Below, piece by piece: positions 1 through 49,870 of a DNA stretch of 49,870 nt. This DNA is from Flavobacterium aurantiibacter (GTDB taxonomy: Bacteria > Bacteroidota > Bacteroidia > Flavobacteriales > Flavobacteriaceae): NCBI RefSeq assembly GCF_002251775.1, contig NZ_NOXX01000196.1, forward strand, positions 1 through 49,870, in the 5' to 3' direction. Under the pieces are notes generated by a model. The model was given only the letters and a program-made list of their open reading frames with translations, had not been told where the DNA came from and did not search any database. Made by a program: the position numbers and the translations under genes. The stretch's first letter is position 1. Each line of letters starts with the position of its first letter.

Positions 1-800
1 TTCGGTGTTTTCTGTGCGCAGTGTTTGCTCACAGAACACGCAGATGCACATAGACGTGCAAGTAAAATTCTGTGTGTCTCGGTGCTTTCTGTGCGCAGTG
101 TTTGCTCACAGAACACGCAGATTTACACAGACAGGCAAGTAAAATTTCGTGAGTTTCGGTGTTTTCTGTGCGCAGTGTTTGCTCACAGAACACACAGATT
201 CACACAGACATGCAAGAAAAATATCGTGCGTTTCGGTGCTTTTTGTGCGCAGTGTTTGCTCACAGAATACACAAATTCACACAGACATGCAAGAAAAATT
301 CAGTGCGTTTCGGTGTTTTCTGTGCGCAGTGTTTGCTCACAGAACACGCAGATTTACACAGACAGGCAAGTAAAATTTCGTGAGTTTCGGTGTTTTCTGT
401 GCGCAGTGTTTGCTCACAGAACACGCAGATTTACACAGACATGCAAGTAAAATTCGGTGCGTTTCGGTGTTTTCTGTGCGCAGTGTTTGCTCACAGAACA
501 CACAGATTCACACAGACATGCAAGAAAAATATCGTGCGTTTCGGTGCTTTTTGTGCGCAGTGTTTGCTCACAGAATACACAAATTCACACAGACATGCAA
601 GAAAAATTCAGTGCGTTTCGGTGTTTTCTGTGCGCAGTGTTTGCTCACAGAACACGCAGATTTACACAGACAGGCAAGTAAAATTTCGTGAGTTTCGGTG
701 TTTTCTGTGCGCAGTGTTTGCTCACAGAGTTCGCAGATTCACACAGACATGCAGGGAAAACTCCGTGGGTTTAATTATTTTCTGTGCGCAAGCGCTAAAC
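1..800. repeat. 77-bp tandem repeat array, about 10.4 units
   Basis: Units start at 1, 78, 155, 232, 309, 386, 463, 540, 617 and 694, with a truncated unit from 771; the array may extend left of the window. Each unit contains the core CTGTGCGCAGTGTTTGCTC followed by a variable part of the type cgcagattyacacagaca. Units 3-4-5 (155-385) are identical to units 7-8-9 (463-693), so a 308-bp block of four units was duplicated. Each unit has a potential hairpin TTCTGTG/CACAGAA with a 13-nt loop. Because 77 is not a multiple of three and the unit lacks plus-strand stops, all three plus frames stay open; I do not take these as genes. There are no unique spacers, so it is not a CRISPR array. Confidence 0.95.
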
Positions 801-1175
801 GATGATTCTTATAAGTGATTCTTTATCGACTAGATAGCCCGCGTTAAAATTCACCAGCAAACCAACTTTACATCCAGAAAGTCGCAGATACGTCATCAAC
901 TGCTTTTTATGGACGTTTTGTAAATTTTCTACCGATTTTATTTCAACAATCACCTTGTTTTCAACGAGTAAATCAATCACATAGGCTTCGCCTAATAACT
1001 CTCCCTTGTACATTAATGATTTTGTGTACTGCCGGCTAACCGACAATCCCAAATCCTTTAACTCACGCGCCAAAGCGGCTTCATAAACGCGTTCAAACAA
1101 TCCCGGTCCGAGTTCTCTATGAACTTCAAAAATAGCAGACCGAACTATATACGTAATTTGATTAATTTCTTCCAT
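795..1175 (-). CDS. GxxExxY family protein (PD-(D/E)XK-like)
   Basis: This 126-residue protein has the family signature GPGLFERVYE at residues 23-32 and a nuclease-like core with Asp68, then EIK (Glu78, Lys80), followed by HKKQLMTYL. The layout fits the PDDEXK_3 / GxxExxY family, whose biochemical role is unknown; a DNA-acting function is inferred only from the fold. Length is normal for the family. It starts 10 bp after the end of dprA on the same strand, so it may be co-transcribed with it. Its stop codon lies a few bases from the last truncated copy of the 77-bp repeat array, so readthrough would transcribe the array. A non-catalytic role is possible. Confidence 0.9.
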   Translation of the reverse strand: MEEINQITYIVRSAIFEVHRELGPGLFERVYEAALARELKDLGLSVSRQYTKSLMYKGELLGEAYVIDLLVENKVIVEIKSVENLQNVHKKQLMTYLRLSGCKVGLLVNFNAGYLVDKESLIRIIV

Positions 1176-1185
1176 GATGTAAATT

Positions 1186-2286
1186 TTAAATGGCTTCGAA
1201 AAATTTTCCTGGCAGCGGCAGCACCAATCCTTTGAGTTCTAGTTCTAAAAGCAATACCGCAGTTTTATGCACAGGTAAATCGCAGTGAATAGCTAAATCG
1301 TCGAGCTGCAACTTTCCTGTTTTGTAGAGTGTATCGTACAGCGTTTGTTCGTCGGGTTTTAGCTCAACAAACAGTTGTTTTTGAACAGCCGGTGCGTTCT
1401 TTTTTTGTTCCCAATTGAGCAAATACACCAAATCGGCAACCGATGTAAGTAAAGCTGCTTTCTGACATTTAATTAAGTGATTACAACCTGCGCTGAATTT
1501 ATCGTTTAAACGACCCGGAACTGCAAAAACATCGCGACTGTAATCAAAAGCGAAGTTTGCCGTTATCAACGAACCGCCGCGATCGGCCGATTCAATTACA
1601 ATGGTAGCGTCGGCCAAACCTGCAACAATCCGATTTCGACGAACAAAGTGCTCTTTGTCGGGCGCCACATCGCTGAAAAATTCGGTTACTAAACCTCCGT
1701 TTTCTGAGATTGGTCGAATAAATTTCTTGTGAACTTTTGGATAAATATCGGCAAGCCCGTGCGCTAAAACGCCAACGGTTTGTAAACTGTTTTGTACAGC
1801 AAACTGATGTGCTGCAATATCAACTCCATAAGCAAATCCGCTAACAATCAATGGGTTGTATGGAACAAGCTCTTGGATAAATTCTTTTAAAAATCCGCTC
1901 CCATAATTGGTCATGCGTCGGGTACCCACGATACTGATAACTTTTTGTTCGTTTAAATTCATTTTCCCTGAAGTAAACAGCAAAACTGGTGCATCCGAAC
2001 ATTGCCGAAGTCGATTCGGAAATGCTTCGTCGGAAATAAACAGTGGAGTTACGGCGGTTTCTTGCATGTAAACAAGCTCTTTTTCGGCTTGTTTTAAAAG
2101 CGATTTGTTTTTGAGGGCTGAGATTCGGAAGTTGCCGATGCCGTGAATTTGGGCAAGATCTTTCGCTTTCGCGGAAAAAATATCGGACGGATTTTCGAAG
2201 TGCGAAAGCAACTTTCTGGCGATGACATTACCAATGCCTTCGGCCTTTAGCAAAGCTAAAACGTAGAGTAATTCTGAATGGCGCAT
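1186..2286 (-). CDS. dprA: DNA-processing protein DprA
   Basis: DprA/Smf loads RecA on incoming single-stranded DNA during natural transformation. An N-terminal helix-hairpin-helix-like part (GIGNVIARKLL, HGIGNFRISALK) is followed by the Rossmann-type DNA-binding domain with SIVGTRRMTNYG, SGFAYGVDIAAHQFA and the RRNRIVAGLAD segment. A C-terminal winged-helix DprA domain follows. I chose the ATG at 2286 (protein begins MRHSELLYV), because the 11 codons upstream begin at a TTG and add no conserved sequence. The 366-residue length is normal. It is divergent from the HU-CCDC81/SPOR gene and is followed closely by the GxxExxY gene. Confidence 0.95.
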   Translation of the reverse strand: MRHSELLYVLALLKAEGIGNVIARKLLSHFENPSDIFSAKAKDLAQIHGIGNFRISALKNKSLLKQAEKELVYMQETAVTPLFISDEAFPNRLRQCSDAPVLLFTSGKMNLNEQKVISIVGTRRMTNYGSGFLKEFIQELVPYNPLIVSGFAYGVDIAAHQFAVQNSLQTVGVLAHGLADIYPKVHKKFIRPISENGGLVTEFFSDVAPDKEHFVRRNRIVAGLADATIVIESADRGGSLITANFAFDYSRDVFAVPGRLNDKFSAGCNHLIKCQKAALLTSVADLVYLLNWEQKKNAPAVQKQLFVELKPDEQTLYDTLYKTGKLQLDDLAIHCDLPVHKTAVLLLELELKGLVLPLPGKFFEAI

Positions 2287-2373
2287 AGTAAAATATTGAA
2301 GCACAAGATACAAAAACAAAAACAGTTGTTAATAAGATTTTGAAACAAAATAGCACATCAATTCTCGAATGCG

Positions 2374-2381
2374 TATTTTTG
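2374..2381 (+). promoter_or_regulatory. Candidate -7 box TATTTTTG
   Basis: The octamer fits the Bacteroidota -7 consensus TAnnTTTG. It ends only five bases before the ATG at 2387, which would give a leaderless or nearly leaderless message. I see no good -33 TTG at the usual 17-20 bp distance, so this rests on the -7 box alone. Confidence 0.3.
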
Positions 2382-2386
2382 TTTTT

Positions 2387-3322
2387 ATGAAGATTGAACG
2401 ATTTATTTCTGAGTTGTTGTACCGCTACCAGTGCGTAACCGTACCTGGTTTTGGTGGTTTTATTGCCGAAATCCAGTCGGCAGTGATCGATCCTGAAAAA
2501 GGCTTGTGCATTCCGCCCAAAAAGACAATTTCGTTTAATGTTAACTTGCGTCATAACGACGGATTACTAGCAAGTCATATCGCTAAAGCAGAAAAAATTA
2601 GCTTCGATACGGCACTGAATTTAATTCGCGCTGAAGTAGCTTTCGTGGAAGATCAATTAGCTGCGAAACAACGCGTTGAACTTCGAAATATTGGCACTTT
2701 AGAACAAACAAATTTCGGAGCGATTCGTTTCGAACCGGCAAACGACGTAAATTACTACACCGCCGCATTCGGACTTTCAAACATTCGAATTCCGCAGCGA
2801 TATGTTGAAGAGATTCAAAACGCTTCGACAATTGTCCTCGAATCTCAACCGAAAGTAATCGAATTAGAACGGCAAAGTCGCTCACACTTCAACGCTTGGA
2901 AATACGCCTCGGCTGCCGTGCTACTTTTAGGAGTAAGCGGTTTCTTTGGCAACCAAGCTTACGACACTTACGTGGAAGAAAAAACCGCGGAAGTTCGCGC
3001 CTCCGTTCAACAAAAAGTAACGCAAGAAATCCAAAAAGCAACCTTTGTAATTGCGAGTCCGTCGGAAACATTATCGCTTCCCGTGTCGACTCCCGATTTT
3101 AAATATCACGTAGTTGCAGGTGCTTTTCGCGACCAGAAAAATGCAAATGCCGTTTTAAGCGACCTGAAATCAAGAGGTTTTGAAGCACGTTTGCTTCCAA
3201 AAAATCGCTTCGGATTAACACCTGTTTTATTTGGAAGTTACACCAAATACGGCGAAGCAAAAGCTGCATTAACGCACATTCACCAAACGCAAACGCAAGA
3301 TGCGTGGTTATTGGTAGAATAA
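2387..3322 (+). CDS. HU-CCDC81 and SPOR domain membrane protein
   Basis: The N-terminus (FISELLYRYQCVTVPGFGGF) is the HU-like CCDC81 domain pair typical of Bacteroidota. A single transmembrane segment follows at about residues 168-190, then a linker and a C-terminal SPOR domain (YHVVAGAFRDQKNANAVL to the end). SPOR domains bind denuded peptidoglycan at division septa. The protein therefore probably links a cytoplasmic DNA- or protein-binding module to the septal wall; that role is inferred. I start at the ATG at 2387 (MKIERF) because family members begin there, not at the ATG six codons upstream, which lies inside a promoter-like box. It is divergent from dprA. Confidence 0.88.
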   Translation: MKIERFISELLYRYQCVTVPGFGGFIAEIQSAVIDPEKGLCIPPKKTISFNVNLRHNDGLLASHIAKAEKISFDTALNLIRAEVAFVEDQLAAKQRVELRNIGTLEQTNFGAIRFEPANDVNYYTAAFGLSNIRIPQRYVEEIQNASTIVLESQPKVIELERQSRSHFNAWKYASAAVLLLGVSGFFGNQAYDTYVEEKTAEVRASVQQKVTQEIQKATFVIASPSETLSLPVSTPDFKYHVVAGAFRDQKNANAVLSDLKSRGFEARLLPKNRFGLTPVLFGSYTKYGEAKAALTHIHQTQTQDAWLLVE

Positions 3323-3369
3323 ACCAAACCTCTTCGATTATCCAAACTTAAACCTTTCTTAAAGCAGCC

Positions 3370-3399
3370 TTTGAGAAAGCCTACATTTCTATACTTTTG
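3370..3399 (+). promoter_or_regulatory. Bacteroidota-type promoter for the thioesterase gene
   Basis: TTTG at 3370-3373, an 18-bp spacer, then TACTTTTG at 3392-3399 fit the consensus TTTG-N17-20-TAnnTTTG well. Transcription would start around 3404-3407, leaving a leader of only a few bases before the GTG at 3412. Confidence 0.55.
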
Positions 3400-3411
3400 C
3401 CGAAAAAAACA

Positions 3412-3924
3412 GTGGTAGCTAAAACACCTTCCGAATCGTTAACGGTATTAACCGACCTTGTTTTACCGAGCGAAACCAATCCGTTGAACAATCTTTTTGG
3501 TGGCGAATTGTTGGCGCGTATGGATCGCGCTGCGAGTATTGCCGCCCGACGTCATTCGCGTAGAATTGTCGTAACAGCATCGGTAAATCACGTGGCTTTT
3601 AACCGCGCCATTCCGTTGGGAAGTGTGGTAACTGTAGAAGCTAAAGTTTCGCGTTCGTTCAAATCGTCCATGGAAATTTTCATCGACGTATGGATTGAAG
3701 ATCGCGAGTCTGGACAACGCAACAAGGCGAACGAAGCTATTTACACATTCGTAGCCGTAGACGACACAGGACGTCCGGTTGAAGTTCCACCAATCAAACC
3801 TGAAACCGAATTAGAAATTCAGCGTTTTGAAGCCGCTTTACGCAGAAAGCAATTGAGTTTAGTGCTTGCTGGGAAAATGAAACCCTCTGAAGCTACGGAA
3901 CTGAAAGCTATTTTCAACGACTAA
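3412..3924 (+). CDS. Acyl-CoA thioesterase, hotdog fold (YciA-like)
   Basis: The protein has the acyl-CoA thioesterase hotdog signature: NPLNNLFGGELLARMD near the N-terminus, ASVNHVAFNRAIPLGSVV and VEAKVSRSFKSSMEI. These enzymes hydrolyse acyl-CoA to free acid and CoA. No in-frame ATG exists between the upstream TAA at 3349 and the conserved part. The start is either GTG at 3412 or TTG at 3397. I prefer GTG 3412 because the TTG overlaps the -7 promoter box. The 3' end overlaps the convergent enoyl-CoA hydratase gene by 4 bp. The exact acyl chain preference cannot be read from sequence. Confidence 0.88.
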   Translation: MVAKTPSESLTVLTDLVLPSETNPLNNLFGGELLARMDRAASIAARRHSRRIVVTASVNHVAFNRAIPLGSVVTVEAKVSRSFKSSMEIFIDVWIEDRESGQRNKANEAIYTFVAVDDTGRPVEVPPIKPETELEIQRFEAALRRKQLSLVLAGKMKPSEATELKAIFND

Positions 3925-4703
3925 TTTCCAGTAAACACCGCTTTTCTTTTTTCAAGAAAGGCTGATGTTCCTTCCTTAAAATCTGCTGTTCCAAAACAGG
4001 TTCCAAACAACTTTATCTCTGTTTCGAATCCGTTCTGGCTGTTATCATAGCCGGCATTTACCGCTTGAATAGCTGCACGAATGGCCGCAGGAGAATTTGC
4101 TGCAATTTTAGACGCAAGTGCTTCTGCCTCGACGAGCAACTCCGATTGATCGACTACTTTATTCACTAAACCTAATTGATGGGCCGCTTGTGCATCAATC
4201 ATCGAAGCCGATAGAATTAACTCCATTGCTTTGCCCTTCCCTACTAATTGAGCCAAACGCTGCGTTCCTCCGTAACCAGGAATTACACCTAAAGTAACCT
4301 CCGGCAATCCCATTTTGGCGTTGGTCGAAGCGATACGTATGTGTGCCGACATAGCCAACTCCAAGCCACCGCCCAAAGCAAAACCGTTTACGGCTGCAAT
4401 TACAGGTTTCGACAAGCGTTCAACAAAATCAAACAACAAACGCTGACCTTCGGCTGCCAATGCTGCACCTTCGCTCACATTAAAATCGGCAAATTCCGAA
4501 ATATCTGCACCAGCTACAAACGCCTTTTCGCCGCTTCCGGTTAAAATAATTACACGAACATCTGCTTTTTGTTCTGCGTAAGCGAAAGCCTCGTGCAGTG
4601 CTTGAATCGTCGCTTTATTGAGTGCATTAAGTTTTGATGGTCGGTCGATGGTAATGCGAAAAATAGCGTCGGTTTGACTAGTTTGTAAGTTTTCGAATGT
4701 CAT
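3921..4703 (-). CDS. Enoyl-CoA hydratase/isomerase family protein
   Basis: A 260-residue crotonase with all key features. The oxyanion-hole segments are KAFVAGADISEF (residues 60-71) and NGFALGGGLELAM (106-118). The two catalytic glutamates are at Glu115 and Glu135 (LPEVTLGVIPGYGGTQRL). Both acids present suggests true hydratase activity on trans-2-enoyl-CoA in fatty-acid or amino-acid degradation. Its start overlaps the 3' end of the sensor kinase gene by 4 bp, so it is the last gene of the araC-hemH-hemJ-kinase string; a functional tie to heme synthesis is not evident. Exact substrate is unknown. Confidence 0.92.
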   Translation of the reverse strand: MTFENLQTSQTDAIFRITIDRPSKLNALNKATIQALHEAFAYAEQKADVRVIILTGSGEKAFVAGADISEFADFNVSEGAALAAEGQRLLFDFVERLSKPVIAAVNGFALGGGLELAMSAHIRIASTNAKMGLPEVTLGVIPGYGGTQRLAQLVGKGKAMELILSASMIDAQAAHQLGLVNKVVDQSELLVEAEALASKIAANSPAAIRAAIQAVNAGYDNSQNGFETEIKLFGTCFGTADFKEGTSAFLEKRKAVFTGN

Positions 4704-6181
4704 AGCTTTACGAGTTTTGTGATGGGTAAACGCACGTAAAATGTGCTTCCGTGTCCCAATTGTGTTTCAAAAGTAATGGTTCCTGAATAATTTTCGATAA
4801 TGTTTTTGATGATGCCCAGTCCGAGTCCCATGCCACTGGTTTTGGTGGTAAATTTGGGTTCAAAAATACGGTCGCTGTTTTCGGGCGGAATGCCGGTTCC
4901 GTTATCTGAAACCGAGATTTCAACCTCGTTACCCGCACGCCGTATCCGCACTTGTATTTTCTTTTCGGATTGTTCTTCGGGTATGGCCTGAATGCTGTTC
5001 TTAACCAAATTCGTGATGATGCGAATAAGCTGCGTTCGGTCCATTCGAGTAATGATTTTCTCGTCGGGCAGTTGCAATTCGATGTAATCTTCATTAAAGA
5101 TATCGAGCGCCAACTCCACGACTTTTCCAACATTTAACGTCTCATTCTGTTGCGCAGGCATCGAAGCAAAATTGGAAAAAGCCGAGGCAACCGAACTCAT
5201 GATGTCGATTTGCTGAATCAGTGTTTTCGAATAATCGTCCATTTTCTGACGAATATCTGGGTCGTTCGGGTCGAAACGTCGCTGAAAACTCTGTACCGTT
5301 AAACGCATGGGCGTAAGCGGATTTTTAATCTCGTGCGCAACTTGCTTGGCCATTTCGCGCCAGGCTTGTTCGCGTTCGCTTTGCGCTAATTTGGCCGCGC
5401 TATCCTCTAATTTGTCGACCAGCGTATTGTATGCGTTTATGAGTAGCGAAATCTCTCGACTGGAATCGTCCAAATCAATTTTCTCGTTTTTCTGATTCAG
5501 ATTAGTCTCCGTTATTTTATCTGAAATCCGCTTCAAAGATTTTGTAATGAAACTCGACAAAAAGTAAGCCAACGCAAAGGCAATCAGCAACATAAACGAA
5601 TAAACTTGACTCAAACGAATCAAGAAGTTTTTCAATTCGCGGTCGTAAAAACCGTCGTCTTCGATATACGGCAGGTTTAAAATACCCAGTGGTTTGAATT
5701 TCAAATCTTTAATCTGACTATACGACGAACGGTATTTTTTTCCTTCAATAGTACGTACATCTACATAGCGTTTTTCGAGCGAAGCACGCATGATACGAAG
5801 AATGTAATCGGGTATGGGTGGCGAAGCTTGATCGACCGAAAACGCACCTTTCGACGACTTTAGTAACTTTCCGTCGAGGCTGTAAATGTTGATTTGCAGC
5901 GCATGAATGTTACTCAATTCGTGAATCTTATCTTTAAAAATCAGTGCTAAATTTTCTTCGGTAAGCGGATACGTCGTGTTGGCTAAAATGTAGTTGATGT
6001 GTTCTTTGATGGCATTTTCTTTCCGTTCCAAACGCTCGCGGTGATAATCTTTTGCCTCGCGTTTAAACTGAAAAATAGAGATCGACGCCATAAGAACTGA
6101 AGCAATAAGCGTGAGTACGATCATCGAAAGAAAGATTCGAATCCGTAGCGACACCCTTTTTATCTTCACCGACTTTAGCAT
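4700..6181 (-). CDS. Sensor histidine kinase, NtrY-like, orphan
   Basis: The 493-residue protein has a transmembrane segment at about 12-35, an extracytoplasmic sensor region, a second one at about 193-213, and a HAMP-like linker. The H-box VAHEIKNPLTPMRL has phosphoacceptor His283. The ATPase domain has an N-box (NLVKNSIQAI, 391-400), a G1 box (DNGTGIP, from 427) and a G2 box (GMGLGLGI). The H-box resembles the NtrY/nitrogen-type class. No response regulator gene is next to it. Its start codon overlaps the hemJ-like stop by one base (TAATG), so translation is probably coupled to hemH-hemJ. The signal sensed is unknown. Confidence 0.92.
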   Translation of the reverse strand: MLKSVKIKRVSLRIRIFLSMIVLTLIASVLMASISIFQFKREAKDYHRERLERKENAIKEHINYILANTTYPLTEENLALIFKDKIHELSNIHALQINIYSLDGKLLKSSKGAFSVDQASPPIPDYILRIMRASLEKRYVDVRTIEGKKYRSSYSQIKDLKFKPLGILNLPYIEDDGFYDRELKNFLIRLSQVYSFMLLIAFALAYFLSSFITKSLKRISDKITETNLNQKNEKIDLDDSSREISLLINAYNTLVDKLEDSAAKLAQSEREQAWREMAKQVAHEIKNPLTPMRLTVQSFQRRFDPNDPDIRQKMDDYSKTLIQQIDIMSSVASAFSNFASMPAQQNETLNVGKVVELALDIFNEDYIELQLPDEKIITRMDRTQLIRIITNLVKNSIQAIPEEQSEKKIQVRIRRAGNEVEISVSDNGTGIPPENSDRIFEPKFTTKTSGMGLGLGIIKNIIENYSGTITFETQLGHGSTFYVRLPITKLVKL

Positions 6182-6729
6182 TAGGTTCCTCGTTTTGCGC
6201 GCAGATTTTTATAAAATTTGAATCCTAACATCAGCAAAAGCGATACCACAATAATACCAACTACTCCAAAAATCCAGTTAAAAGCGTTTTTCAACACCAC
6301 TAGAAATACAACGGCAAACAAAATAAGTGTTGCTACTTCATTCCACAGTCGCAAAAAATTCGAAGAATGGGGTTTTTCGCCGCGCTGAAGCTTGCGATAA
6401 ATCTGATGGCATTTTAACTGATAAGCATATAAAAGTGCTACAAACCCAAGTTTTACTTGCATCCAATCGGTTTCTAACCAAGCTCGTCCGACGGGAGTGA
6501 AAAACAGCATCCAAAAAGCGAAAATCGATGCTAAAACTGCCGAAGGCCATGTTATGATATACCACAATCGATACGCCATTAATTTATATTGTGGTTGCAA
6601 AATTTGACGTTCTATTTCCGATTTATCGAAAACTTCGGTCTGGTACACAAAAAGCCGAACAATGTAGAACAACCCAGCGAACCAGGTTACCACAAAAATG
6701 AGATGCAATGCCTTTAAATACTCGTACAT
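6181..6729 (-). CDS. hemJ: HemJ/CopD-family membrane protein (probable protoporphyrinogen oxidase)
   Basis: Begins MYEYLKALHLIFVVTWFAGLF, the hallmark of the HemJ/UPF0093 family, with conserved His9. About four to five hydrophobic helices follow. HemJ oxidises protoporphyrinogen IX to protoporphyrin IX and replaces HemG/HemY in many bacteria. The position directly downstream of hemH, with a one-base TAATG overlap, supports the assignment, and no hemG or hemY is seen in the window. The protein has 182 residues and a longer hydrophobic C-terminus than the smallest HemJ proteins. A generic CopD-type annotation is the alternative. Confidence 0.85.
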   Translation of the reverse strand: MYEYLKALHLIFVVTWFAGLFYIVRLFVYQTEVFDKSEIERQILQPQYKLMAYRLWYIITWPSAVLASIFAFWMLFFTPVGRAWLETDWMQVKLGFVALLYAYQLKCHQIYRKLQRGEKPHSSNFLRLWNEVATLILFAVVFLVVLKNAFNWIFGVVGIIVVSLLLMLGFKFYKNLRAKRGT

Positions 6730-7796
6730 TAGGCCGTTACTTCAGCGGTTCTTGGAGCAAAAACTTTCCCTGTTGCTGCCCAATCATTTATCCATTCGGC
6801 AACCGTAGCACACCAAGTATCGTCGTCGTTTAAACACGGAATTGCCATGAATTCTTCGCCGCCGTTTTCTTTGAATTCGTGATTGGCTTCCATTGCAATT
6901 TCCTCCAATGTTTCCAAACAATCCGATACAAAAGCCGGCGTAACTACCGCTAATTTCTTGATTCCTTTCGCCGGCATTTTATTGATTTCAACGTCGGTAT
7001 ACGGATCCAACCACTTGTCGCCCGCCAAACGCGATTGAAACGACTGGCTGTATTTGTCTTTCGGAAGTTGCAGCAATTCGGCTACCTGACGCGTAGTTTC
7101 GTAGCATTGGTGACGGTAACAAAACTCGTGCGCTGGCGATTTTGTGGCGCAGCAACTGCTGTCCATTTTACAGTGCGATTTCGTAACGTCGGTTTTGCGA
7201 ATATGACGCTCCGGAATGCCGTGGTACGAAAACAGCAGATGGTCGTATTCAAAACCTGCTAGTTTTTCGCGAATACTTCTTGCTAAATTTTCGATGTAAC
7301 TTCTTTGGTTGTAGAAAGCCGGAACGTGGTGCAGATGCAAATCCGGATACTTTTCAGCAACCAACTTCTGCGCTAATTCTACGATGGTTTTGGTGCTTGC
7401 CATCGCATATTGTGGATACAACGGAAACAGCAAAACTTCGGTTACGCCTTGATCGCGAAGTGCTTTCAAGCCAGAATCAATCGACGGCTGACCGTAGCGC
7501 ATCGCCAAAACAACGGGAACCTCGGCTTGTGCAGAAACTTTCTTGTGCATTCGTTCTGAAAGAACAATTAGTGGCGAACCTTCATTCCACCATATTTTTT
7601 TGTATGCTTCCGCAGAACGTTTCGGACGCGTTTGCAAAATAATTCCACGAACTAACAACGCACGCAGTAAAAACGGTACGTCGATAACATATTTGTCCAT
7701 TAAAAATTCGTCTAAGTATGGCTTCACATCCTTAGGCTCTGGGCTTTTTGGAGATCCCAGATTTACCAATAACACCCCTCTTTTAGATTGTTGCAT
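6729..7796 (-). CDS. hemH: Ferrochelatase
   Basis: Catalyses insertion of Fe2+ into protoporphyrin IX. The N-terminus (GVLLVNLGSP) and the active-site block LLFSYHGIPERHIRK with His192 are diagnostic. A cysteine-rich insertion follows (Cys209, 215, 216, 226, 231), which suggests an iron-sulfur or metal site as in some other ferrochelatases; that is inference. EMBEDDED length of 355 residues is normal. It lies 15 bp after the araC-type regulator gene on the same strand and overlaps the hemJ-like gene by one base. Regulation by that regulator is plausible but not shown. Confidence 0.97.
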   Translation of the reverse strand: MQQSKRGVLLVNLGSPKSPEPKDVKPYLDEFLMDKYVIDVPFLLRALLVRGIILQTRPKRSAEAYKKIWWNEGSPLIVLSERMHKKVSAQAEVPVVLAMRYGQPSIDSGLKALRDQGVTEVLLFPLYPQYAMASTKTIVELAQKLVAEKYPDLHLHHVPAFYNQRSYIENLARSIREKLAGFEYDHLLFSYHGIPERHIRKTDVTKSHCKMDSSCCATKSPAHEFCYRHQCYETTRQVAELLQLPKDKYSQSFQSRLAGDKWLDPYTDVEINKMPAKGIKKLAVVTPAFVSDCLETLEEIAMEANHEFKENGGEEFMAIPCLNDDDTWCATVAEWINDWAATGKVFAPRTAEVTA

Positions 7797-7811
7797 TGTA
7801 TATGATTTTTA

Positions 7812-8687
7812 TTAAGAAACTGTTGGATTAATCGACATTAAATATTTCTTGGGCGTAGTAGCGAATTTCTTTTTGAAGGCCGCGATAAAATGACTTCCCG
7901 TGCTGTAACCAATCTTCAATCCTACTTCGTTTACATTGTACGAACCCGAATCTAGAAGTTGGCGCGCATAGTCCATTTTATAATCAAACAAATAGCCGTA
8001 AACGGTGTCGCCGTAAATTTGCTTGAAGCCGAGTTTTAATTTCTTTAGCGTAAGACCAACTCGATCGGCAAGTTCTTGCAATCCGGGCGGCTCGGCCATG
8101 TTTTGGATTACAATATCTTTCGCTTTTTTTATTTTCATGACGTTCTCTTCGTCGAGTAAAAACGGACATTGTTCTGCCGAAGGATCTTCCGTTTTATTGA
8201 AATACAAACTCAGCAATTCAAACGCTTTACCGCGATAGTACAAATTTTTAATCGACGGATGTAAGTTGTAATGAAAAAGCTGGCTGAGTACGATAGCCAT
8301 CGACGGACTCACACGCGACTCGCCGTAATATTTCTTATCCCGATTTTCGACAGTAAGAAAGTTAATGTGTTGTGCATCGGTAGAAAACAGCGAGTGGAAT
8401 TTTTTTATGGAGAGAAACGCCGATAGAATCCAGCTGTCTGGGGATATCTTCAAATGCAAAGGCAATTCTTTTTGTGGATTATACAGTAAATACGACTGTT
8501 CTTCCACTAAATTCAACTGATAAGAACCTTCATTAAAGTGAAGCACAGCCGTTCCCTTCAAACAAAAATGAAACTGAATAAATCCCAAAGGAATGGCTTT
8601 TTGTTCTATTACGGTTTCAGTGGAATGATTCTGAAATCGCAATAGAAAAAAATCGTTCTCAATTTTTATCTCTTCAAATGAACCCAT
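7812..8687 (-). CDS. AraC-family transcriptional regulator
   Basis: The last 100 residues form the AraC double helix-turn-helix: LQELADRVGLTLKKLKLGFK, then VNEVGLKIGYSTGSHFIAAFKKKF. The N-terminal 190 residues look like a ligand-binding or dimerisation domain, of the PchR-like type. It sits between hemH and the divergent hemA operon, so both heme blocks are candidate targets. This is inference from position. The ATG at 8687 fits a TAACTTTG promoter box about 100 bp upstream. The effector cannot be told from sequence; heme, a precursor or iron are reasonable guesses. Confidence 0.92.
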   Translation of the reverse strand: MGSFEEIKIENDFFLLRFQNHSTETVIEQKAIPLGFIQFHFCLKGTAVLHFNEGSYQLNLVEEQSYLLYNPQKELPLHLKISPDSWILSAFLSIKKFHSLFSTDAQHINFLTVENRDKKYYGESRVSPSMAIVLSQLFHYNLHPSIKNLYYRGKAFELLSLYFNKTEDPSAEQCPFLLDEENVMKIKKAKDIVIQNMAEPPGLQELADRVGLTLKKLKLGFKQIYGDTVYGYLFDYKMDYARQLLDSGSYNVNEVGLKIGYSTGSHFIAAFKKKFATTPKKYLMSINPTVS

Positions 8688-8735
8688 AGCGATGTTTTTT
8701 CGTAAGTAGCCTTAAAATAGAACAAGTGGTTTATT

Positions 8736-8748
8736 TAGAATAATTCTA
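8736..8748. promoter_or_regulatory. Palindrome TAGAATAATTCTA, candidate operator
   Basis: A perfect 6-1-6 palindrome in the araC-hemA intergenic region. Its shape resembles the 7-1-7 boxes of Fur/PerR-type repressors (TTATAATnATTATAA) but does not match exactly. It lies 49-61 bp upstream of the araC-type start, between that start and the candidate -7 box at 8781-8788. Confidence 0.35.
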
Positions 8749-8780
8749 CATAAAGCGTTTTAAAAGGCTTGTTACTGCTG

Positions 8781-8788
8781 CAAAGTTA
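8781..8788 (-). promoter_or_regulatory. Candidate -7 box TAACTTTG of the araC-type gene
   Basis: Read on the minus strand the octamer is TAACTTTG, a match to TAnnTTTG. It is about 95 bp upstream of the regulator start. No clear TTG is seen at -33. Confidence 0.4.
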
Positions 8789-8882
8789 GTTGAATTTACG
8801 ATAAATATTGCGATGTGGTTTTGAAAGGCTACCAGCGATTAAAATGGAACTTGCAGCGTTATTTTTTAGATTTTGATAAACT

Positions 8883-8890
8883 TATTTTTG
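8883..8890 (+). promoter_or_regulatory. Candidate -7 box TATTTTTG of hemA
   Basis: The octamer matches TAnnTTTG and lies 23 bp before the hemA ATG at 8914. The -33 position is only T-rich (TTT), so the promoter call is moderate. It also argues against the longer GTG start at 8815, which would place the promoter inside the gene. Confidence 0.42.
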
Positions 8891-8913
8891 TAACCGAATT
8901 GCGTAAACTATTT

Positions 8914-10203
8914 ATGGAGCAGATTCACACACCGAAACATTCATCATTCTATGTTGTTGGCCTAAACTACAAAAAAGCCGATGCAGAGATCCGCGGTCAG
9001 TTTACCGTTCCTGCCGATGCGCAGCCCCTGTTGTTGGCGCAAGCGAAAGCCGCTGGTATCGAATCGTTGATGATTAATTCTACCTGCAACCGGACCGAAA
9101 TTTACGGCTTTGCAGAACATCCGTATCAGCTCATAAAACTCATTTGCGACCATTCTAACGGTACCGCCGAAGCCTTCCAAAAAGTAGGTTACGTATATAA
9201 ATCTAGCGATGCCGTAACTCATGTTTTTCGCGTTGCAACTGGCTTAGATAGCCAGATTTTAGGCGATTTCGAAATCATTTCTCAAATTAAATTCGCTTGC
9301 AACCAGTCGCGTTCTTTCGGATTAATCAATACTTTTCTCGATCGTTTAGTAAATGCCGTCATTCAGGCGTCGAAACGCATCAAAAACGAAACCGATCTTT
9401 CTACAGGTGCAACATCCGTTTCTTTTGCAGCAGTTCAGTATATATTGCGCAATGTTCCCGAAGTAAGTCAGAAAAATATTTTGTTGTTCGGAACAGGGAA
9501 AATCGGTCGAAATACCTGCGAAAACCTCATCAAACACACAAAAAATAAGCACATTACGCTTATTAATCGCACTAAAGAAAAAGCCGAGCGTATTGCCGGA
9601 AAATTCAACCTTACGGTTAAGGATTTTAGCGAACTACAAGCGGAAATTCAACAGTCCGACGTGCTTGTTGTAGCTACTGGAGCCCAAAACCCGACTGTAG
9701 ATGTCAATATTCTAAACCTTAGAAAACCGTTACTGATTCTGGATTTATCCGTTCCGAAAAACGTCGATGCCAACGTATTGCAAACCCAGGGTGTTTCTTT
9801 AATTCACATGGATGAATTGTCGAAAATTACCGATGATACTTTAGAAAAAAGACGCGCTCAAATTCCAGCTGCTGAACGCATTCTAGAAGAAGTTAAACAA
9901 GAGTTTTTGGAATGGACAAAAGTGCGAAAGTTTGCGCCAACCATCAGTGCACTCAAACAAAAATTGCAAGAGATTAAAAATTCGGAAATCGATTTTCAAT
10001 CCAAAAAATTAAACGGATTTAACGAAGAACAAGCCGAAATCATCAGCAATCGCATTATTCAAAAAATTACCACGCATTTTGCTAACCATTTGAAAGACGA
10101 CGACACTTCCGTGGAAGAAAGTATCTTCTTGATCAACAAAATTTTTCAATTAGAACAAACCCCAGAAACTGAACAAAAAGCTTCTGTTTCGTTTTCAAAT
10201 TAA
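8914..10203 (+). CDS. hemA: Glutamyl-tRNA reductase
   Basis: First committed step of C5-pathway tetrapyrrole synthesis: NADPH-dependent reduction of glutamyl-tRNA to glutamate-1-semialdehyde. The motif INSTCNRTEIYGF holds the active-site Cys58. The NADP-binding segment ILLFGTGKIGRNTCENL is in the middle, and a C-terminal helical dimerisation domain follows. I use the ATG at 8914 (MEQIHTPKH); the longer GTG frame from 8815 adds 33 non-conserved residues and runs through a promoter-like box. The protein has 429 residues. It leads the rightward heme operon, with hemC 11 bp downstream. Confidence 0.95.
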   Translation: MEQIHTPKHSSFYVVGLNYKKADAEIRGQFTVPADAQPLLLAQAKAAGIESLMINSTCNRTEIYGFAEHPYQLIKLICDHSNGTAEAFQKVGYVYKSSDAVTHVFRVATGLDSQILGDFEIISQIKFACNQSRSFGLINTFLDRLVNAVIQASKRIKNETDLSTGATSVSFAAVQYILRNVPEVSQKNILLFGTGKIGRNTCENLIKHTKNKHITLINRTKEKAERIAGKFNLTVKDFSELQAEIQQSDVLVVATGAQNPTVDVNILNLRKPLLILDLSVPKNVDANVLQTQGVSLIHMDELSKITDDTLEKRRAQIPAAERILEEVKQEFLEWTKVRKFAPTISALKQKLQEIKNSEIDFQSKKLNGFNEEQAEIISNRIIQKITTHFANHLKDDDTSVEESIFLINKIFQLEQTPETEQKASVSFSN

Positions 10204-10214
10204 AATTTAGAAAA

Positions 10215-11129
10215 TTGCCCGAATCAAAAACCATCAGAATAGGCACTCGCGACAGTAAATTAGCGATGTGGCAAGCACAAACCGTACAAGAAAAACTGCA
10301 CAAACTCGGGTACAAAACCGAAATTGTTGCCGTAAAATCGGATGGCGACCTAAAGCTCGACAAACCGCTGTACGAACTCGGAATTACCGGAATTTTTACG
10401 AAAACACTAGATGTTGCCTTACTTCAAAACACGGTGGATATTGCAGTACATTCCATGAAAGATGTACCAACCGCACTGCCGCAAGGCATAAGCACATTTG
10501 CCGTTCTCAAACGCGCGCAAGTGCACGATATTTTTGTGGGAAACCCGAATGCAAAATCAAATACTATTGCTACAGGAAGCTTGCGCCGACGCGCACAGTG
10601 GTTGCATAAGTTCCCGAACGACAGCACAACCGACCTGCGCGGAAATGTAGTTTCTAGATTACAAAAATTAGAGAATTCCGACTGGAAAGGTGCCATTTTT
10701 GCCCTCGCCGGACTCGATCGCATCAATGTACTTCCCGAAAAATACGAAATCCTTGATTGGATGTTACCCGCTCCTGCACAAGGCGCAATGGTAGTTTGTG
10801 GCCGTTCCGACGATGATTTTTCGCGCGAAGCACTCCAACATCTAAACGACGAAAACACCGCTTTGGCTACTAAAATAGAACGCGATTTTTTAAGAACACT
10901 CGAAGGAGGTTGTACGGCTCCTATTGGCGCTTACGCAGAAATTCAAGAAAATACGGTTGTTTTTCACGGAAATTTAGTTTCTCTCGACGGAAAAGAAAAA
11001 GTGGAAATTCGGAAAACTATTTCTCGAGACGAAAGCAATCATGCCGGTTCGCTTTTCGCAGAAGAACTTTTGCAGTTGGGCGCTAAAGAACTGATGCAAC
11101 GCATTAAACAACAACTTTCTAAATCGTAA
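10215..11129 (+). CDS. hemC: Porphobilinogen deaminase (hydroxymethylbilane synthase)
   Basis: Polymerises four porphobilinogens into hydroxymethylbilane. The N-terminal IRIGTRDSKLAMWQA, the catalytic VAVKSDGD, the HSMKDVPT segment and the cofactor-binding LEGGCTAPIGAY with Cys233 are all present. Cys233 carries the dipyrromethane cofactor. The only start that gives a full-length protein is TTG at 10215 (MPESKTIRIG), because the region after the hemA stop is only 11 bp. Use of a non-ATG start may lower expression relative to hemA; this is inference. hemD follows after 4 bp. Confidence 0.95.
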   Translation: MPESKTIRIGTRDSKLAMWQAQTVQEKLHKLGYKTEIVAVKSDGDLKLDKPLYELGITGIFTKTLDVALLQNTVDIAVHSMKDVPTALPQGISTFAVLKRAQVHDIFVGNPNAKSNTIATGSLRRRAQWLHKFPNDSTTDLRGNVVSRLQKLENSDWKGAIFALAGLDRINVLPEKYEILDWMLPAPAQGAMVVCGRSDDDFSREALQHLNDENTALATKIERDFLRTLEGGCTAPIGAYAEIQENTVVFHGNLVSLDGKEKVEIRKTISRDESNHAGSLFAEELLQLGAKELMQRIKQQLSKS

Positions 11130-11133
11130 TTCG

Positions 11134-11826
11134 ATGATAAGTGTGTTTTCTACCAAAAAACTGTCGGCTGCGCAAAAGAGCACTTTGCTGGCTTGCAATA
11201 TTACGTTGGTAGAAGCCGATCTTATCCAAATAACCTATCTGCAAACAGCAGTAAATACGGTAAATCCTGCGGTTATTTTTACGAGTCAGCATGCGGTTCA
11301 AGCTTTGATTTCTCAGAATTTAGTCGACAAATTAAATGGAAAAGTTATTTTCTGCGTAGGCGAAAAAACCGCGGAAAAACTCAATCATTTAGGTTTTAAT
11401 GTTGCAAACGTTTCACATTCTGCGGCAGCTCTAGTCGAATCGTTGAAGTTATTATCGTTTCAATCTTTCACTTTTTTCTGCGGCAAACAACGATTGGATA
11501 CAATTCCCGAATTTCTGGCAACACAAACCGAAAATTCTAATTTTTACGAATTATACGAAACCACCGAATTTCCATTAAAGGTAAACCGCAGTTTCGATGC
11601 CTTATTGTTTTTTAGTCCGAGTGCGGTAAAATCGTTTTTGCAATACAATCCCATTTCCACGGAAGTGTGCGTTTGCATTGGCGAAACCACCGCAGCTGCT
11701 TTGGAAAACCGAACTGATAAAATTGTACTTGCCAAGGTGCCAACAATCGAAAATACGATTTATGCGCTTTTAAAATATTTTAAACTAGCGCCGTCAAGAG
11801 CGGCAAAAAACCAGATTCATGATTAA
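11134..11826 (+). CDS. hemD: Uroporphyrinogen-III synthase
   Basis: Closes and inverts ring D of hydroxymethylbilane to give uroporphyrinogen III. The family is poorly conserved. Recognisable parts are the segment [15 protein letters not shown], the [16 protein letters not shown] motif and the later [13 protein letters not shown] and [10 protein letters not shown]. Length (230 residues) is right, and the place between hemC and hemE confirms it. The 3' end overlaps hemE by 8 bp. Confidence 0.92.
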
Positions 11827-12844
11827 AAACGACTTATTTCTACGAGCACTTAACGGTGAAACGGTAAATCGTCCGCCGGTTTGGATGATGCGTCAAGCGG
11901 GAAGATATCTGCCAGAATTTATGGCTTTACGCGACAAATACGATTTCTTCACACGCTGTCAAACCCCTGAATTAGCTGCAGAAATCACCGTTCAACCTAT
12001 TCGCCGATTTGCGCCTGATGCGGCTATTTTGTTCTCCGACATTCTTGTGGTTCCGCAAGCGATGGGTATCGAAGTATTGATGAAAGAAAGCGTGGGTCCG
12101 TTTTTACCAAATCCAATTCGAACACAAGCCGACGTTGATCGTGTATTTGTTCCCGATGCAACCGAAAGTTTGGGTTATGTTTTGGAAGGAATCAAACAAA
12201 CGAAAGTACTGCTTCAGGATGAAATTCCACTGATTGGTTTTGCGGGTTCGCCATGGACCATCTTTTGCTATGCTGTTGAAGGTCGCGGATCGAAAAGTTT
12301 TGATCAGGCGAAAGGATTTTGCTTTACCAACCCTGCCGCTGCGCACGAATTATTACAAAAAATTACAGATACAACCATTGATTATCTGAAGGCAAAAGTT
12401 GCCGCCGGCGTAAATGCTGTACAAATTTTCGATTCGTGGGGCGGGATGTTATCGCCAACCGATTATCAGGAATTTTCTTGGCAATACATCAACCAAATCG
12501 TTGAAGCGCTTGCTCCGCTTACGAAAGTTATCGTTTTTGGTAAAGGCTGTTGGTTTGCTTTGCAGGAAATGGGACGCAGTAAAGCTTCGGCTTTGGGTGT
12601 TGATTGGACATGCTCGCCGAGAAACGCACGTTATTTGTCTGGCGGAAATATCACTTTGCAAGGAAACTTCGATCCATCGCGATTGCTTTCTCCAATTCCA
12701 ACAATAAAAGCTATGGTGAAACAGATGATCGACGAGTTTGGTAAAGACAAATACATCGTAAATCTAGGACACGGTATTTTACCAAACATTCCGATTGAAC
12801 ACGCTGGTGCTTTTATAGAAGCTGTGAAGGAATACGGTAATTAA
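11819..12844 (+). CDS. hemE: Uroporphyrinogen decarboxylase
   Basis: Decarboxylates uroporphyrinogen III to coproporphyrinogen III. The signature [17 protein letters not shown] lies near the N-terminus, [14 protein letters not shown] carries the catalytic aspartate, and [12 protein letters not shown] and the C-terminal [14 protein letters not shown] follow. The 341-residue protein is full length. It overlaps hemD by 8 bp. Downstream, the pathway order is broken by the BRO-N gene that starts 25 bp after the stop. Confidence 0.97.
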
Positions 12845-12869
12845 GCAATTGTAGTTAAACATCGCAATC

Positions 12870-13703
12870 ATGACCAGAGAAACCGCTATAAAACTATTTG
12901 AACAAAAGCAAATTCGTTCGCTGTGGAATGAAGAAGATGAAAAATGGTATTTCTCAATTGTTGATGTTATCGAAGTACTAACTGAAACTGCAAATTCGCG
13001 TAAGTACTGGAGCGTTTTAAAACTCCGTTTGAAAAAGGAGGGAAGTGAGTTGGCTACAAATTGTAGTCAACTGAAAATGATGTCTGCCGATGGTAAATTC
13101 TATAAAACAGACGTCGCCGATACCGAGCAGTTATTTCGGTTAATACAGTCGGTGCCGTCCAAAAAAGCAGAACCATTTAAGCTCTGGTTAGCACAAGTAG
13201 GTCGGGAACGGATTGACGAAATTGAAGATCCAGAGTTAGGGTTTGATCGATTAATGGAAACCTATCTAAAAAAAGGTTATTCAAAAGAATGGATTAATCA
13301 GCGTCTTAAAAGTATTGAGGTAAGAAAAGAGCTCACCGACGAATGGGCTGAACGTGGTGTAAAGAAAGGGCAAGAGTATGCAATTTTAACGGACGAAATC
13401 ACTAAAGCTTGGAGCGGGCTATCAGTTAGGGATTATAAAAGCTTCAAAGGCTTAAAAAATCAAAATCTTCGCGACAACATGAGTAACTTAGAACTTGTGT
13501 TAAACATGCTTGCTGAAGCTACAACAACCGAAATTAGTAAGGAGAAGAAGCCTAAATCGTTTGCAGAAAATAAAAAAATAGCTAAGCAAGGCGGAACTAT
13601 TGCTGGGAATACAAGAAAAGAGATTGAATCGAAAACAGGAAAGAAAATCGTTACCGCACAGAACGCAACAACCGCATTAAACAAAAAGAAATCATTGGAA
13701 TAA
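12870..13703 (+). CDS. BRO family N-terminal domain protein (antirepressor-like)
   Basis: The N-terminal hundred residues (IRSLWNEEDEKWYFSIVDVI, then a region on to LFRLIQSVPSKKAEPFKLWLA) match the BRO-N domain found in phage antirepressors and in many Bacteroidota genes. The C-terminal part (KKGQEYAILTDEITKAW onward, then a Lys-rich stretch) is also typical of this group. The function is unknown; DNA or nucleic-acid binding is inferred from the domain. It sits between hemE and hemF, with its stop touching the hemF ATG, so it was inserted without breaking the operon. Its link to heme is doubtful, and acquisition from a mobile element is likely. Confidence 0.88.
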   Translation: MTRETAIKLFEQKQIRSLWNEEDEKWYFSIVDVIEVLTETANSRKYWSVLKLRLKKEGSELATNCSQLKMMSADGKFYKTDVADTEQLFRLIQSVPSKKAEPFKLWLAQVGRERIDEIEDPELGFDRLMETYLKKGYSKEWINQRLKSIEVRKELTDEWAERGVKKGQEYAILTDEITKAWSGLSVRDYKSFKGLKNQNLRDNMSNLELVLNMLAEATTTEISKEKKPKSFAENKKIAKQGGTIAGNTRKEIESKTGKKIVTAQNATTALNKKKSLE

Positions 13704-14606
13704 ATGAAAGACCAATTTTACCAATACATTCAAAAACTACAAGATCAAATTACGGCTAAATTAGAGGAAGTCGATGGTTTGGCGCGCTTTCGCGAAGACA
13801 TTTGGTCGCGCCCGGAAGGTGGTGGCGGACGTTCGCGCATCATCGAAAACGGAGCGGTCTTCGAAAAAGGGGGCGTAAATATTTCGGCTGTACACGGCGA
13901 ATTGCCCATTGCCATGCAGCAGTATTTTAAAGTTGGCGATGTAAATTTTTTCGCTTGCGGACTCAGTTTAGTGTTACATCCCAAAAATCCGTTGGCTCCA
14001 ACAGTCCACGCAAACTGGCGGTATTTTGAAATGTACGACAAAGAAAACAACGTAGTCGATTCTTGGTTTGGCGGCGGACAAGATTTAACGCCGTATTACC
14101 TCTTCGATGAAGATGCGATACATTTTCACCAAGTTTGTAAAAACGTGTGCGATCAATTCGATGCCGAATTTTATCCCAAATACAAAAAACAATGCGACAC
14201 GTATTTCCGTAACACACATAGAGACGAAGCGCGTGGCGTTGGAGGATTGTTCTTTGATTATTGCAAACCAACCGAAAATAGGACCCTTTCCGATTGGTAC
14301 AATTTTGTTACCGCAGTCGGGAACTCGTTTTTAGAAGCTTATGTTCCGATTGTTGAAAGACGAAAGAATATGCCTTTTAACGCGGAACAACGTACTTGGC
14401 AGGAAATCAGACGTGGTCGCTATGTAGAATTTAATCTCGTTCACGACAAGGGAACGCTTTTTGGCCTAAAAACCAACGGACGTATCGAAAGTATTTTAAT
14501 GAGCTTGCCGCCGCATGTACAGTGGGTTTACGATCACCATCCCGAACCAGGCAGCGAAGAAGAGCGTTTGCTTTCGGTTTTACAAACGCCTATTGATTGG
14601 GTGTGA
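13704..14606 (+). CDS. hemF: Oxygen-dependent coproporphyrinogen-III oxidase
   Basis: Converts coproporphyrinogen III to protoporphyrinogen IX using O2. Recognisable motifs are GGGGRSRIIENGAVFEKGGVN near residues 37-57, the ALxxHPKNPxxPTVHxNxRYFE-type segment, WFGGGQDLTPYY, RGVGGLFFDY and GRYVEFNLVHDKGTLFGL. The 300-residue length is normal. It implies growth with oxygen, in agreement with the cytochrome c and superoxide dismutase genes. ATG follows the BRO-N stop directly (TAAATG). Right after the stop begins a 10-bp direct repeat that brackets a broken gene. Confidence 0.97.
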   Translation: MKDQFYQYIQKLQDQITAKLEEVDGLARFREDIWSRPEGGGGRSRIIENGAVFEKGGVNISAVHGELPIAMQQYFKVGDVNFFACGLSLVLHPKNPLAPTVHANWRYFEMYDKENNVVDSWFGGGQDLTPYYLFDEDAIHFHQVCKNVCDQFDAEFYPKYKKQCDTYFRNTHRDEARGVGGLFFDYCKPTENRTLSDWYNFVTAVGNSFLEAYVPIVERRKNMPFNAEQRTWQEIRRGRYVEFNLVHDKGTLFGLKTNGRIESILMSLPPHVQWVYDHHPEPGSEEERLLSVLQTPIDWV

Positions 14607-14615
14607 GCGGTTAGC
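14606..14615 (+). repeat. Direct repeat AGCGGTTAGC, left copy
   Basis: A 10-bp sequence overlapping the last base of the hemF stop codon. The same ten bases recur at 15010-15019, on the far side of the four-helix-bundle pseudogene. Confidence 0.6.
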
Positions 14616-14657
14616 AGTTGGTAATTTGATAGAAATAAAAGAATATAAGCCAAAATC

Positions 14658-15011
14658 ATGCGAGATTATAAAACACTTCATGTGTAGAAAAAATCTCCCG
14701 AACTTGTAAACTCTATCTATGCGATTTACACAAAATTTCCTAAAGAAGAACTCTACGTACTAACAATTCAAAAAAAGCGATCTGCTACTTCGATTCCAAC
14801 GAATATCGCTGAAAGTTGCGGAAGAAGCACGGATAAGGATTTTTGTAGATTTCAGTATCTTGCGTTTGGTTCTGCAAATGAGTTGGAATACCAAATTATG
14901 CTATCTGCGGAATTAAAATTTATAGACAACACCGAAAGCCAACACTTGTCGGAAAAAATTGAAGAAATTAAAAAAATGCTCAGCTCTTTGATTAGAAAAA
15001 TTAATAGTTAG
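14658..15011 (+). pseudogene. Four-helix-bundle (S23 / rRNA intervening-sequence type) protein, nonsense mutation
   Basis: Reading from ATG 14658 gives MRDYKTLHV, a TAG at 14685-14687, then an open frame of 107 codons to a TAG at 15009. The frame after the stop matches the S23 four-helix-bundle family: SIYAIYTKFPKEELYVLT, then SATSIPTNIAESCGRSTDK, a phrase typical of it, and FGSANELEYQIMLS. Family members usually have Trp at the position of the TAG (VWKKS-like), so a single TGG to TAG change would explain it. There is no convincing start codon after the stop. The family is associated with mobile or diversity-generating elements and its host role is unclear. It lies between hemF and hemB. Confidence 0.82.
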
Positions 15012-15019
15012 CGGTTAGC
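15010..15019 (+). repeat. Direct repeat AGCGGTTAGC, right copy
   Basis: Identical to 14606-14615. The two copies enclose about 400 bp that contain only the broken four-helix-bundle gene, which looks like an inserted cassette. Confidence 0.6.
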
Positions 15020-15021
15020 TA

Positions 15022-15049
15022 AAAGCTGTATGCTGAAAGCTGTATGCTA
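15022..15049 (+). repeat. 14-bp tandem repeat, two copies
   Basis: AAAGCTGTATGCTG is followed directly by AAAGCTGTATGCTA. It lies between the right direct repeat and the hemB start, and may be part of the inserted cassette or of the hemB leader. Confidence 0.7.
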
Positions 15050-15065
15050 AAAATAAAACTAAAAT

Positions 15066-16058
15066 ATGTACCCATTACATAGAGGTAGAAGATTACGAAC
15101 CAACGAATCACTCAGAAGCATTGTACGCGAAACCAGCTTATCGCCAACTGATTTTATGTTGCCGATGTTTATCGCCGAAGGAAAAGACGTGAAATCGCCC
15201 ATTCCTTCAATGCCTGGAATTTTTCGACACTCGTTGGATTATACTTTAGATGAAGTTAAGAAGGCATACGACCTAGGCATTCGAGCCGTAAATATTTATG
15301 TAAAAGTTTCCGACCATCTTAAAGACAATACCGGAAAAGAAGCTTGGAACGACAACGGACTCATGCAAGAAGCAATCAAACGCATTAAAGACGCGGTTCC
15401 GGAAATGGTGGTTATGCCCGATGTAGCACTAGATCCGTACTCTTCATACGGACACGACGGAATCATCACCAAAGGAAAAATCGATAACGATGCCACCAAC
15501 GATGCCTTGTGTTTAATGGCCGTTAGCCACGCAAAAGCCGGTGCCGATTTCGTGGCGCCAAGCGATATGATGGACGGACGCGTACTCCGACTCCGACAAG
15601 CGCTCGACCAAAATGGTTACCACGACGTAGGAATTATGAGTTATAGCGCTAAATACGCCAGTTCTTTTTACGGACCGTTTCGCGATGCCTTAGATTCAGC
15701 ACCTGTGAGTACAGAAGAAGCTCCACGAGATAAAAAAACCTATCAAATGGATTACGCCAACCGACTCGAAGCCATTAGAGAAGTGCTCAGCGATGTGGAA
15801 GAAGGCGCCGATATGGTGATGGTTAAACCCGGAATGGCGTATCTGGATATTGTACGTGAAGTTCGAAATGCCGTACTAATTCCGGTGTCGGTTTATCAGG
15901 TTTCGGGCGAATACGCCATGTTAAAAGCGGCTGCCGAAAAAGGCTGGGTTGATCACGATGCCGTAATGCTCGAACAATTGTACTGCATTAAGCGCGCCGG
16001 AGCTAATCTGATTTCCACTTATCACGCATTACACGCTGCAAAATTGCTCAACAAATGA
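15066..16058 (+). CDS. hemB: Delta-aminolevulinic acid dehydratase (porphobilinogen synthase)
   Basis: Condenses two 5-aminolevulinate molecules to porphobilinogen. Schiff-base lysines are Lys196 (SYSAKYAS) and Lys254 (MVKPGMAYLD). The segment DVALDPYSSYGHDG at 119-132 has Ala, Asp and Asp where zinc-dependent enzymes have three cysteines. This is therefore a zinc-independent, presumably Mg/monovalent-cation type enzyme. The 330-residue length is normal. A 459-bp gap with a pseudogene separates it from hemF; the cytochrome c gene overlaps its 3' end by 4 bp (ATGA). Confidence 0.97.
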   Translation: MYPLHRGRRLRTNESLRSIVRETSLSPTDFMLPMFIAEGKDVKSPIPSMPGIFRHSLDYTLDEVKKAYDLGIRAVNIYVKVSDHLKDNTGKEAWNDNGLMQEAIKRIKDAVPEMVVMPDVALDPYSSYGHDGIITKGKIDNDATNDALCLMAVSHAKAGADFVAPSDMMDGRVLRLRQALDQNGYHDVGIMSYSAKYASSFYGPFRDALDSAPVSTEEAPRDKKTYQMDYANRLEAIREVLSDVEEGADMVMVKPGMAYLDIVREVRNAVLIPVSVYQVSGEYAMLKAAAEKGWVDHDAVMLEQLYCIKRAGANLISTYHALHAAKLLNK

Positions 16059-16438
16059 AAAACTTATTATTAGCTAGTGCGCTATTATTTTTGGTTTCCT
16101 GTAATGAAAAGGCTTCTAAAACCAATTCAAATTACCCAGCCGGAACCGAACCTGAAGTAAACATCGTAGAACAAGGAAAGGTTCTTTTTGAAGGTCGCGG
16201 AAATTGTACGGCTTGCCATAAAGAAGATCAAAAAGTAATTGGGCCAAGCATTCGCGAAATGGCACAGATTTACAAAACCGAAAAAGCTGATATGCAGGCT
16301 TTTTTGCGCGGTGAAACGCCCGCAATCATCGATCCGGAAAAGTACGAAATCATGAAGGTGAATTTAGAAATCACCAAAGCCATGACCGACGAAGAGCGCG
16401 CCGCCCTAGAAGCATACATTTACAGTTTCGCTCCTTAA
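16055..16438 (+). CDS. Cytochrome c-type lipoprotein
   Basis: The N-terminal signal ends in a lipobox LVSC with Cys16, so it is a membrane-anchored periplasmic lipoprotein. CTACH at 51-55 is the covalent heme-binding CXXCH motif. The likely axial ligand is a Met near 100 or 110. It has 127 residues, a small class I cytochrome. It overlaps hemB by four bases, so heme production and a heme user are translationally coupled. An electron-transfer role is expected; its partner cannot be read from the window. Confidence 0.92.
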   Translation: MKNLLLASALLFLVSCNEKASKTNSNYPAGTEPEVNIVEQGKVLFEGRGNCTACHKEDQKVIGPSIREMAQIYKTEKADMQAFLRGETPAIIDPEKYEIMKVNLEITKAMTDEERAALEAYIYSFAP

Positions 16439-16452
16439 CCTAAAGCTCTTTA

Positions 16453-16923
16453 ATGCAACATGCTGCCATTTATAAGGCTCCGTGGGGAAATTTGTACGTT
16501 CAAGAAACGAACGGACACTTACAACAAATACGAACTTTTTCAGGTACCGATTCGGTTTCCGAACCCAACTCATTTCTGACCGCTGTTTTTCAGCAATTAG
16601 ACGAGTACTTTGCTGGAAAACGACAAACATTCGATCTTCCATTAGATTTACAAGGAACCGAATTCCAAATGCAAGTCTGGAAATTGTTGAAGCACATTCC
16701 GTACGGAAAAACACTGTCGTACAACCAGTTAGCCACCGCTTACGGCAACCCCAAAACGATTCGTGCGGTGGCAGCGGCAAACGGAGCTAACCCAATTCTA
16801 ATCGTAATTCCTTGCCATCGCGTTATTGGAAGTAACGGCCAATTAGTGGGCTACGCCGGAGGCATGACCGCTAAAAAGCAATTGTTGTTGTTAGAAGGCG
16901 CCCTACCACCGGAGTTGTTTTAA
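16453..16923 (+). CDS. ogt: Methylated-DNA--[protein]-cysteine S-methyltransferase
   Basis: Suicide repair of O6-alkylguanine by alkyl transfer to a cysteine. The active site IVIPCHRVIGSNG carries Cys121. The helix-turn-helix segment YGKTLSYNQLATAYGNPKTIRAVAAANGANP is present. The 156-residue protein has a short N-terminal domain and no Ada regulatory part, so it is of the Ogt/MGMT class. It starts 14 bp after the cytochrome gene and may share its transcript. The gene symbol is a class-level choice. Confidence 0.93.
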   Translation: MQHAAIYKAPWGNLYVQETNGHLQQIRTFSGTDSVSEPNSFLTAVFQQLDEYFAGKRQTFDLPLDLQGTEFQMQVWKLLKHIPYGKTLSYNQLATAYGNPKTIRAVAAANGANPILIVIPCHRVIGSNGQLVGYAGGMTAKKQLLLLEGALPPELF

Positions 16924-17045
16924 TTTTAAAAGAATTTTAATCGCTGATCTCCTACTATTGAATTGTTGCAAAGTCTAAAGCGCGGAAGTGAGACGCTTCT
17001 TGAAAAATAGTCGTTACTTTGCCTTCCTGAAAAGGCGTTATCACC

Positions 17046-18644
17046 ATGAAGAAAATCGCAGAATTAACCGCAATTGTTCTCTTATTGCTTTTGATTTTTA
17101 GCCGTTGTGCGAAAGTGGGCACCATTAACGGCGGACCTTTAGATTCGATTCCTCCTGTTTTAGTTTCGGCCTCTCCGAAAAACTTTTCGACCAATTTCAA
17201 TAGTCAGGTTATTAAAATCCGTTTTAGCGAATACGTTAAATTCAAAGACGTTAGCAAACAATTGGTGGTTTCGCCGCCACTAAAACAACAGCCCACCGTT
17301 ACACCTACCGTAGCTGCAAAAGAATTTACCATACGCTTTCGCGATACGCTAAAACCGAACACCACCTATTGTTTAAATTTCGGAAACAGCATCCAAGATA
17401 ACAACGAAGGCATTTCGCTAGAGAATTTTAGATACGTTTTTTCAACCGGCAGTACCATCGATTCGCTTACGCTGGAAGGTCGTGTTTCCGATGCACTCGA
17501 ACGCAAACTCGATCCCGGAATTAGCTTACTCCTTTACGATGCAAACGAAAGCTATAACGACTCACTTGTGTACAAACAAGCACCGCGTTATGTAACTACC
17601 ACGCGCGACAGTTTGAACAACTTTAAGTTCGAGTATTTAAAAGCCGGTTCCTACAAACTTATTGCACTCCAAGAAAAAACTGTAAACTACAAATTAGAAC
17701 CCGCTTCGGAGAAAATTGGATTTAGCAGCACTTTTATCGAAGTTCCTAATACAGAAAGTCAGCAACTACGCGTATCTAAAGCTAAAAGCACTTTCAAAGC
17801 TGTAAACGCATCGTCGGCTTCGGCAAACCGCCTACTTATTGGATATTCCGGAACGGCCGATCAAGTTCAAGCCGAAATTTTATTTCCAAAAACTGATTTA
17901 AAACCCGTGGTTACAAAAATTCCGGGCAAAGATTCGTTGCACGTTTTTATTCCGCAGGGCAAAAAAGACTCCATCGGCGTACGCATCCGTTCAGGTGCCT
18001 ATCAAAAAGACTTCACGGTCAAGTCGAAACTCCAAGCATCCGATAGCCTATCTATCTCTGCTGTAAAAGCAGGTACTTTGGCGTGGCGAGAAGATTTCGA
18101 ACTACTTTCTTCGACACCAATAGCGCGTATCAACAAAGAGCTCATCTCGCTTACGCAGAATGGAAAACCGATTGATTTTAGCTTAACGGAAGACTTCGCT
18201 AATTTGAAAACCACTGTAAAGTTCAAAAAGGAGGAAGTTGCCAAATACGTTTTACAAATCCTTCCAAAAGCCGTTCAAGACATTTACGGACAAGAAAACG
18301 ATAGCCTTAAATTTAGTTTTGGAACTCGTGCTTTATCCGAGTTCGGAAATCTGACGTTATCGCTTAAAAACGCCCCTAAATCGCCGCTGCTGCTACAATT
18401 AACCAACGATAAAGGAAAAGTTCTCTACGAAAGTGTGGTTTCGGAAAGTCAACAAGTGTTTTTTGAAGGCCTAGAACCCAATAAATTTTATGTTCGCGTA
18501 ATTGTCGACACCAACGGAAACGGCGTTTTTGATTCGGGAAATATTCTTGAAAACAAACAACCCGAAGAGGTCATTTACTTCCCCGAACTTCTCGACGTAC
18601 GCGCTAATTGGGATGTTAATCAAGATTTCGATCTGAGGCGTTAG
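17046..18644 (+). CDS. Ig-like domain (Big_5) lipoprotein
   Basis: A signal peptide ending FSRC (Cys21) makes this a lipoprotein, probably on the outer membrane. A bacterial Ig-like domain of the Big_5/SbsA type follows at about residues 33-135 (SIPPVLVSASPKN, IRFSEYVKFKDVSKQLVVSP, NTTYCLNFGNSIQDNNEG). The rest (to residue 532) is beta-rich. A C-terminal region (VDTNGNGVFDSGN) resembles the end domains of similar Bacteroidota proteins. Close relatives are annotated only as Ig-like proteins; I infer no enzymatic function. The 3' end overlaps the convergent amidase by 4 bp. Confidence 0.8.
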   Translation: MKKIAELTAIVLLLLLIFSRCAKVGTINGGPLDSIPPVLVSASPKNFSTNFNSQVIKIRFSEYVKFKDVSKQLVVSPPLKQQPTVTPTVAAKEFTIRFRDTLKPNTTYCLNFGNSIQDNNEGISLENFRYVFSTGSTIDSLTLEGRVSDALERKLDPGISLLLYDANESYNDSLVYKQAPRYVTTTRDSLNNFKFEYLKAGSYKLIALQEKTVNYKLEPASEKIGFSSTFIEVPNTESQQLRVSKAKSTFKAVNASSASANRLLIGYSGTADQVQAEILFPKTDLKPVVTKIPGKDSLHVFIPQGKKDSIGVRIRSGAYQKDFTVKSKLQASDSLSISAVKAGTLAWREDFELLSSTPIARINKELISLTQNGKPIDFSLTEDFANLKTTVKFKKEEVAKYVLQILPKAVQDIYGQENDSLKFSFGTRALSEFGNLTLSLKNAPKSPLLLQLTNDKGKVLYESVVSESQQVFFEGLEPNKFYVRVIVDTNGNGVFDSGNILENKQPEEVIYFPELLDVRANWDVNQDFDLRR

Positions 18645-19405
18645 CGCAAGTCAAAGGCGTCGGCATCGTTTAAAAACCCAAGTTTTTCCCTTTGCTGTCG
18701 CTGAAATTCAAAATCGATTTCCACGATTTCAGTACGATCGTCGTTCAATACCTGTACTTGGGTATTTCCCAAACAATCGATAACCGCACTATGGCCGGGA
18801 TACGACAAGTTTTTTCCATCAACACCAATCCGATTTACGCCAATAACTGCGCTCATATTTTCAATAGCCCGTGCTTTCAAAAGCGTGTCCCAAGCGGTAA
18901 TACGCGTTTCGGGCCAATTCGCTACGTAAATCAATAAATCGTAGTCGTTGTTATTTCTGCTAAAAACTGGAAAGCGCAAATCGTAGCAAATCTGCGGCAT
19001 GATACGAATTCCTTTGTACAGAATAATTTCCCGACGATTGCCCGCTTCGAAATTTTGCTGCTCGCCCGCTAGCGTAAACAAATGGCGTTTGTTGTAGTGT
19101 TGAACCGCGCCGTTGGGAAATATAAAAACCAATCGGTTGTAGAATTTTCCGTGTTCTTCGATAACTAAACTTCCTGTAATGGCGCAATTTTTCGCCTTTG
19201 CTAACTGTTTTAGCTCCATTATCGTTTCGCCATTCATGGTTTCGGCAACCGCTGTAGGGTTCATGGTAAAACCGGACGAAAACATTTCGGGTAGTACGAT
19301 TAAATCGACGTTTGCGGGTAAATCGTTAATCTTTTGCGTTATATGCCGCCTGTTTTCGGTTGGGTTTTCCCAGAATAATGTGGTTTGTATTAGAGCTGTT
19401 TTCAT
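18641..19405 (-). CDS. Carbon-nitrogen hydrolase, omega-amidase (YafV/Nit2-like)
   Basis: The nitrilase catalytic triad is visible: Glu40 (IVLPEMFSSGF), Lys106 (HYNKRHLF) and Cys140 (QICYDLRFP). The pattern and 254-residue length fit the omega-amidase subgroup that hydrolyses 2-oxoglutaramate and 2-oxosuccinamate, which form in transamination of glutamine or asparagine. I start at the ATG at 19405 (MKTALIQTTLFWEN), as the eight residues added by an upstream ATG are unusual. A symmetrical palindrome lies just upstream at 19432-19464. Confidence 0.9.
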   Translation of the reverse strand: MKTALIQTTLFWENPTENRRHITQKINDLPANVDLIVLPEMFSSGFTMNPTAVAETMNGETIMELKQLAKAKNCAITGSLVIEEHGKFYNRLVFIFPNGAVQHYNKRHLFTLAGEQQNFEAGNRREIILYKGIRIMPQICYDLRFPVFSRNNNDYDLLIYVANWPETRITAWDTLLKARAIENMSAVIGVNRIGVDGKNLSYPGHSAVIDCLGNTQVQVLNDDRTEIVEIDFEFQRQQREKLGFLNDADAFDLR

Positions 19406-19431
19406 TTTTTTAAATTGGATAAAATTCATTT

Positions 19432-19464
19432 AACCCTTCAAGAGTTTAAAACTCTTGAAGGGTT
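19432..19464. terminator. Perfect 33-bp palindrome, probable transcription terminator
   Basis: Arms of 16 bp, AACCCTTCAAGAGTTT and its exact complement, flank one central base. It lies 26 bp beyond the stop of the F5/8C gene, in its transcription direction, and before the start of the amidase. There is no long T-tract, so it may act as terminator or as a repeated element. Confidence 0.6.
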
Positions 19465-19489
19465 TACTTGGATGAATAAAATTAAAAAT

Positions 19490-20002
19490 CTATTTTATTG
19501 TTATTTCATCAATAAAAATAAAAGCATCGCCACCAAAACCTGTGTGCCATTCGGGTAGTTTGCCAAAGTTATAGGCTTTGATTTTTACATATCGCGCATT
19601 TATTGGTGTTGAGATACATCGGAAATCTTTAATGCTGTTTTCTTCTTGTTTAGGATTTACGTCATTACTGCTAATTCCAAGTGAAGTAATATTGACATTA
19701 TCCACGGAAGTGTAATATTCCACTTTTGTTGGCATTAAAATCCATGAACGTTGGTCTTGCAGATAATTGGAATGAATTTCGGAGATGGATTTAATTTCCT
19801 GCAAATCGACAACGGCTTCAAAATCCTGACTGTGGTAACCTTGCCAATCGCCTTTGCACCAATTGGTTGTGCCGAAAATGCCGTCTAGTAAACCGTTAGT
19901 ACCACCCGCATGATACTGCGGATTGTATTTGGACTTAATGTCAATTGTGTACTTGTTGGGTTTTTTGAAGAAGGTTGCCGAGATGGTGTCGCTAGTTTTC
20001 AT
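19490..20002 (-). CDS. Orphan F5/8 type C (discoidin-like) domain, probably a remnant
   Basis: The 170-residue product is a single discoidin-type carbohydrate-binding domain, with KYNPQYHAGGTNGLLDG at about 25-41 and GDWQGYHSQDFEAVVDL. This arrangement is what ends many Bacteroidota GH20 beta-N-acetylhexosaminidases. There is no signal peptide, no catalytic domain and no N-terminal part, so a cytoplasmic sugar-binding domain would make little sense. The start is ATG at 20002; a TTG at 20020 would add six residues. It follows the EEP hydrolase by 18 bp. I read it as the 3' fragment of a lost gene, or a fusion partner cut off. Confidence 0.7.
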   Translation of the reverse strand: MKTSDTISATFFKKPNKYTIDIKSKYNPQYHAGGTNGLLDGIFGTTNWCKGDWQGYHSQDFEAVVDLQEIKSISEIHSNYLQDQRSWILMPTKVEYYTSVDNVNITSLGISSNDVNPKQEENSIKDFRCISTPINARYVKIKAYNFGKLPEWHTGFGGDAFIFIDEITIK

Positions 20003-20020
20003 CAAACTTAAAGACTGCAA

Positions 20021-20860
20021 TTAATTAAACGTCAATTCAACATAAACCGGCAAGTGATCTGAAGGGTATTTTAAATCTTTAGAGTCGCTCAAAACAGCAT
20101 ATTTATTCACTTTAAACGAATTTCCCTTTGATAAAAAGATGTAATCAATGCGTTTTGTGACTGCTTCATTATGTTTAAAAGCGTTGAAAGTACCACTTGG
20201 ACCAAAAGGTTTTTGATCGGAAATATCTTGACTGTCGATCATCAATTTCTTTAAATTGATAATTCGTTCTTCTGTAGGTTCTGAATTGAAATCACCTAAT
20301 AAAACGACAGGATAATTTTTGGTGTTGAGCGCTTTGATTTTTAAGAGAATTACTTCTATTCCTTTGGTTCTGGCTATATCGCCTTGATGGTCTAAATGAG
20401 TGTTGAAAACCCAGAAGGTTTGCTTTGTTTCTTTATCTTTTAATAGAACGTAAGTACAAATTCTATTGAGTGCTGCATCCCAACCTTTTGAAATAATTTC
20501 GGGAGTTTCAGAAAGCCAAAAGGTATCGCTGGTAAGTACTTCAAATCGGTTTTTCTTAAAGAAGATATTAGACGATTCGCCTTTTCCGTTGCCATCACGA
20601 CCTATTCCAACATAGTTGTATTCTGGCAAAGCCGATTTAATATCGATAACTTGATTGGGCAACGCTTCTTGAATTCCGAAAATATCGGGGTCATAAAAAC
20701 CCAATTGTGAACAAAGAAATTCTTTTCGGTTTTGCCATTTGTTTTCTCCGTCAGATTCGAGATCTAAACGAATGTTGTAGGTTATTAGTTTTAAGTCTTG
20801 CGCAAAAAAAAGCCCATTACAAAAAATAATGAGCAGAATTGAAAAGGATAAATTTTTCAT
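20021..20860 (-). CDS. Secreted endonuclease/exonuclease/phosphatase (EEP) family hydrolase
   Basis: A signal peptide covers residues 1-20. The mature part has the EEP fold: Asn29 (ITYNIRLD), Glu65 (GIQEAL), HLDHQGD, the LLGDFNSEPTE motif and the terminal SDHLPVYVEL with the catalytic histidine. Such proteins are metal-dependent phosphodiesterases acting on nucleic acids, sphingomyelin-like lipids or inositol phosphates. Which of these applies cannot be decided here. The 279-residue protein starts in a T-rich leader; its 3' end runs without gap into the F5/8C fragment. Confidence 0.87.
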   Translation of the reverse strand: MKNLSFSILLIIFCNGLFFAQDLKLITYNIRLDLESDGENKWQNRKEFLCSQLGFYDPDIFGIQEALPNQVIDIKSALPEYNYVGIGRDGNGKGESSNIFFKKNRFEVLTSDTFWLSETPEIISKGWDAALNRICTYVLLKDKETKQTFWVFNTHLDHQGDIARTKGIEVILLKIKALNTKNYPVVLLGDFNSEPTEERIINLKKLMIDSQDISDQKPFGPSGTFNAFKHNEAVTKRIDYIFLSKGNSFKVNKYAVLSDSKDLKYPSDHLPVYVELTFN

Positions 20861-20916
20861 TGACTTTCAATGTTCGTGTTGGATTTGTAAAGATCGAATC
20901 TTTAGTTATTTACAAT

Positions 20917-20945
20917 AAAAAACGCACCCAAACTAATGGATGCGT
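20917..20945 (-). terminator. Rho-independent terminator after sdhB
   Basis: On the minus strand, a stem of eight pairs (ACGCATCC/GGGTGCGT, one G-U pair) with an 8-nt loop is followed by a run of T. It lies 24 bp beyond the sdhB stop. Confidence 0.8.
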
Positions 20946-20968
20946 CTCAAAAATGTACGTTGTAAATC

Positions 20969-21712
20969 TTATTTTAAACTTGCCGCTAGGTATTCTCTGT
21001 TCATTCTTGCGATGTTCTCAAGCGAAATCCCCTTCGGACATTCCACTTCGCAAGCGCCTGTATTGGTACAGTTTCCGAATCCTTCTTCGTCCATTTGGCG
21101 CACCATGTTTAATACACGATCCGTGGCTTCTACGCGTCCTTGTGGAAGCAAAGCAAACTGACTTACTTTTGCAGACACAAACAGCATAGCTGACGAGTTT
21201 TTACACGTTGCTACACAAGCGCCACAACCAATACAAGTTGCCGCATCAAAAGCGCGATCGGCGTCATGTTTTGGAATTGGAATCGCGTTCGCATCAAGCG
21301 TATTTCCAGAAGTATTTACCGAAATAAAACCACCCGCTTGTTGAATTCGATCAAAAGCCGAACGGTTTACAGCCAAATCTTTAATCACTGGAAACGCTTT
21401 CGCGCGAAACGGCTCGATGAAAATCGTATCGCCGTCTTTAAACTTACGCATGTGCAACTGGCACGTGGTTACACCGCGGTCGGGTCCGTGTGCTTCGCCA
21501 TTGATGTAAAGCGAACACATCCCGCAAATTCCTTCTCTACAATCGTGATCGAAAGCAACAGGATCTTGGTCTTTTTGAATAAGATCGTCGTTTAAAACGT
21601 CTAGCATTTCCAAAAACGACATATCAGGCGATACATTATCGATCGCATAATCGACCATCTTGCCTTGATCTTGTGCGTTTTTCTGCCTCCAAATTTTTAG
21701 ATTAAGTTTCAT
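20969..21712 (-). CDS. sdhB: Succinate dehydrogenase/fumarate reductase iron-sulfur subunit
   Basis: Carries electrons between the flavin and the quinone site. The ferredoxin domain has the [15 protein letters not shown] motif and CQLHM for the 2Fe-2S cluster. [13 protein letters not shown] and [15 protein letters not shown] bind the other clusters. The 247-residue protein is the length of class-B enzymes. Gene order is sdhC-sdhA-sdhB with 37 bp between sdhA and sdhB. A terminator follows. Confidence 0.97.
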
Positions 21713-21749
21713 ATCTTATCTTTTTTGCCTTGCGGCTGTTTGGTATCAA

Positions 21750-23750
21750 TTATTTGTAGCTACGAGTTACGAGTTTTACGTTGTCGTAAACTAATGGTTC
21801 TTTATGTAAAACGGCATCAGCTGGTTTTCCTTTGTATTCCCATGCAGCTACGTATGCAAAATTTTCATCGTCGCGAAGTGCTTCGCCGTCTGGAGTTTGA
21901 TACTCTTCACGGAAGTGACCACCACACGATTCGTTTCGGTGCAGCGCATCTTTCGCGAAAAGCTCGCCCAATTCAAGGAAGTCGGCAACACGCATCGCTT
22001 TCTCTAACTCTTGGTTAAAGCTGTCGAGTGTTCCAGGAACTTTCACATTCTTATAGAAATCTTCACGCAATTCGGCAATTTCTTTGATGGCTTCGTTCAA
22101 ACCTTTCTCGTTACGAGCCATACCAACTTTATCCCACATAATTTTTCCTAAACGTCTGTGGAAATGATCAACCGGTTGCGTTCCTTTGTTTGAAACGAAT
22201 TTCTCTAATTGGTTGCGAACCGATTTCTCTGCTTCTTCAAACTCCGGTGTATCTGTTGGGATTTTTCCTAGCTTAATGTCTGGCGCCAAATAATCCCCGA
22301 TAGTGTAAGGAAGAACGAAATAACCGTCGGCTAATCCTTGCATCAAAGCCGAAGCTCCCAAACGGTTTGCTCCGTGATCAGAAAAGTTAGCTTCACCGAT
22401 GGCGAAACAACCTGGAATCGTGGTCATCAAATTGTAATCTACCCAAACGCCACCCATAGTGTAGTGTACCGCTGGATAAATCATCATCGGTGTTTCGTAC
22501 GGATTCTCATCTACGATTTTCTCATACATCTGGAATAAGTTCCCGTATTTAGCTGCGATTACTTCTTTTCCAAGTTTTAGAACTAATTCTTTGTTGTTTT
22601 CGTCGAGGTGGCGAATACGCGCTTGATCTTTGCCGTAACGCTCGATGGCAGAAGCGAAATCAAGATACACAGCTTCACCTGTTTTATTAACTCCATAACC
22701 GGCATCGCAACGCTCTTTTGCTGCACGCGAAGCAATATCACGCGGAACTAAGTTTCCAAACGCTGGATAACGTCTTTCCAAGTAGTAATCTCTTTCTTCT
22801 TCAGACAACTGCGTTGGTTTTTTGCGTCCTTCGCGAATAGCTTTTGCGTCTTCCAGTGATTTTGGAACCCAAATACGTCCGTCGTTTCGCAACGATTCCG
22901 ACATCAAAGTAAGTTTCGACTGGTGATCACCTGAAACCGGAATACAAGTTGGGTGAATTTGCGTGTAGCACGGATTTGCGAAGTATGCTCCTTTTTTGTG
23001 CACTTTCCAAGCAGCGGTTACGTTTGAACCCATAGCGTTGGTCGACAAGAAAAATACGTTTCCGTAGCCACCACTTGCAATAACAACTGCATGTGCTGAG
23101 TGGCGTTCGATCGCGCCAGTCATTAAGTTTCTTGCAATGATACCACGCGCTTTTCCGTCAATTACTACCAACTCAAGCATTTCATGACGCGCGTACATTT
23201 TTATTTTTCCGCGTGCAATTTGGCGGTTCATGGCCGAGTAAGCACCCAGTAGCAATTGCTGTCCGGTTTGTCCTTTAGCATAGAACGTACGAGAAACGAG
23301 CGTTCCACCAAACGAACGGTTGTCGAGTAATCCGCCGTATTCGCGAGCTAGTGGCACACCTTGCGCAACACATTGGTCGATAATGTTTGTAGAAACCTCA
23401 GCTAAACGATATACGTTAGCTTCGCGAGCGCGGTAATCGCCGCCTTTTACCGTATCGTAAAAGAGTCGGAACACCGAGTCACCGTCGCCCATGTAATTTT
23501 TTGCCGCGTTGATACCGCCTTGTGCTGCGATAGAGTGAGCGCGACGTGGCGAATCTTGAAAACAAAACGCTTTTACGTTGTAACCTAATTCGGCTAGAGT
23601 GGCCGAAGCCGAACCTCCTGCCAAACCTGTTCCAACCACGATAATGTCTAGATTTCGTTTGTTGGCCGGGTTTACAAGGTTGATTTTATTTTTGTAGTTC
23701 GTCCATTTCTGATCAATTGAACCTGCGGGTATTTTAGAATCTAAAGCCAT
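21750..23750 (-). CDS. sdhA: Succinate dehydrogenase/fumarate reductase flavoprotein subunit
   Basis: Catalytic subunit that oxidises succinate to fumarate. The dinucleotide-binding [13 protein letters not shown] lies at about 36-48. The FAD-linking histidine is His72 in [16 protein letters not shown] substrate-side stretch [15 protein letters not shown] and conserved Arg residues follow. The length is 666, as in Bacteroidota complexes. Only 12 bp separates it from sdhC. Confidence 0.97.
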
Positions 23751-23762
23751 AGCAAAAACTGA

Positions 23763-24428
23763 TTAAATGGTGAAATGATGATATAAAGCAATTAGCGCAA
23801 AGCCCGCTGGTACCAAAATGGCAAAAGCGTATGCAAATCCGCGCAAACTGCGGCTGTATTTATTGTTGAATCCGATAGATTGGAACGACGACATAAACCC
23901 GTGGAGCAAGTGAAGTGCCAGCAACACAAAAGAAACCACGTAAATACCTACTCGAACCGGATCAACGAATTTCTGACGAAGTTCTTCGTAATAACGCGTC
24001 GGATCTTCTGGTTGCACATTGATGTACTTCACGTTCATTTCGTGAACCCAGAAATCGTAAAAATGCAAACCTAAGAATGCCAAAACAACAATTCCGGTGA
24101 TGACCATATTTCTAGACATCCAGGAAGCGTTCGCGGCGCCGTTGTTCTTCACATATTTTATCGGACGAGCTTTTTTGTTTTGGTAGTCGAGATATAATCC
24201 CATGCAGAAGTGAAAAATTACACCGAAAATCAAAATCGGTTGCAATACAAATTGCACTACGGGGTTGTAACCCATGAAATGAGAAATCTCGTTAAAAGTA
24301 TCTGGCGATACTACCGACATGGAGTTGATAAAAAAGTGTTGTCCTAAAAATAATATCAAAAATAATCCGGAAAGCGCCATGGCTACCTTTCGAGCTATCG
24401 ACGATTTGAGCATACCATTGTTTGACAT
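23763..24428 (-). CDS. sdhC: Succinate dehydrogenase cytochrome b subunit
   Basis: A 221-residue membrane subunit with five predicted helices that anchors the complex and binds heme b and menaquinone. Conserved histidines are seen (FLGQHFFIN, FGVIFHFCMG, LGLHFYDFWVHE, LALHLLHGF). The single anchor subunit marks a class-B (W. succinogenes or Bacillus type) enzyme, as usual in this phylum. It is the first gene of the operon, with a good promoter upstream. Confidence 0.94.
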   Translation of the reverse strand: MSNNGMLKSSIARKVAMALSGLFLILFLGQHFFINSMSVVSPDTFNEISHFMGYNPVVQFVLQPILIFGVIFHFCMGLYLDYQNKKARPIKYVKNNGAANASWMSRNMVITGIVVLAFLGLHFYDFWVHEMNVKYINVQPEDPTRYYEELRQKFVDPVRVGIYVVSFVLLALHLLHGFMSSFQSIGFNNKYSRSLRGFAYAFAILVPAGFALIALYHHFTI

Positions 24429-24456
24429 CGTGGGTCAGTTTAGTGTTAAAATCGCA

Positions 24457-24487
24457 CAAAAGTACTGCAAGCCGACCTATACTACAA
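24457..24487 (-). promoter_or_regulatory. Promoter of the sdhCAB operon
   Basis: On the minus strand TTG (24485-24487), a 20-bp spacer and TACTTTTG (24457-24464) fit the Bacteroidota consensus. The start point would give a leader of roughly 20 nt before the sdhC ATG. Confidence 0.55.
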
Positions 24488-24646
24488 CGTTTACTTTGTT
24501 ATTTATACCCGTTTTAAAATGATTTTAGCTTTTGTTGAACGCATTTCGAAAAAATATCTGCTCACTACTGCGAAATCGTTGGCTTGGCAACGCCTGAATC
24601 GAGATTTTTGGGTAAGTTTACAACCCTATTCTTACACGTAAACGCT

Positions 24647-25939
24647 ATGAAATATCTACCTATCGACAAGAACTTATTTGTAAAGAACCGCCGCAAGTTT
24701 ACCAGCCAGATGAAACCATCGTCGGTAGCGGTATTTAATTCTAATGATATTTATCCGGTTTCGGCCGACAGCACCTTGCCCTTTGCGCAACACCGCGATA
24801 TTTTTTACCTCACGGGCGTTGATCAGGAGGAAAGTATTTTACTCTTGTGTCCGGACGCTCCATATGAACACCTGCGCGAAATTTTGTTTTTGCGCGAAAC
24901 CAACGAACATATTGCCGTTTGGGAAGGCGAAAAGTTAACCAAAGAACGTGCGTACGAGGTTTCGGGAATCAAATCGGTTTTTTGGTTATCGGATTTTGAA
25001 AAGGTATTGAAAGAAGTGATGACCTATGTGGAAATCATGTACATAAACACCAACGAACACTACCGCCAGAATGTGGAAGTTGAAACCCGTGAAGACCGTT
25101 TTGTGAAGTGGTGGAAAGCAAAATATCCGGCACATCAGGTGGCAAAAAGTAATACGATTTTGCAGTACATCCGCTCGATTAAAGAGCCGGAAGAAATTGA
25201 TTTGATTAGACACGCCTGTTCGATTACCGAGCGCGGTTTCCGACGTGTATTGCCTTTTGTGAAACCCGGCGTCACCGAATACGAAATTGAAGCCGAGTTT
25301 TTGCACGAATTTGTGCGTAACCGTTCCAAAGGATTTGCCTACACGCCCATTATTGCTTCGGGTAACAACGCCAACGTGCTGCACTACATTGAAAACAACC
25401 AGATTTGCCGCGAAGGCGATTTGATTTTGTTGGATTTGGCTGCCGAATACGCAAATTACTCGAGCGACATGACGCGCACCATTCCGGTTTCGGGAACGTA
25501 CAATGCACGTCAGAAAGCTGTATACAACGCTGTTTTGCGCGTAAAAAACGAGGCAACCGAAATGCTGACTCCCGGCACGCTTTGGAAAGAATATCACAAA
25601 GAAGTGGGAAAACTCATGACGTCGGAATTGCTCGGATTGGGTCTTATCGATAAAGCCGATGTACAAAATGAAAATCCGGATTGGCCCGCGTACAAAAAGT
25701 ATTTTATGCACGGCACTTCGCACCATTTAGGACTCGATACACACGATTACGGACTGTTGCACTTGCCTATGGAAGCCAATATGGTTTTCACGGTAGAGCC
25801 TGGAATTTATATACCTGAGGAGAAATTTGGTATTCGTTTGGAAGACAATGTTGTGGTACAAGAATCGGGTGCGCCACTTAATTTAATGGCGAATATTCCG
25901 ATTGAAATTGAAGAAATTGAAGAATTAATGCGCGGATGA
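24647..25939 (+). CDS. M24B family aminopeptidase P
   Basis: Removes N-terminal residues before proline. An N-terminal aminopeptidase P domain is followed by the pita-bread catalytic domain. Metal ligands are visible in LLDLAAEYANYSSDMTRT (two Asp), GTSHHLGLDTHDYG (His), VFTVEPGIYIPEE (Glu) and GIRLEDNVVV (Glu). The ATG at 24647 (MKYLPIDKNLF) is used rather than the alternative start 21 codons upstream, which adds a non-conserved tail. The protein has 430 residues. It overlaps the next gene by 4 bp. Confidence 0.93.
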   Translation: MKYLPIDKNLFVKNRRKFTSQMKPSSVAVFNSNDIYPVSADSTLPFAQHRDIFYLTGVDQEESILLLCPDAPYEHLREILFLRETNEHIAVWEGEKLTKERAYEVSGIKSVFWLSDFEKVLKEVMTYVEIMYINTNEHYRQNVEVETREDRFVKWWKAKYPAHQVAKSNTILQYIRSIKEPEEIDLIRHACSITERGFRRVLPFVKPGVTEYEIEAEFLHEFVRNRSKGFAYTPIIASGNNANVLHYIENNQICREGDLILLDLAAEYANYSSDMTRTIPVSGTYNARQKAVYNAVLRVKNEATEMLTPGTLWKEYHKEVGKLMTSELLGLGLIDKADVQNENPDWPAYKKYFMHGTSHHLGLDTHDYGLLHLPMEANMVFTVEPGIYIPEEKFGIRLEDNVVVQESGAPLNLMANIPIEIEEIEELMRG

Positions 25940-26730
25940 TTCGAACGTACAAAGGCGTTTCGGTAGGATATGAAATTGTTGGTCGCGGACCGGCTTTAGT
26001 TTTGTTGCACGGTTTTTTAGAAGACCGATCGATGTTTGAACCGTTTTTGGAATTGTGGAGTAAAACCTACAAGGTAATTGCCGTTGATTTGCTCGGACAC
26101 GGCGAAACCGAGTCGAAAGGCTACGTGCATACCATGGAAGATCAGGCCGATATGGTTGTGGATTTACTGGACCAACTCAAAATAAAAAACGCGGTTTTCC
26201 TCGGTCATTCCATGGGTGGTTATGTGGCTTTGGCTGTTGCCGAATACTATCCGGAACGCGTAAAAGCCCTGATCATGCAAAATTCGACTGCTGTGGCCGA
26301 TTCGGAAGAACGAAAGATAAATCGCGATCGGGCGATTGCTGCCGTAAAACAAGATCACCGCACTTTTGTGTACTTATCGATTGCTAATTTGTTTAGCGAA
26401 GCGAGTCGCGAGCGTTGCAAAGAAGAAATTGCACGACTGCGCGAAAAAGCCTTGCAAACACCGGTACAAGGTATTGTTGCAGCTTTGGAAGGCATGAAAA
26501 TTCGGAAAGACCGTGAGGTGATTATTCACTTTGCGCCGTTTCCGATAATGTACATCGCTGGAAAACTAGATCCGGTCTTGCCGCTGACTGGAATTCAAGA
26601 ACAGTTGCTTGGCTCTTCGGCCGAATTGGTCGTGTGCGAAGAGGGACATATGTCGCACATTGAAGATCCGGAACGATACACTGCGGCCGTGAGCAGATTT
26701 TTGAAATTGGTTAAGAAACTGAAATCTTGA
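25936..26730 (+). CDS. Alpha/beta hydrolase
   Basis: A 264-residue alpha/beta-hydrolase-fold protein. The oxyanion region is LVLLHGFLED. The nucleophile elbow FLGHSMGGYVA has Ser92. The late histidine is in CEEGHMSHIEDPE; a probable acid is the aspartate of AGKLDPVLP. Substrate is unknown. The gene overlaps the M24B peptidase by 4 bp, so the two are probably translated together. A GC-rich element begins right after the stop. Confidence 0.9.
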   Translation: MIRTYKGVSVGYEIVGRGPALVLLHGFLEDRSMFEPFLELWSKTYKVIAVDLLGHGETESKGYVHTMEDQADMVVDLLDQLKIKNAVFLGHSMGGYVALAVAEYYPERVKALIMQNSTAVADSEERKINRDRAIAAVKQDHRTFVYLSIANLFSEASRERCKEEIARLREKALQTPVQGIVAALEGMKIRKDREVIIHFAPFPIMYIAGKLDPVLPLTGIQEQLLGSSAELVVCEEGHMSHIEDPERYTAAVSRFLKLVKKLKS

Positions 26731-26731
26731 T

Positions 26732-26887
26732 AACGATTGCCCGCAGCCGCGATTGCAGTGGAAATACGGGCCGTGCAAGGGCGTGTGGAGGCTTTTTGGG
26801 TGCTGCGACCAACGGAAGCTGTATGCAAAAGCTGCCGGAACCGCCGTTGCGCGCCCAAATTGAAACGAAAAGCGCGAAAAGCTGCCC
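26732..26887 (-). repeat. GC-rich intergenic element, copy 1
   Basis: Reads on the minus strand from a T-tract into GGGCAGC and ends with GCGGCTGCGGGCAATCGTT. GC is much higher than around it. It fills most of the convergent gap between the hydrolase and the AddB-like gene. The edges match copies 2 (36782-36898) and 3 (47522-47663). Any open frame in it has no family hit that I recognise. Confidence 0.72.
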
Positions 26888-26917
26888 AAAAAACCACTAA
26901 AAATCGTTCGGTAAAAT

Positions 26918-29677
26918 TTACTTTTTTTCCTTCTTTCGATCGGCGGTAAACGGAACGTCGGGATTGAGCATTTCGCTAATCACGTACGTCATGGCTTGTT
27001 GATACTGGTCAAAAACCGCTTGATCGATCACGGTATCCGAGGCGGCAAAGTTTTTAAGTTGCAGCACAATGGCGCCTTCTTTTGGGCTTCGCAACGAAAT
27101 AATTCCAGCCTCGAACGTTTTAAATGGCGTTCCGCTGGCGGCTGCAAAAGCGTAGGTAAGCAGCTGTAAAACCTTGCTTTCTTTAAGATTGGCTTCGTGT
27201 TGTGCGGCGGCATCGAACTTGAGATAATTTCGATCTACGCGGCCCGTTTTGTAATCGAGCACGCGAATGGTTCCGTTTAGCTCATCGATACGATCGACTT
27301 TACCGGAAACGCGCACTGGAAAATCGAATTCTGGCACGGATAAATCGGCAGAAAGTTTTTGTTCTAAAAGTCTAATAATCAATGTATTTCCAGTAGCAAC
27401 TAAGGCACGTTCGGCCTCGAGATAGGATTTAATGGTGGTTCGAGCAAAACTAATTTCGAGGAAATTTTGTCCGAAAGCCAAATCGCCTTCTTTGAATAAA
27501 ATCTCGGCTTCTTTTTGCAGCAATTCGGGGAAAAGTGCGAGCGCTTTGTCATAGAAATTGGTTGTAAGCACCTGATTTAGATACGGTTCGTAGAGCTTTT
27601 CGAATACGTTATGAATGATCGTCCCGAGCGTATTTGCCGCGATGTTCTCCTCGACTTCGTCTTCGGGTCGCAAGCCGAGCAGGTACTGTTTGTAAAACTC
27701 GAGCGGACTTCTCAAATACGAATCGACTGCCGATGGAGACAAACCGTGGGCGAGCAATTGCTTGATTTGATTGATTAGTGTGGGCGTTTTAATGATTTCT
27801 TGAGGCGCTTCGGCTTTGGCTTCAACGAAAGTGTTGAAAATACGTTCCGTTATTTGGTGGTTGGGTGAGGGATCGAAAAGCAATTGCGTGATAAAGCGGC
27901 TGCGTTCGGCACTTTCGAAGCCTTCGGTATCGAGATTGTAGATGAGATCTACGTGTTTGGCACGTTGGAGCAAGTGGTAAAAGTGGTAGGAAAAAATAGC
28001 GTCTTTTTCGCGATAGGTTGGCAATCCGCGTTCGCGTTTCACATCGTGCGGAATAAAGCTATTAAAACTCTTTCCTGCGGGCAGTTTTCCTTCGTTTAGA
28101 CCCAAGACTAGGACGCGTTCGAAATCGAGCGTTCTAGACTCTAAAATACCCATAATTTGGAGTCCTTCGAGCGGTTCTCCTTCAAAAGAAACGGTGACGG
28201 TTTTAAGCAGTTGTTTTAGAATTTGAATGGCTTGGTCGATATCGAGTGTAATTTGTTGCTGTGCGGTTTCGAGGTATTCGGACCATTTGGCCACAACGCG
28301 TGCAAATTCGAAGAGATAGCTCAGTTGCAATCTGCTTTCGCGTTGCTCTACGGAAAGCGTGGGTTTGAGCAAGTTGATGATCGTGGTGAGATACGCGGGC
28401 AGATTACTTCCGTTGGGTTCGATATCGGTTAGGATGGCGCGTAGGAGCGGATCCTCGGTGCGTTGAAGTAGCCTGTTGCTGTTGCAGAAGGCAATGTTAT
28501 TTTCGGTTAAATACTGCAAGATTTTGTTGGCTTGCCTTCCGGAAATGAAATTGTGCGACAGTACGCGAAGCAAATCGCGGTGGTAAATACTGCCGCCTTT
28601 TCGTTGTTTTGCGGCAAGTTGCATGCGAAGAATATCTTTAAACAACTGTACTACCGAGGACTTTTCTAACGGCAAGCCCATCGTAATATTCAGTGTTTCG
28701 ATATGCGAGGGTAGCGCAGCTAAGAGCGGTTGCAGCAGCGATTCGTCGGCTAAGACTACTGCTATTTTAGAAAGATGTTCAGGATTTTGCTGAACCCATT
28801 CGTTCAGGATTTGCGCGGCAATTTTCACTTGTCCGATGCGTCCGGTAGTTCCGAGGCAATTGATTTCTTTGTGTTGACTGAACGCATCGGTGATAAAATT
28901 CATGTTTTGTGATCGAAACTGCGGCCAGGTTGTGGCGTAGCGTCTCAGAAATAGTCCTGCGTCGTGTGTTTTATCGGCGAATAAGGTTTTATCGATATCG
29001 AAAAAAATCTGTGCTTTGCCAAGTTCCATCAGACTTTTGATGATGCGTTCTTCGGCGGCATTTAAGGCGTTAAATCCAGCGAAGAAGAAGTGTTCGTTGG
29101 TATTAGCTGCAAACGCTTGGATTTGCTCGGTTGCGAGGCGATATGCCAATCCTTGATAAGCGAGATTGAGCTGCAGTAAGCGTTCTTTGAGCGCATAATA
29201 GTATTTTGGAAGTTGGTTCCAAAAGTTGAGATAACGTTTAAGCAGCGGCGTATCGTCGGGGTTTGCGCCCCACTTTTTGATGTCGTCTATGGCTTTCAGG
29301 TAGTCGAATATCGCGTCTGGATTGAGCAGATAGCGGTCGATTTCGTTGAAATCGGCTAGTGCAGTTGGTGCCCAATTGGCGAAAAACGAGAAATCTTGAA
29401 TGTTTTCGTGGCTAGTAACGGACTTGTAGACGTTGTAAAACTCGAGCAATAAGTTGAGTTCTTCTATAGGATTAGCTCCACTAACCTTTGAAATGAATTC
29501 TTCGACGCTCCAGATTTCGGGTGCAAAAACGGGAGTTTGGCAGTTGGCTCGCAGTTCGCGAAGCAGAAAAATTTTGGCGCGTTTGCTGGGAAGAATCACT
29601 ATGGGCCATTCTCCTATTTTCTCGCGGTGTGCGAACATTTCGGCACTTAAAAGTTGTAGAAAGGTATTAGCTGCCAT
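26918..29677 (-). CDS. PD-(D/E)XK nuclease, AddB-like subunit
   Basis: The 919-residue protein has an inactivated helicase-like body and a C-terminal RecB-type nuclease domain: SPSAVDSYLRSPLEFYKQYLL, then NTLGTIIHNVFE and IRVLDYKTGRVDRNYL with the Asp and Lys of the active site. This is the layout of AddB in the AddAB double-strand-break processing complex. Its partner is the AddA-like protein at 32853-35975, with two unrelated genes in between. I see no clear set of cysteines for an iron-sulfur cluster. The assignment of AddB over a generic PD-(D/E)XK protein rests on architecture and context. Confidence 0.85.
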   Translation of the reverse strand: MAANTFLQLLSAEMFAHREKIGEWPIVILPSKRAKIFLLRELRANCQTPVFAPEIWSVEEFISKVSGANPIEELNLLLEFYNVYKSVTSHENIQDFSFFANWAPTALADFNEIDRYLLNPDAIFDYLKAIDDIKKWGANPDDTPLLKRYLNFWNQLPKYYYALKERLLQLNLAYQGLAYRLATEQIQAFAANTNEHFFFAGFNALNAAEERIIKSLMELGKAQIFFDIDKTLFADKTHDAGLFLRRYATTWPQFRSQNMNFITDAFSQHKEINCLGTTGRIGQVKIAAQILNEWVQQNPEHLSKIAVVLADESLLQPLLAALPSHIETLNITMGLPLEKSSVVQLFKDILRMQLAAKQRKGGSIYHRDLLRVLSHNFISGRQANKILQYLTENNIAFCNSNRLLQRTEDPLLRAILTDIEPNGSNLPAYLTTIINLLKPTLSVEQRESRLQLSYLFEFARVVAKWSEYLETAQQQITLDIDQAIQILKQLLKTVTVSFEGEPLEGLQIMGILESRTLDFERVLVLGLNEGKLPAGKSFNSFIPHDVKRERGLPTYREKDAIFSYHFYHLLQRAKHVDLIYNLDTEGFESAERSRFITQLLFDPSPNHQITERIFNTFVEAKAEAPQEIIKTPTLINQIKQLLAHGLSPSAVDSYLRSPLEFYKQYLLGLRPEDEVEENIAANTLGTIIHNVFEKLYEPYLNQVLTTNFYDKALALFPELLQKEAEILFKEGDLAFGQNFLEISFARTTIKSYLEAERALVATGNTLIIRLLEQKLSADLSVPEFDFPVRVSGKVDRIDELNGTIRVLDYKTGRVDRNYLKFDAAAQHEANLKESKVLQLLTYAFAAASGTPFKTFEAGIISLRSPKEGAIVLQLKNFAASDTVIDQAVFDQYQQAMTYVISEMLNPDVPFTADRKKEKK

Positions 29678-30042
29678 TGATTTTGCTGCTTTGGATAGAA
29701 AAAAGATTATTCGGGTTGCACTTTAATAGTGCCTTGTTCACGTGATTTTACGGTCGAAAGCACGTTTTCAAATTTAATACGTATGGAAATCAATTCAGAA
29801 AAAGCGTACAAAACAAACTTAACGATTTTGAAAGATTACTTTGTTCCGCGGTTTTCTCGGAATTTAAAATCAAGCGAAAGCTACAAAAAGTAGAGAAATA
29901 GAGCTTGAAAAGCTATTGTTTTTATGATGTAGAAAAGGAAGGTGAAAACCTTGAACAGCTTTGGTTAAGAAACGGAAATCTTAAAAAAGCGCATAAAAAA
30001 AGGCTGCATATAGCAGCCTTTTAGTACTTTATAGTAGTGGAA
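29678..30042. other. 365-bp gap with no recognised gene
   Basis: Between the AddB-like gene and ompA. It has a 36-codon frame at 29783-29893 (+) and, in another frame, 39 open codons at 29905-30024 that run into the ompA terminator. Neither matches a family I know. Apart from the terminator I see no regulatory sequence. Confidence 0.5.
29994..30022 (-). terminator. Rho-independent terminator after ompA
   Basis: A 10-bp stem (AAAAGGCTGC with GCAGCCTTTT, arms 29998-30007 and 30013-30022) and a 5-nt loop. On the minus strand it ends in a T-tract, 20 bp past the ompA stop. Confidence 0.9.
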
Positions 30043-31455
30043 TTAGTTTACTAATTTCACCTCAACACGACGGTTGTTAGCTTTTCCTTTAGCTGTTTTG
30101 TTAGAATCGATTGGCTTGCTTTCTCCAAAACCAGCAGAAGTTAATCGGCTAGCGGCAACACCATTTTCGATCAAGTAATTTTTAACAGCTGCAGCGCGCT
30201 CCTCAGATAATTTCTGGTTAGCAGCATCTTTACCATCGCTGTCGGTGTGACCTTCGATAGAGAATTTTGCAGTTGGATATTGTTTCAAGATTGCAGTGAT
30301 TGACTGAAGTACTGCGAAAGTTTCTTGCTTGAATGAAGACTTACCGCTATTGAACAAGATTGTTTTAGCGTAAGCGTTTAAGCGGTCTACAGCTTCAGAA
30401 GTGATTGCTACTTCTGGGCAACCGTTGTTAGAAGCTACACCTTTCACGTTTGGACACTTATCGTCTTTGTCAAGAACTCCGTCTCCGTCTGTATCAGGGT
30501 AAGGACAACCTTGGTTATCTCTTGGACCTTTGGTAGTTGGACACTTATCGTCTTTATCGGCAATTCCATCGCCATCTGCATCTGGACAACCTTTCAATGA
30601 CTTAATACCTGCAACATCAACACATGCATCTTCGCTGTCTTGAATTCCGTCGCCATCAGTATCTGGACAACCAGCGAATGCAGCTAAACCAGCTACGTCA
30701 ACACATGAATCGTCTTTGTCAAGAACGCCGTCTCCGTCTGTATCCGGACAACCATTAAGGTTTTTAGGACCTGCTACATCTGGACAAGCATCGTATTTGT
30801 CGTAAATACCGTCGTTGTCAGTATCAACTCCACCAAATCTAAAAGTCAAACCAACTAAATGTTGGAAATGCGTTGGAATACCTGTTGCACGGTCGGCGTT
30901 TGCGCGGTTGTCTGCAAATGAATATTTGTAAACTGCTTGCCAAGAAAGACCTACAGTTTCTGCAAACCAGTAAGTTAAACCTGCACCACCGTTCAAGGTA
31001 GCTGCGTCGAAATCACCAACCCACTGGTAACCACCACCAATGCTCAATGTAGGCTCAATAACCTTAGATTTGATTAATGGCATGAAGCTATAACGGATGT
31101 GTCCGTCAAGTGCATAATATTCTAAATCTCCAGGATTTACCGCCACATAATCCATAGGATTTACATCAGACTGATAAACCAATTTAGTGATTCTGTTTAT
31201 AGAACCCGTTGCACCAACAGAGAAACCATCCGCCAAATAGCGGTTTAGGCTAACGTAAGAAACAGAGGGAAAGATATTCCAGTTGTCTTTTACTTTGAAG
31301 GGTTGATCAAAAACACCACTTCCATTAGCGCTAGTTCTCGTGTCAACAGCATTGACACCAAACGACAATGCCCAAGGGTTGTCACCATCTTGCGCCTGAG
31401 CGCTGAGGCCTAGTACTAACAACGAAGCAGCAAAAAACTTGTTAAGATTTTTCAT
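30043..31455 (-). CDS. OmpA-family outer membrane protein with thrombospondin type-3 repeats
   Basis: Signal peptide 1-21 (SAQAQ), then an eight-stranded-barrel-like N-terminal part to about 215. Then come about five calcium-binding TSP3 repeats of the type [14 protein letters not shown], from about 219. The C-terminal OmpA domain ([52 protein letters not shown]) binds peptidoglycan. It is a structural outer-membrane anchor. The 470-residue architecture is typical in Flavobacteriales. A terminator follows, and a TACTTTTG box lies upstream. Confidence 0.95.
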
Positions 31456-31488
31456 ACTTGAGTTATTTAGTTACGTAATTAGTTCTGG

Positions 31489-31496
31489 CAAAAGTA
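31489..31496 (-). promoter_or_regulatory. Candidate -7 box TACTTTTG of ompA
   Basis: Minus-strand match to TAnnTTTG about 35 bp before the ATG at 31455. The -33 region is only T-rich. A strongly expressed gene like this is expected to have a good promoter. Confidence 0.45.
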
Positions 31497-31557
31497 AGTT
31501 GATATTTCTTATAAAAAAAGTATCTGTTAAAAATCGTGAAAGAATATAAAAATTCTT

Positions 31558-32751
31558 TTAAATTATAGAAAGTTCTTTCCCAACTTTAGTAAATGCCTGG
31601 ATCGCTTTATCTAGATGCTCAACAGTATGTGCTGCCGACAATTGAACGCGAATTCTTGCCTTCTCTTTGGGAACAACTGGGAAGAAAAAGCCAATGACGT
31701 ATATCCCTTCTTCCAGCAGTTTTGCAGCCATATTTTGTGCCAATTTTGCGTCGTATAACATCACTGGAACAATTGCCGAATCGCCATCAATGATGTCAAA
31801 ACCTGCTTTTTTCATTCCATTCTTGAAATAATTTGTGTTAAATTCCAACGTGTCGCGTAAGCTTGTATCGGTCTTCAACAGTTCAAAAACCTTTAACGAA
31901 GCGCCTACAATTGCTGGTGCCAACGAGTTAGAAAACAAATACGGGCGCGAGCGCTGACGTAAAATTTCGATGATTTCTTTCTTTGCTGTTGTATATCCGC
32001 CCATCGCGCCACCCAGAGCTTTACCTAAGGTACCCGTTATGATATCCACACGACCCATAACGTTTTTTGCTTCCAGCGTTCCTTTACCAGTAGCTCCGAT
32101 AAATCCCGCTGCATGACATTCATCCACCATCACTAAAGCATCGTAACGCTCGGCCAAGTCACAAATCTGATCTAAAGGAGCAACCAGTCCGTCCATCGAA
32201 AATACACCGTCGGTTACTATCAATTTAAATCTGTGGTTTTTCTCGGTAGCTGCAATTAGTTGTTGTTCTAAATCAGCCATGTTGTTGTTTTCGTAGCGAT
32301 AACGTGCTGCCTTACACAGACGAACACCATCGATAATCGAAGCGTGATTAAGACTGTCGGAAATAATGCAATCGTGTTCGCCCAACAGCGGTTCGAAAAC
32401 TCCACCGTTTGCATCAAAAGCTGCAGCGTACAAAATGGTGTCTTCCGTTCCGTAAAAGTCGGCAATGGCTTGCTCTAACTGCTTGTGAATGTCTTGAGTT
32501 CCACAAATAAACCGCACCGACGACATTCCAAAACCGTGCGTATCTAATGCATCTTTTGCTGCTTGTACCACTTCTGGATGCGACGACAATCCCAAATAGT
32601 TATTCGCACAGAAATTTAAAACCGTCTGACCTGTTGAAATGGTTATTTCTGCCCCTTGTGGAGATGTAATAATGCGTTCTTGTTTAAACAATCCGTTCTC
32701 GCGAATTTGCTCAAGCTCTGCTTGCAAATGCTGTTGAATTTTGCCGTACAT
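31558..32751 (-). CDS. kbl: Glycine C-acetyltransferase (2-amino-3-ketobutyrate CoA ligase)
   Basis: A PLP enzyme that makes or breaks 2-amino-3-oxobutanoate from glycine and acetyl-CoA in threonine degradation. The PLP lysine is Lys244 in [14 protein letters not shown], the aspartate is in [11 protein letters not shown] and the substrate motif is [14 protein letters not shown]. The 397-residue length matches Kbl and it lacks features of the related 8-amino-7-oxononanoate synthase; some doubt between the two remains. No threonine dehydrogenase gene is in the window. It lies between the AddA-like and ompA genes. Confidence 0.93.
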
Positions 32752-32770
32752 ACTTTTTTTATTTGTCTGC

Positions 32771-32778
32771 CAAAGTTA
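32771..32778 (-). promoter_or_regulatory. Candidate -7 box TAACTTTG of kbl
   Basis: Matches TAnnTTTG on the minus strand about 20 bp before the kbl ATG; only a T-rich stretch is at -33. Confidence 0.4.
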
Positions 32779-32852
32779 TGAACCTAAGTTCGATTTAAAA
32801 ATTTTATCGGAACTGCTTTCTTTGCGCGGTTAGCAATATATTCTTTGTCGCT

Positions 32853-35800
32853 TTAGGGAACTAATACAACCTCCAGTTCTTCCGAAGTATAAACCAAGGC
32901 TTTCTTTACAACTTCTAATCCCATTTCTTGCAAAACTGCTGCATATGAGTCCAATTGTTTCGCGTGTTCACCGCGTTTACTTCCGGTTTTGTAGTCCAAT
33001 AATGCAACCTGATTTTTATTCAAAAAACTCACGCGATCAGGTTTTAAGATCGGTGCATGAGCTGAAAGTATAGCCTGTTCGGTTATGGTTTTAACGTCGC
33101 GACTAAAAAACTCGCTTAAGTCGGGATGCGCAACTATTTTCTGCATTTGTACGCTGATCGGCGCTAACTCGTCGGTTGTTAACTTGCCCGATTGCACGGC
33201 TTTTTCGATCACGTTTTGCACGTCTTCTTGCTGTTTTACTTCGGCTAATAATTCATGCAGTAAAATCCCTGTTGCCAGCGCTTTCTCGGCAGCTGATCCC
33301 CACAGCAGTGCGGCTCGATCGGCAATTTTTATGGCATTTCGCTGTTCTTTCTGAGGTGTTCGCGATAAATAATCCACAGAGATGCTGTCGGTAGTGGCTG
33401 TTTTTGAAGTTGTATCATCTCCAAAAATAAACGATTGCGATTCTAACGCTTGCATACCAGAATCGGTCGCAAAATTGGTCAAAATAGTTTCAATGTTAAA
33501 CGGATTTGAACTCGATTTCGGCGGCGGAACTGTCACAATATGTAAATGTTCCTCAGCGCGAGTAAACGCCACATAATACTGATTCATTTTATCCGTTTGT
33601 CGCTGTTGCTGTACTTCTGTGAAAACAGCACCAGCCGTGTCGTTCAATACGTCCAATTTTGCGTTCGAATCGATTAAGGTGAGCGGTAATTCTATGTCTT
33701 CTGCTTCGTTCGGAATCCACAACTTCTCTGGTGGAGCATTTCGCGGTGTAGCAACAAAGGGGTAAATAACAACGGGAAATTCGAGTCCTTTTGACTTGTG
33801 TACCGACATCAACTTCACGGCATCCACTCCCGGTGGCGGCGCTACAGCAACTTCCAAACCTTTCTTTTCTTCTAAAAACTCCAAGAAATCTTGCAAACCT
33901 GTGAGTCCTCTCGCTTCACATTGCAAAGCTAAATCGCCAAAAACCTGCAAATACGCATCGCTAAACGCGTGTTGTTTTTGCGCTTCTAACCAAACCGTAC
34001 ACAGGTGAATTACTTCAAAAATACTCATCAAGCGCAGTGTGTCGAAATTTGCTGGAAAAGCAACAGACTCTGGGAAATCAACTTTTTTCATTTCGCGCCA
34101 GTGTGCCAGATTCGAAGCGATATACGCGTCGACAGTCAAAGCTGTTTGCAATTGGGCTAGCTGGTACAAAAATTCAAACTGGCCGTTAGTATCCTCGGGA
34201 TTGTACAAAAGTTGTAGCAAGGCTTTTATCAACTTAACATCGGGCGAGGCTTTTATTTGCAGCGATTCGGCGCTCAAAATCGGTATGTTATTCTCTAGTA
34301 AAACCTCGGATATCTTGTACAATTCGGCATTCTTATTACTGAGAACGGCTATATCTTGGTATTTGAATCCCAAACTTAAAAAATGGCGAATCGAATCAAT
34401 AACCACATTTTCGTGTTCGGCAATTTCAGATACCGTAACTCGAACACTACCGCCCTGCTTGCTGTTTGGCTTCTGCGATGCTGTTTCGCTGTATAGTGCT
34501 TTGGTGGATTCACTGGCTAGAAACTCTTTCGAATAATCAAAAAACGCGTTGTTAAAAGCAATGACGTTACTAAAACTTCGGTAATTGGTATCGAGTACAA
34601 AAGTTTGTACATCATCGTTCACAAAAGGTTTATTGGTCTGGTTGGCAAGTCCTTGCAACAATTCTGCTCGCCCACCGCGCCAACGATAAATGGCCTGTTT
34701 CGGATCACCAACAATCATTAAAGTTCCTTTGGTACCGTCTTCCGACATGCCGGCTGTGGTATTGTCGATTAACGGAACCAAATTGTTCCATTGCAGCACC
34801 GAAGTATCCTGAAATTCATCAATAAAAAAATGATCGTACTTCCCTCCTATTCGTTCGTAAATAAATAGTGCCGGTTGTTGTTGTAAATTATTGGCAATTA
34901 TTTCGTTGAATTCAGATAGTGGAATTTCGTCTCGCTCGCGCTGCACTTCTCGAAACTCTTTGCGAATTTGCAACAGTAAAGACATCCCAACAATCTTATC
35001 TACAATTAATTGAAATCTGCTTTTTCGCGTACGGAGCTCATAAATCAGTTGCATTTTAGCAAGCAGTTTTTCTAAATCTGAAAGCAAGGCCGGCGTATCA
35101 AATCCTTTTTTAACGCGAAGCGATTCAATACTCTCGAACTTTTTGTCGAAATACTTGTCGTCTTGCGTTTGTATTTGCGAAATAAACTTAGAATTTGCTG
35201 CTATAAACGGACCCTGCTCCCACAGTCGGTCGAAATCGGCTTTTACCTCGGCCGCTCGTTTGGCGAGCTCTGCTTTTGCTTCCGAAATTTTCTGCCGAAG
35301 TTGCTTCTGAAAACTGCGGAAATCGAACATACTGAAATCGCGCAATTCTTCTAATCCCGATTTAAAATCGTCTTTAGTAATTACTTCGGCATCGCGATAC
35401 AGCTGTTGCTGAAACATCCGATGACTGTTGCCTTCTTCAACATTATTCTCCAGATGTTCCAACAAAATTTCGGTCAAAATGGGATCGTTTCCTGCATCGT
35501 TAATCACTCGTTCTACCGCCTCTTGCAAAATGGTTTTGGTGTCGAGCGTAACATCGAAATTTACCGGTAAATCGAAATCGACAGCAAAAGCACGGATAAC
35601 TCGATGTGTAAATTTATCGAGGGTCATGATGTCGAAGGAGGCGTAATTGTGCAACAAGTTCTTGACGATGGCGTTGGCATGCTGCTGAATTTCTTGCTCC
35701 GATTTTCCTATTTCACTGCTAATTAAAGCGCGGTATTCTCGCATTTTGTCGGACGGTTCATCGAGCGAAAAGGCGTATAAACTTTCCAAAATCCGACTCT

Positions 35801-35975
35801 TCATTTCGCTGACGGCTTTGTTGGTAAACGTAACCGCCAAAATGCGTTTGTAGGCATCAACACGCGGGCTACATAGCAGGATTTTCAAATACTCTTTAAC
35901 GAGTGTATAGGTTTTACCCGATCCGGCCGAAGCGTAGTAAATTGAAATTGATGGAGTTTCAGAAATTGTCGGCAT
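32853..35975 (-). CDS. UvrD-family helicase-nuclease, AddA-like
   Basis: The 1040-residue protein starts with the Walker A motif YYASAGSGKTYTL (Lys21) and ILAVTFTNKAVSEMK. The DEAD-like motif is HFFIDEFQDTSVLQW, and there is IVGDPKQAIYRWRGG, SVHKSKGLEFPVV and YVAFTRAEEHLHI, all UvrD/REP. The C-terminus has a RecB nuclease motif, VALLDYKTGSKRGEHAKQL. This is the domain plan of AddA, which with AddB resects double-strand ends for RecA. The AddB-like partner is at 26918-29677. Confidence 0.9.
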   Translation of the reverse strand: MPTISETPSISIYYASAGSGKTYTLVKEYLKILLCSPRVDAYKRILAVTFTNKAVSEMKSRILESLYAFSLDEPSDKMREYRALISSEIGKSEQEIQQHANAIVKNLLHNYASFDIMTLDKFTHRVIRAFAVDFDLPVNFDVTLDTKTILQEAVERVINDAGNDPILTEILLEHLENNVEEGNSHRMFQQQLYRDAEVITKDDFKSGLEELRDFSMFDFRSFQKQLRQKISEAKAELAKRAAEVKADFDRLWEQGPFIAANSKFISQIQTQDDKYFDKKFESIESLRVKKGFDTPALLSDLEKLLAKMQLIYELRTRKSRFQLIVDKIVGMSLLLQIRKEFREVQRERDEIPLSEFNEIIANNLQQQPALFIYERIGGKYDHFFIDEFQDTSVLQWNNLVPLIDNTTAGMSEDGTKGTLMIVGDPKQAIYRWRGGRAELLQGLANQTNKPFVNDDVQTFVLDTNYRSFSNVIAFNNAFFDYSKEFLASESTKALYSETASQKPNSKQGGSVRVTVSEIAEHENVVIDSIRHFLSLGFKYQDIAVLSNKNAELYKISEVLLENNIPILSAESLQIKASPDVKLIKALLQLLYNPEDTNGQFEFLYQLAQLQTALTVDAYIASNLAHWREMKKVDFPESVAFPANFDTLRLMSIFEVIHLCTVWLEAQKQHAFSDAYLQVFGDLALQCEARGLTGLQDFLEFLEEKKGLEVAVAPPPGVDAVKLMSVHKSKGLEFPVVIYPFVATPRNAPPEKLWIPNEAEDIELPLTLIDSNAKLDVLNDTAGAVFTEVQQQRQTDKMNQYYVAFTRAEEHLHIVTVPPPKSSSNPFNIETILTNFATDSGMQALESQSFIFGDDTTSKTATTDSISVDYLSRTPQKEQRNAIKIADRAALLWGSAAEKALATGILLHELLAEVKQQEDVQNVIEKAVQSGKLTTDELAPISVQMQKIVAHPDLSEFFSRDVKTITEQAILSAHAPILKPDRVSFLNKNQVALLDYKTGSKRGEHAKQLDSYAAVLQEMGLEVVKKALVYTSEELEVVLVP

Positions 35976-36065
35976 GTTTTAAGCAGTTTTCTAAACGCAG
36001 ATTTTTTTTTCACAAATTAGCTAAAATATAACTTTACTTTACCAATAAGCCCGAGATTTATTACC

Positions 36066-36073
36066 TAAATTTG
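36066..36073 (+). promoter_or_regulatory. Candidate -7 box TAAATTTG of the SOD gene
   Basis: Matches TAnnTTTG and lies about 30 bp before the ATG at 36105. No -33 TTG is seen. Confidence 0.4.
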
Positions 36074-36104
36074 AAGTCCTTTTGTTAAACTTAAAAACAA
36101 CATT

Positions 36105-36713
36105 ATGGCTTTTGAATTACCAAAATTACCTTACGATTACAACGCTTTAGAACCGCACATCGATGCGCGCACGATGGAAATCCATCATACAAAACACCAC
36201 AATGCCTACACAACCAATTTGAACGCTGCGATTGCGGGAACTGATTTAGAAGGACTTACAATTGAGAACATTCTAATCAATCTCGACAAGAAAAATGCTG
36301 CTGTTCGCAACAACGGAGGCGGTTTTTACAACCACAATTTGTTTTGGACTGTATTGTCGCCAAACGGCGGTGGTTTACCAACGGGCGATTTAGCGGCGGC
36401 TATTGAGCGCGACTTTGGAACTTTCGACGAGTTCAAAGCAAAATTTGCGAAAGCGGCAGCAACACAATTTGGCTCAGGCTGGGCTTGGCTTTGCGTGAAA
36501 TCAGACGGAAAACTTGAAGTGTGTGCAACGCCAAATCAAGACAATCCGTTGATGCCGGAAGTGGGCTGCGAAGGAACGCCAATTTTGGGATTAGACGTTT
36601 GGGAACACGCGTATTATCTGAACTATCAAAACCGTCGTCCGGATTACATCGAAGCGTTTTTCAACGTAATTAATTGGACGGAAGTAGCACGCAGATACGC
36701 ACTCGAAAAATAA
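36105..36713 (+). CDS. sodA: Superoxide dismutase, Mn/Fe family
   Basis: Converts superoxide to O2 and H2O2. Metal ligands His27 ([12 protein letters not shown]), His77 ([11 protein letters not shown]), Asp164 and His168 ([12 protein letters not shown]) are all present. A glutamine in NQDNPLM (Gln145), the outer-sphere residue of Mn enzymes, suggests the Mn form, but cambialistic use cannot be excluded. It has 202 residues and no signal peptide, so it acts in the cytoplasm. A strong terminator and then GC-rich element copy 2 follow. Confidence 0.95.
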
Positions 36714-36742
36714 GTTAAATCTTTGATTTTCTGAAATTTAAG

Positions 36743-36776
36743 AACCGTCTCTTCATTAAGGAATGAGGCGGTTTTT
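36743..36776 (+). terminator. Rho-independent terminator after sodA
   Basis: A nine-pair stem AACCGTCTC with GAGGCGGTT and a T6 tract. The T-tract is followed by ATTTGGGCAG, the left edge of GC-rich copy 2. Confidence 0.82.
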
Positions 36777-36781
36777 TATTT

Positions 36782-36898
36782 GGGCAGTTGCCGGCTACGT
36801 CCTTACGAAACAATTGCGGAGCGCCGGCACCGCGCCATTCGCTATATCCCCGTCTGACGTCGGGGGATGCCGCTGCTGTCGCTACTGCGGAAAATCGT
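36782..36898 (+). repeat. GC-rich intergenic element, copy 2
   Basis: Starts as GGGCAGTTGCC at the T-tract of the sodA terminator and ends CTACTGCGGAAAATCGTT. A stem TGCCGGC/GCCGGCA (36789-36795 with 36823-36829) lies near its left end; another possible hairpin ATCCCCG/CGGGGGAT follows. The sequence resembles the GC-rich repeats common between genes in flavobacterial genomes. No coding function is proposed. Confidence 0.75.
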
Positions 36899-36915
36899 TC
36901 CAAAAAAACGAGCAT

Positions 36916-36941
36916 AAAAAAACCCAGATTGCTCTGGGTTT
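36916..36941 (-). terminator. Rho-independent terminator after the Skp-like gene
   Basis: Stem of eight pairs (AAACCCAG with CTGGGTTT) and a 6-nt loop. On the minus strand it ends in a T-tract, 24 bp past the gene. Confidence 0.85.
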
Positions 36942-36965
36942 ATATTCTTTAGCTACGTGAAAAGT

Positions 36966-37523
36966 TTATTTTTTCTCCGCTGTTTCTTTCGCTGGCGTAG
37001 CTTTGTACTTCTCGTTTAGCAACTTAACAATTTCTTTGGTGATGTCTTCTTTCTCATCGCCGTACAAAATCGTAGCCGTTTCACCCGTTCCAAAAATGTA
37101 TTTGTAACCGTTTTTCTTTCCATAGTCTTTGATAAACGATTTAACGTTTTTCACCAACGAGTCCATCTCTGTACCCATTTGTTGCTGTAACTGCTGTGCA
37201 ACTGCTTGTGCAGAATACTGCAATTCTTGTTGGCGACGTTGTAGCTCCGCTCCTTTTTGTTGCGCCCAAGCTTCGCCATTTGCACGTGCACTTCTCTCGA
37301 AGTTCTCGGCATCAGCTTTAAAATTTTGTTCGGCTACTTCAAACTTTCGACCGGCTTCCTCCGATTTACTTTTGTACTTCGCTTCGATATCTTTTGCTTC
37401 TTCATACTCTTCCATCAATTTTGCGGTATCGATGTACGCATATTTAGCCTCTTTTACTTCTGCGGTTTTCGAACACGCAAGTGCTAAGAGTCCGAACGCA
37501 AGAATTACAACTACTTTTTTCAT
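36966..37523 (-). CDS. OmpH/Skp-like chaperone lipoprotein
   Basis: The protein has a lipobox LALAC with Cys17, then a long coiled-coil (residues about 40-130) with the Skp/OmpH pattern YAYIDTAKLMEEY and a C-terminal part typical of the family. Skp-like proteins escort outer-membrane proteins across the periplasm; the lipid anchor suggests membrane tethering. Length is 185 residues. A TACATTTG box is upstream and a terminator downstream, so it is probably a single-gene unit. Confidence 0.85.
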   Translation of the reverse strand: MKKVVVILAFGLLALACSKTAEVKEAKYAYIDTAKLMEEYEEAKDIEAKYKSKSEEAGRKFEVAEQNFKADAENFERSARANGEAWAQQKGAELQRRQQELQYSAQAVAQQLQQQMGTEMDSLVKNVKSFIKDYGKKNGYKYIFGTGETATILYGDEKEDITKEIVKLLNEKYKATPAKETAEKK

Positions 37524-37543
37524 TATTCAATTTTAAAATCGCA

Positions 37544-37551
37544 CAAATGTA
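37544..37551 (-). promoter_or_regulatory. Candidate -7 box TACATTTG of the Skp-like gene
   Basis: A match to TAnnTTTG about 20 bp before the ATG. The nearest TTG lies only 14 bp upstream of the box, shorter than usual. Confidence 0.38.
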
Positions 37552-37737
37552 GAAATTTTGAAATGCAACGAGATGTTTTTATTAGTATAAGATAAATTTA
37601 TAAAAAACAAGGGTGTTATTAGAATCGTCTATTAAAAACGACTTAAATAAATGCGTTTTAAGGCGCTTTCGACATTTCCTAAGGTAAATTATCGTTTAAA
37701 TCCGCAATCGTTGAATAGCGGTTAAATAAACGGCTTT

Positions 37738-38571
37738 TTACGATTTTTGCGCGATGTAAATGAGGCTCGAGTATTCTTTATTACCTAAAGCTTTCCAGTT
37801 TGAGCGTAAGCCAATCCAAAATGCTTTAAAGATAGAGCTGCGTCCGTTTTTATATTTTTCGGAAAGCAGTGCAATATAAAAAGCGTCAAAAATCATGGGT
37901 TTAATCGCGCGCATTTCAAAACCGCTTTCTCTCAATATTTGTTGCATCCCCACTTGATTGAAATGCCAAAGGTGTCTTGGAACATCGTAAGCGGCCCAAA
38001 AAGCGCCGTAATATTTTGCGTCGAACGATTTATAATTCGGAACGGCAATAACCAGCAAGCCGTCTTTATTCAACAGCTCGTAGCAGGTTCGCAGGTGTTC
38101 TTTTGGATCGGGTATGTGTTCGAGTACATGCCACATGGTAATTGCATCGAATTGCTCTCCGGAAACTTGCTCAATTTTCTCGAACAACTTTACACCTTTG
38201 TCGGCCGCATGCTTTCGTGCAATTTCGCTTGGCTCTACGCCTTTTGCCTGCACATTTACTGTTTGCAGTAGTTTTACAAATGCTGCTGTACCTGCACCAA
38301 CATCTAAAACCGTTTTTAAATTTCGTTTGTACTGAAACAACAAACGTACTTTTTTAGATAGCATGTACTGTTTGACCGACTGATAAATCTTGTTGACGAA
38401 GCCGCTATTATTATCGGTGTGCGAAATATAATCGTCGGATTCGTAGTATTTGTCGATATCGGCAGGTTTAGGAAAGGTTTCCAGAGCTTGTAGCGATTCG
38501 TTAAAACGCAGCTCAAAAACTTCTTTTGAAACGCTGAAATCGGTAACGCGTAAATTTTCGGTAGCGCTCAT
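37738..38571 (-). CDS. Class I SAM-dependent methyltransferase
   Basis: The SAM-binding motif VLDVGAGTAAFVKLL lies near residue 90, with VEPSE after it. The post-motif AITMWHVLEHIPDPKEHLR and LLVIAVPNYKSFD are typical of the class I Methyltransf_23/11 type. The substrate is unknown. It is the last gene of the DUF4175-ybeY-mnmG run and overlaps the preceding lipoprotein gene by 4 bp, so it is co-translated with it. The neighbourhood points to no specific substrate. Confidence 0.88.
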   Translation of the reverse strand: MSATENLRVTDFSVSKEVFELRFNESLQALETFPKPADIDKYYESDDYISHTDNNSGFVNKIYQSVKQYMLSKKVRLLFQYKRNLKTVLDVGAGTAAFVKLLQTVNVQAKGVEPSEIARKHAADKGVKLFEKIEQVSGEQFDAITMWHVLEHIPDPKEHLRTCYELLNKDGLLVIAVPNYKSFDAKYYGAFWAAYDVPRHLWHFNQVGMQQILRESGFEMRAIKPMIFDAFYIALLSEKYKNGRSSIFKAFWIGLRSNWKALGNKEYSSLIYIAQKS

Positions 38572-39053
38572 AATCGGAGGTATTGTTTTTTGAAATCATT
38601 TAAGAAAGCAATCATTTCCTGATAAATTATATGCGATTCATCGAGCGCATCGTTTCCGGCAGCATCTACAGCACTAATGGCTACGAAATGGTTGGCTGCC
38701 ATTTGATCGGCGGTAATATCGTCGACCAAACCGGTGTATTTAAAATTGTATTTTTCAAAATAGCGATCAAAATCGTTTTTGCTGTAAAAGAGCAGCCGAA
38801 TAGGTTGGCCATTTACGCTCACATCTACATCAAAGTCTTCGCCTGTAACGCCAAAGCGAGCGCGCATGTAGTTTCGGAAATGCAGTTCGTTGTTTCGGTT
38901 CTCAAATATGAATGCATTTAAAGCTTTGTTGGAAACGGTCTTTCCTTCTACGGCAATAAAATAATCGTCTACTAATGTCGATTTACCGGCTCCGCATCCG
39001 TTAACTAGAAAAAGTAAAAATGCGCTAAGGCCTACAAACAGTGCTTTTCTCAT
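38568..39053 (-). CDS. Small lipoprotein of unknown function
   Basis: Signal peptide with lipobox LVNGC (Cys20). The 161-residue product has no motif I recognise. It contains a VEGKTVSNKALNAFIFENRN segment and a VFTGED-like VTGEDFDV stretch, and appears soluble and mixed alpha/beta. It is between mnmG and the methyltransferase. A parS-like sequence lies in the 17-bp gap on its 5' side. Its role is unknown. Confidence 0.65.
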   Translation of the reverse strand: MRKALFVGLSAFLLFLVNGCGAGKSTLVDDYFIAVEGKTVSNKALNAFIFENRNNELHFRNYMRARFGVTGEDFDVDVSVNGQPIRLLFYSKNDFDRYFEKYNFKYTGLVDDITADQMAANHFVAISAVDAAGNDALDESHIIYQEMIAFLNDFKKQYLRL

Positions 39054-39056
39054 TGG

Positions 39057-39072
39057 TGTTCCACGTGAAACT
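39057..39072. promoter_or_regulatory. parS-like site, third copy
   Basis: TGTTCCACGTGAAACT differs from the two perfect copies at two positions and fits the general bacterial parS form TGTTnCACGTGAAACA at 15 of 16. It overlaps the mnmG stop codon. Confidence 0.6.
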
Positions 39073-40942
39073 ATCTTCCCATGTGCACAAGCAAAACCGA
39101 AATATCGCTGGGCGATACGCCGCTAATTCTCGATGCTTGGCTTAAAGTGATTGGTTTGATAGCCGTTAATTTCTGCCGTGCTTCAATCGACATAGATTTG
39201 AGTTGCATATAATCAAAGCTTTCGGGGATCTTAATATCTTCCAGACGCTGAAGCTTGTCGGCTTGATTGCGCTCCTTTTCTATATACCCCGAATACTTCA
39301 CAATAATTTCGGCTTGTTCTAGTATCTCATCATCCAAATCTTTGTCTGCTAAAAACGCCTGTACTTTCTCGAGTTCGCGCATAGCAGCTAAGTCTATTTG
39401 TGGACGAGAGAAAACTTTAAACATTTTATCGCTTTGAACAATCTCTGCGGATTCGCGTGCAACCAATATCGGATTAACCTCTGCTGGCGTAACACTCGTT
39501 TCTTTGAAAAAAGTCACTACATCTTGGGCTTTCGCATACTTCTCTTCCATTCTGCGTAAGCGCGATTCACTAGCTAAACCGATATCAAATGCTTTTCGCG
39601 TTAAGCGTTCATCGGCATTGTCCTGACGTAGTAAAGTTCGATACTCTGCACGCGAGGTAAACATACGATACGGCTCTTCTGTTCCTTTGGTAATCAAATC
39701 GTCGATAAGTACGCCAATATAGGCTTCGTCACGTTTCAAAATCAACGGCTCTTGCTCGCGTAACTTTAAAACAGCATTAATCCCTGCCATGAGTCCTTGT
39801 GCCGCCGCTTCTTCATATCCCGTAGTTCCGTTAATTTGTCCCGCGAAATACAAATGATCAACCAACTTTGTTTCGAGCGTATGCTTAAGCTGCGTTGGCG
39901 GAAAATAGTCGTATTCTATGGCATAACCCGGTCGGAGAAATTTCACCTTCTCGAAACCAACAACCGAACTTAGCGCCTTGAATTGCACGTCTTCAGGTAA
40001 CGAAGTCGAGAATCCGTTTACGTACATTTCCCGTGTTTTCCATCCTTCAGGTTCAATAAACAATTGATGGCGCTCTTTGTCTGCGAAACGATTTATCTTA
40101 TCTTCAATCGATGGACAATAACGCGGGCCGATACTTTTTATACGTCCGTTAAACATGGGCGAACGATCGAAACCGCTGCGCAACAAATCGTGAACCAGCG
40201 GCGAAGTATATGCCATGTAGCAACTCTTTTGCTCCTGTAAAGGCTGCGATAAATTGCTGTAACTAAACTTTTGCGGATACGCATCTCCCGGTTCTTCTTG
40301 CAGCTTACTGAAGTCGATTGAACGTGCATCCACTCGCGGCGGCGTCCCTGTTTTCATGCGCCCGCTTTCAAAACCACGGTCTTTTAAAATCTCCGTAATT
40401 CCAAAAGCAGCCGACTCACCCGCTCTACCTCCGCCAAATTGTTTCTCGCCAATGTGTATCAATCCGTTTAAAAACGTCCCATTGGTTAGCACAACAGCAC
40501 GGCCTTTGATTTCGATTCCCAAGCTTGTTTTCACACCAGCAATAGCGTTGCCATCAAACAACAAACCTGAAATCATTTCTTGATAGAAATCTAGATTGGG
40601 CGTGTTTTCCAGCATGTCCCGCCACTCTTCCGCGAAACGCATCCGGTCGCTCTGCACTCTCGGCGACCACATAGCGGGTCCTTTCGACTTATTGAGCATC
40701 TTAAATTGAATAGCCGTTCGATCTGAAACGATTCCAGAATATCCGCCCATCGCATCAATCTCGCGAACAATTTGTCCTTTCGCAATACCGCCCATCGCTG
40801 GATTGCACGACATCTGCGCAATAGTTTGCAGATTCATCGTCACCAACAAAGTCTTCGCTCCCATATTTGCAGCAGCGGCAGCGGCCTCACAACCTGCGTG
40901 CCCAGCGCCAACCACAATCACATCGTATAAATCTTTAAACAT
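39071..40942 (-). CDS. mnmG: tRNA uridine-5-carboxymethylaminomethyl modification enzyme MnmG
   Basis: With MnmE it adds carboxymethylaminomethyl to wobble U34 of tRNAs. The FAD motif DVIVVGAGHAGCEAAAAAA begins at residue 8 or so, followed by MSCNPAMGGIAKG and the block GGGRAGESAAFGI. The C-terminal segment is GYIEKERNQADKL onward. The 623-residue length is normal. The gene is preceded, 8 bp upstream, by a perfect parS palindrome; gidA/mnmG is commonly near the chromosome origin. Confidence 0.98.
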   Translation of the reverse strand: MFKDLYDVIVVGAGHAGCEAAAAAANMGAKTLLVTMNLQTIAQMSCNPAMGGIAKGQIVREIDAMGGYSGIVSDRTAIQFKMLNKSKGPAMWSPRVQSDRMRFAEEWRDMLENTPNLDFYQEMISGLLFDGNAIAGVKTSLGIEIKGRAVVLTNGTFLNGLIHIGEKQFGGGRAGESAAFGITEILKDRGFESGRMKTGTPPRVDARSIDFSKLQEEPGDAYPQKFSYSNLSQPLQEQKSCYMAYTSPLVHDLLRSGFDRSPMFNGRIKSIGPRYCPSIEDKINRFADKERHQLFIEPEGWKTREMYVNGFSTSLPEDVQFKALSSVVGFEKVKFLRPGYAIEYDYFPPTQLKHTLETKLVDHLYFAGQINGTTGYEEAAAQGLMAGINAVLKLREQEPLILKRDEAYIGVLIDDLITKGTEEPYRMFTSRAEYRTLLRQDNADERLTRKAFDIGLASESRLRRMEEKYAKAQDVVTFFKETSVTPAEVNPILVARESAEIVQSDKMFKVFSRPQIDLAAMRELEKVQAFLADKDLDDEILEQAEIIVKYSGYIEKERNQADKLQRLEDIKIPESFDYMQLKSMSIEARQKLTAIKPITLSQASRISGVSPSDISVLLVHMGR

Positions 40943-40949
40943 AATTTAG

Positions 40950-40965
40950 TGTTCCACGTGGAACA
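40950..40965. promoter_or_regulatory. parS site, copy 1
   Basis: TGTTCCACGTGGAACA is a perfect 16-bp palindrome of the ParB-binding type. It lies eight bases upstream of the mnmG start, 26 bp from the next copy. Confidence 0.85.
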
Positions 40966-40971
40966 ATTAAG

Positions 40972-41391
40972 TTAGTGTTCCACGTGGAACATTTTTAATG
41001 CTTCGTCTTCCAGTGCTCTCATCTGAGCTTCATCCTCTTCCGTCTTATCTTTGAATCCACATAAGTGCAATACGCCGTGGATAATTACTCGACGTAGTTC
41101 TTCGATAAATTCTACTCCGAAATCTACTGCGTTTTCTGCTACGCGCTCGGTCGATATAAACACGTCTCCGCCGATCTCATTACCTACCGTGTAGTCAAAA
41201 GTGATAATATCTGTTAGCGTATCGTGGTTCAAAAAACGCTGATTCATATCTAACAAATACTCGTCGGTGCAAAACACATAACTGATTTCACTAATCGACT
41301 TCCCGTGCTTATGCGCTACACGTAGAATCCAATCGGTAACTAATTTCTCGTCTGTTAACTCAAAGTCTGTTTCACTGTGAAACTCAATCAT
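40972..41391 (-). CDS. ybeY: Endoribonuclease YbeY (16S rRNA maturation)
   Basis: Single-strand endoribonuclease for 16S rRNA 3' maturation and quality control. The metal motif HGVLHLCGFKDKTEED has His105 and His109; the third position of the usual HxxxHxxGxDH is Asp115, as often in Bacteroidota. The 139 residues are normal. The last six, MFHVEH, are encoded by a parS site (40976-40991), so protein and DNA site share sequence. It overlaps the DUF4175 gene by 8 bp and precedes mnmG by 29 bp. Confidence 0.95.
   Translation of the reverse strand: MIEFHSETDFELTDEKLVTDWILRVAHKHGKSISEISYVFCTDEYLLDMNQRFLNHDTLTDIITFDYTVGNEIGGDVFISTERVAENAVDFGVEFIEELRRVIIHGVLHLCGFKDKTEEDEAQMRALEDEALKMFHVEH
40976..40991. 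promoter_or_regulatory. parS site, copy 2, inside ybeY
   Basis: Identical to the copy at 40950-40965. It encodes ATG-TTC-CAC-GTG-GAA-CA of the YbeY C-terminus on the minus strand. Confidence 0.85.
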
Positions 41392-44300
41392 TGCTAAAAT
41401 AGTTTTGAACCTTCTTTCCGTAAATGGCGCGCAAAGGTAAGGCTTGTCTGTTTAATATTTCAATGCTGTTTAAATAGTCGCGTAAGGCTGGACTTATCTC
41501 AGGCGCGTTATTTGAAAACGACTTCTGATTGGTTTGCGATTGTCGTTTATTGTCTTCGCCTTGTTCGCGAATTGCTTTCTCTAGCTTCAATAATTCTTGT
41601 TTAATCGCTTGCACTCGCTGTTGCAAATTATTCTTGAAACCTTGATTCAATAATTGCTTTTCTAACTCTTTCATTTGGTTCAAGGCGTTTTGTCCAGCAC
41701 CTGTCATCCCATTTCGCTCCAATTCCTTCGATAAAGCATCCCTCAATTGCTGCTGCTGTTTGTAAATCTCCATGATGGCTTTCGCATCTCCTTCTCCGTC
41801 TTCTCCCGATTCACCTTCGCCTTTACCAGAGCCCGACTTACCACCTTCTTTGCCGTTCGGCTGACTTCCGCCTTGCTGCTGCCCATTCGGTTGGTTTCCT
41901 TGATTTTTATTTCCCTGTTGTTGCCCCATCTTCTCACCCAATCCTTGTTGCTTCTGAATAATGTCGGGCAACTGACCGTCTTTGCCCGAACCTTGACCCG
42001 GACTAGGCGTACCCTTGCCACCACTGCCCGAACCGCTCATACTCATTTGCATGCTATTCAATGTTTCCGAAAGCATGTCGGCTAATTTATTACTGCCAGA
42101 AACTACGTACTGCTGATGAAACGTTCCGCGGCTTACATTACCTTCTACCAATTGCTCCAAAGACTTTTCAATGTTGTAGGTAATTTCTCCGATCTCCTTA
42201 TTAACATCTTCCGCAATTCTAGGGTTGCGTAAACTAAGTGCAAACAAGCTATCATCAACATGCTGGAATTGCTGCTTTAAATCTTGTTGCTTCTTAAGTT
42301 GCGTATTGTATGAGGGCGAAGAACGCTGCAAGCTTTGAAACTTCTTCATAAGAGATTCCTCAGAAAACGAAAAAGACAACAGATTGTCCAAAATCTGACG
42401 CAGCGTTTTTGCATCTTCTTCGTTAGATTCCGATTCGCCAGACATCATCGACTCCGCCATCGTTTGCGACATTTCCTTCATCTTCTTAGCCGCAGCTTTC
42501 TGCTTAGGCTTTGCGCCCGACTGATTCTCTTGCTTAAGCGACTCACCGGCTTTATTCATGTCTTCCTTAACCGACTCTTCCTTCTTTTGATCGCTTGGAA
42601 TTTCCAACGGAGCTTTTAATTCTTCATTATCTTTCTTCAATTGCTCCAACTGCTTTTCTACATCTTCGAATTCTTTCTTTAAATCCTCTTGCTTTTTATC
42701 TTCATTCGGAACTTGCTCCTCGGCGAGCTGCTCCTGCTTTTGAGCTAATTCATCCAACTTCTTGGCGATTTGTTCAGCCTTTTTCTTAACATAAAAACGC
42801 TTAGTCATTTCAACCAGTTGCTTCAGGTTTCTGGTTTGCGATTTCGTCATCTTTTCAAGCTTATCCATCTTCTCCAACAAATCTTCCTGCTTCAACTTAT
42901 CGCCAAGCTCTTTTAATTCATCAAGAAGCTTCTGCGTTTCTTCAGACACTTTCTCACTTTTCTCAAGACGCTTTTCCAAATCCTTTTTCTCCTCATCGTT
43001 CTTACCCAACTCCGACTTCTGTAGATTCTCTTTTAACTTCTCGGCAAACTTCTGCATCTTCTCTTCCGTTTGCTTTTGCTTCTCGATAAAGTCTTCTAAC
43101 TTCTGTCTGTCTTTAAAGGATAAATTATCTTTTTCTCTGGATAATTTCTGAAGCTTATCCAACTCACTCAACTGCTTGCTTTGTTGATTAGTGCTTTTCT
43201 CTAAATTGCTAATTGCCGATTTCTGATCTTGCAAAAACTGATCATTTCGTTCGTCAGTTGTCATAATTCGTTGCGAAAAAACTTCAGATCTCGCCGACTT
43301 TGCACCGTTTACACCGTCGTTATCAAAAATCTCAAAATAATATTCGTAGCTAACGCCTTCTACAACCGGTAAAGTAGATGGAAATGTAAACACAAAACGA
43401 TCGTATAATCCAGACTTAGCACTAAAATTAAAACGCCGTTCCTCTTGAGGCTTTCCCGCTGGATAATAAACGATCTGAAACTTTCCTAAACCGTGATCAT
43501 CTGCAAGCTCTCCTACTACAACTTCTTTCGCAACACCTAACGAATCGGGTGCATGCTTGGCATTGATTGTAGGATATTGATCTTTAACCACTGAAATCTG
43601 ATATTTCAAACGCTCGTAATCAGAAACTCGCTGATTGGCTGTAGTGATCTCGTAAGATAAAGCATCACGCAGCTTACGGCTATAACTAAACGTTTGATCA
43701 TTATTGGAAAATGCTTGCTTTCCATCTGGAACGTTGAAATAAACTGCCGTTGTCGCTTTTGTATTTAAAATCCACGAAACCAAAGTTCCTTCTGGAACCA
43801 CGGCATTGCCAGTCCCCGAAACTAATTCGGCACGCTTTTGCAAATAGGCAGGATACTGCAAACGCATTTTGAAATCGACTATACTTGGCACTTGCGCAAC
43901 TTGTAATATATACTCTTTCGATTGAAAACCGTTTGCTTCCAAAACAAAGGTAACTGCTTCTTGTAGGGAAGTGAATTCATACGTAAAAACACCCGGCTCT
44001 TCACTATCCATTAAAAAAGTGCGTTCACCAATCAATACCGAAACTTGTTCCGGAACTACCTTACCTACTGTTTCTGCACGCAGCGTAAAACTCTGACCTT
44101 CTACTCCCAAAAGTGCACTTGTTATGACGAACTTAAAAGGAGCTGGCTTAGCAAAATACTCCGAATAGCGAACCACGCGATTTAAACTTCCGGAAAGCAC
44201 AGATGAATTACCTGATATAAAAAAATAAGCAACAATAAGAATCGGCAGTATAGCCAGCGGTAAATATCTTTTTGTTTTCGAAAAATCGATGGCATTAGTG

Positions 44301-44716
44301 AACGGAACCGGCGCCAAAGTAGCTGCTTTTTGATCGATCGATGCCAAAAGTAATTCCGACTTCTGAGGCTCGGCTGTTAATTGAAGGAAATTCAGCAGGC
44401 GGTCGTCGACATTTGAAAAGTGTTTTCCAATAATCGCAGATGCTTGCTTGTAGTTAATTCCCTTTCGGATTTTAAACAACTTTGCTAAGGACCAGGCTAA
44501 GTATCTTGCAAAAAGAAAAACTTCTACTGCAACAAACATCCAAAAAATTACGGTTCTAGAGGCTGAATCCAGCCAAAGAAAATATTCGATCAAAGAGGTA
44601 AATAGTAAATACAACAAGCCTAAGCCCACAAAGAAAATGGCTCCACGTAATACCTCGTTGAAGTAATACTTACGGATAAAATCCTCTAATTTATCAAAGA
44701 TGATTTTCTGCTGCAT
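41384..44716 (-). CDS. DUF4175 family large coiled-coil membrane protein
   Basis: The 1110-residue protein has two or three transmembrane segments near the N-terminus (about 20-45, 52-75 and 150-170), a beta-rich extracytoplasmic-type region to about 480, and a long Lys/Glu/Gln-rich coiled-coil part to about 770. A Gly/Gln/Ser low-complexity stretch at about 900-1000 precedes a conserved C-terminus. This fits the DUF4175 family seen in Bacteroidota. Function is unknown. It starts the ybeY-mnmG block; a TACTTTTA box lies about 22 bp upstream. Confidence 0.82.
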   Translation of the reverse strand: MQQKIIFDKLEDFIRKYYFNEVLRGAIFFVGLGLLYLLFTSLIEYFLWLDSASRTVIFWMFVAVEVFLFARYLAWSLAKLFKIRKGINYKQASAIIGKHFSNVDDRLLNFLQLTAEPQKSELLLASIDQKAATLAPVPFTNAIDFSKTKRYLPLAILPILIVAYFFISGNSSVLSGSLNRVVRYSEYFAKPAPFKFVITSALLGVEGQSFTLRAETVGKVVPEQVSVLIGERTFLMDSEEPGVFTYEFTSLQEAVTFVLEANGFQSKEYILQVAQVPSIVDFKMRLQYPAYLQKRAELVSGTGNAVVPEGTLVSWILNTKATTAVYFNVPDGKQAFSNNDQTFSYSRKLRDALSYEITTANQRVSDYERLKYQISVVKDQYPTINAKHAPDSLGVAKEVVVGELADDHGLGKFQIVYYPAGKPQEERRFNFSAKSGLYDRFVFTFPSTLPVVEGVSYEYYFEIFDNDGVNGAKSARSEVFSQRIMTTDERNDQFLQDQKSAISNLEKSTNQQSKQLSELDKLQKLSREKDNLSFKDRQKLEDFIEKQKQTEEKMQKFAEKLKENLQKSELGKNDEEKKDLEKRLEKSEKVSEETQKLLDELKELGDKLKQEDLLEKMDKLEKMTKSQTRNLKQLVEMTKRFYVKKKAEQIAKKLDELAQKQEQLAEEQVPNEDKKQEDLKKEFEDVEKQLEQLKKDNEELKAPLEIPSDQKKEESVKEDMNKAGESLKQENQSGAKPKQKAAAKKMKEMSQTMAESMMSGESESNEEDAKTLRQILDNLLSFSFSEESLMKKFQSLQRSSPSYNTQLKKQQDLKQQFQHVDDSLFALSLRNPRIAEDVNKEIGEITYNIEKSLEQLVEGNVSRGTFHQQYVVSGSNKLADMLSETLNSMQMSMSGSGSGGKGTPSPGQGSGKDGQLPDIIQKQQGLGEKMGQQQGNKNQGNQPNGQQQGGSQPNGKEGGKSGSGKGEGESGEDGEGDAKAIMEIYKQQQQLRDALSKELERNGMTGAGQNALNQMKELEKQLLNQGFKNNLQQRVQAIKQELLKLEKAIREQGEDNKRQSQTNQKSFSNNAPEISPALRDYLNSIEILNRQALPLRAIYGKKVQNYFSND

Positions 44717-44738
44717 CGATTACGTACTTTTTAACCGA

Positions 44739-44746
44739 TAAAAGTA
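44739..44746 (-). promoter_or_regulatory. Weak -7 box TACTTTTA of the DUF4175 gene
   Basis: Seven of eight bases match TAnnTTTG (last base A). It lies 22 bp before the ATG. Confidence 0.25.
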
Positions 44747-44919
44747 GCATTTTCGCTGATTCCGTATTGTTAATTCCACGCTAAGCTTCTTGTAACAATA
44801 ACATACTGATAAATAATAATTTAGCTAATAAATATCACGGTTTAAAAACAAAATCCGACTTTGAAAACGTTTCCCAATTTATAATTTCGCCGAAGCAAGC
44901 GCCATAAAAACGGGTTGAT

Positions 44920-44927
44920 TATCTTTG
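44920..44927 (+). promoter_or_regulatory. Candidate -7 box TATCTTTG of gltX
   Basis: Matches TAnnTTTG 18 bp before the ATG at 44946. No -33 TTG is found. A TTG start at 44925 is unlikely because it falls in this box. Confidence 0.45.
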
Positions 44928-44945
44928 CATCCTAAAAAAATCGCT

Positions 44946-46454
44946 ATGTCTGTTCGCGTTCGTTTTGCTCCTAGTCCGACTGGACCATTACACATTGGTG
45001 GTGTTAGAACCGCTTTGTTTAACTATCTTTTTGCAAAGAAAAATAAAGGAACTTTTTACCTGCGTATTGAAGATACCGATCAAACTCGATTTGTTCCCGG
45101 AGCGGAAGAATACATTTTTGAAGCTCTAGAATGGTTGGGGATTTCACCGGATGAAACGGTTGGGAAAAATGAAAAATTTGGACCGTATCGCCAGAGCGAG
45201 CGCAAACATTTGTACAAGCAATACGCCGACGAATTGGTTGCCAAAGGCTTTGCCTATTATGCCTTCGATAGCGCTGAAAGTTTAGACACACTGCGAAAAA
45301 ATGCAGAAAAAGAAGGAAAAACTTTCATCTACGGACCAACCAGTCGCAACGGCTTAGAAAATAGTTTGAGCCTTTCGGCAGAAGCAGTTAACGAACGTTT
45401 ACAACGTGGCGATGCTTACGTTATTCGTTTCAAAACTACTGCCGATACGGAAATTTATACCCAAGACATCATCCGCGGACGCATGCGTTTTGAAACCAAT
45501 TTGCTCGACGATAAAGTCTTGTTTAAAAGCGACGGTATGCCCACATATCACCTTGCAAATATTGTAGACGACCATTTAATGGAAACCACACACGTAATTC
45601 GTGGCGAAGAATGGTTGCCTTCCCTACCCTTGCATTTTAGCTTGTATGAAGCATTTGGTTGGCAACGTCCGGAATTTGCACATTTACCGCTCTTACTTAA
45701 ACCACAAGGAAACGGAAAATTATCTAAACGAGACGGTGATAAATTTGGTTTCCCTGTTTTTCCGTTAGATTGGGTTGGAGAAGACGGAACAAAATCGGCG
45801 GGGTATCGCGAAGGCGGATTTTTCCCCAAAGCCGTTGTAAATTTTCTTGCACTTTTAGGTTGGAACAGCGGTACGGATCAGGAGATTTTCTCTTTGGAAG
45901 AATTAAGCGAATTATTTGATTTAGAACGCGTTCACAAAGCTGGAGCAAAATTTGATCCGGAGAAGAACTTGTGGTTCAATCACCAGTACTTACAAAAAAT
46001 TACGGACGAAAAAGGCGGTGAATTATACCAAAAAGAATTGGCTTTACACGGCTATGAAATTCCGATAAACAGCGCTGTTCGTGCCTTTACGCTCATAAAA
46101 AATCGCGCCAACACAGTAAAAGATTTTTACACGCTAACCTCGTATTTGTACGAAGCACCAACGACCTACGACGAAAAAATGCGTTTAAAATGGACCGTTG
46201 AAACTACCGATTACATTGAAGAGTTGGTGGAAGTTTTACAGCAATCGACCAACGACGATAGCTATGCAATCGAAGAAGAAGTCCGTGCACATTTCGCCAA
46301 ATCGAACGCAAATATGGGACGTATTTTACCTGGAATTCGTTTGGCACTCGTCGGCGAAATGAAAGGACCGCACGTGTTCGACATCATTGAAGTGATAGGA
46401 AGAACCGAAACCGTTAAACGTTTGCAAACGGGTTTACAAAAAATACCGTTGTAA
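44946..46454 (+). CDS. gltX: Glutamate--tRNA ligase
   Basis: Charges tRNA-Glu, the substrate of hemA in the same window. The class I signature is PLHIGGVRTALFNYLFA (HIGG at residues 16-19), and the KMSKS-like loop is KLSKRDGDKFGFPVF near residue 257. The Zn-less form and the C-terminal anticodon-binding part are as usual. I use ATG 44946 (MSVRVRFAPSPTGPL); the seven added residues of the TTG frame are in the promoter box. The protein has 502 residues. Confidence 0.97.
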   Translation: MSVRVRFAPSPTGPLHIGGVRTALFNYLFAKKNKGTFYLRIEDTDQTRFVPGAEEYIFEALEWLGISPDETVGKNEKFGPYRQSERKHLYKQYADELVAKGFAYYAFDSAESLDTLRKNAEKEGKTFIYGPTSRNGLENSLSLSAEAVNERLQRGDAYVIRFKTTADTEIYTQDIIRGRMRFETNLLDDKVLFKSDGMPTYHLANIVDDHLMETTHVIRGEEWLPSLPLHFSLYEAFGWQRPEFAHLPLLLKPQGNGKLSKRDGDKFGFPVFPLDWVGEDGTKSAGYREGGFFPKAVVNFLALLGWNSGTDQEIFSLEELSELFDLERVHKAGAKFDPEKNLWFNHQYLQKITDEKGGELYQKELALHGYEIPINSAVRAFTLIKNRANTVKDFYTLTSYLYEAPTTYDEKMRLKWTVETTDYIEELVEVLQQSTNDDSYAIEEEVRAHFAKSNANMGRILPGIRLALVGEMKGPHVFDIIEVIGRTETVKRLQTGLQKIPL

Positions 46455-46502
46455 GCTGTAACTAAATGACAGCTACTGCGTATCATTACGAAAAGCAGTA
46501 TC

Positions 46503-47483
46503 ATGTCTATCACTCTCATTGTAATCCTTGTTTTAGGATTCTTCATTTTTCTATCGGCTTTCTTCACCGTAAAGCAGCAAACTGCGGTGGTAATCGAGCG
46601 TTTCGGAAAGTTTTTAAGCGTACGCAACTCGGGTTTGCAGCTAAAAATTCCGCTAATTGATCGAATTGCCGGACGCGTGAATTTGCGTATTCAACAGCTG
46701 GACGTCATCATTGAAACAAAGACCAAAGACAATGTTTTTGTTAAGATGAAAGTTTCGGTGCAATTCAAAGTCATTCAAGATCGCGTTTACGATGCGTTTT
46801 ACAAGCTCGAATACCCGCACGACCAGATTACGGCCTACGTATTCGACGTTGTGCGCGCAGAAGTCCCTAAATTGATTCTAGACGACGTTTTTGAGCGTAA
46901 AGACGACATTGCAATTGCGGTTAAGCGCGAATTAAACGAAGCGATGGCCACATACGGTTACGATATCATCAACACGTTGGTTACCGATATTGATCCGGAT
47001 ATCCAGGTGAAAAACGCCATGAATCGAATTAATGCCGCCGATCGTGAGAAAACGGCAGCTGAATTTGAGGCCGAAGCATCACGCATTCGCATCGTTGCTA
47101 AAGCTAAGGCCGAAGCGGAGAGCAAACGTTTACAAGGACAAGGTATTGCCGATCAGCGCAGAGAAATTGCTCGTGGTTTGGTAGAGAGTGTCGATGTTTT
47201 GAATAAAGTGGGAATTAACAGCCAGGAAGCATCGGCATTGATCGTGGTGACCCAACATTACGATACCTTACAATCGATCGGCGCAGATACGAATTCGAAC
47301 TTGATTTTGTTACCTAATTCGCCTCAAGCGGGCAGCGATATGCTGAATAATATGGTGGCTTCGTTTACGGCTAGTAATCAAATTGGCGAGTCTATGAAAA
47401 AAGGCGGAAAACGCATTAAAGATGCCGACGTTCCTTCCGAACCGCCCACGTATCCAGCTGCAGAACCGGAACCGGAAGCGTAA
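46503..47483 (+). CDS. SPFH/Band 7 (stomatin-like) membrane protein
   Basis: One N-terminal transmembrane segment (3-22) is followed by the SPFH domain: TAVVIERFGKFLSVRNSGLQ, QQLDVIIETKTKDNVFVKM, and DPDIQVKNAMNRINAADREKTAA. A helical segment and a Pro/Glu-rich tail follow. Such proteins form microdomain oligomers that scaffold or regulate membrane proteases. The specific partner is unknown. It lies 48 bp after gltX and has a strong terminator. Confidence 0.9.
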   Translation: MSITLIVILVLGFFIFLSAFFTVKQQTAVVIERFGKFLSVRNSGLQLKIPLIDRIAGRVNLRIQQLDVIIETKTKDNVFVKMKVSVQFKVIQDRVYDAFYKLEYPHDQITAYVFDVVRAEVPKLILDDVFERKDDIAIAVKRELNEAMATYGYDIINTLVTDIDPDIQVKNAMNRINAADREKTAAEFEAEASRIRIVAKAKAEAESKRLQGQGIADQRREIARGLVESVDVLNKVGINSQEASALIVVTQHYDTLQSIGADTNSNLILLPNSPQAGSDMLNNMVASFTASNQIGESMKKGGKRIKDADVPSEPPTYPAAEPEPEA

Positions 47484-47494
47484 AACTCTTACAT

Positions 47495-47522
47495 CCACCG
47501 AAGCAATTTGGTGGTTTTTTTT
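47495..47522 (+). terminator. Rho-independent terminator after the SPFH gene
   Basis: An eight-pair stem CCACCGAA/TTTGGTGG (one G-U) with a GCAA tetraloop is followed by a run of T that merges into GC-rich copy 3. Confidence 0.88.
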
Positions 47523-47663
47523 GGGCAGCTGTCGGCCGTTATGTAGTGGAAATTCTTGAAACGGCCGCCACCGGGTTTTTGGCTATACTCCTCGCCTACC
47601 CACTTCGTGCCTCAGCGGCTAGGCTGTGGGGTATTTGCCGCAACCCCTGCTGCGGAAAATTGT
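47522..47663 (+). repeat. GC-rich intergenic element, copy 3
   Basis: Starts TTTGGGCAGCTG at the SPFH terminator T-tract and ends CTGCTGCGGAAAATTGT. A perfect stem CGGCCGTT/AACGGCCG (47533-47540 with 47560-47567) lies near its left end. It fills the gap to the convergent lipoprotein gene. No coding function is proposed. Confidence 0.75.
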
Positions 47664-47701
47664 GCACATAAATGTGTCTGTAAAAAAAGTAAAACCGAAA
47701 T

Positions 47702-48250
47702 TTATTTTGTTTCAGTAGCCTCCCATTCTTTGAGCTTATCAAAGTTTACAACGATTACGGTGTACTGATCTTTAAAACGGTTGTATATTTCGAAAGCCTC
47801 CTGATTTACGCCGTATTTGTTTGCATAGCTAGCCGAATTAACAAAAATTCGAATCTTCTTCTGGTTCTGTATCGCCGCAAAATTTATACTACTATCACTA
47901 GCTTTGAAATGCTTAAGATACTCATTAATGCTTAGTTTCCCGAGCTTCAGCGGCATGCTTTTCTGGTATTCTTTGAGAAATGTAAGCGTATGATTTGCGC
48001 ATAATTTTTCATTAAAATGCAATATTTCAAGGCCGTTTTCGTCGAACACGGTATTTTGCGGAACTGTAGTTTTATCGATGGAATCCAAACTTACGAGCGC
48101 CTGTAAACTCTTGGGATATATGAAATTAACGATGCCGTGGTTTTGGTAAAACGACTCTAAATTCGCAACGCTAGTTTTTTCCAATTTAATTGTTCGGGTA
48201 ATGGTACACGAACAAGTAACAACGGCGATAAGCAGTAAAATTTTTCTCAC
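47702..48250 (-). CDS. Putative lipoprotein of unknown function
   Basis: A 182-residue protein with an N-terminal hydrophobic stretch and a lipobox (VTCSC, Cys13 or Cys15). The mature part, with a LNLESFYQNHGIVN-like SFYQNHGIVNFIYP and NVRIFVNSASYANKYG-type FVNSASYANKYGV segments, has no family I recognise. A lipid-anchored periplasmic or outer-membrane role is likely; nothing more can be said. It has no operon partner. Confidence 0.6.
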   Translation of the reverse strand: MRKILLLIAVVTCSCTITRTIKLEKTSVANLESFYQNHGIVNFIYPKSLQALVSLDSIDKTTVPQNTVFDENGLEILHFNEKLCANHTLTFLKEYQKSMPLKLGKLSINEYLKHFKASDSSINFAAIQNQKKIRIFVNSASYANKYGVNQEAFEIYNRFKDQYTVIVVNFDKLKEWEATETK

Positions 48251-48555
48251 GTCAGTTCAGATATTTGATTTGATGATTCGCGCTGAAATCGATTTAAAAA
48301 TCACTACAATGATCTAATTGTCGCAACTTACAACTGGATAACAGTATAAATAACCGTTCAACAAAACAAGAATTACCTTAAAATTAATCGATTTAAAACT
48401 AACTTTTAGAGGTTTAACATTTACTTTTGAATAGTAAAATCTTTCTTCGACAATACGTTAGAAAGTTTGGAGGTTTGAGCGCAATAAATTACTCGAAGAA
48501 ATTGTTTGAAAAGTTTTTAAAATAAAAAAAAGCCGACTCAACGCCGGCTTCTTAA
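48251..48555. other. 305-bp AT-rich gap with no recognised gene
   Basis: Contains the terminator at 48525-48550 and no convincing ORF or RNA gene. Confidence 0.5.
48525..48550 (-). terminator. Rho-independent terminator after the gene at 48556
   Basis: A six-pair stem AAGCCG/CGGCTT followed on the minus strand by a T8 tract. Confidence 0.75.
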
Positions 48556-48963
48556 TTACTCTGTTTTCACTGCAATAACAACATCTTCTTTAAAGTGGTA
48601 TTCGCCTTTGCGATAAATTTCTTTGTTGGATAAAATTACCTCGTAAGTGTACACACCTTTGGGCAGATTTAAAAAGCATTCTTTACCATCTACAGGAATA
48701 ATTACCTCTTTTTTGATATCGTCTTGCGTAGCATCCGAAACGCCGTAAATTTTAAACGTAATGCGTTCGGTAAGTTTGTTTTTTATACAAACCTGGTCGA
48801 TTACGGTCTTGTTTGCATTGTTGTTTTTTGATAGGGCAAAAATGCTAAGACCTGAACTGATGATTTCAGCGCCACGAAGGATGTTTGTGCCAGTCGATTG
48901 GGCGCTAGAAGACATAATTGTCAGTGAAATAACAATTACAAGAATAACTCGTAAAATATGCAC
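48556..48963 (-). CDS. Small secreted protein of unknown function
   Basis: A 135-residue product with a signal peptide ending at SSSAQ (about 22). The mature part has YTYEVILSNKEIYRKGEYHF and IIPVDGKECFLNLPKGVYTYEV, a beta-sandwich-like pattern with no family that I recognise. The gene is 11 bp downstream of the small membrane protein gene on the same strand, so the pair may be one unit. Its role is unknown. Confidence 0.6.
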   Translation of the reverse strand: MHILRVILVIVISLTIMSSSAQSTGTNILRGAEIISSGLSIFALSKNNNANKTVIDQVCIKNKLTERITFKIYGVSDATQDDIKKEVIIPVDGKECFLNLPKGVYTYEVILSNKEIYRKGEYHFKEDVVIAVKTE

Positions 48964-48974
48964 TTTAAACTGTT

Positions 48975-49220
48975 TTAAAGATAAAGGTATGATCTTAAAA
49001 AAATAGTAACAGACACTATTAGTCCAATTCCAAGAAGTATTACTTCCGATCTCTTGAACCTTCCCTTTTTGTATTTAGTCCATGTTTTAAGGGATACAAA
49101 AACCAGACCCGATGAAAGAACTAAAAGTTTAATCCAAATGTTTATATCTGGAAAGATATATAGAACTGCTAGTACAACAATACAAACAATTAAGGCACTA
49201 ATGTCTCGTTTACTATCCAT
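48975..49220 (-). CDS. Small membrane protein
   Basis: An 81-residue product with three likely transmembrane segments (about 9-24, 28-43 and 57-78) and two positively charged loops (KYKKGRFKR). It has no recognised family. It is between two small secreted-protein genes on the same strand, with 11 and 6 bp spacing. Short, hydrophobic proteins of this kind can be real or spurious; the tight spacing supports it. Confidence 0.5.
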   Translation of the reverse strand: MDSKRDISALIVCIVVLAVLYIFPDINIWIKLLVLSSGLVFVSLKTWTKYKKGRFKRSEVILLGIGLIVSVTIFLRSYLYL

Positions 49221-49226
49221 GTTTTG

Positions 49227-49808
49227 TTATTTTTTTTGATTTTTAATACAACGTTTATACTCTATACGTGCGTTCGCATCAGCCGTTGCATGAACAGTAG
49301 CTACTGCTCCATGACAAATTATTCCTGCAAATACCGTTATATCGGCTGTTGAACAAGTAAGATGACCTAAAACAGCAGCAGCAAAATTCATTATAAGCGT
49401 GTTTTGTAACTCATCTTCACAATCACCGTTGGTCACCGCGATTATAGGTTCTATAACTGGATTTAATTCCGGAATTAATAAATCCTGCAATTGCCTAGAC
49501 GGTATTGTTGACAGCTTATACTTCGCCTCAAGTGATGATAATCTACTTCGTTGAGTAGCTAAATGACTTCTATAACCAGATTCAGTCATAGCGATTGCAG
49601 CAAGAAATTTTCTTAACTCTGCCTGATCTCCGTTACTCAATAGATTTGGATTAACTAAGGAAATATCCGCTTCATTAGCATTCTTAACGAGATTATACTC
49701 GGAACTTACGTAATCTTTAAAAGCTCTCTCGTTTCTTAAACCTGATAAACTTTGTGCATTAGCGAACATTGCATTGGCGATTAACAACAAAAACAAAATT
49801 TTTTTCAT
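49227..49808 (-). CDS. Putative secreted protein of unknown function
   Basis: Starting at the ATG at 49808 gives a protein of 193 residues with a signal peptide (KKILFLLLIANAMFANAQ). The mature part is helical, with NERAFKDYVSSEYNLVKNANE and a late AVLGHLTCSTADITVFAG stretch that has several cysteines. The longer frame to 49868 adds a non-conserved hydrophobic tail. It has no family I recognise. A small membrane protein and another secreted protein follow on the same strand. The gene is near the window edge but looks complete. Confidence 0.6.
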   Translation of the reverse strand: MKKILFLLLIANAMFANAQSLSGLRNERAFKDYVSSEYNLVKNANEADISLVNPNLLSNGDQAELRKFLAAIAMTESGYRSHLATQRSRLSSLEAKYKLSTIPSRQLQDLLIPELNPVIEPIIAVTNGDCEDELQNTLIMNFAAAVLGHLTCSTADITVFAGIICHGAVATVHATADANARIEYKRCIKNQKK

Positions 49809-49870
49809 GACTTTAAAAAATAAAAATTTTTTAGTACACGACAAAAAACATAATTGATTAAAAATCAATA

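Follow-up and report, generated by a model that had tools for sequence, protein, structure and literature searches.

The repeat array and its neighbouring gene

At one end of the 49,870-nucleotide stretch of Flavobacterium aurantiibacter DNA analysed in this work (the window), a tandem repeat array stands directly beside a gene of the GxxExxY family, and the question raised by this locus is whether repeats and gene are casual neighbours or parts of one system. We know of no function assigned to GxxExxY. In the openly licensed literature (subscription literature lay outside the search) we found no paper linking GxxExxY with repeats, the six repeat strings searched for were found nowhere and, in the passages available, GxxExxY is merely named where it is mentioned. 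The features concerned are the following:

1..790, unstranded: tandem array with 10.3 copies of a 77-bp unit, running past the contig edge (TRF)
771..790, unstranded: last array copy, truncated, 4 bp from the GxxExxY stop codon
795..1175, minus strand: GxxExxY gene, 126 aa, PD-(D/E)XK nuclease fold (profiles, alignment, model)
1186..2319, minus strand: dprA, upstream host neighbour of GxxExxY (PF02481, 7.2e-71)
30562-30754: another tandem repeat, 81 bp x 2.4 (TRF)
40942-40991: another tandem repeat, 26 bp x 1.9 (TRF)

The original prediction had attached the array to the GxxExxY gene and placed it downstream in the direction of transcription, and both statements proved correct, the open reading frame running on the minus strand from an ATG at 1175 to a stop codon at 795-797. 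The array (period 77, 89% matches, score 1202) has its copies spaced exactly 77 bp apart and contains a higher-order duplication of 308 bp (four units, 95% identity at +308). As the window is an entire contig (G000:C162) and the break falls inside the array, the 10.3 copies are its visible part. Read in gene orientation, the unit is an imperfect hairpin in which an AT-rich spacer separates forward words (CACAGAAAACACCGAAA) from reverse words (TCTGTGTGAATCTGTGTGTTCTGTG); DNA folding of three units gave z values of -2.85, -2.82 and +0.26, the third being no better than shuffles. The string GCAGATTNACACAGA has five exact matches in the genome, all inside this array, where the two added by allowing one mismatch are also found, while at two mismatches there are three more in the array and 14 elsewhere, with 11 genome-wide for the reversed control pattern. 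Rfam returned nothing at gathering scores for window positions 1-2400. A CRISPR-like array was considered and rejected: the 77-bp near-copies are contiguous, without spacers, and the neighbours of GxxExxY are dprA and trpS (PF00579, 2.9e-53), not cas genes.

The gene begins 10 bp past the dprA stop; the array is on one side only and the 5' arm is absent. On the far side of the array is trpS, convergent with dprA, as seen in two Flavobacterium MAG relatives (L054 and L055) whose GxxExxY proteins are 98 and 92% identical to that of the window. The same array has about six units in L054 and three in L055, where the similarity extends over 456 and 231 bp, respectively. Judged by eye, units look more alike within one array than between arrays, so that copy number and sequence seem quick to turn over. 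An unrelated MITE-like insertion of ~215 bp with inverted ends (ATACCTGAGTTCGATT...) is found between dprA and GxxExxY in L055 (9127-9343), and is absent from the window and from L054. Among congeners, we surveyed 30 trpS loci from 61 genomes; 23 of them also hold dprA and none of these 23 has GxxExxY between the two genes, gaps of 3-21 bp being common. The repeat motif of the window was found at none of the 30 loci, versus nine matches in the window array, and at least five of the gaps (L167, L171, L177, L179, and L184) carry, by eye, palindromes of other words.

The GxxExxY protein

The window protein matches the family profiles with wide margins (PF13366, 2.7e-40, 137.8 bits for a cut-off of 22; TIGR04256, 7.4e-41, 139.2 for 35), and PF13366 is its only domain at E 0.001, with neither a Y1/HUH (PF01797) nor a DDE transposase. 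Its structural model (pLDDT 95) has a small PD-(D/E)XK nuclease fold. Across 62 aligned sequences, the invariant columns include those of G23, G25, E28, Y31, E78, K80, and Y96, and 90% or more of the sequences have D68 and Q92. The window protein has the whole conserved set (E28, D68, E78-x-K80, Q92, and Y96) and its active site is intact. The family was found in 149 of 296 sampled Bacteroidota genomes, with up to 12 copies per genome (G114), in 26 of 145 sampled Cyanobacteria, and also in Chloroflexi and archaeal genomes.

The best structural match by VIA-align was SSO0001 (Z 10.3, rmsd 3.4, 98 residues, identity 19%), which we take to be a Cas4, followed by 3ijm (Z 8.2) and AF1548 (Z 8.0), with archaeal Hjc lower (Z 7.4). 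A shared fold of this kind, seen in a model, demonstrates no function for GxxExxY. Likeness to Cas4/RecB-like nucleases consists of this nearest fold, the conserved Q and Y after ExK, and weak PADLOC matches, mostly to Cas4 (best E 0.0032, 0.0015, and 0.0061 for the three proteins searched, with nothing stronger), whereas GxxExxY is a single small domain of ~125 aa and has no cas neighbours at the window. Hjc is likewise a small PD-(D/E)XK protein (1gef_E, rmsd 3.0, 84 residues), and an Hjc-like activity would suit cruciform DNA; however, a Z under 8 may reflect the shared core only, and no sequence relation was found. No sequence relatives were found in the PDB at E 0.1, and PHROGs gave a single match (E 0.0007, function unknown), for one protein of the three.

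Inverted word arms around GxxExxY genes

All three GxxExxY genes in the window's genome adjoin short-word repeats, with different words each time: the CACAGATT type at the window, the CGCAAAG type at L001 and the GGATTAAAG type at L002. A second of these genes (region L002 66-3158, contig G000:C223), with GGATTAAAG-like words on both sides, is located between type I restriction R (PF12008) and specificity (PF01420) genes. Flanks were read at 80 loci of relatives, plus family and phylum genomes, and the usual layout is one of forward words, then the gene, then the same words reverse-complemented from the stop or soon after it. The arms repeat a word of 7-10 bp (for example CGCAGAG, CGCAAAG, CACGGAG, CACGAAT, or CGCAGAT), in two to four copies at a spacing of 8-11 bp, and their outer ends often read, by eye, AACC(A/G)C...G(C/T)GGTT. 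Whole hairpins stand on both sides of the gene at L058. At L101, L267, and L275 the 5' arm reaches the ATG, its purine words coinciding in part with the Shine-Dalgarno position, and the 3' arm begins at the stop codon or soon after it. In G013:C18, a repeat unit with CGCAGATGACGCGGATTT words has taken up GxxExxY gene fragments, as two identical 132-bp 3' pieces are found there 245 bp apart (L051 and L053).

We then scored this bracketing in a word-blind manner for all full GxxExxY genes with both flanks (partial genes were left out): the 150 bp ahead of the start codon were aligned locally to the 150 bp that follow the stop codon, taken as reverse complement. The median score was 14 for 149 GxxExxY genes and 8 for 986 control genes from the same loci, 317 of which are short (200 aa or less). 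Altogether 108 of the 149 exceed the 95th percentile of the controls and 71 the 99th, 41 staying within the 95% cut; in 41 of the 149 the gene's own 3' flank scores higher than each of the other 148. A holdout gave 58/74 above the 95% cut and 38/74 above the 99% cut, although it was not blind, because the scoring (150 bp, harsher mismatch) had been readjusted once many flanks were already known by eye. Outside Bacteroidota, with unchanged settings and cut-offs from controls mostly at Bacteroidota loci, 19 of 21 genes pass the 95% cut and 16 the 99% cut. This set (Cyanobacteria, Chloroflexi, Methanophagales archaea, and a Deltaproteobacterium) comprised 26 new genes, not read beforehand, of which 23 were full and 21 had both flanks; L275 and L276 lie at a previously known site. 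At 133 of 175 GxxExxY genes versus 75 of 1172 controls (proteins over 170 aa left out), a single word class is represented at least three times within 120 bp, a result in which the contrast with controls alone counts, because the classes were picked after seeing the flanks. Exact k-mer counts on single flanks separated GxxExxY from controls weakly, with equal medians. Repeats of the predicted general type are thus frequent near GxxExxY and the linkage is strongly supported, although the words are mostly others than cgcagattnacacaga.

One way to read the arms is as mRNA untranslated regions, with purine words that would serve as Shine-Dalgarno sequences and pair with the 3' arm, closing the mRNA into a loop and limiting the gene's own translation, and with gene-less copies as relics or terminators. 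The words do abut start and stop at L101, L275, and L267, the long stems fold (-84.8 kcal/mol at L275), and the duplexes between 5' and 3' flanks go beyond controls (46 of 171 genes below the 1% cut, 80 below the 5% cut). We consider such control at the RNA level quite unlikely even so, since it leaves unexplained the hundreds of dispersed gene-less copies and the genome-level co-occurrence (see below), and some genes have no 5' arm (as in the window) or stand between two complete hairpins (L058). Moreover, among Nostocales orthologs (L112 with a miscalled start, L121 left out) pairing of a gene's own arms was not significantly better than cross pairing (p 0.08).

Co-occurrence of repeats and gene across genomes

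If repeats and gene are connected, genomes that carry the gene should be richer in repeats, as the original prediction had proposed to check in many genomes. The 296 Bacteroidota genomes examined for GxxExxY were also scanned for the pattern CGCARAGN{1,4}CRCARAG. Five or more matches were found in 78 of 149 gene-bearing genomes versus 3 of 147 gene-free ones (Fisher 1.8e-25), with totals of 2156 versus 139 matches, and 96 versus 104 for the reversed control; matches follow GxxExxY copy number (Spearman 0.63). When gene presence was shuffled within families, the observed 78 compared with a mean of 64 and a maximum of 72 in 5000 shuffles (p 2e-4), the reversed control pattern also leaning slightly to gene-bearing genomes (p 0.042). 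The unchanged pattern gave 15 or more matches in 8 of 26 gene-bearing Cyanobacteria versus 1 of 119 gene-free ones, in a sample of 145 genomes from the class of Desmonostoc (L098), reaching 421 in G513 (control 5). In these counts, genomes with GxxExxY matches below the family cut-off (G202, G233, and G315, and likewise G508 in Cyanobacteria) were taken as gene-free, the first three also in the Y1 comparison below. Near-background values were seen in 39 of the 149 gene-bearing Bacteroidota (0-1 matches) and in 17 of the 26 gene-bearing Cyanobacteria (0-4 matches). The expected co-occurrence is therefore strongly supported in two phyla, and repeat and gene are independently distributed neither at the locus nor at the genome level.

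It is barely credible that chance or some general genome property would give any small intergenic gene such flanks. Repeats of this kind are indeed common in some of the genomes concerned, but the 986 control genes, short ones included, and the reversed control pattern rule out chance as the source of the inverted flanks, and the second phylum and the non-Bacteroidota loci contradict it too.

A more serious alternative is that another enzyme, for instance a Y1/RAYT transposase, or else general recombination keeps or spreads the palindromes, with GxxExxY as cargo that sits well in their loops. Some genomes do have repeats without GxxExxY (G104 with 12 matches, G083 with 9, and also G523). With GxxExxY fixed, however, Y1_Tnp had no significant effect, either in gene-bearing (71/129 with Y1_Tnp vs 7/20 without, p 0.15) or in gene-free genomes (2/81 vs 1/66, p 1.0), whereas GxxExxY matters in both Y1 strata (71/129 vs 2/81; 7/20 vs 1/66), and a Y1/RAYT transposase was accordingly rejected as driver of the word repeats. 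Arms also flank this family, the one cargo gene followed systematically, in several phyla as well as in archaea. On balance we regard the passenger role as unlikely.

Many of the repeats lie far from any GxxExxY gene. In G263, a single contig, 13 listed of 94 matches are all more than 1 Mb from its three GxxExxY genes, and in G349 none of 13 listed of 24 matches is within 8 kb of one. Of ten stretches fetched from each, at least seven in G263 and at least five in G349 are arm-spacer-arm word palindromes; the remaining ones, and most of those fetched from Cyanobacteria, look like solo arms. Two gene-less palindromes folded with z values of -7.96 and -10.31. Very small mobile repeats have reportedly been described in cyanobacteria (Elhai, in 2008). 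In G349, a CGCAGAG palindrome is nested in the loop of a CGCAAGG palindrome (L213 486-697), and G523, with 51 word-pair matches and zero GxxExxY matches, is a candidate relic genome.

Joint inheritance of gene and arms

Gene and arms are inherited jointly across different sites. Mapped on the protein tree, the word class changes 22 times, compared with a mean of 40 and a minimum of 34 in 500 shufflings; the tree rests on few columns, and support is missing for 42 of its 101 inner branches. For this test, sites with any neighbour in common were grouped, and each of the 104 resulting clusters contributed one gene; 80 were labelled, the 24 'other' genes being left out of the change count, and proteins over 170 aa were left out as above. 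Similar proteins that lack a common neighbour form 72 pairs; among the best 14 of these, the ANME-1 loci L123 and L127 have proteins 97% identical and no common neighbour within 1.4 kb, and their DNA similarity stops 39 nt past the stop codon, just beyond the 3' arm, and, by eye, ~27 nt beyond the 5' arm. Archaeal L124, L125, and L133, compared with L122, L128, and L250, are alike over the gene and near flanks only, while for L073/L079 and L072/L081 the similarity continues for more than 80 nt past the stop.

One site in Nostocales, compared among the 30 of 118 genomes that matched best, shows full elements, gene-deleted elements, a short insert, and word-free sites. L299 has lost most of the gene and kept the outer arms, in L298 the arms are fused across the lost gene, and L296 has at the same junction a 39-nt insert with perfect inverted arms of 12 bp. 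It follows that gene-less palindromes can arise by internal gene loss, and because these forms are explicable as deletion products, mobilisation in trans is at most a candidate explanation for them. Target-site duplications were not found, sites with and without words being too diverged to define one, and we found no near-identical recent copies.

The coexistence of filled and gene-less forms could also be expected from a selfish gene resembling a homing endonuclease, in which the nuclease would cut empty palindromes and repair would copy the gene in. The frequent position of GxxExxY in a palindrome loop agrees with this, as does L036, a distant GxxExxY gene (37-39% identity across 101-109 residues) that, within the window's taxonomic family, is found at the intergenic site also used by L029, L043, and L215 and has different arms. 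Nevertheless, the gene-less Nostocales forms resemble deletion products (L298 and L299 retain gene remnants or fused arms), and homing by itself spreads no gene-less palindromes to new sites, so that we give this scenario a low probability, slightly below that of control at the RNA level.

Paralogs in one genome share words no more than genes of different genomes (p 0.14), which fits private word recognition by each copy and also passive co-inheritance. The Mantel correlation between arm similarity and protein identity is 0.15 for proteins less than 55% identical and disappears at less than 45%.

A candidate gene-plus-arms element

We consider it about an even bet (probability roughly 0.5) that GxxExxY genes and word palindromes constitute one mobile element, gene plus arms, with a nuclease acting on the palindromes of its own copy. 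The comparisons demonstrate bracketing, co-occurrence, joint inheritance at different sites, deletion derivatives and an intact active site, whereas recognition, cutting and copying are inferred. Against this reading stand chiefly that target duplications and recent identical copies were not found, that solo arms prevail among the cyanobacterial copies examined, and that paralogs of one genome do not share words. The 'repeat-targeted' or 'repeat-spreading' two-part system that had been proposed for the window is in this sense a candidate reading. The nuclease may drive the word palindromes along the following lines. A PD-(D/E)XK gene sits between or next to inverted arms of two to four word repeats, and gene and arms are inherited, and sometimes relocated, jointly. 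The nuclease would most probably bind its own copy's word arms when these form a hairpin, a cruciform, or a multi-word duplex, and would cleave them there. Repair or replication of the cut palindrome could then amplify arrays, homogenise arms and now and then relocate copies, while gene-less derivatives (arm-spacer-arm hairpins, solo arms, and tandem arrays like the 77-bp one) may persist or spread non-autonomously.

The closest parallel is the RAYT/REP/BIME/REPIN system. According to two reports, RAYT genes are flanked by inverted REPs and coevolve with them, and REP abundance correlates with the gene (PMC2817692, PMC3116915). GxxExxY resembles this system in that a nuclease gene has inverted palindromic repeats on either side (in the 108 of 149 genes above the 95th percentile), in the dispersed gene-less hairpin doublets and arrays, in repeats and gene that appear to coevolve, and in the correlation of gene presence with repeat abundance in Bacteroidota and Cyanobacteria. 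It differs in that the enzyme is a PD-(D/E)XK protein (PF13366), not HUH/Y1, that the repeats are tandem words of 7-10 bp differing from copy to copy even within a genome, and that Y1 presence does not predict them; the window copy, with its one-sided array, also departs from RAYTs in not having two inverted flanking repeats. As the defining Y1 transposase is absent, the family is not a RAYT, even though the architectural features are present. MITEs and insertion sequences with terminal inverted repeats also share inverted ends and gene-less, internally deleted derivatives with these elements, but here the arms are word arrays and the protein has no DDE transposase; no target-site duplication was seen between sites too diverged to define one.

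Since GxxExxY usually sits in or by word palindromes and its carriers tend to be littered with repeats, an unrecognised repeat-spreading element is suggested. We put forward tentatively, at somewhat less than even odds, that GxxExxY is the enzyme of a pan-prokaryotic repeat-spreading class with a private word for each copy, a second and independent RAYT/REPIN-like invention derived from the PD-(D/E)XK fold. If so, partnerships between nucleases and palindromes would have arisen at least twice, from unrelated enzymes, and a large class of anonymous intergenic repeats would become parts of a defined element. The link with word palindromes gives the GxxExxY family a concrete candidate substrate. 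There is also a practical side to word arrays: two of the three GxxExxY contigs of the window's genome end inside gene-adjacent repeats (window 1-790 and L001 2022-2159), so such arrays can break assemblies, as at the window's contig edge.
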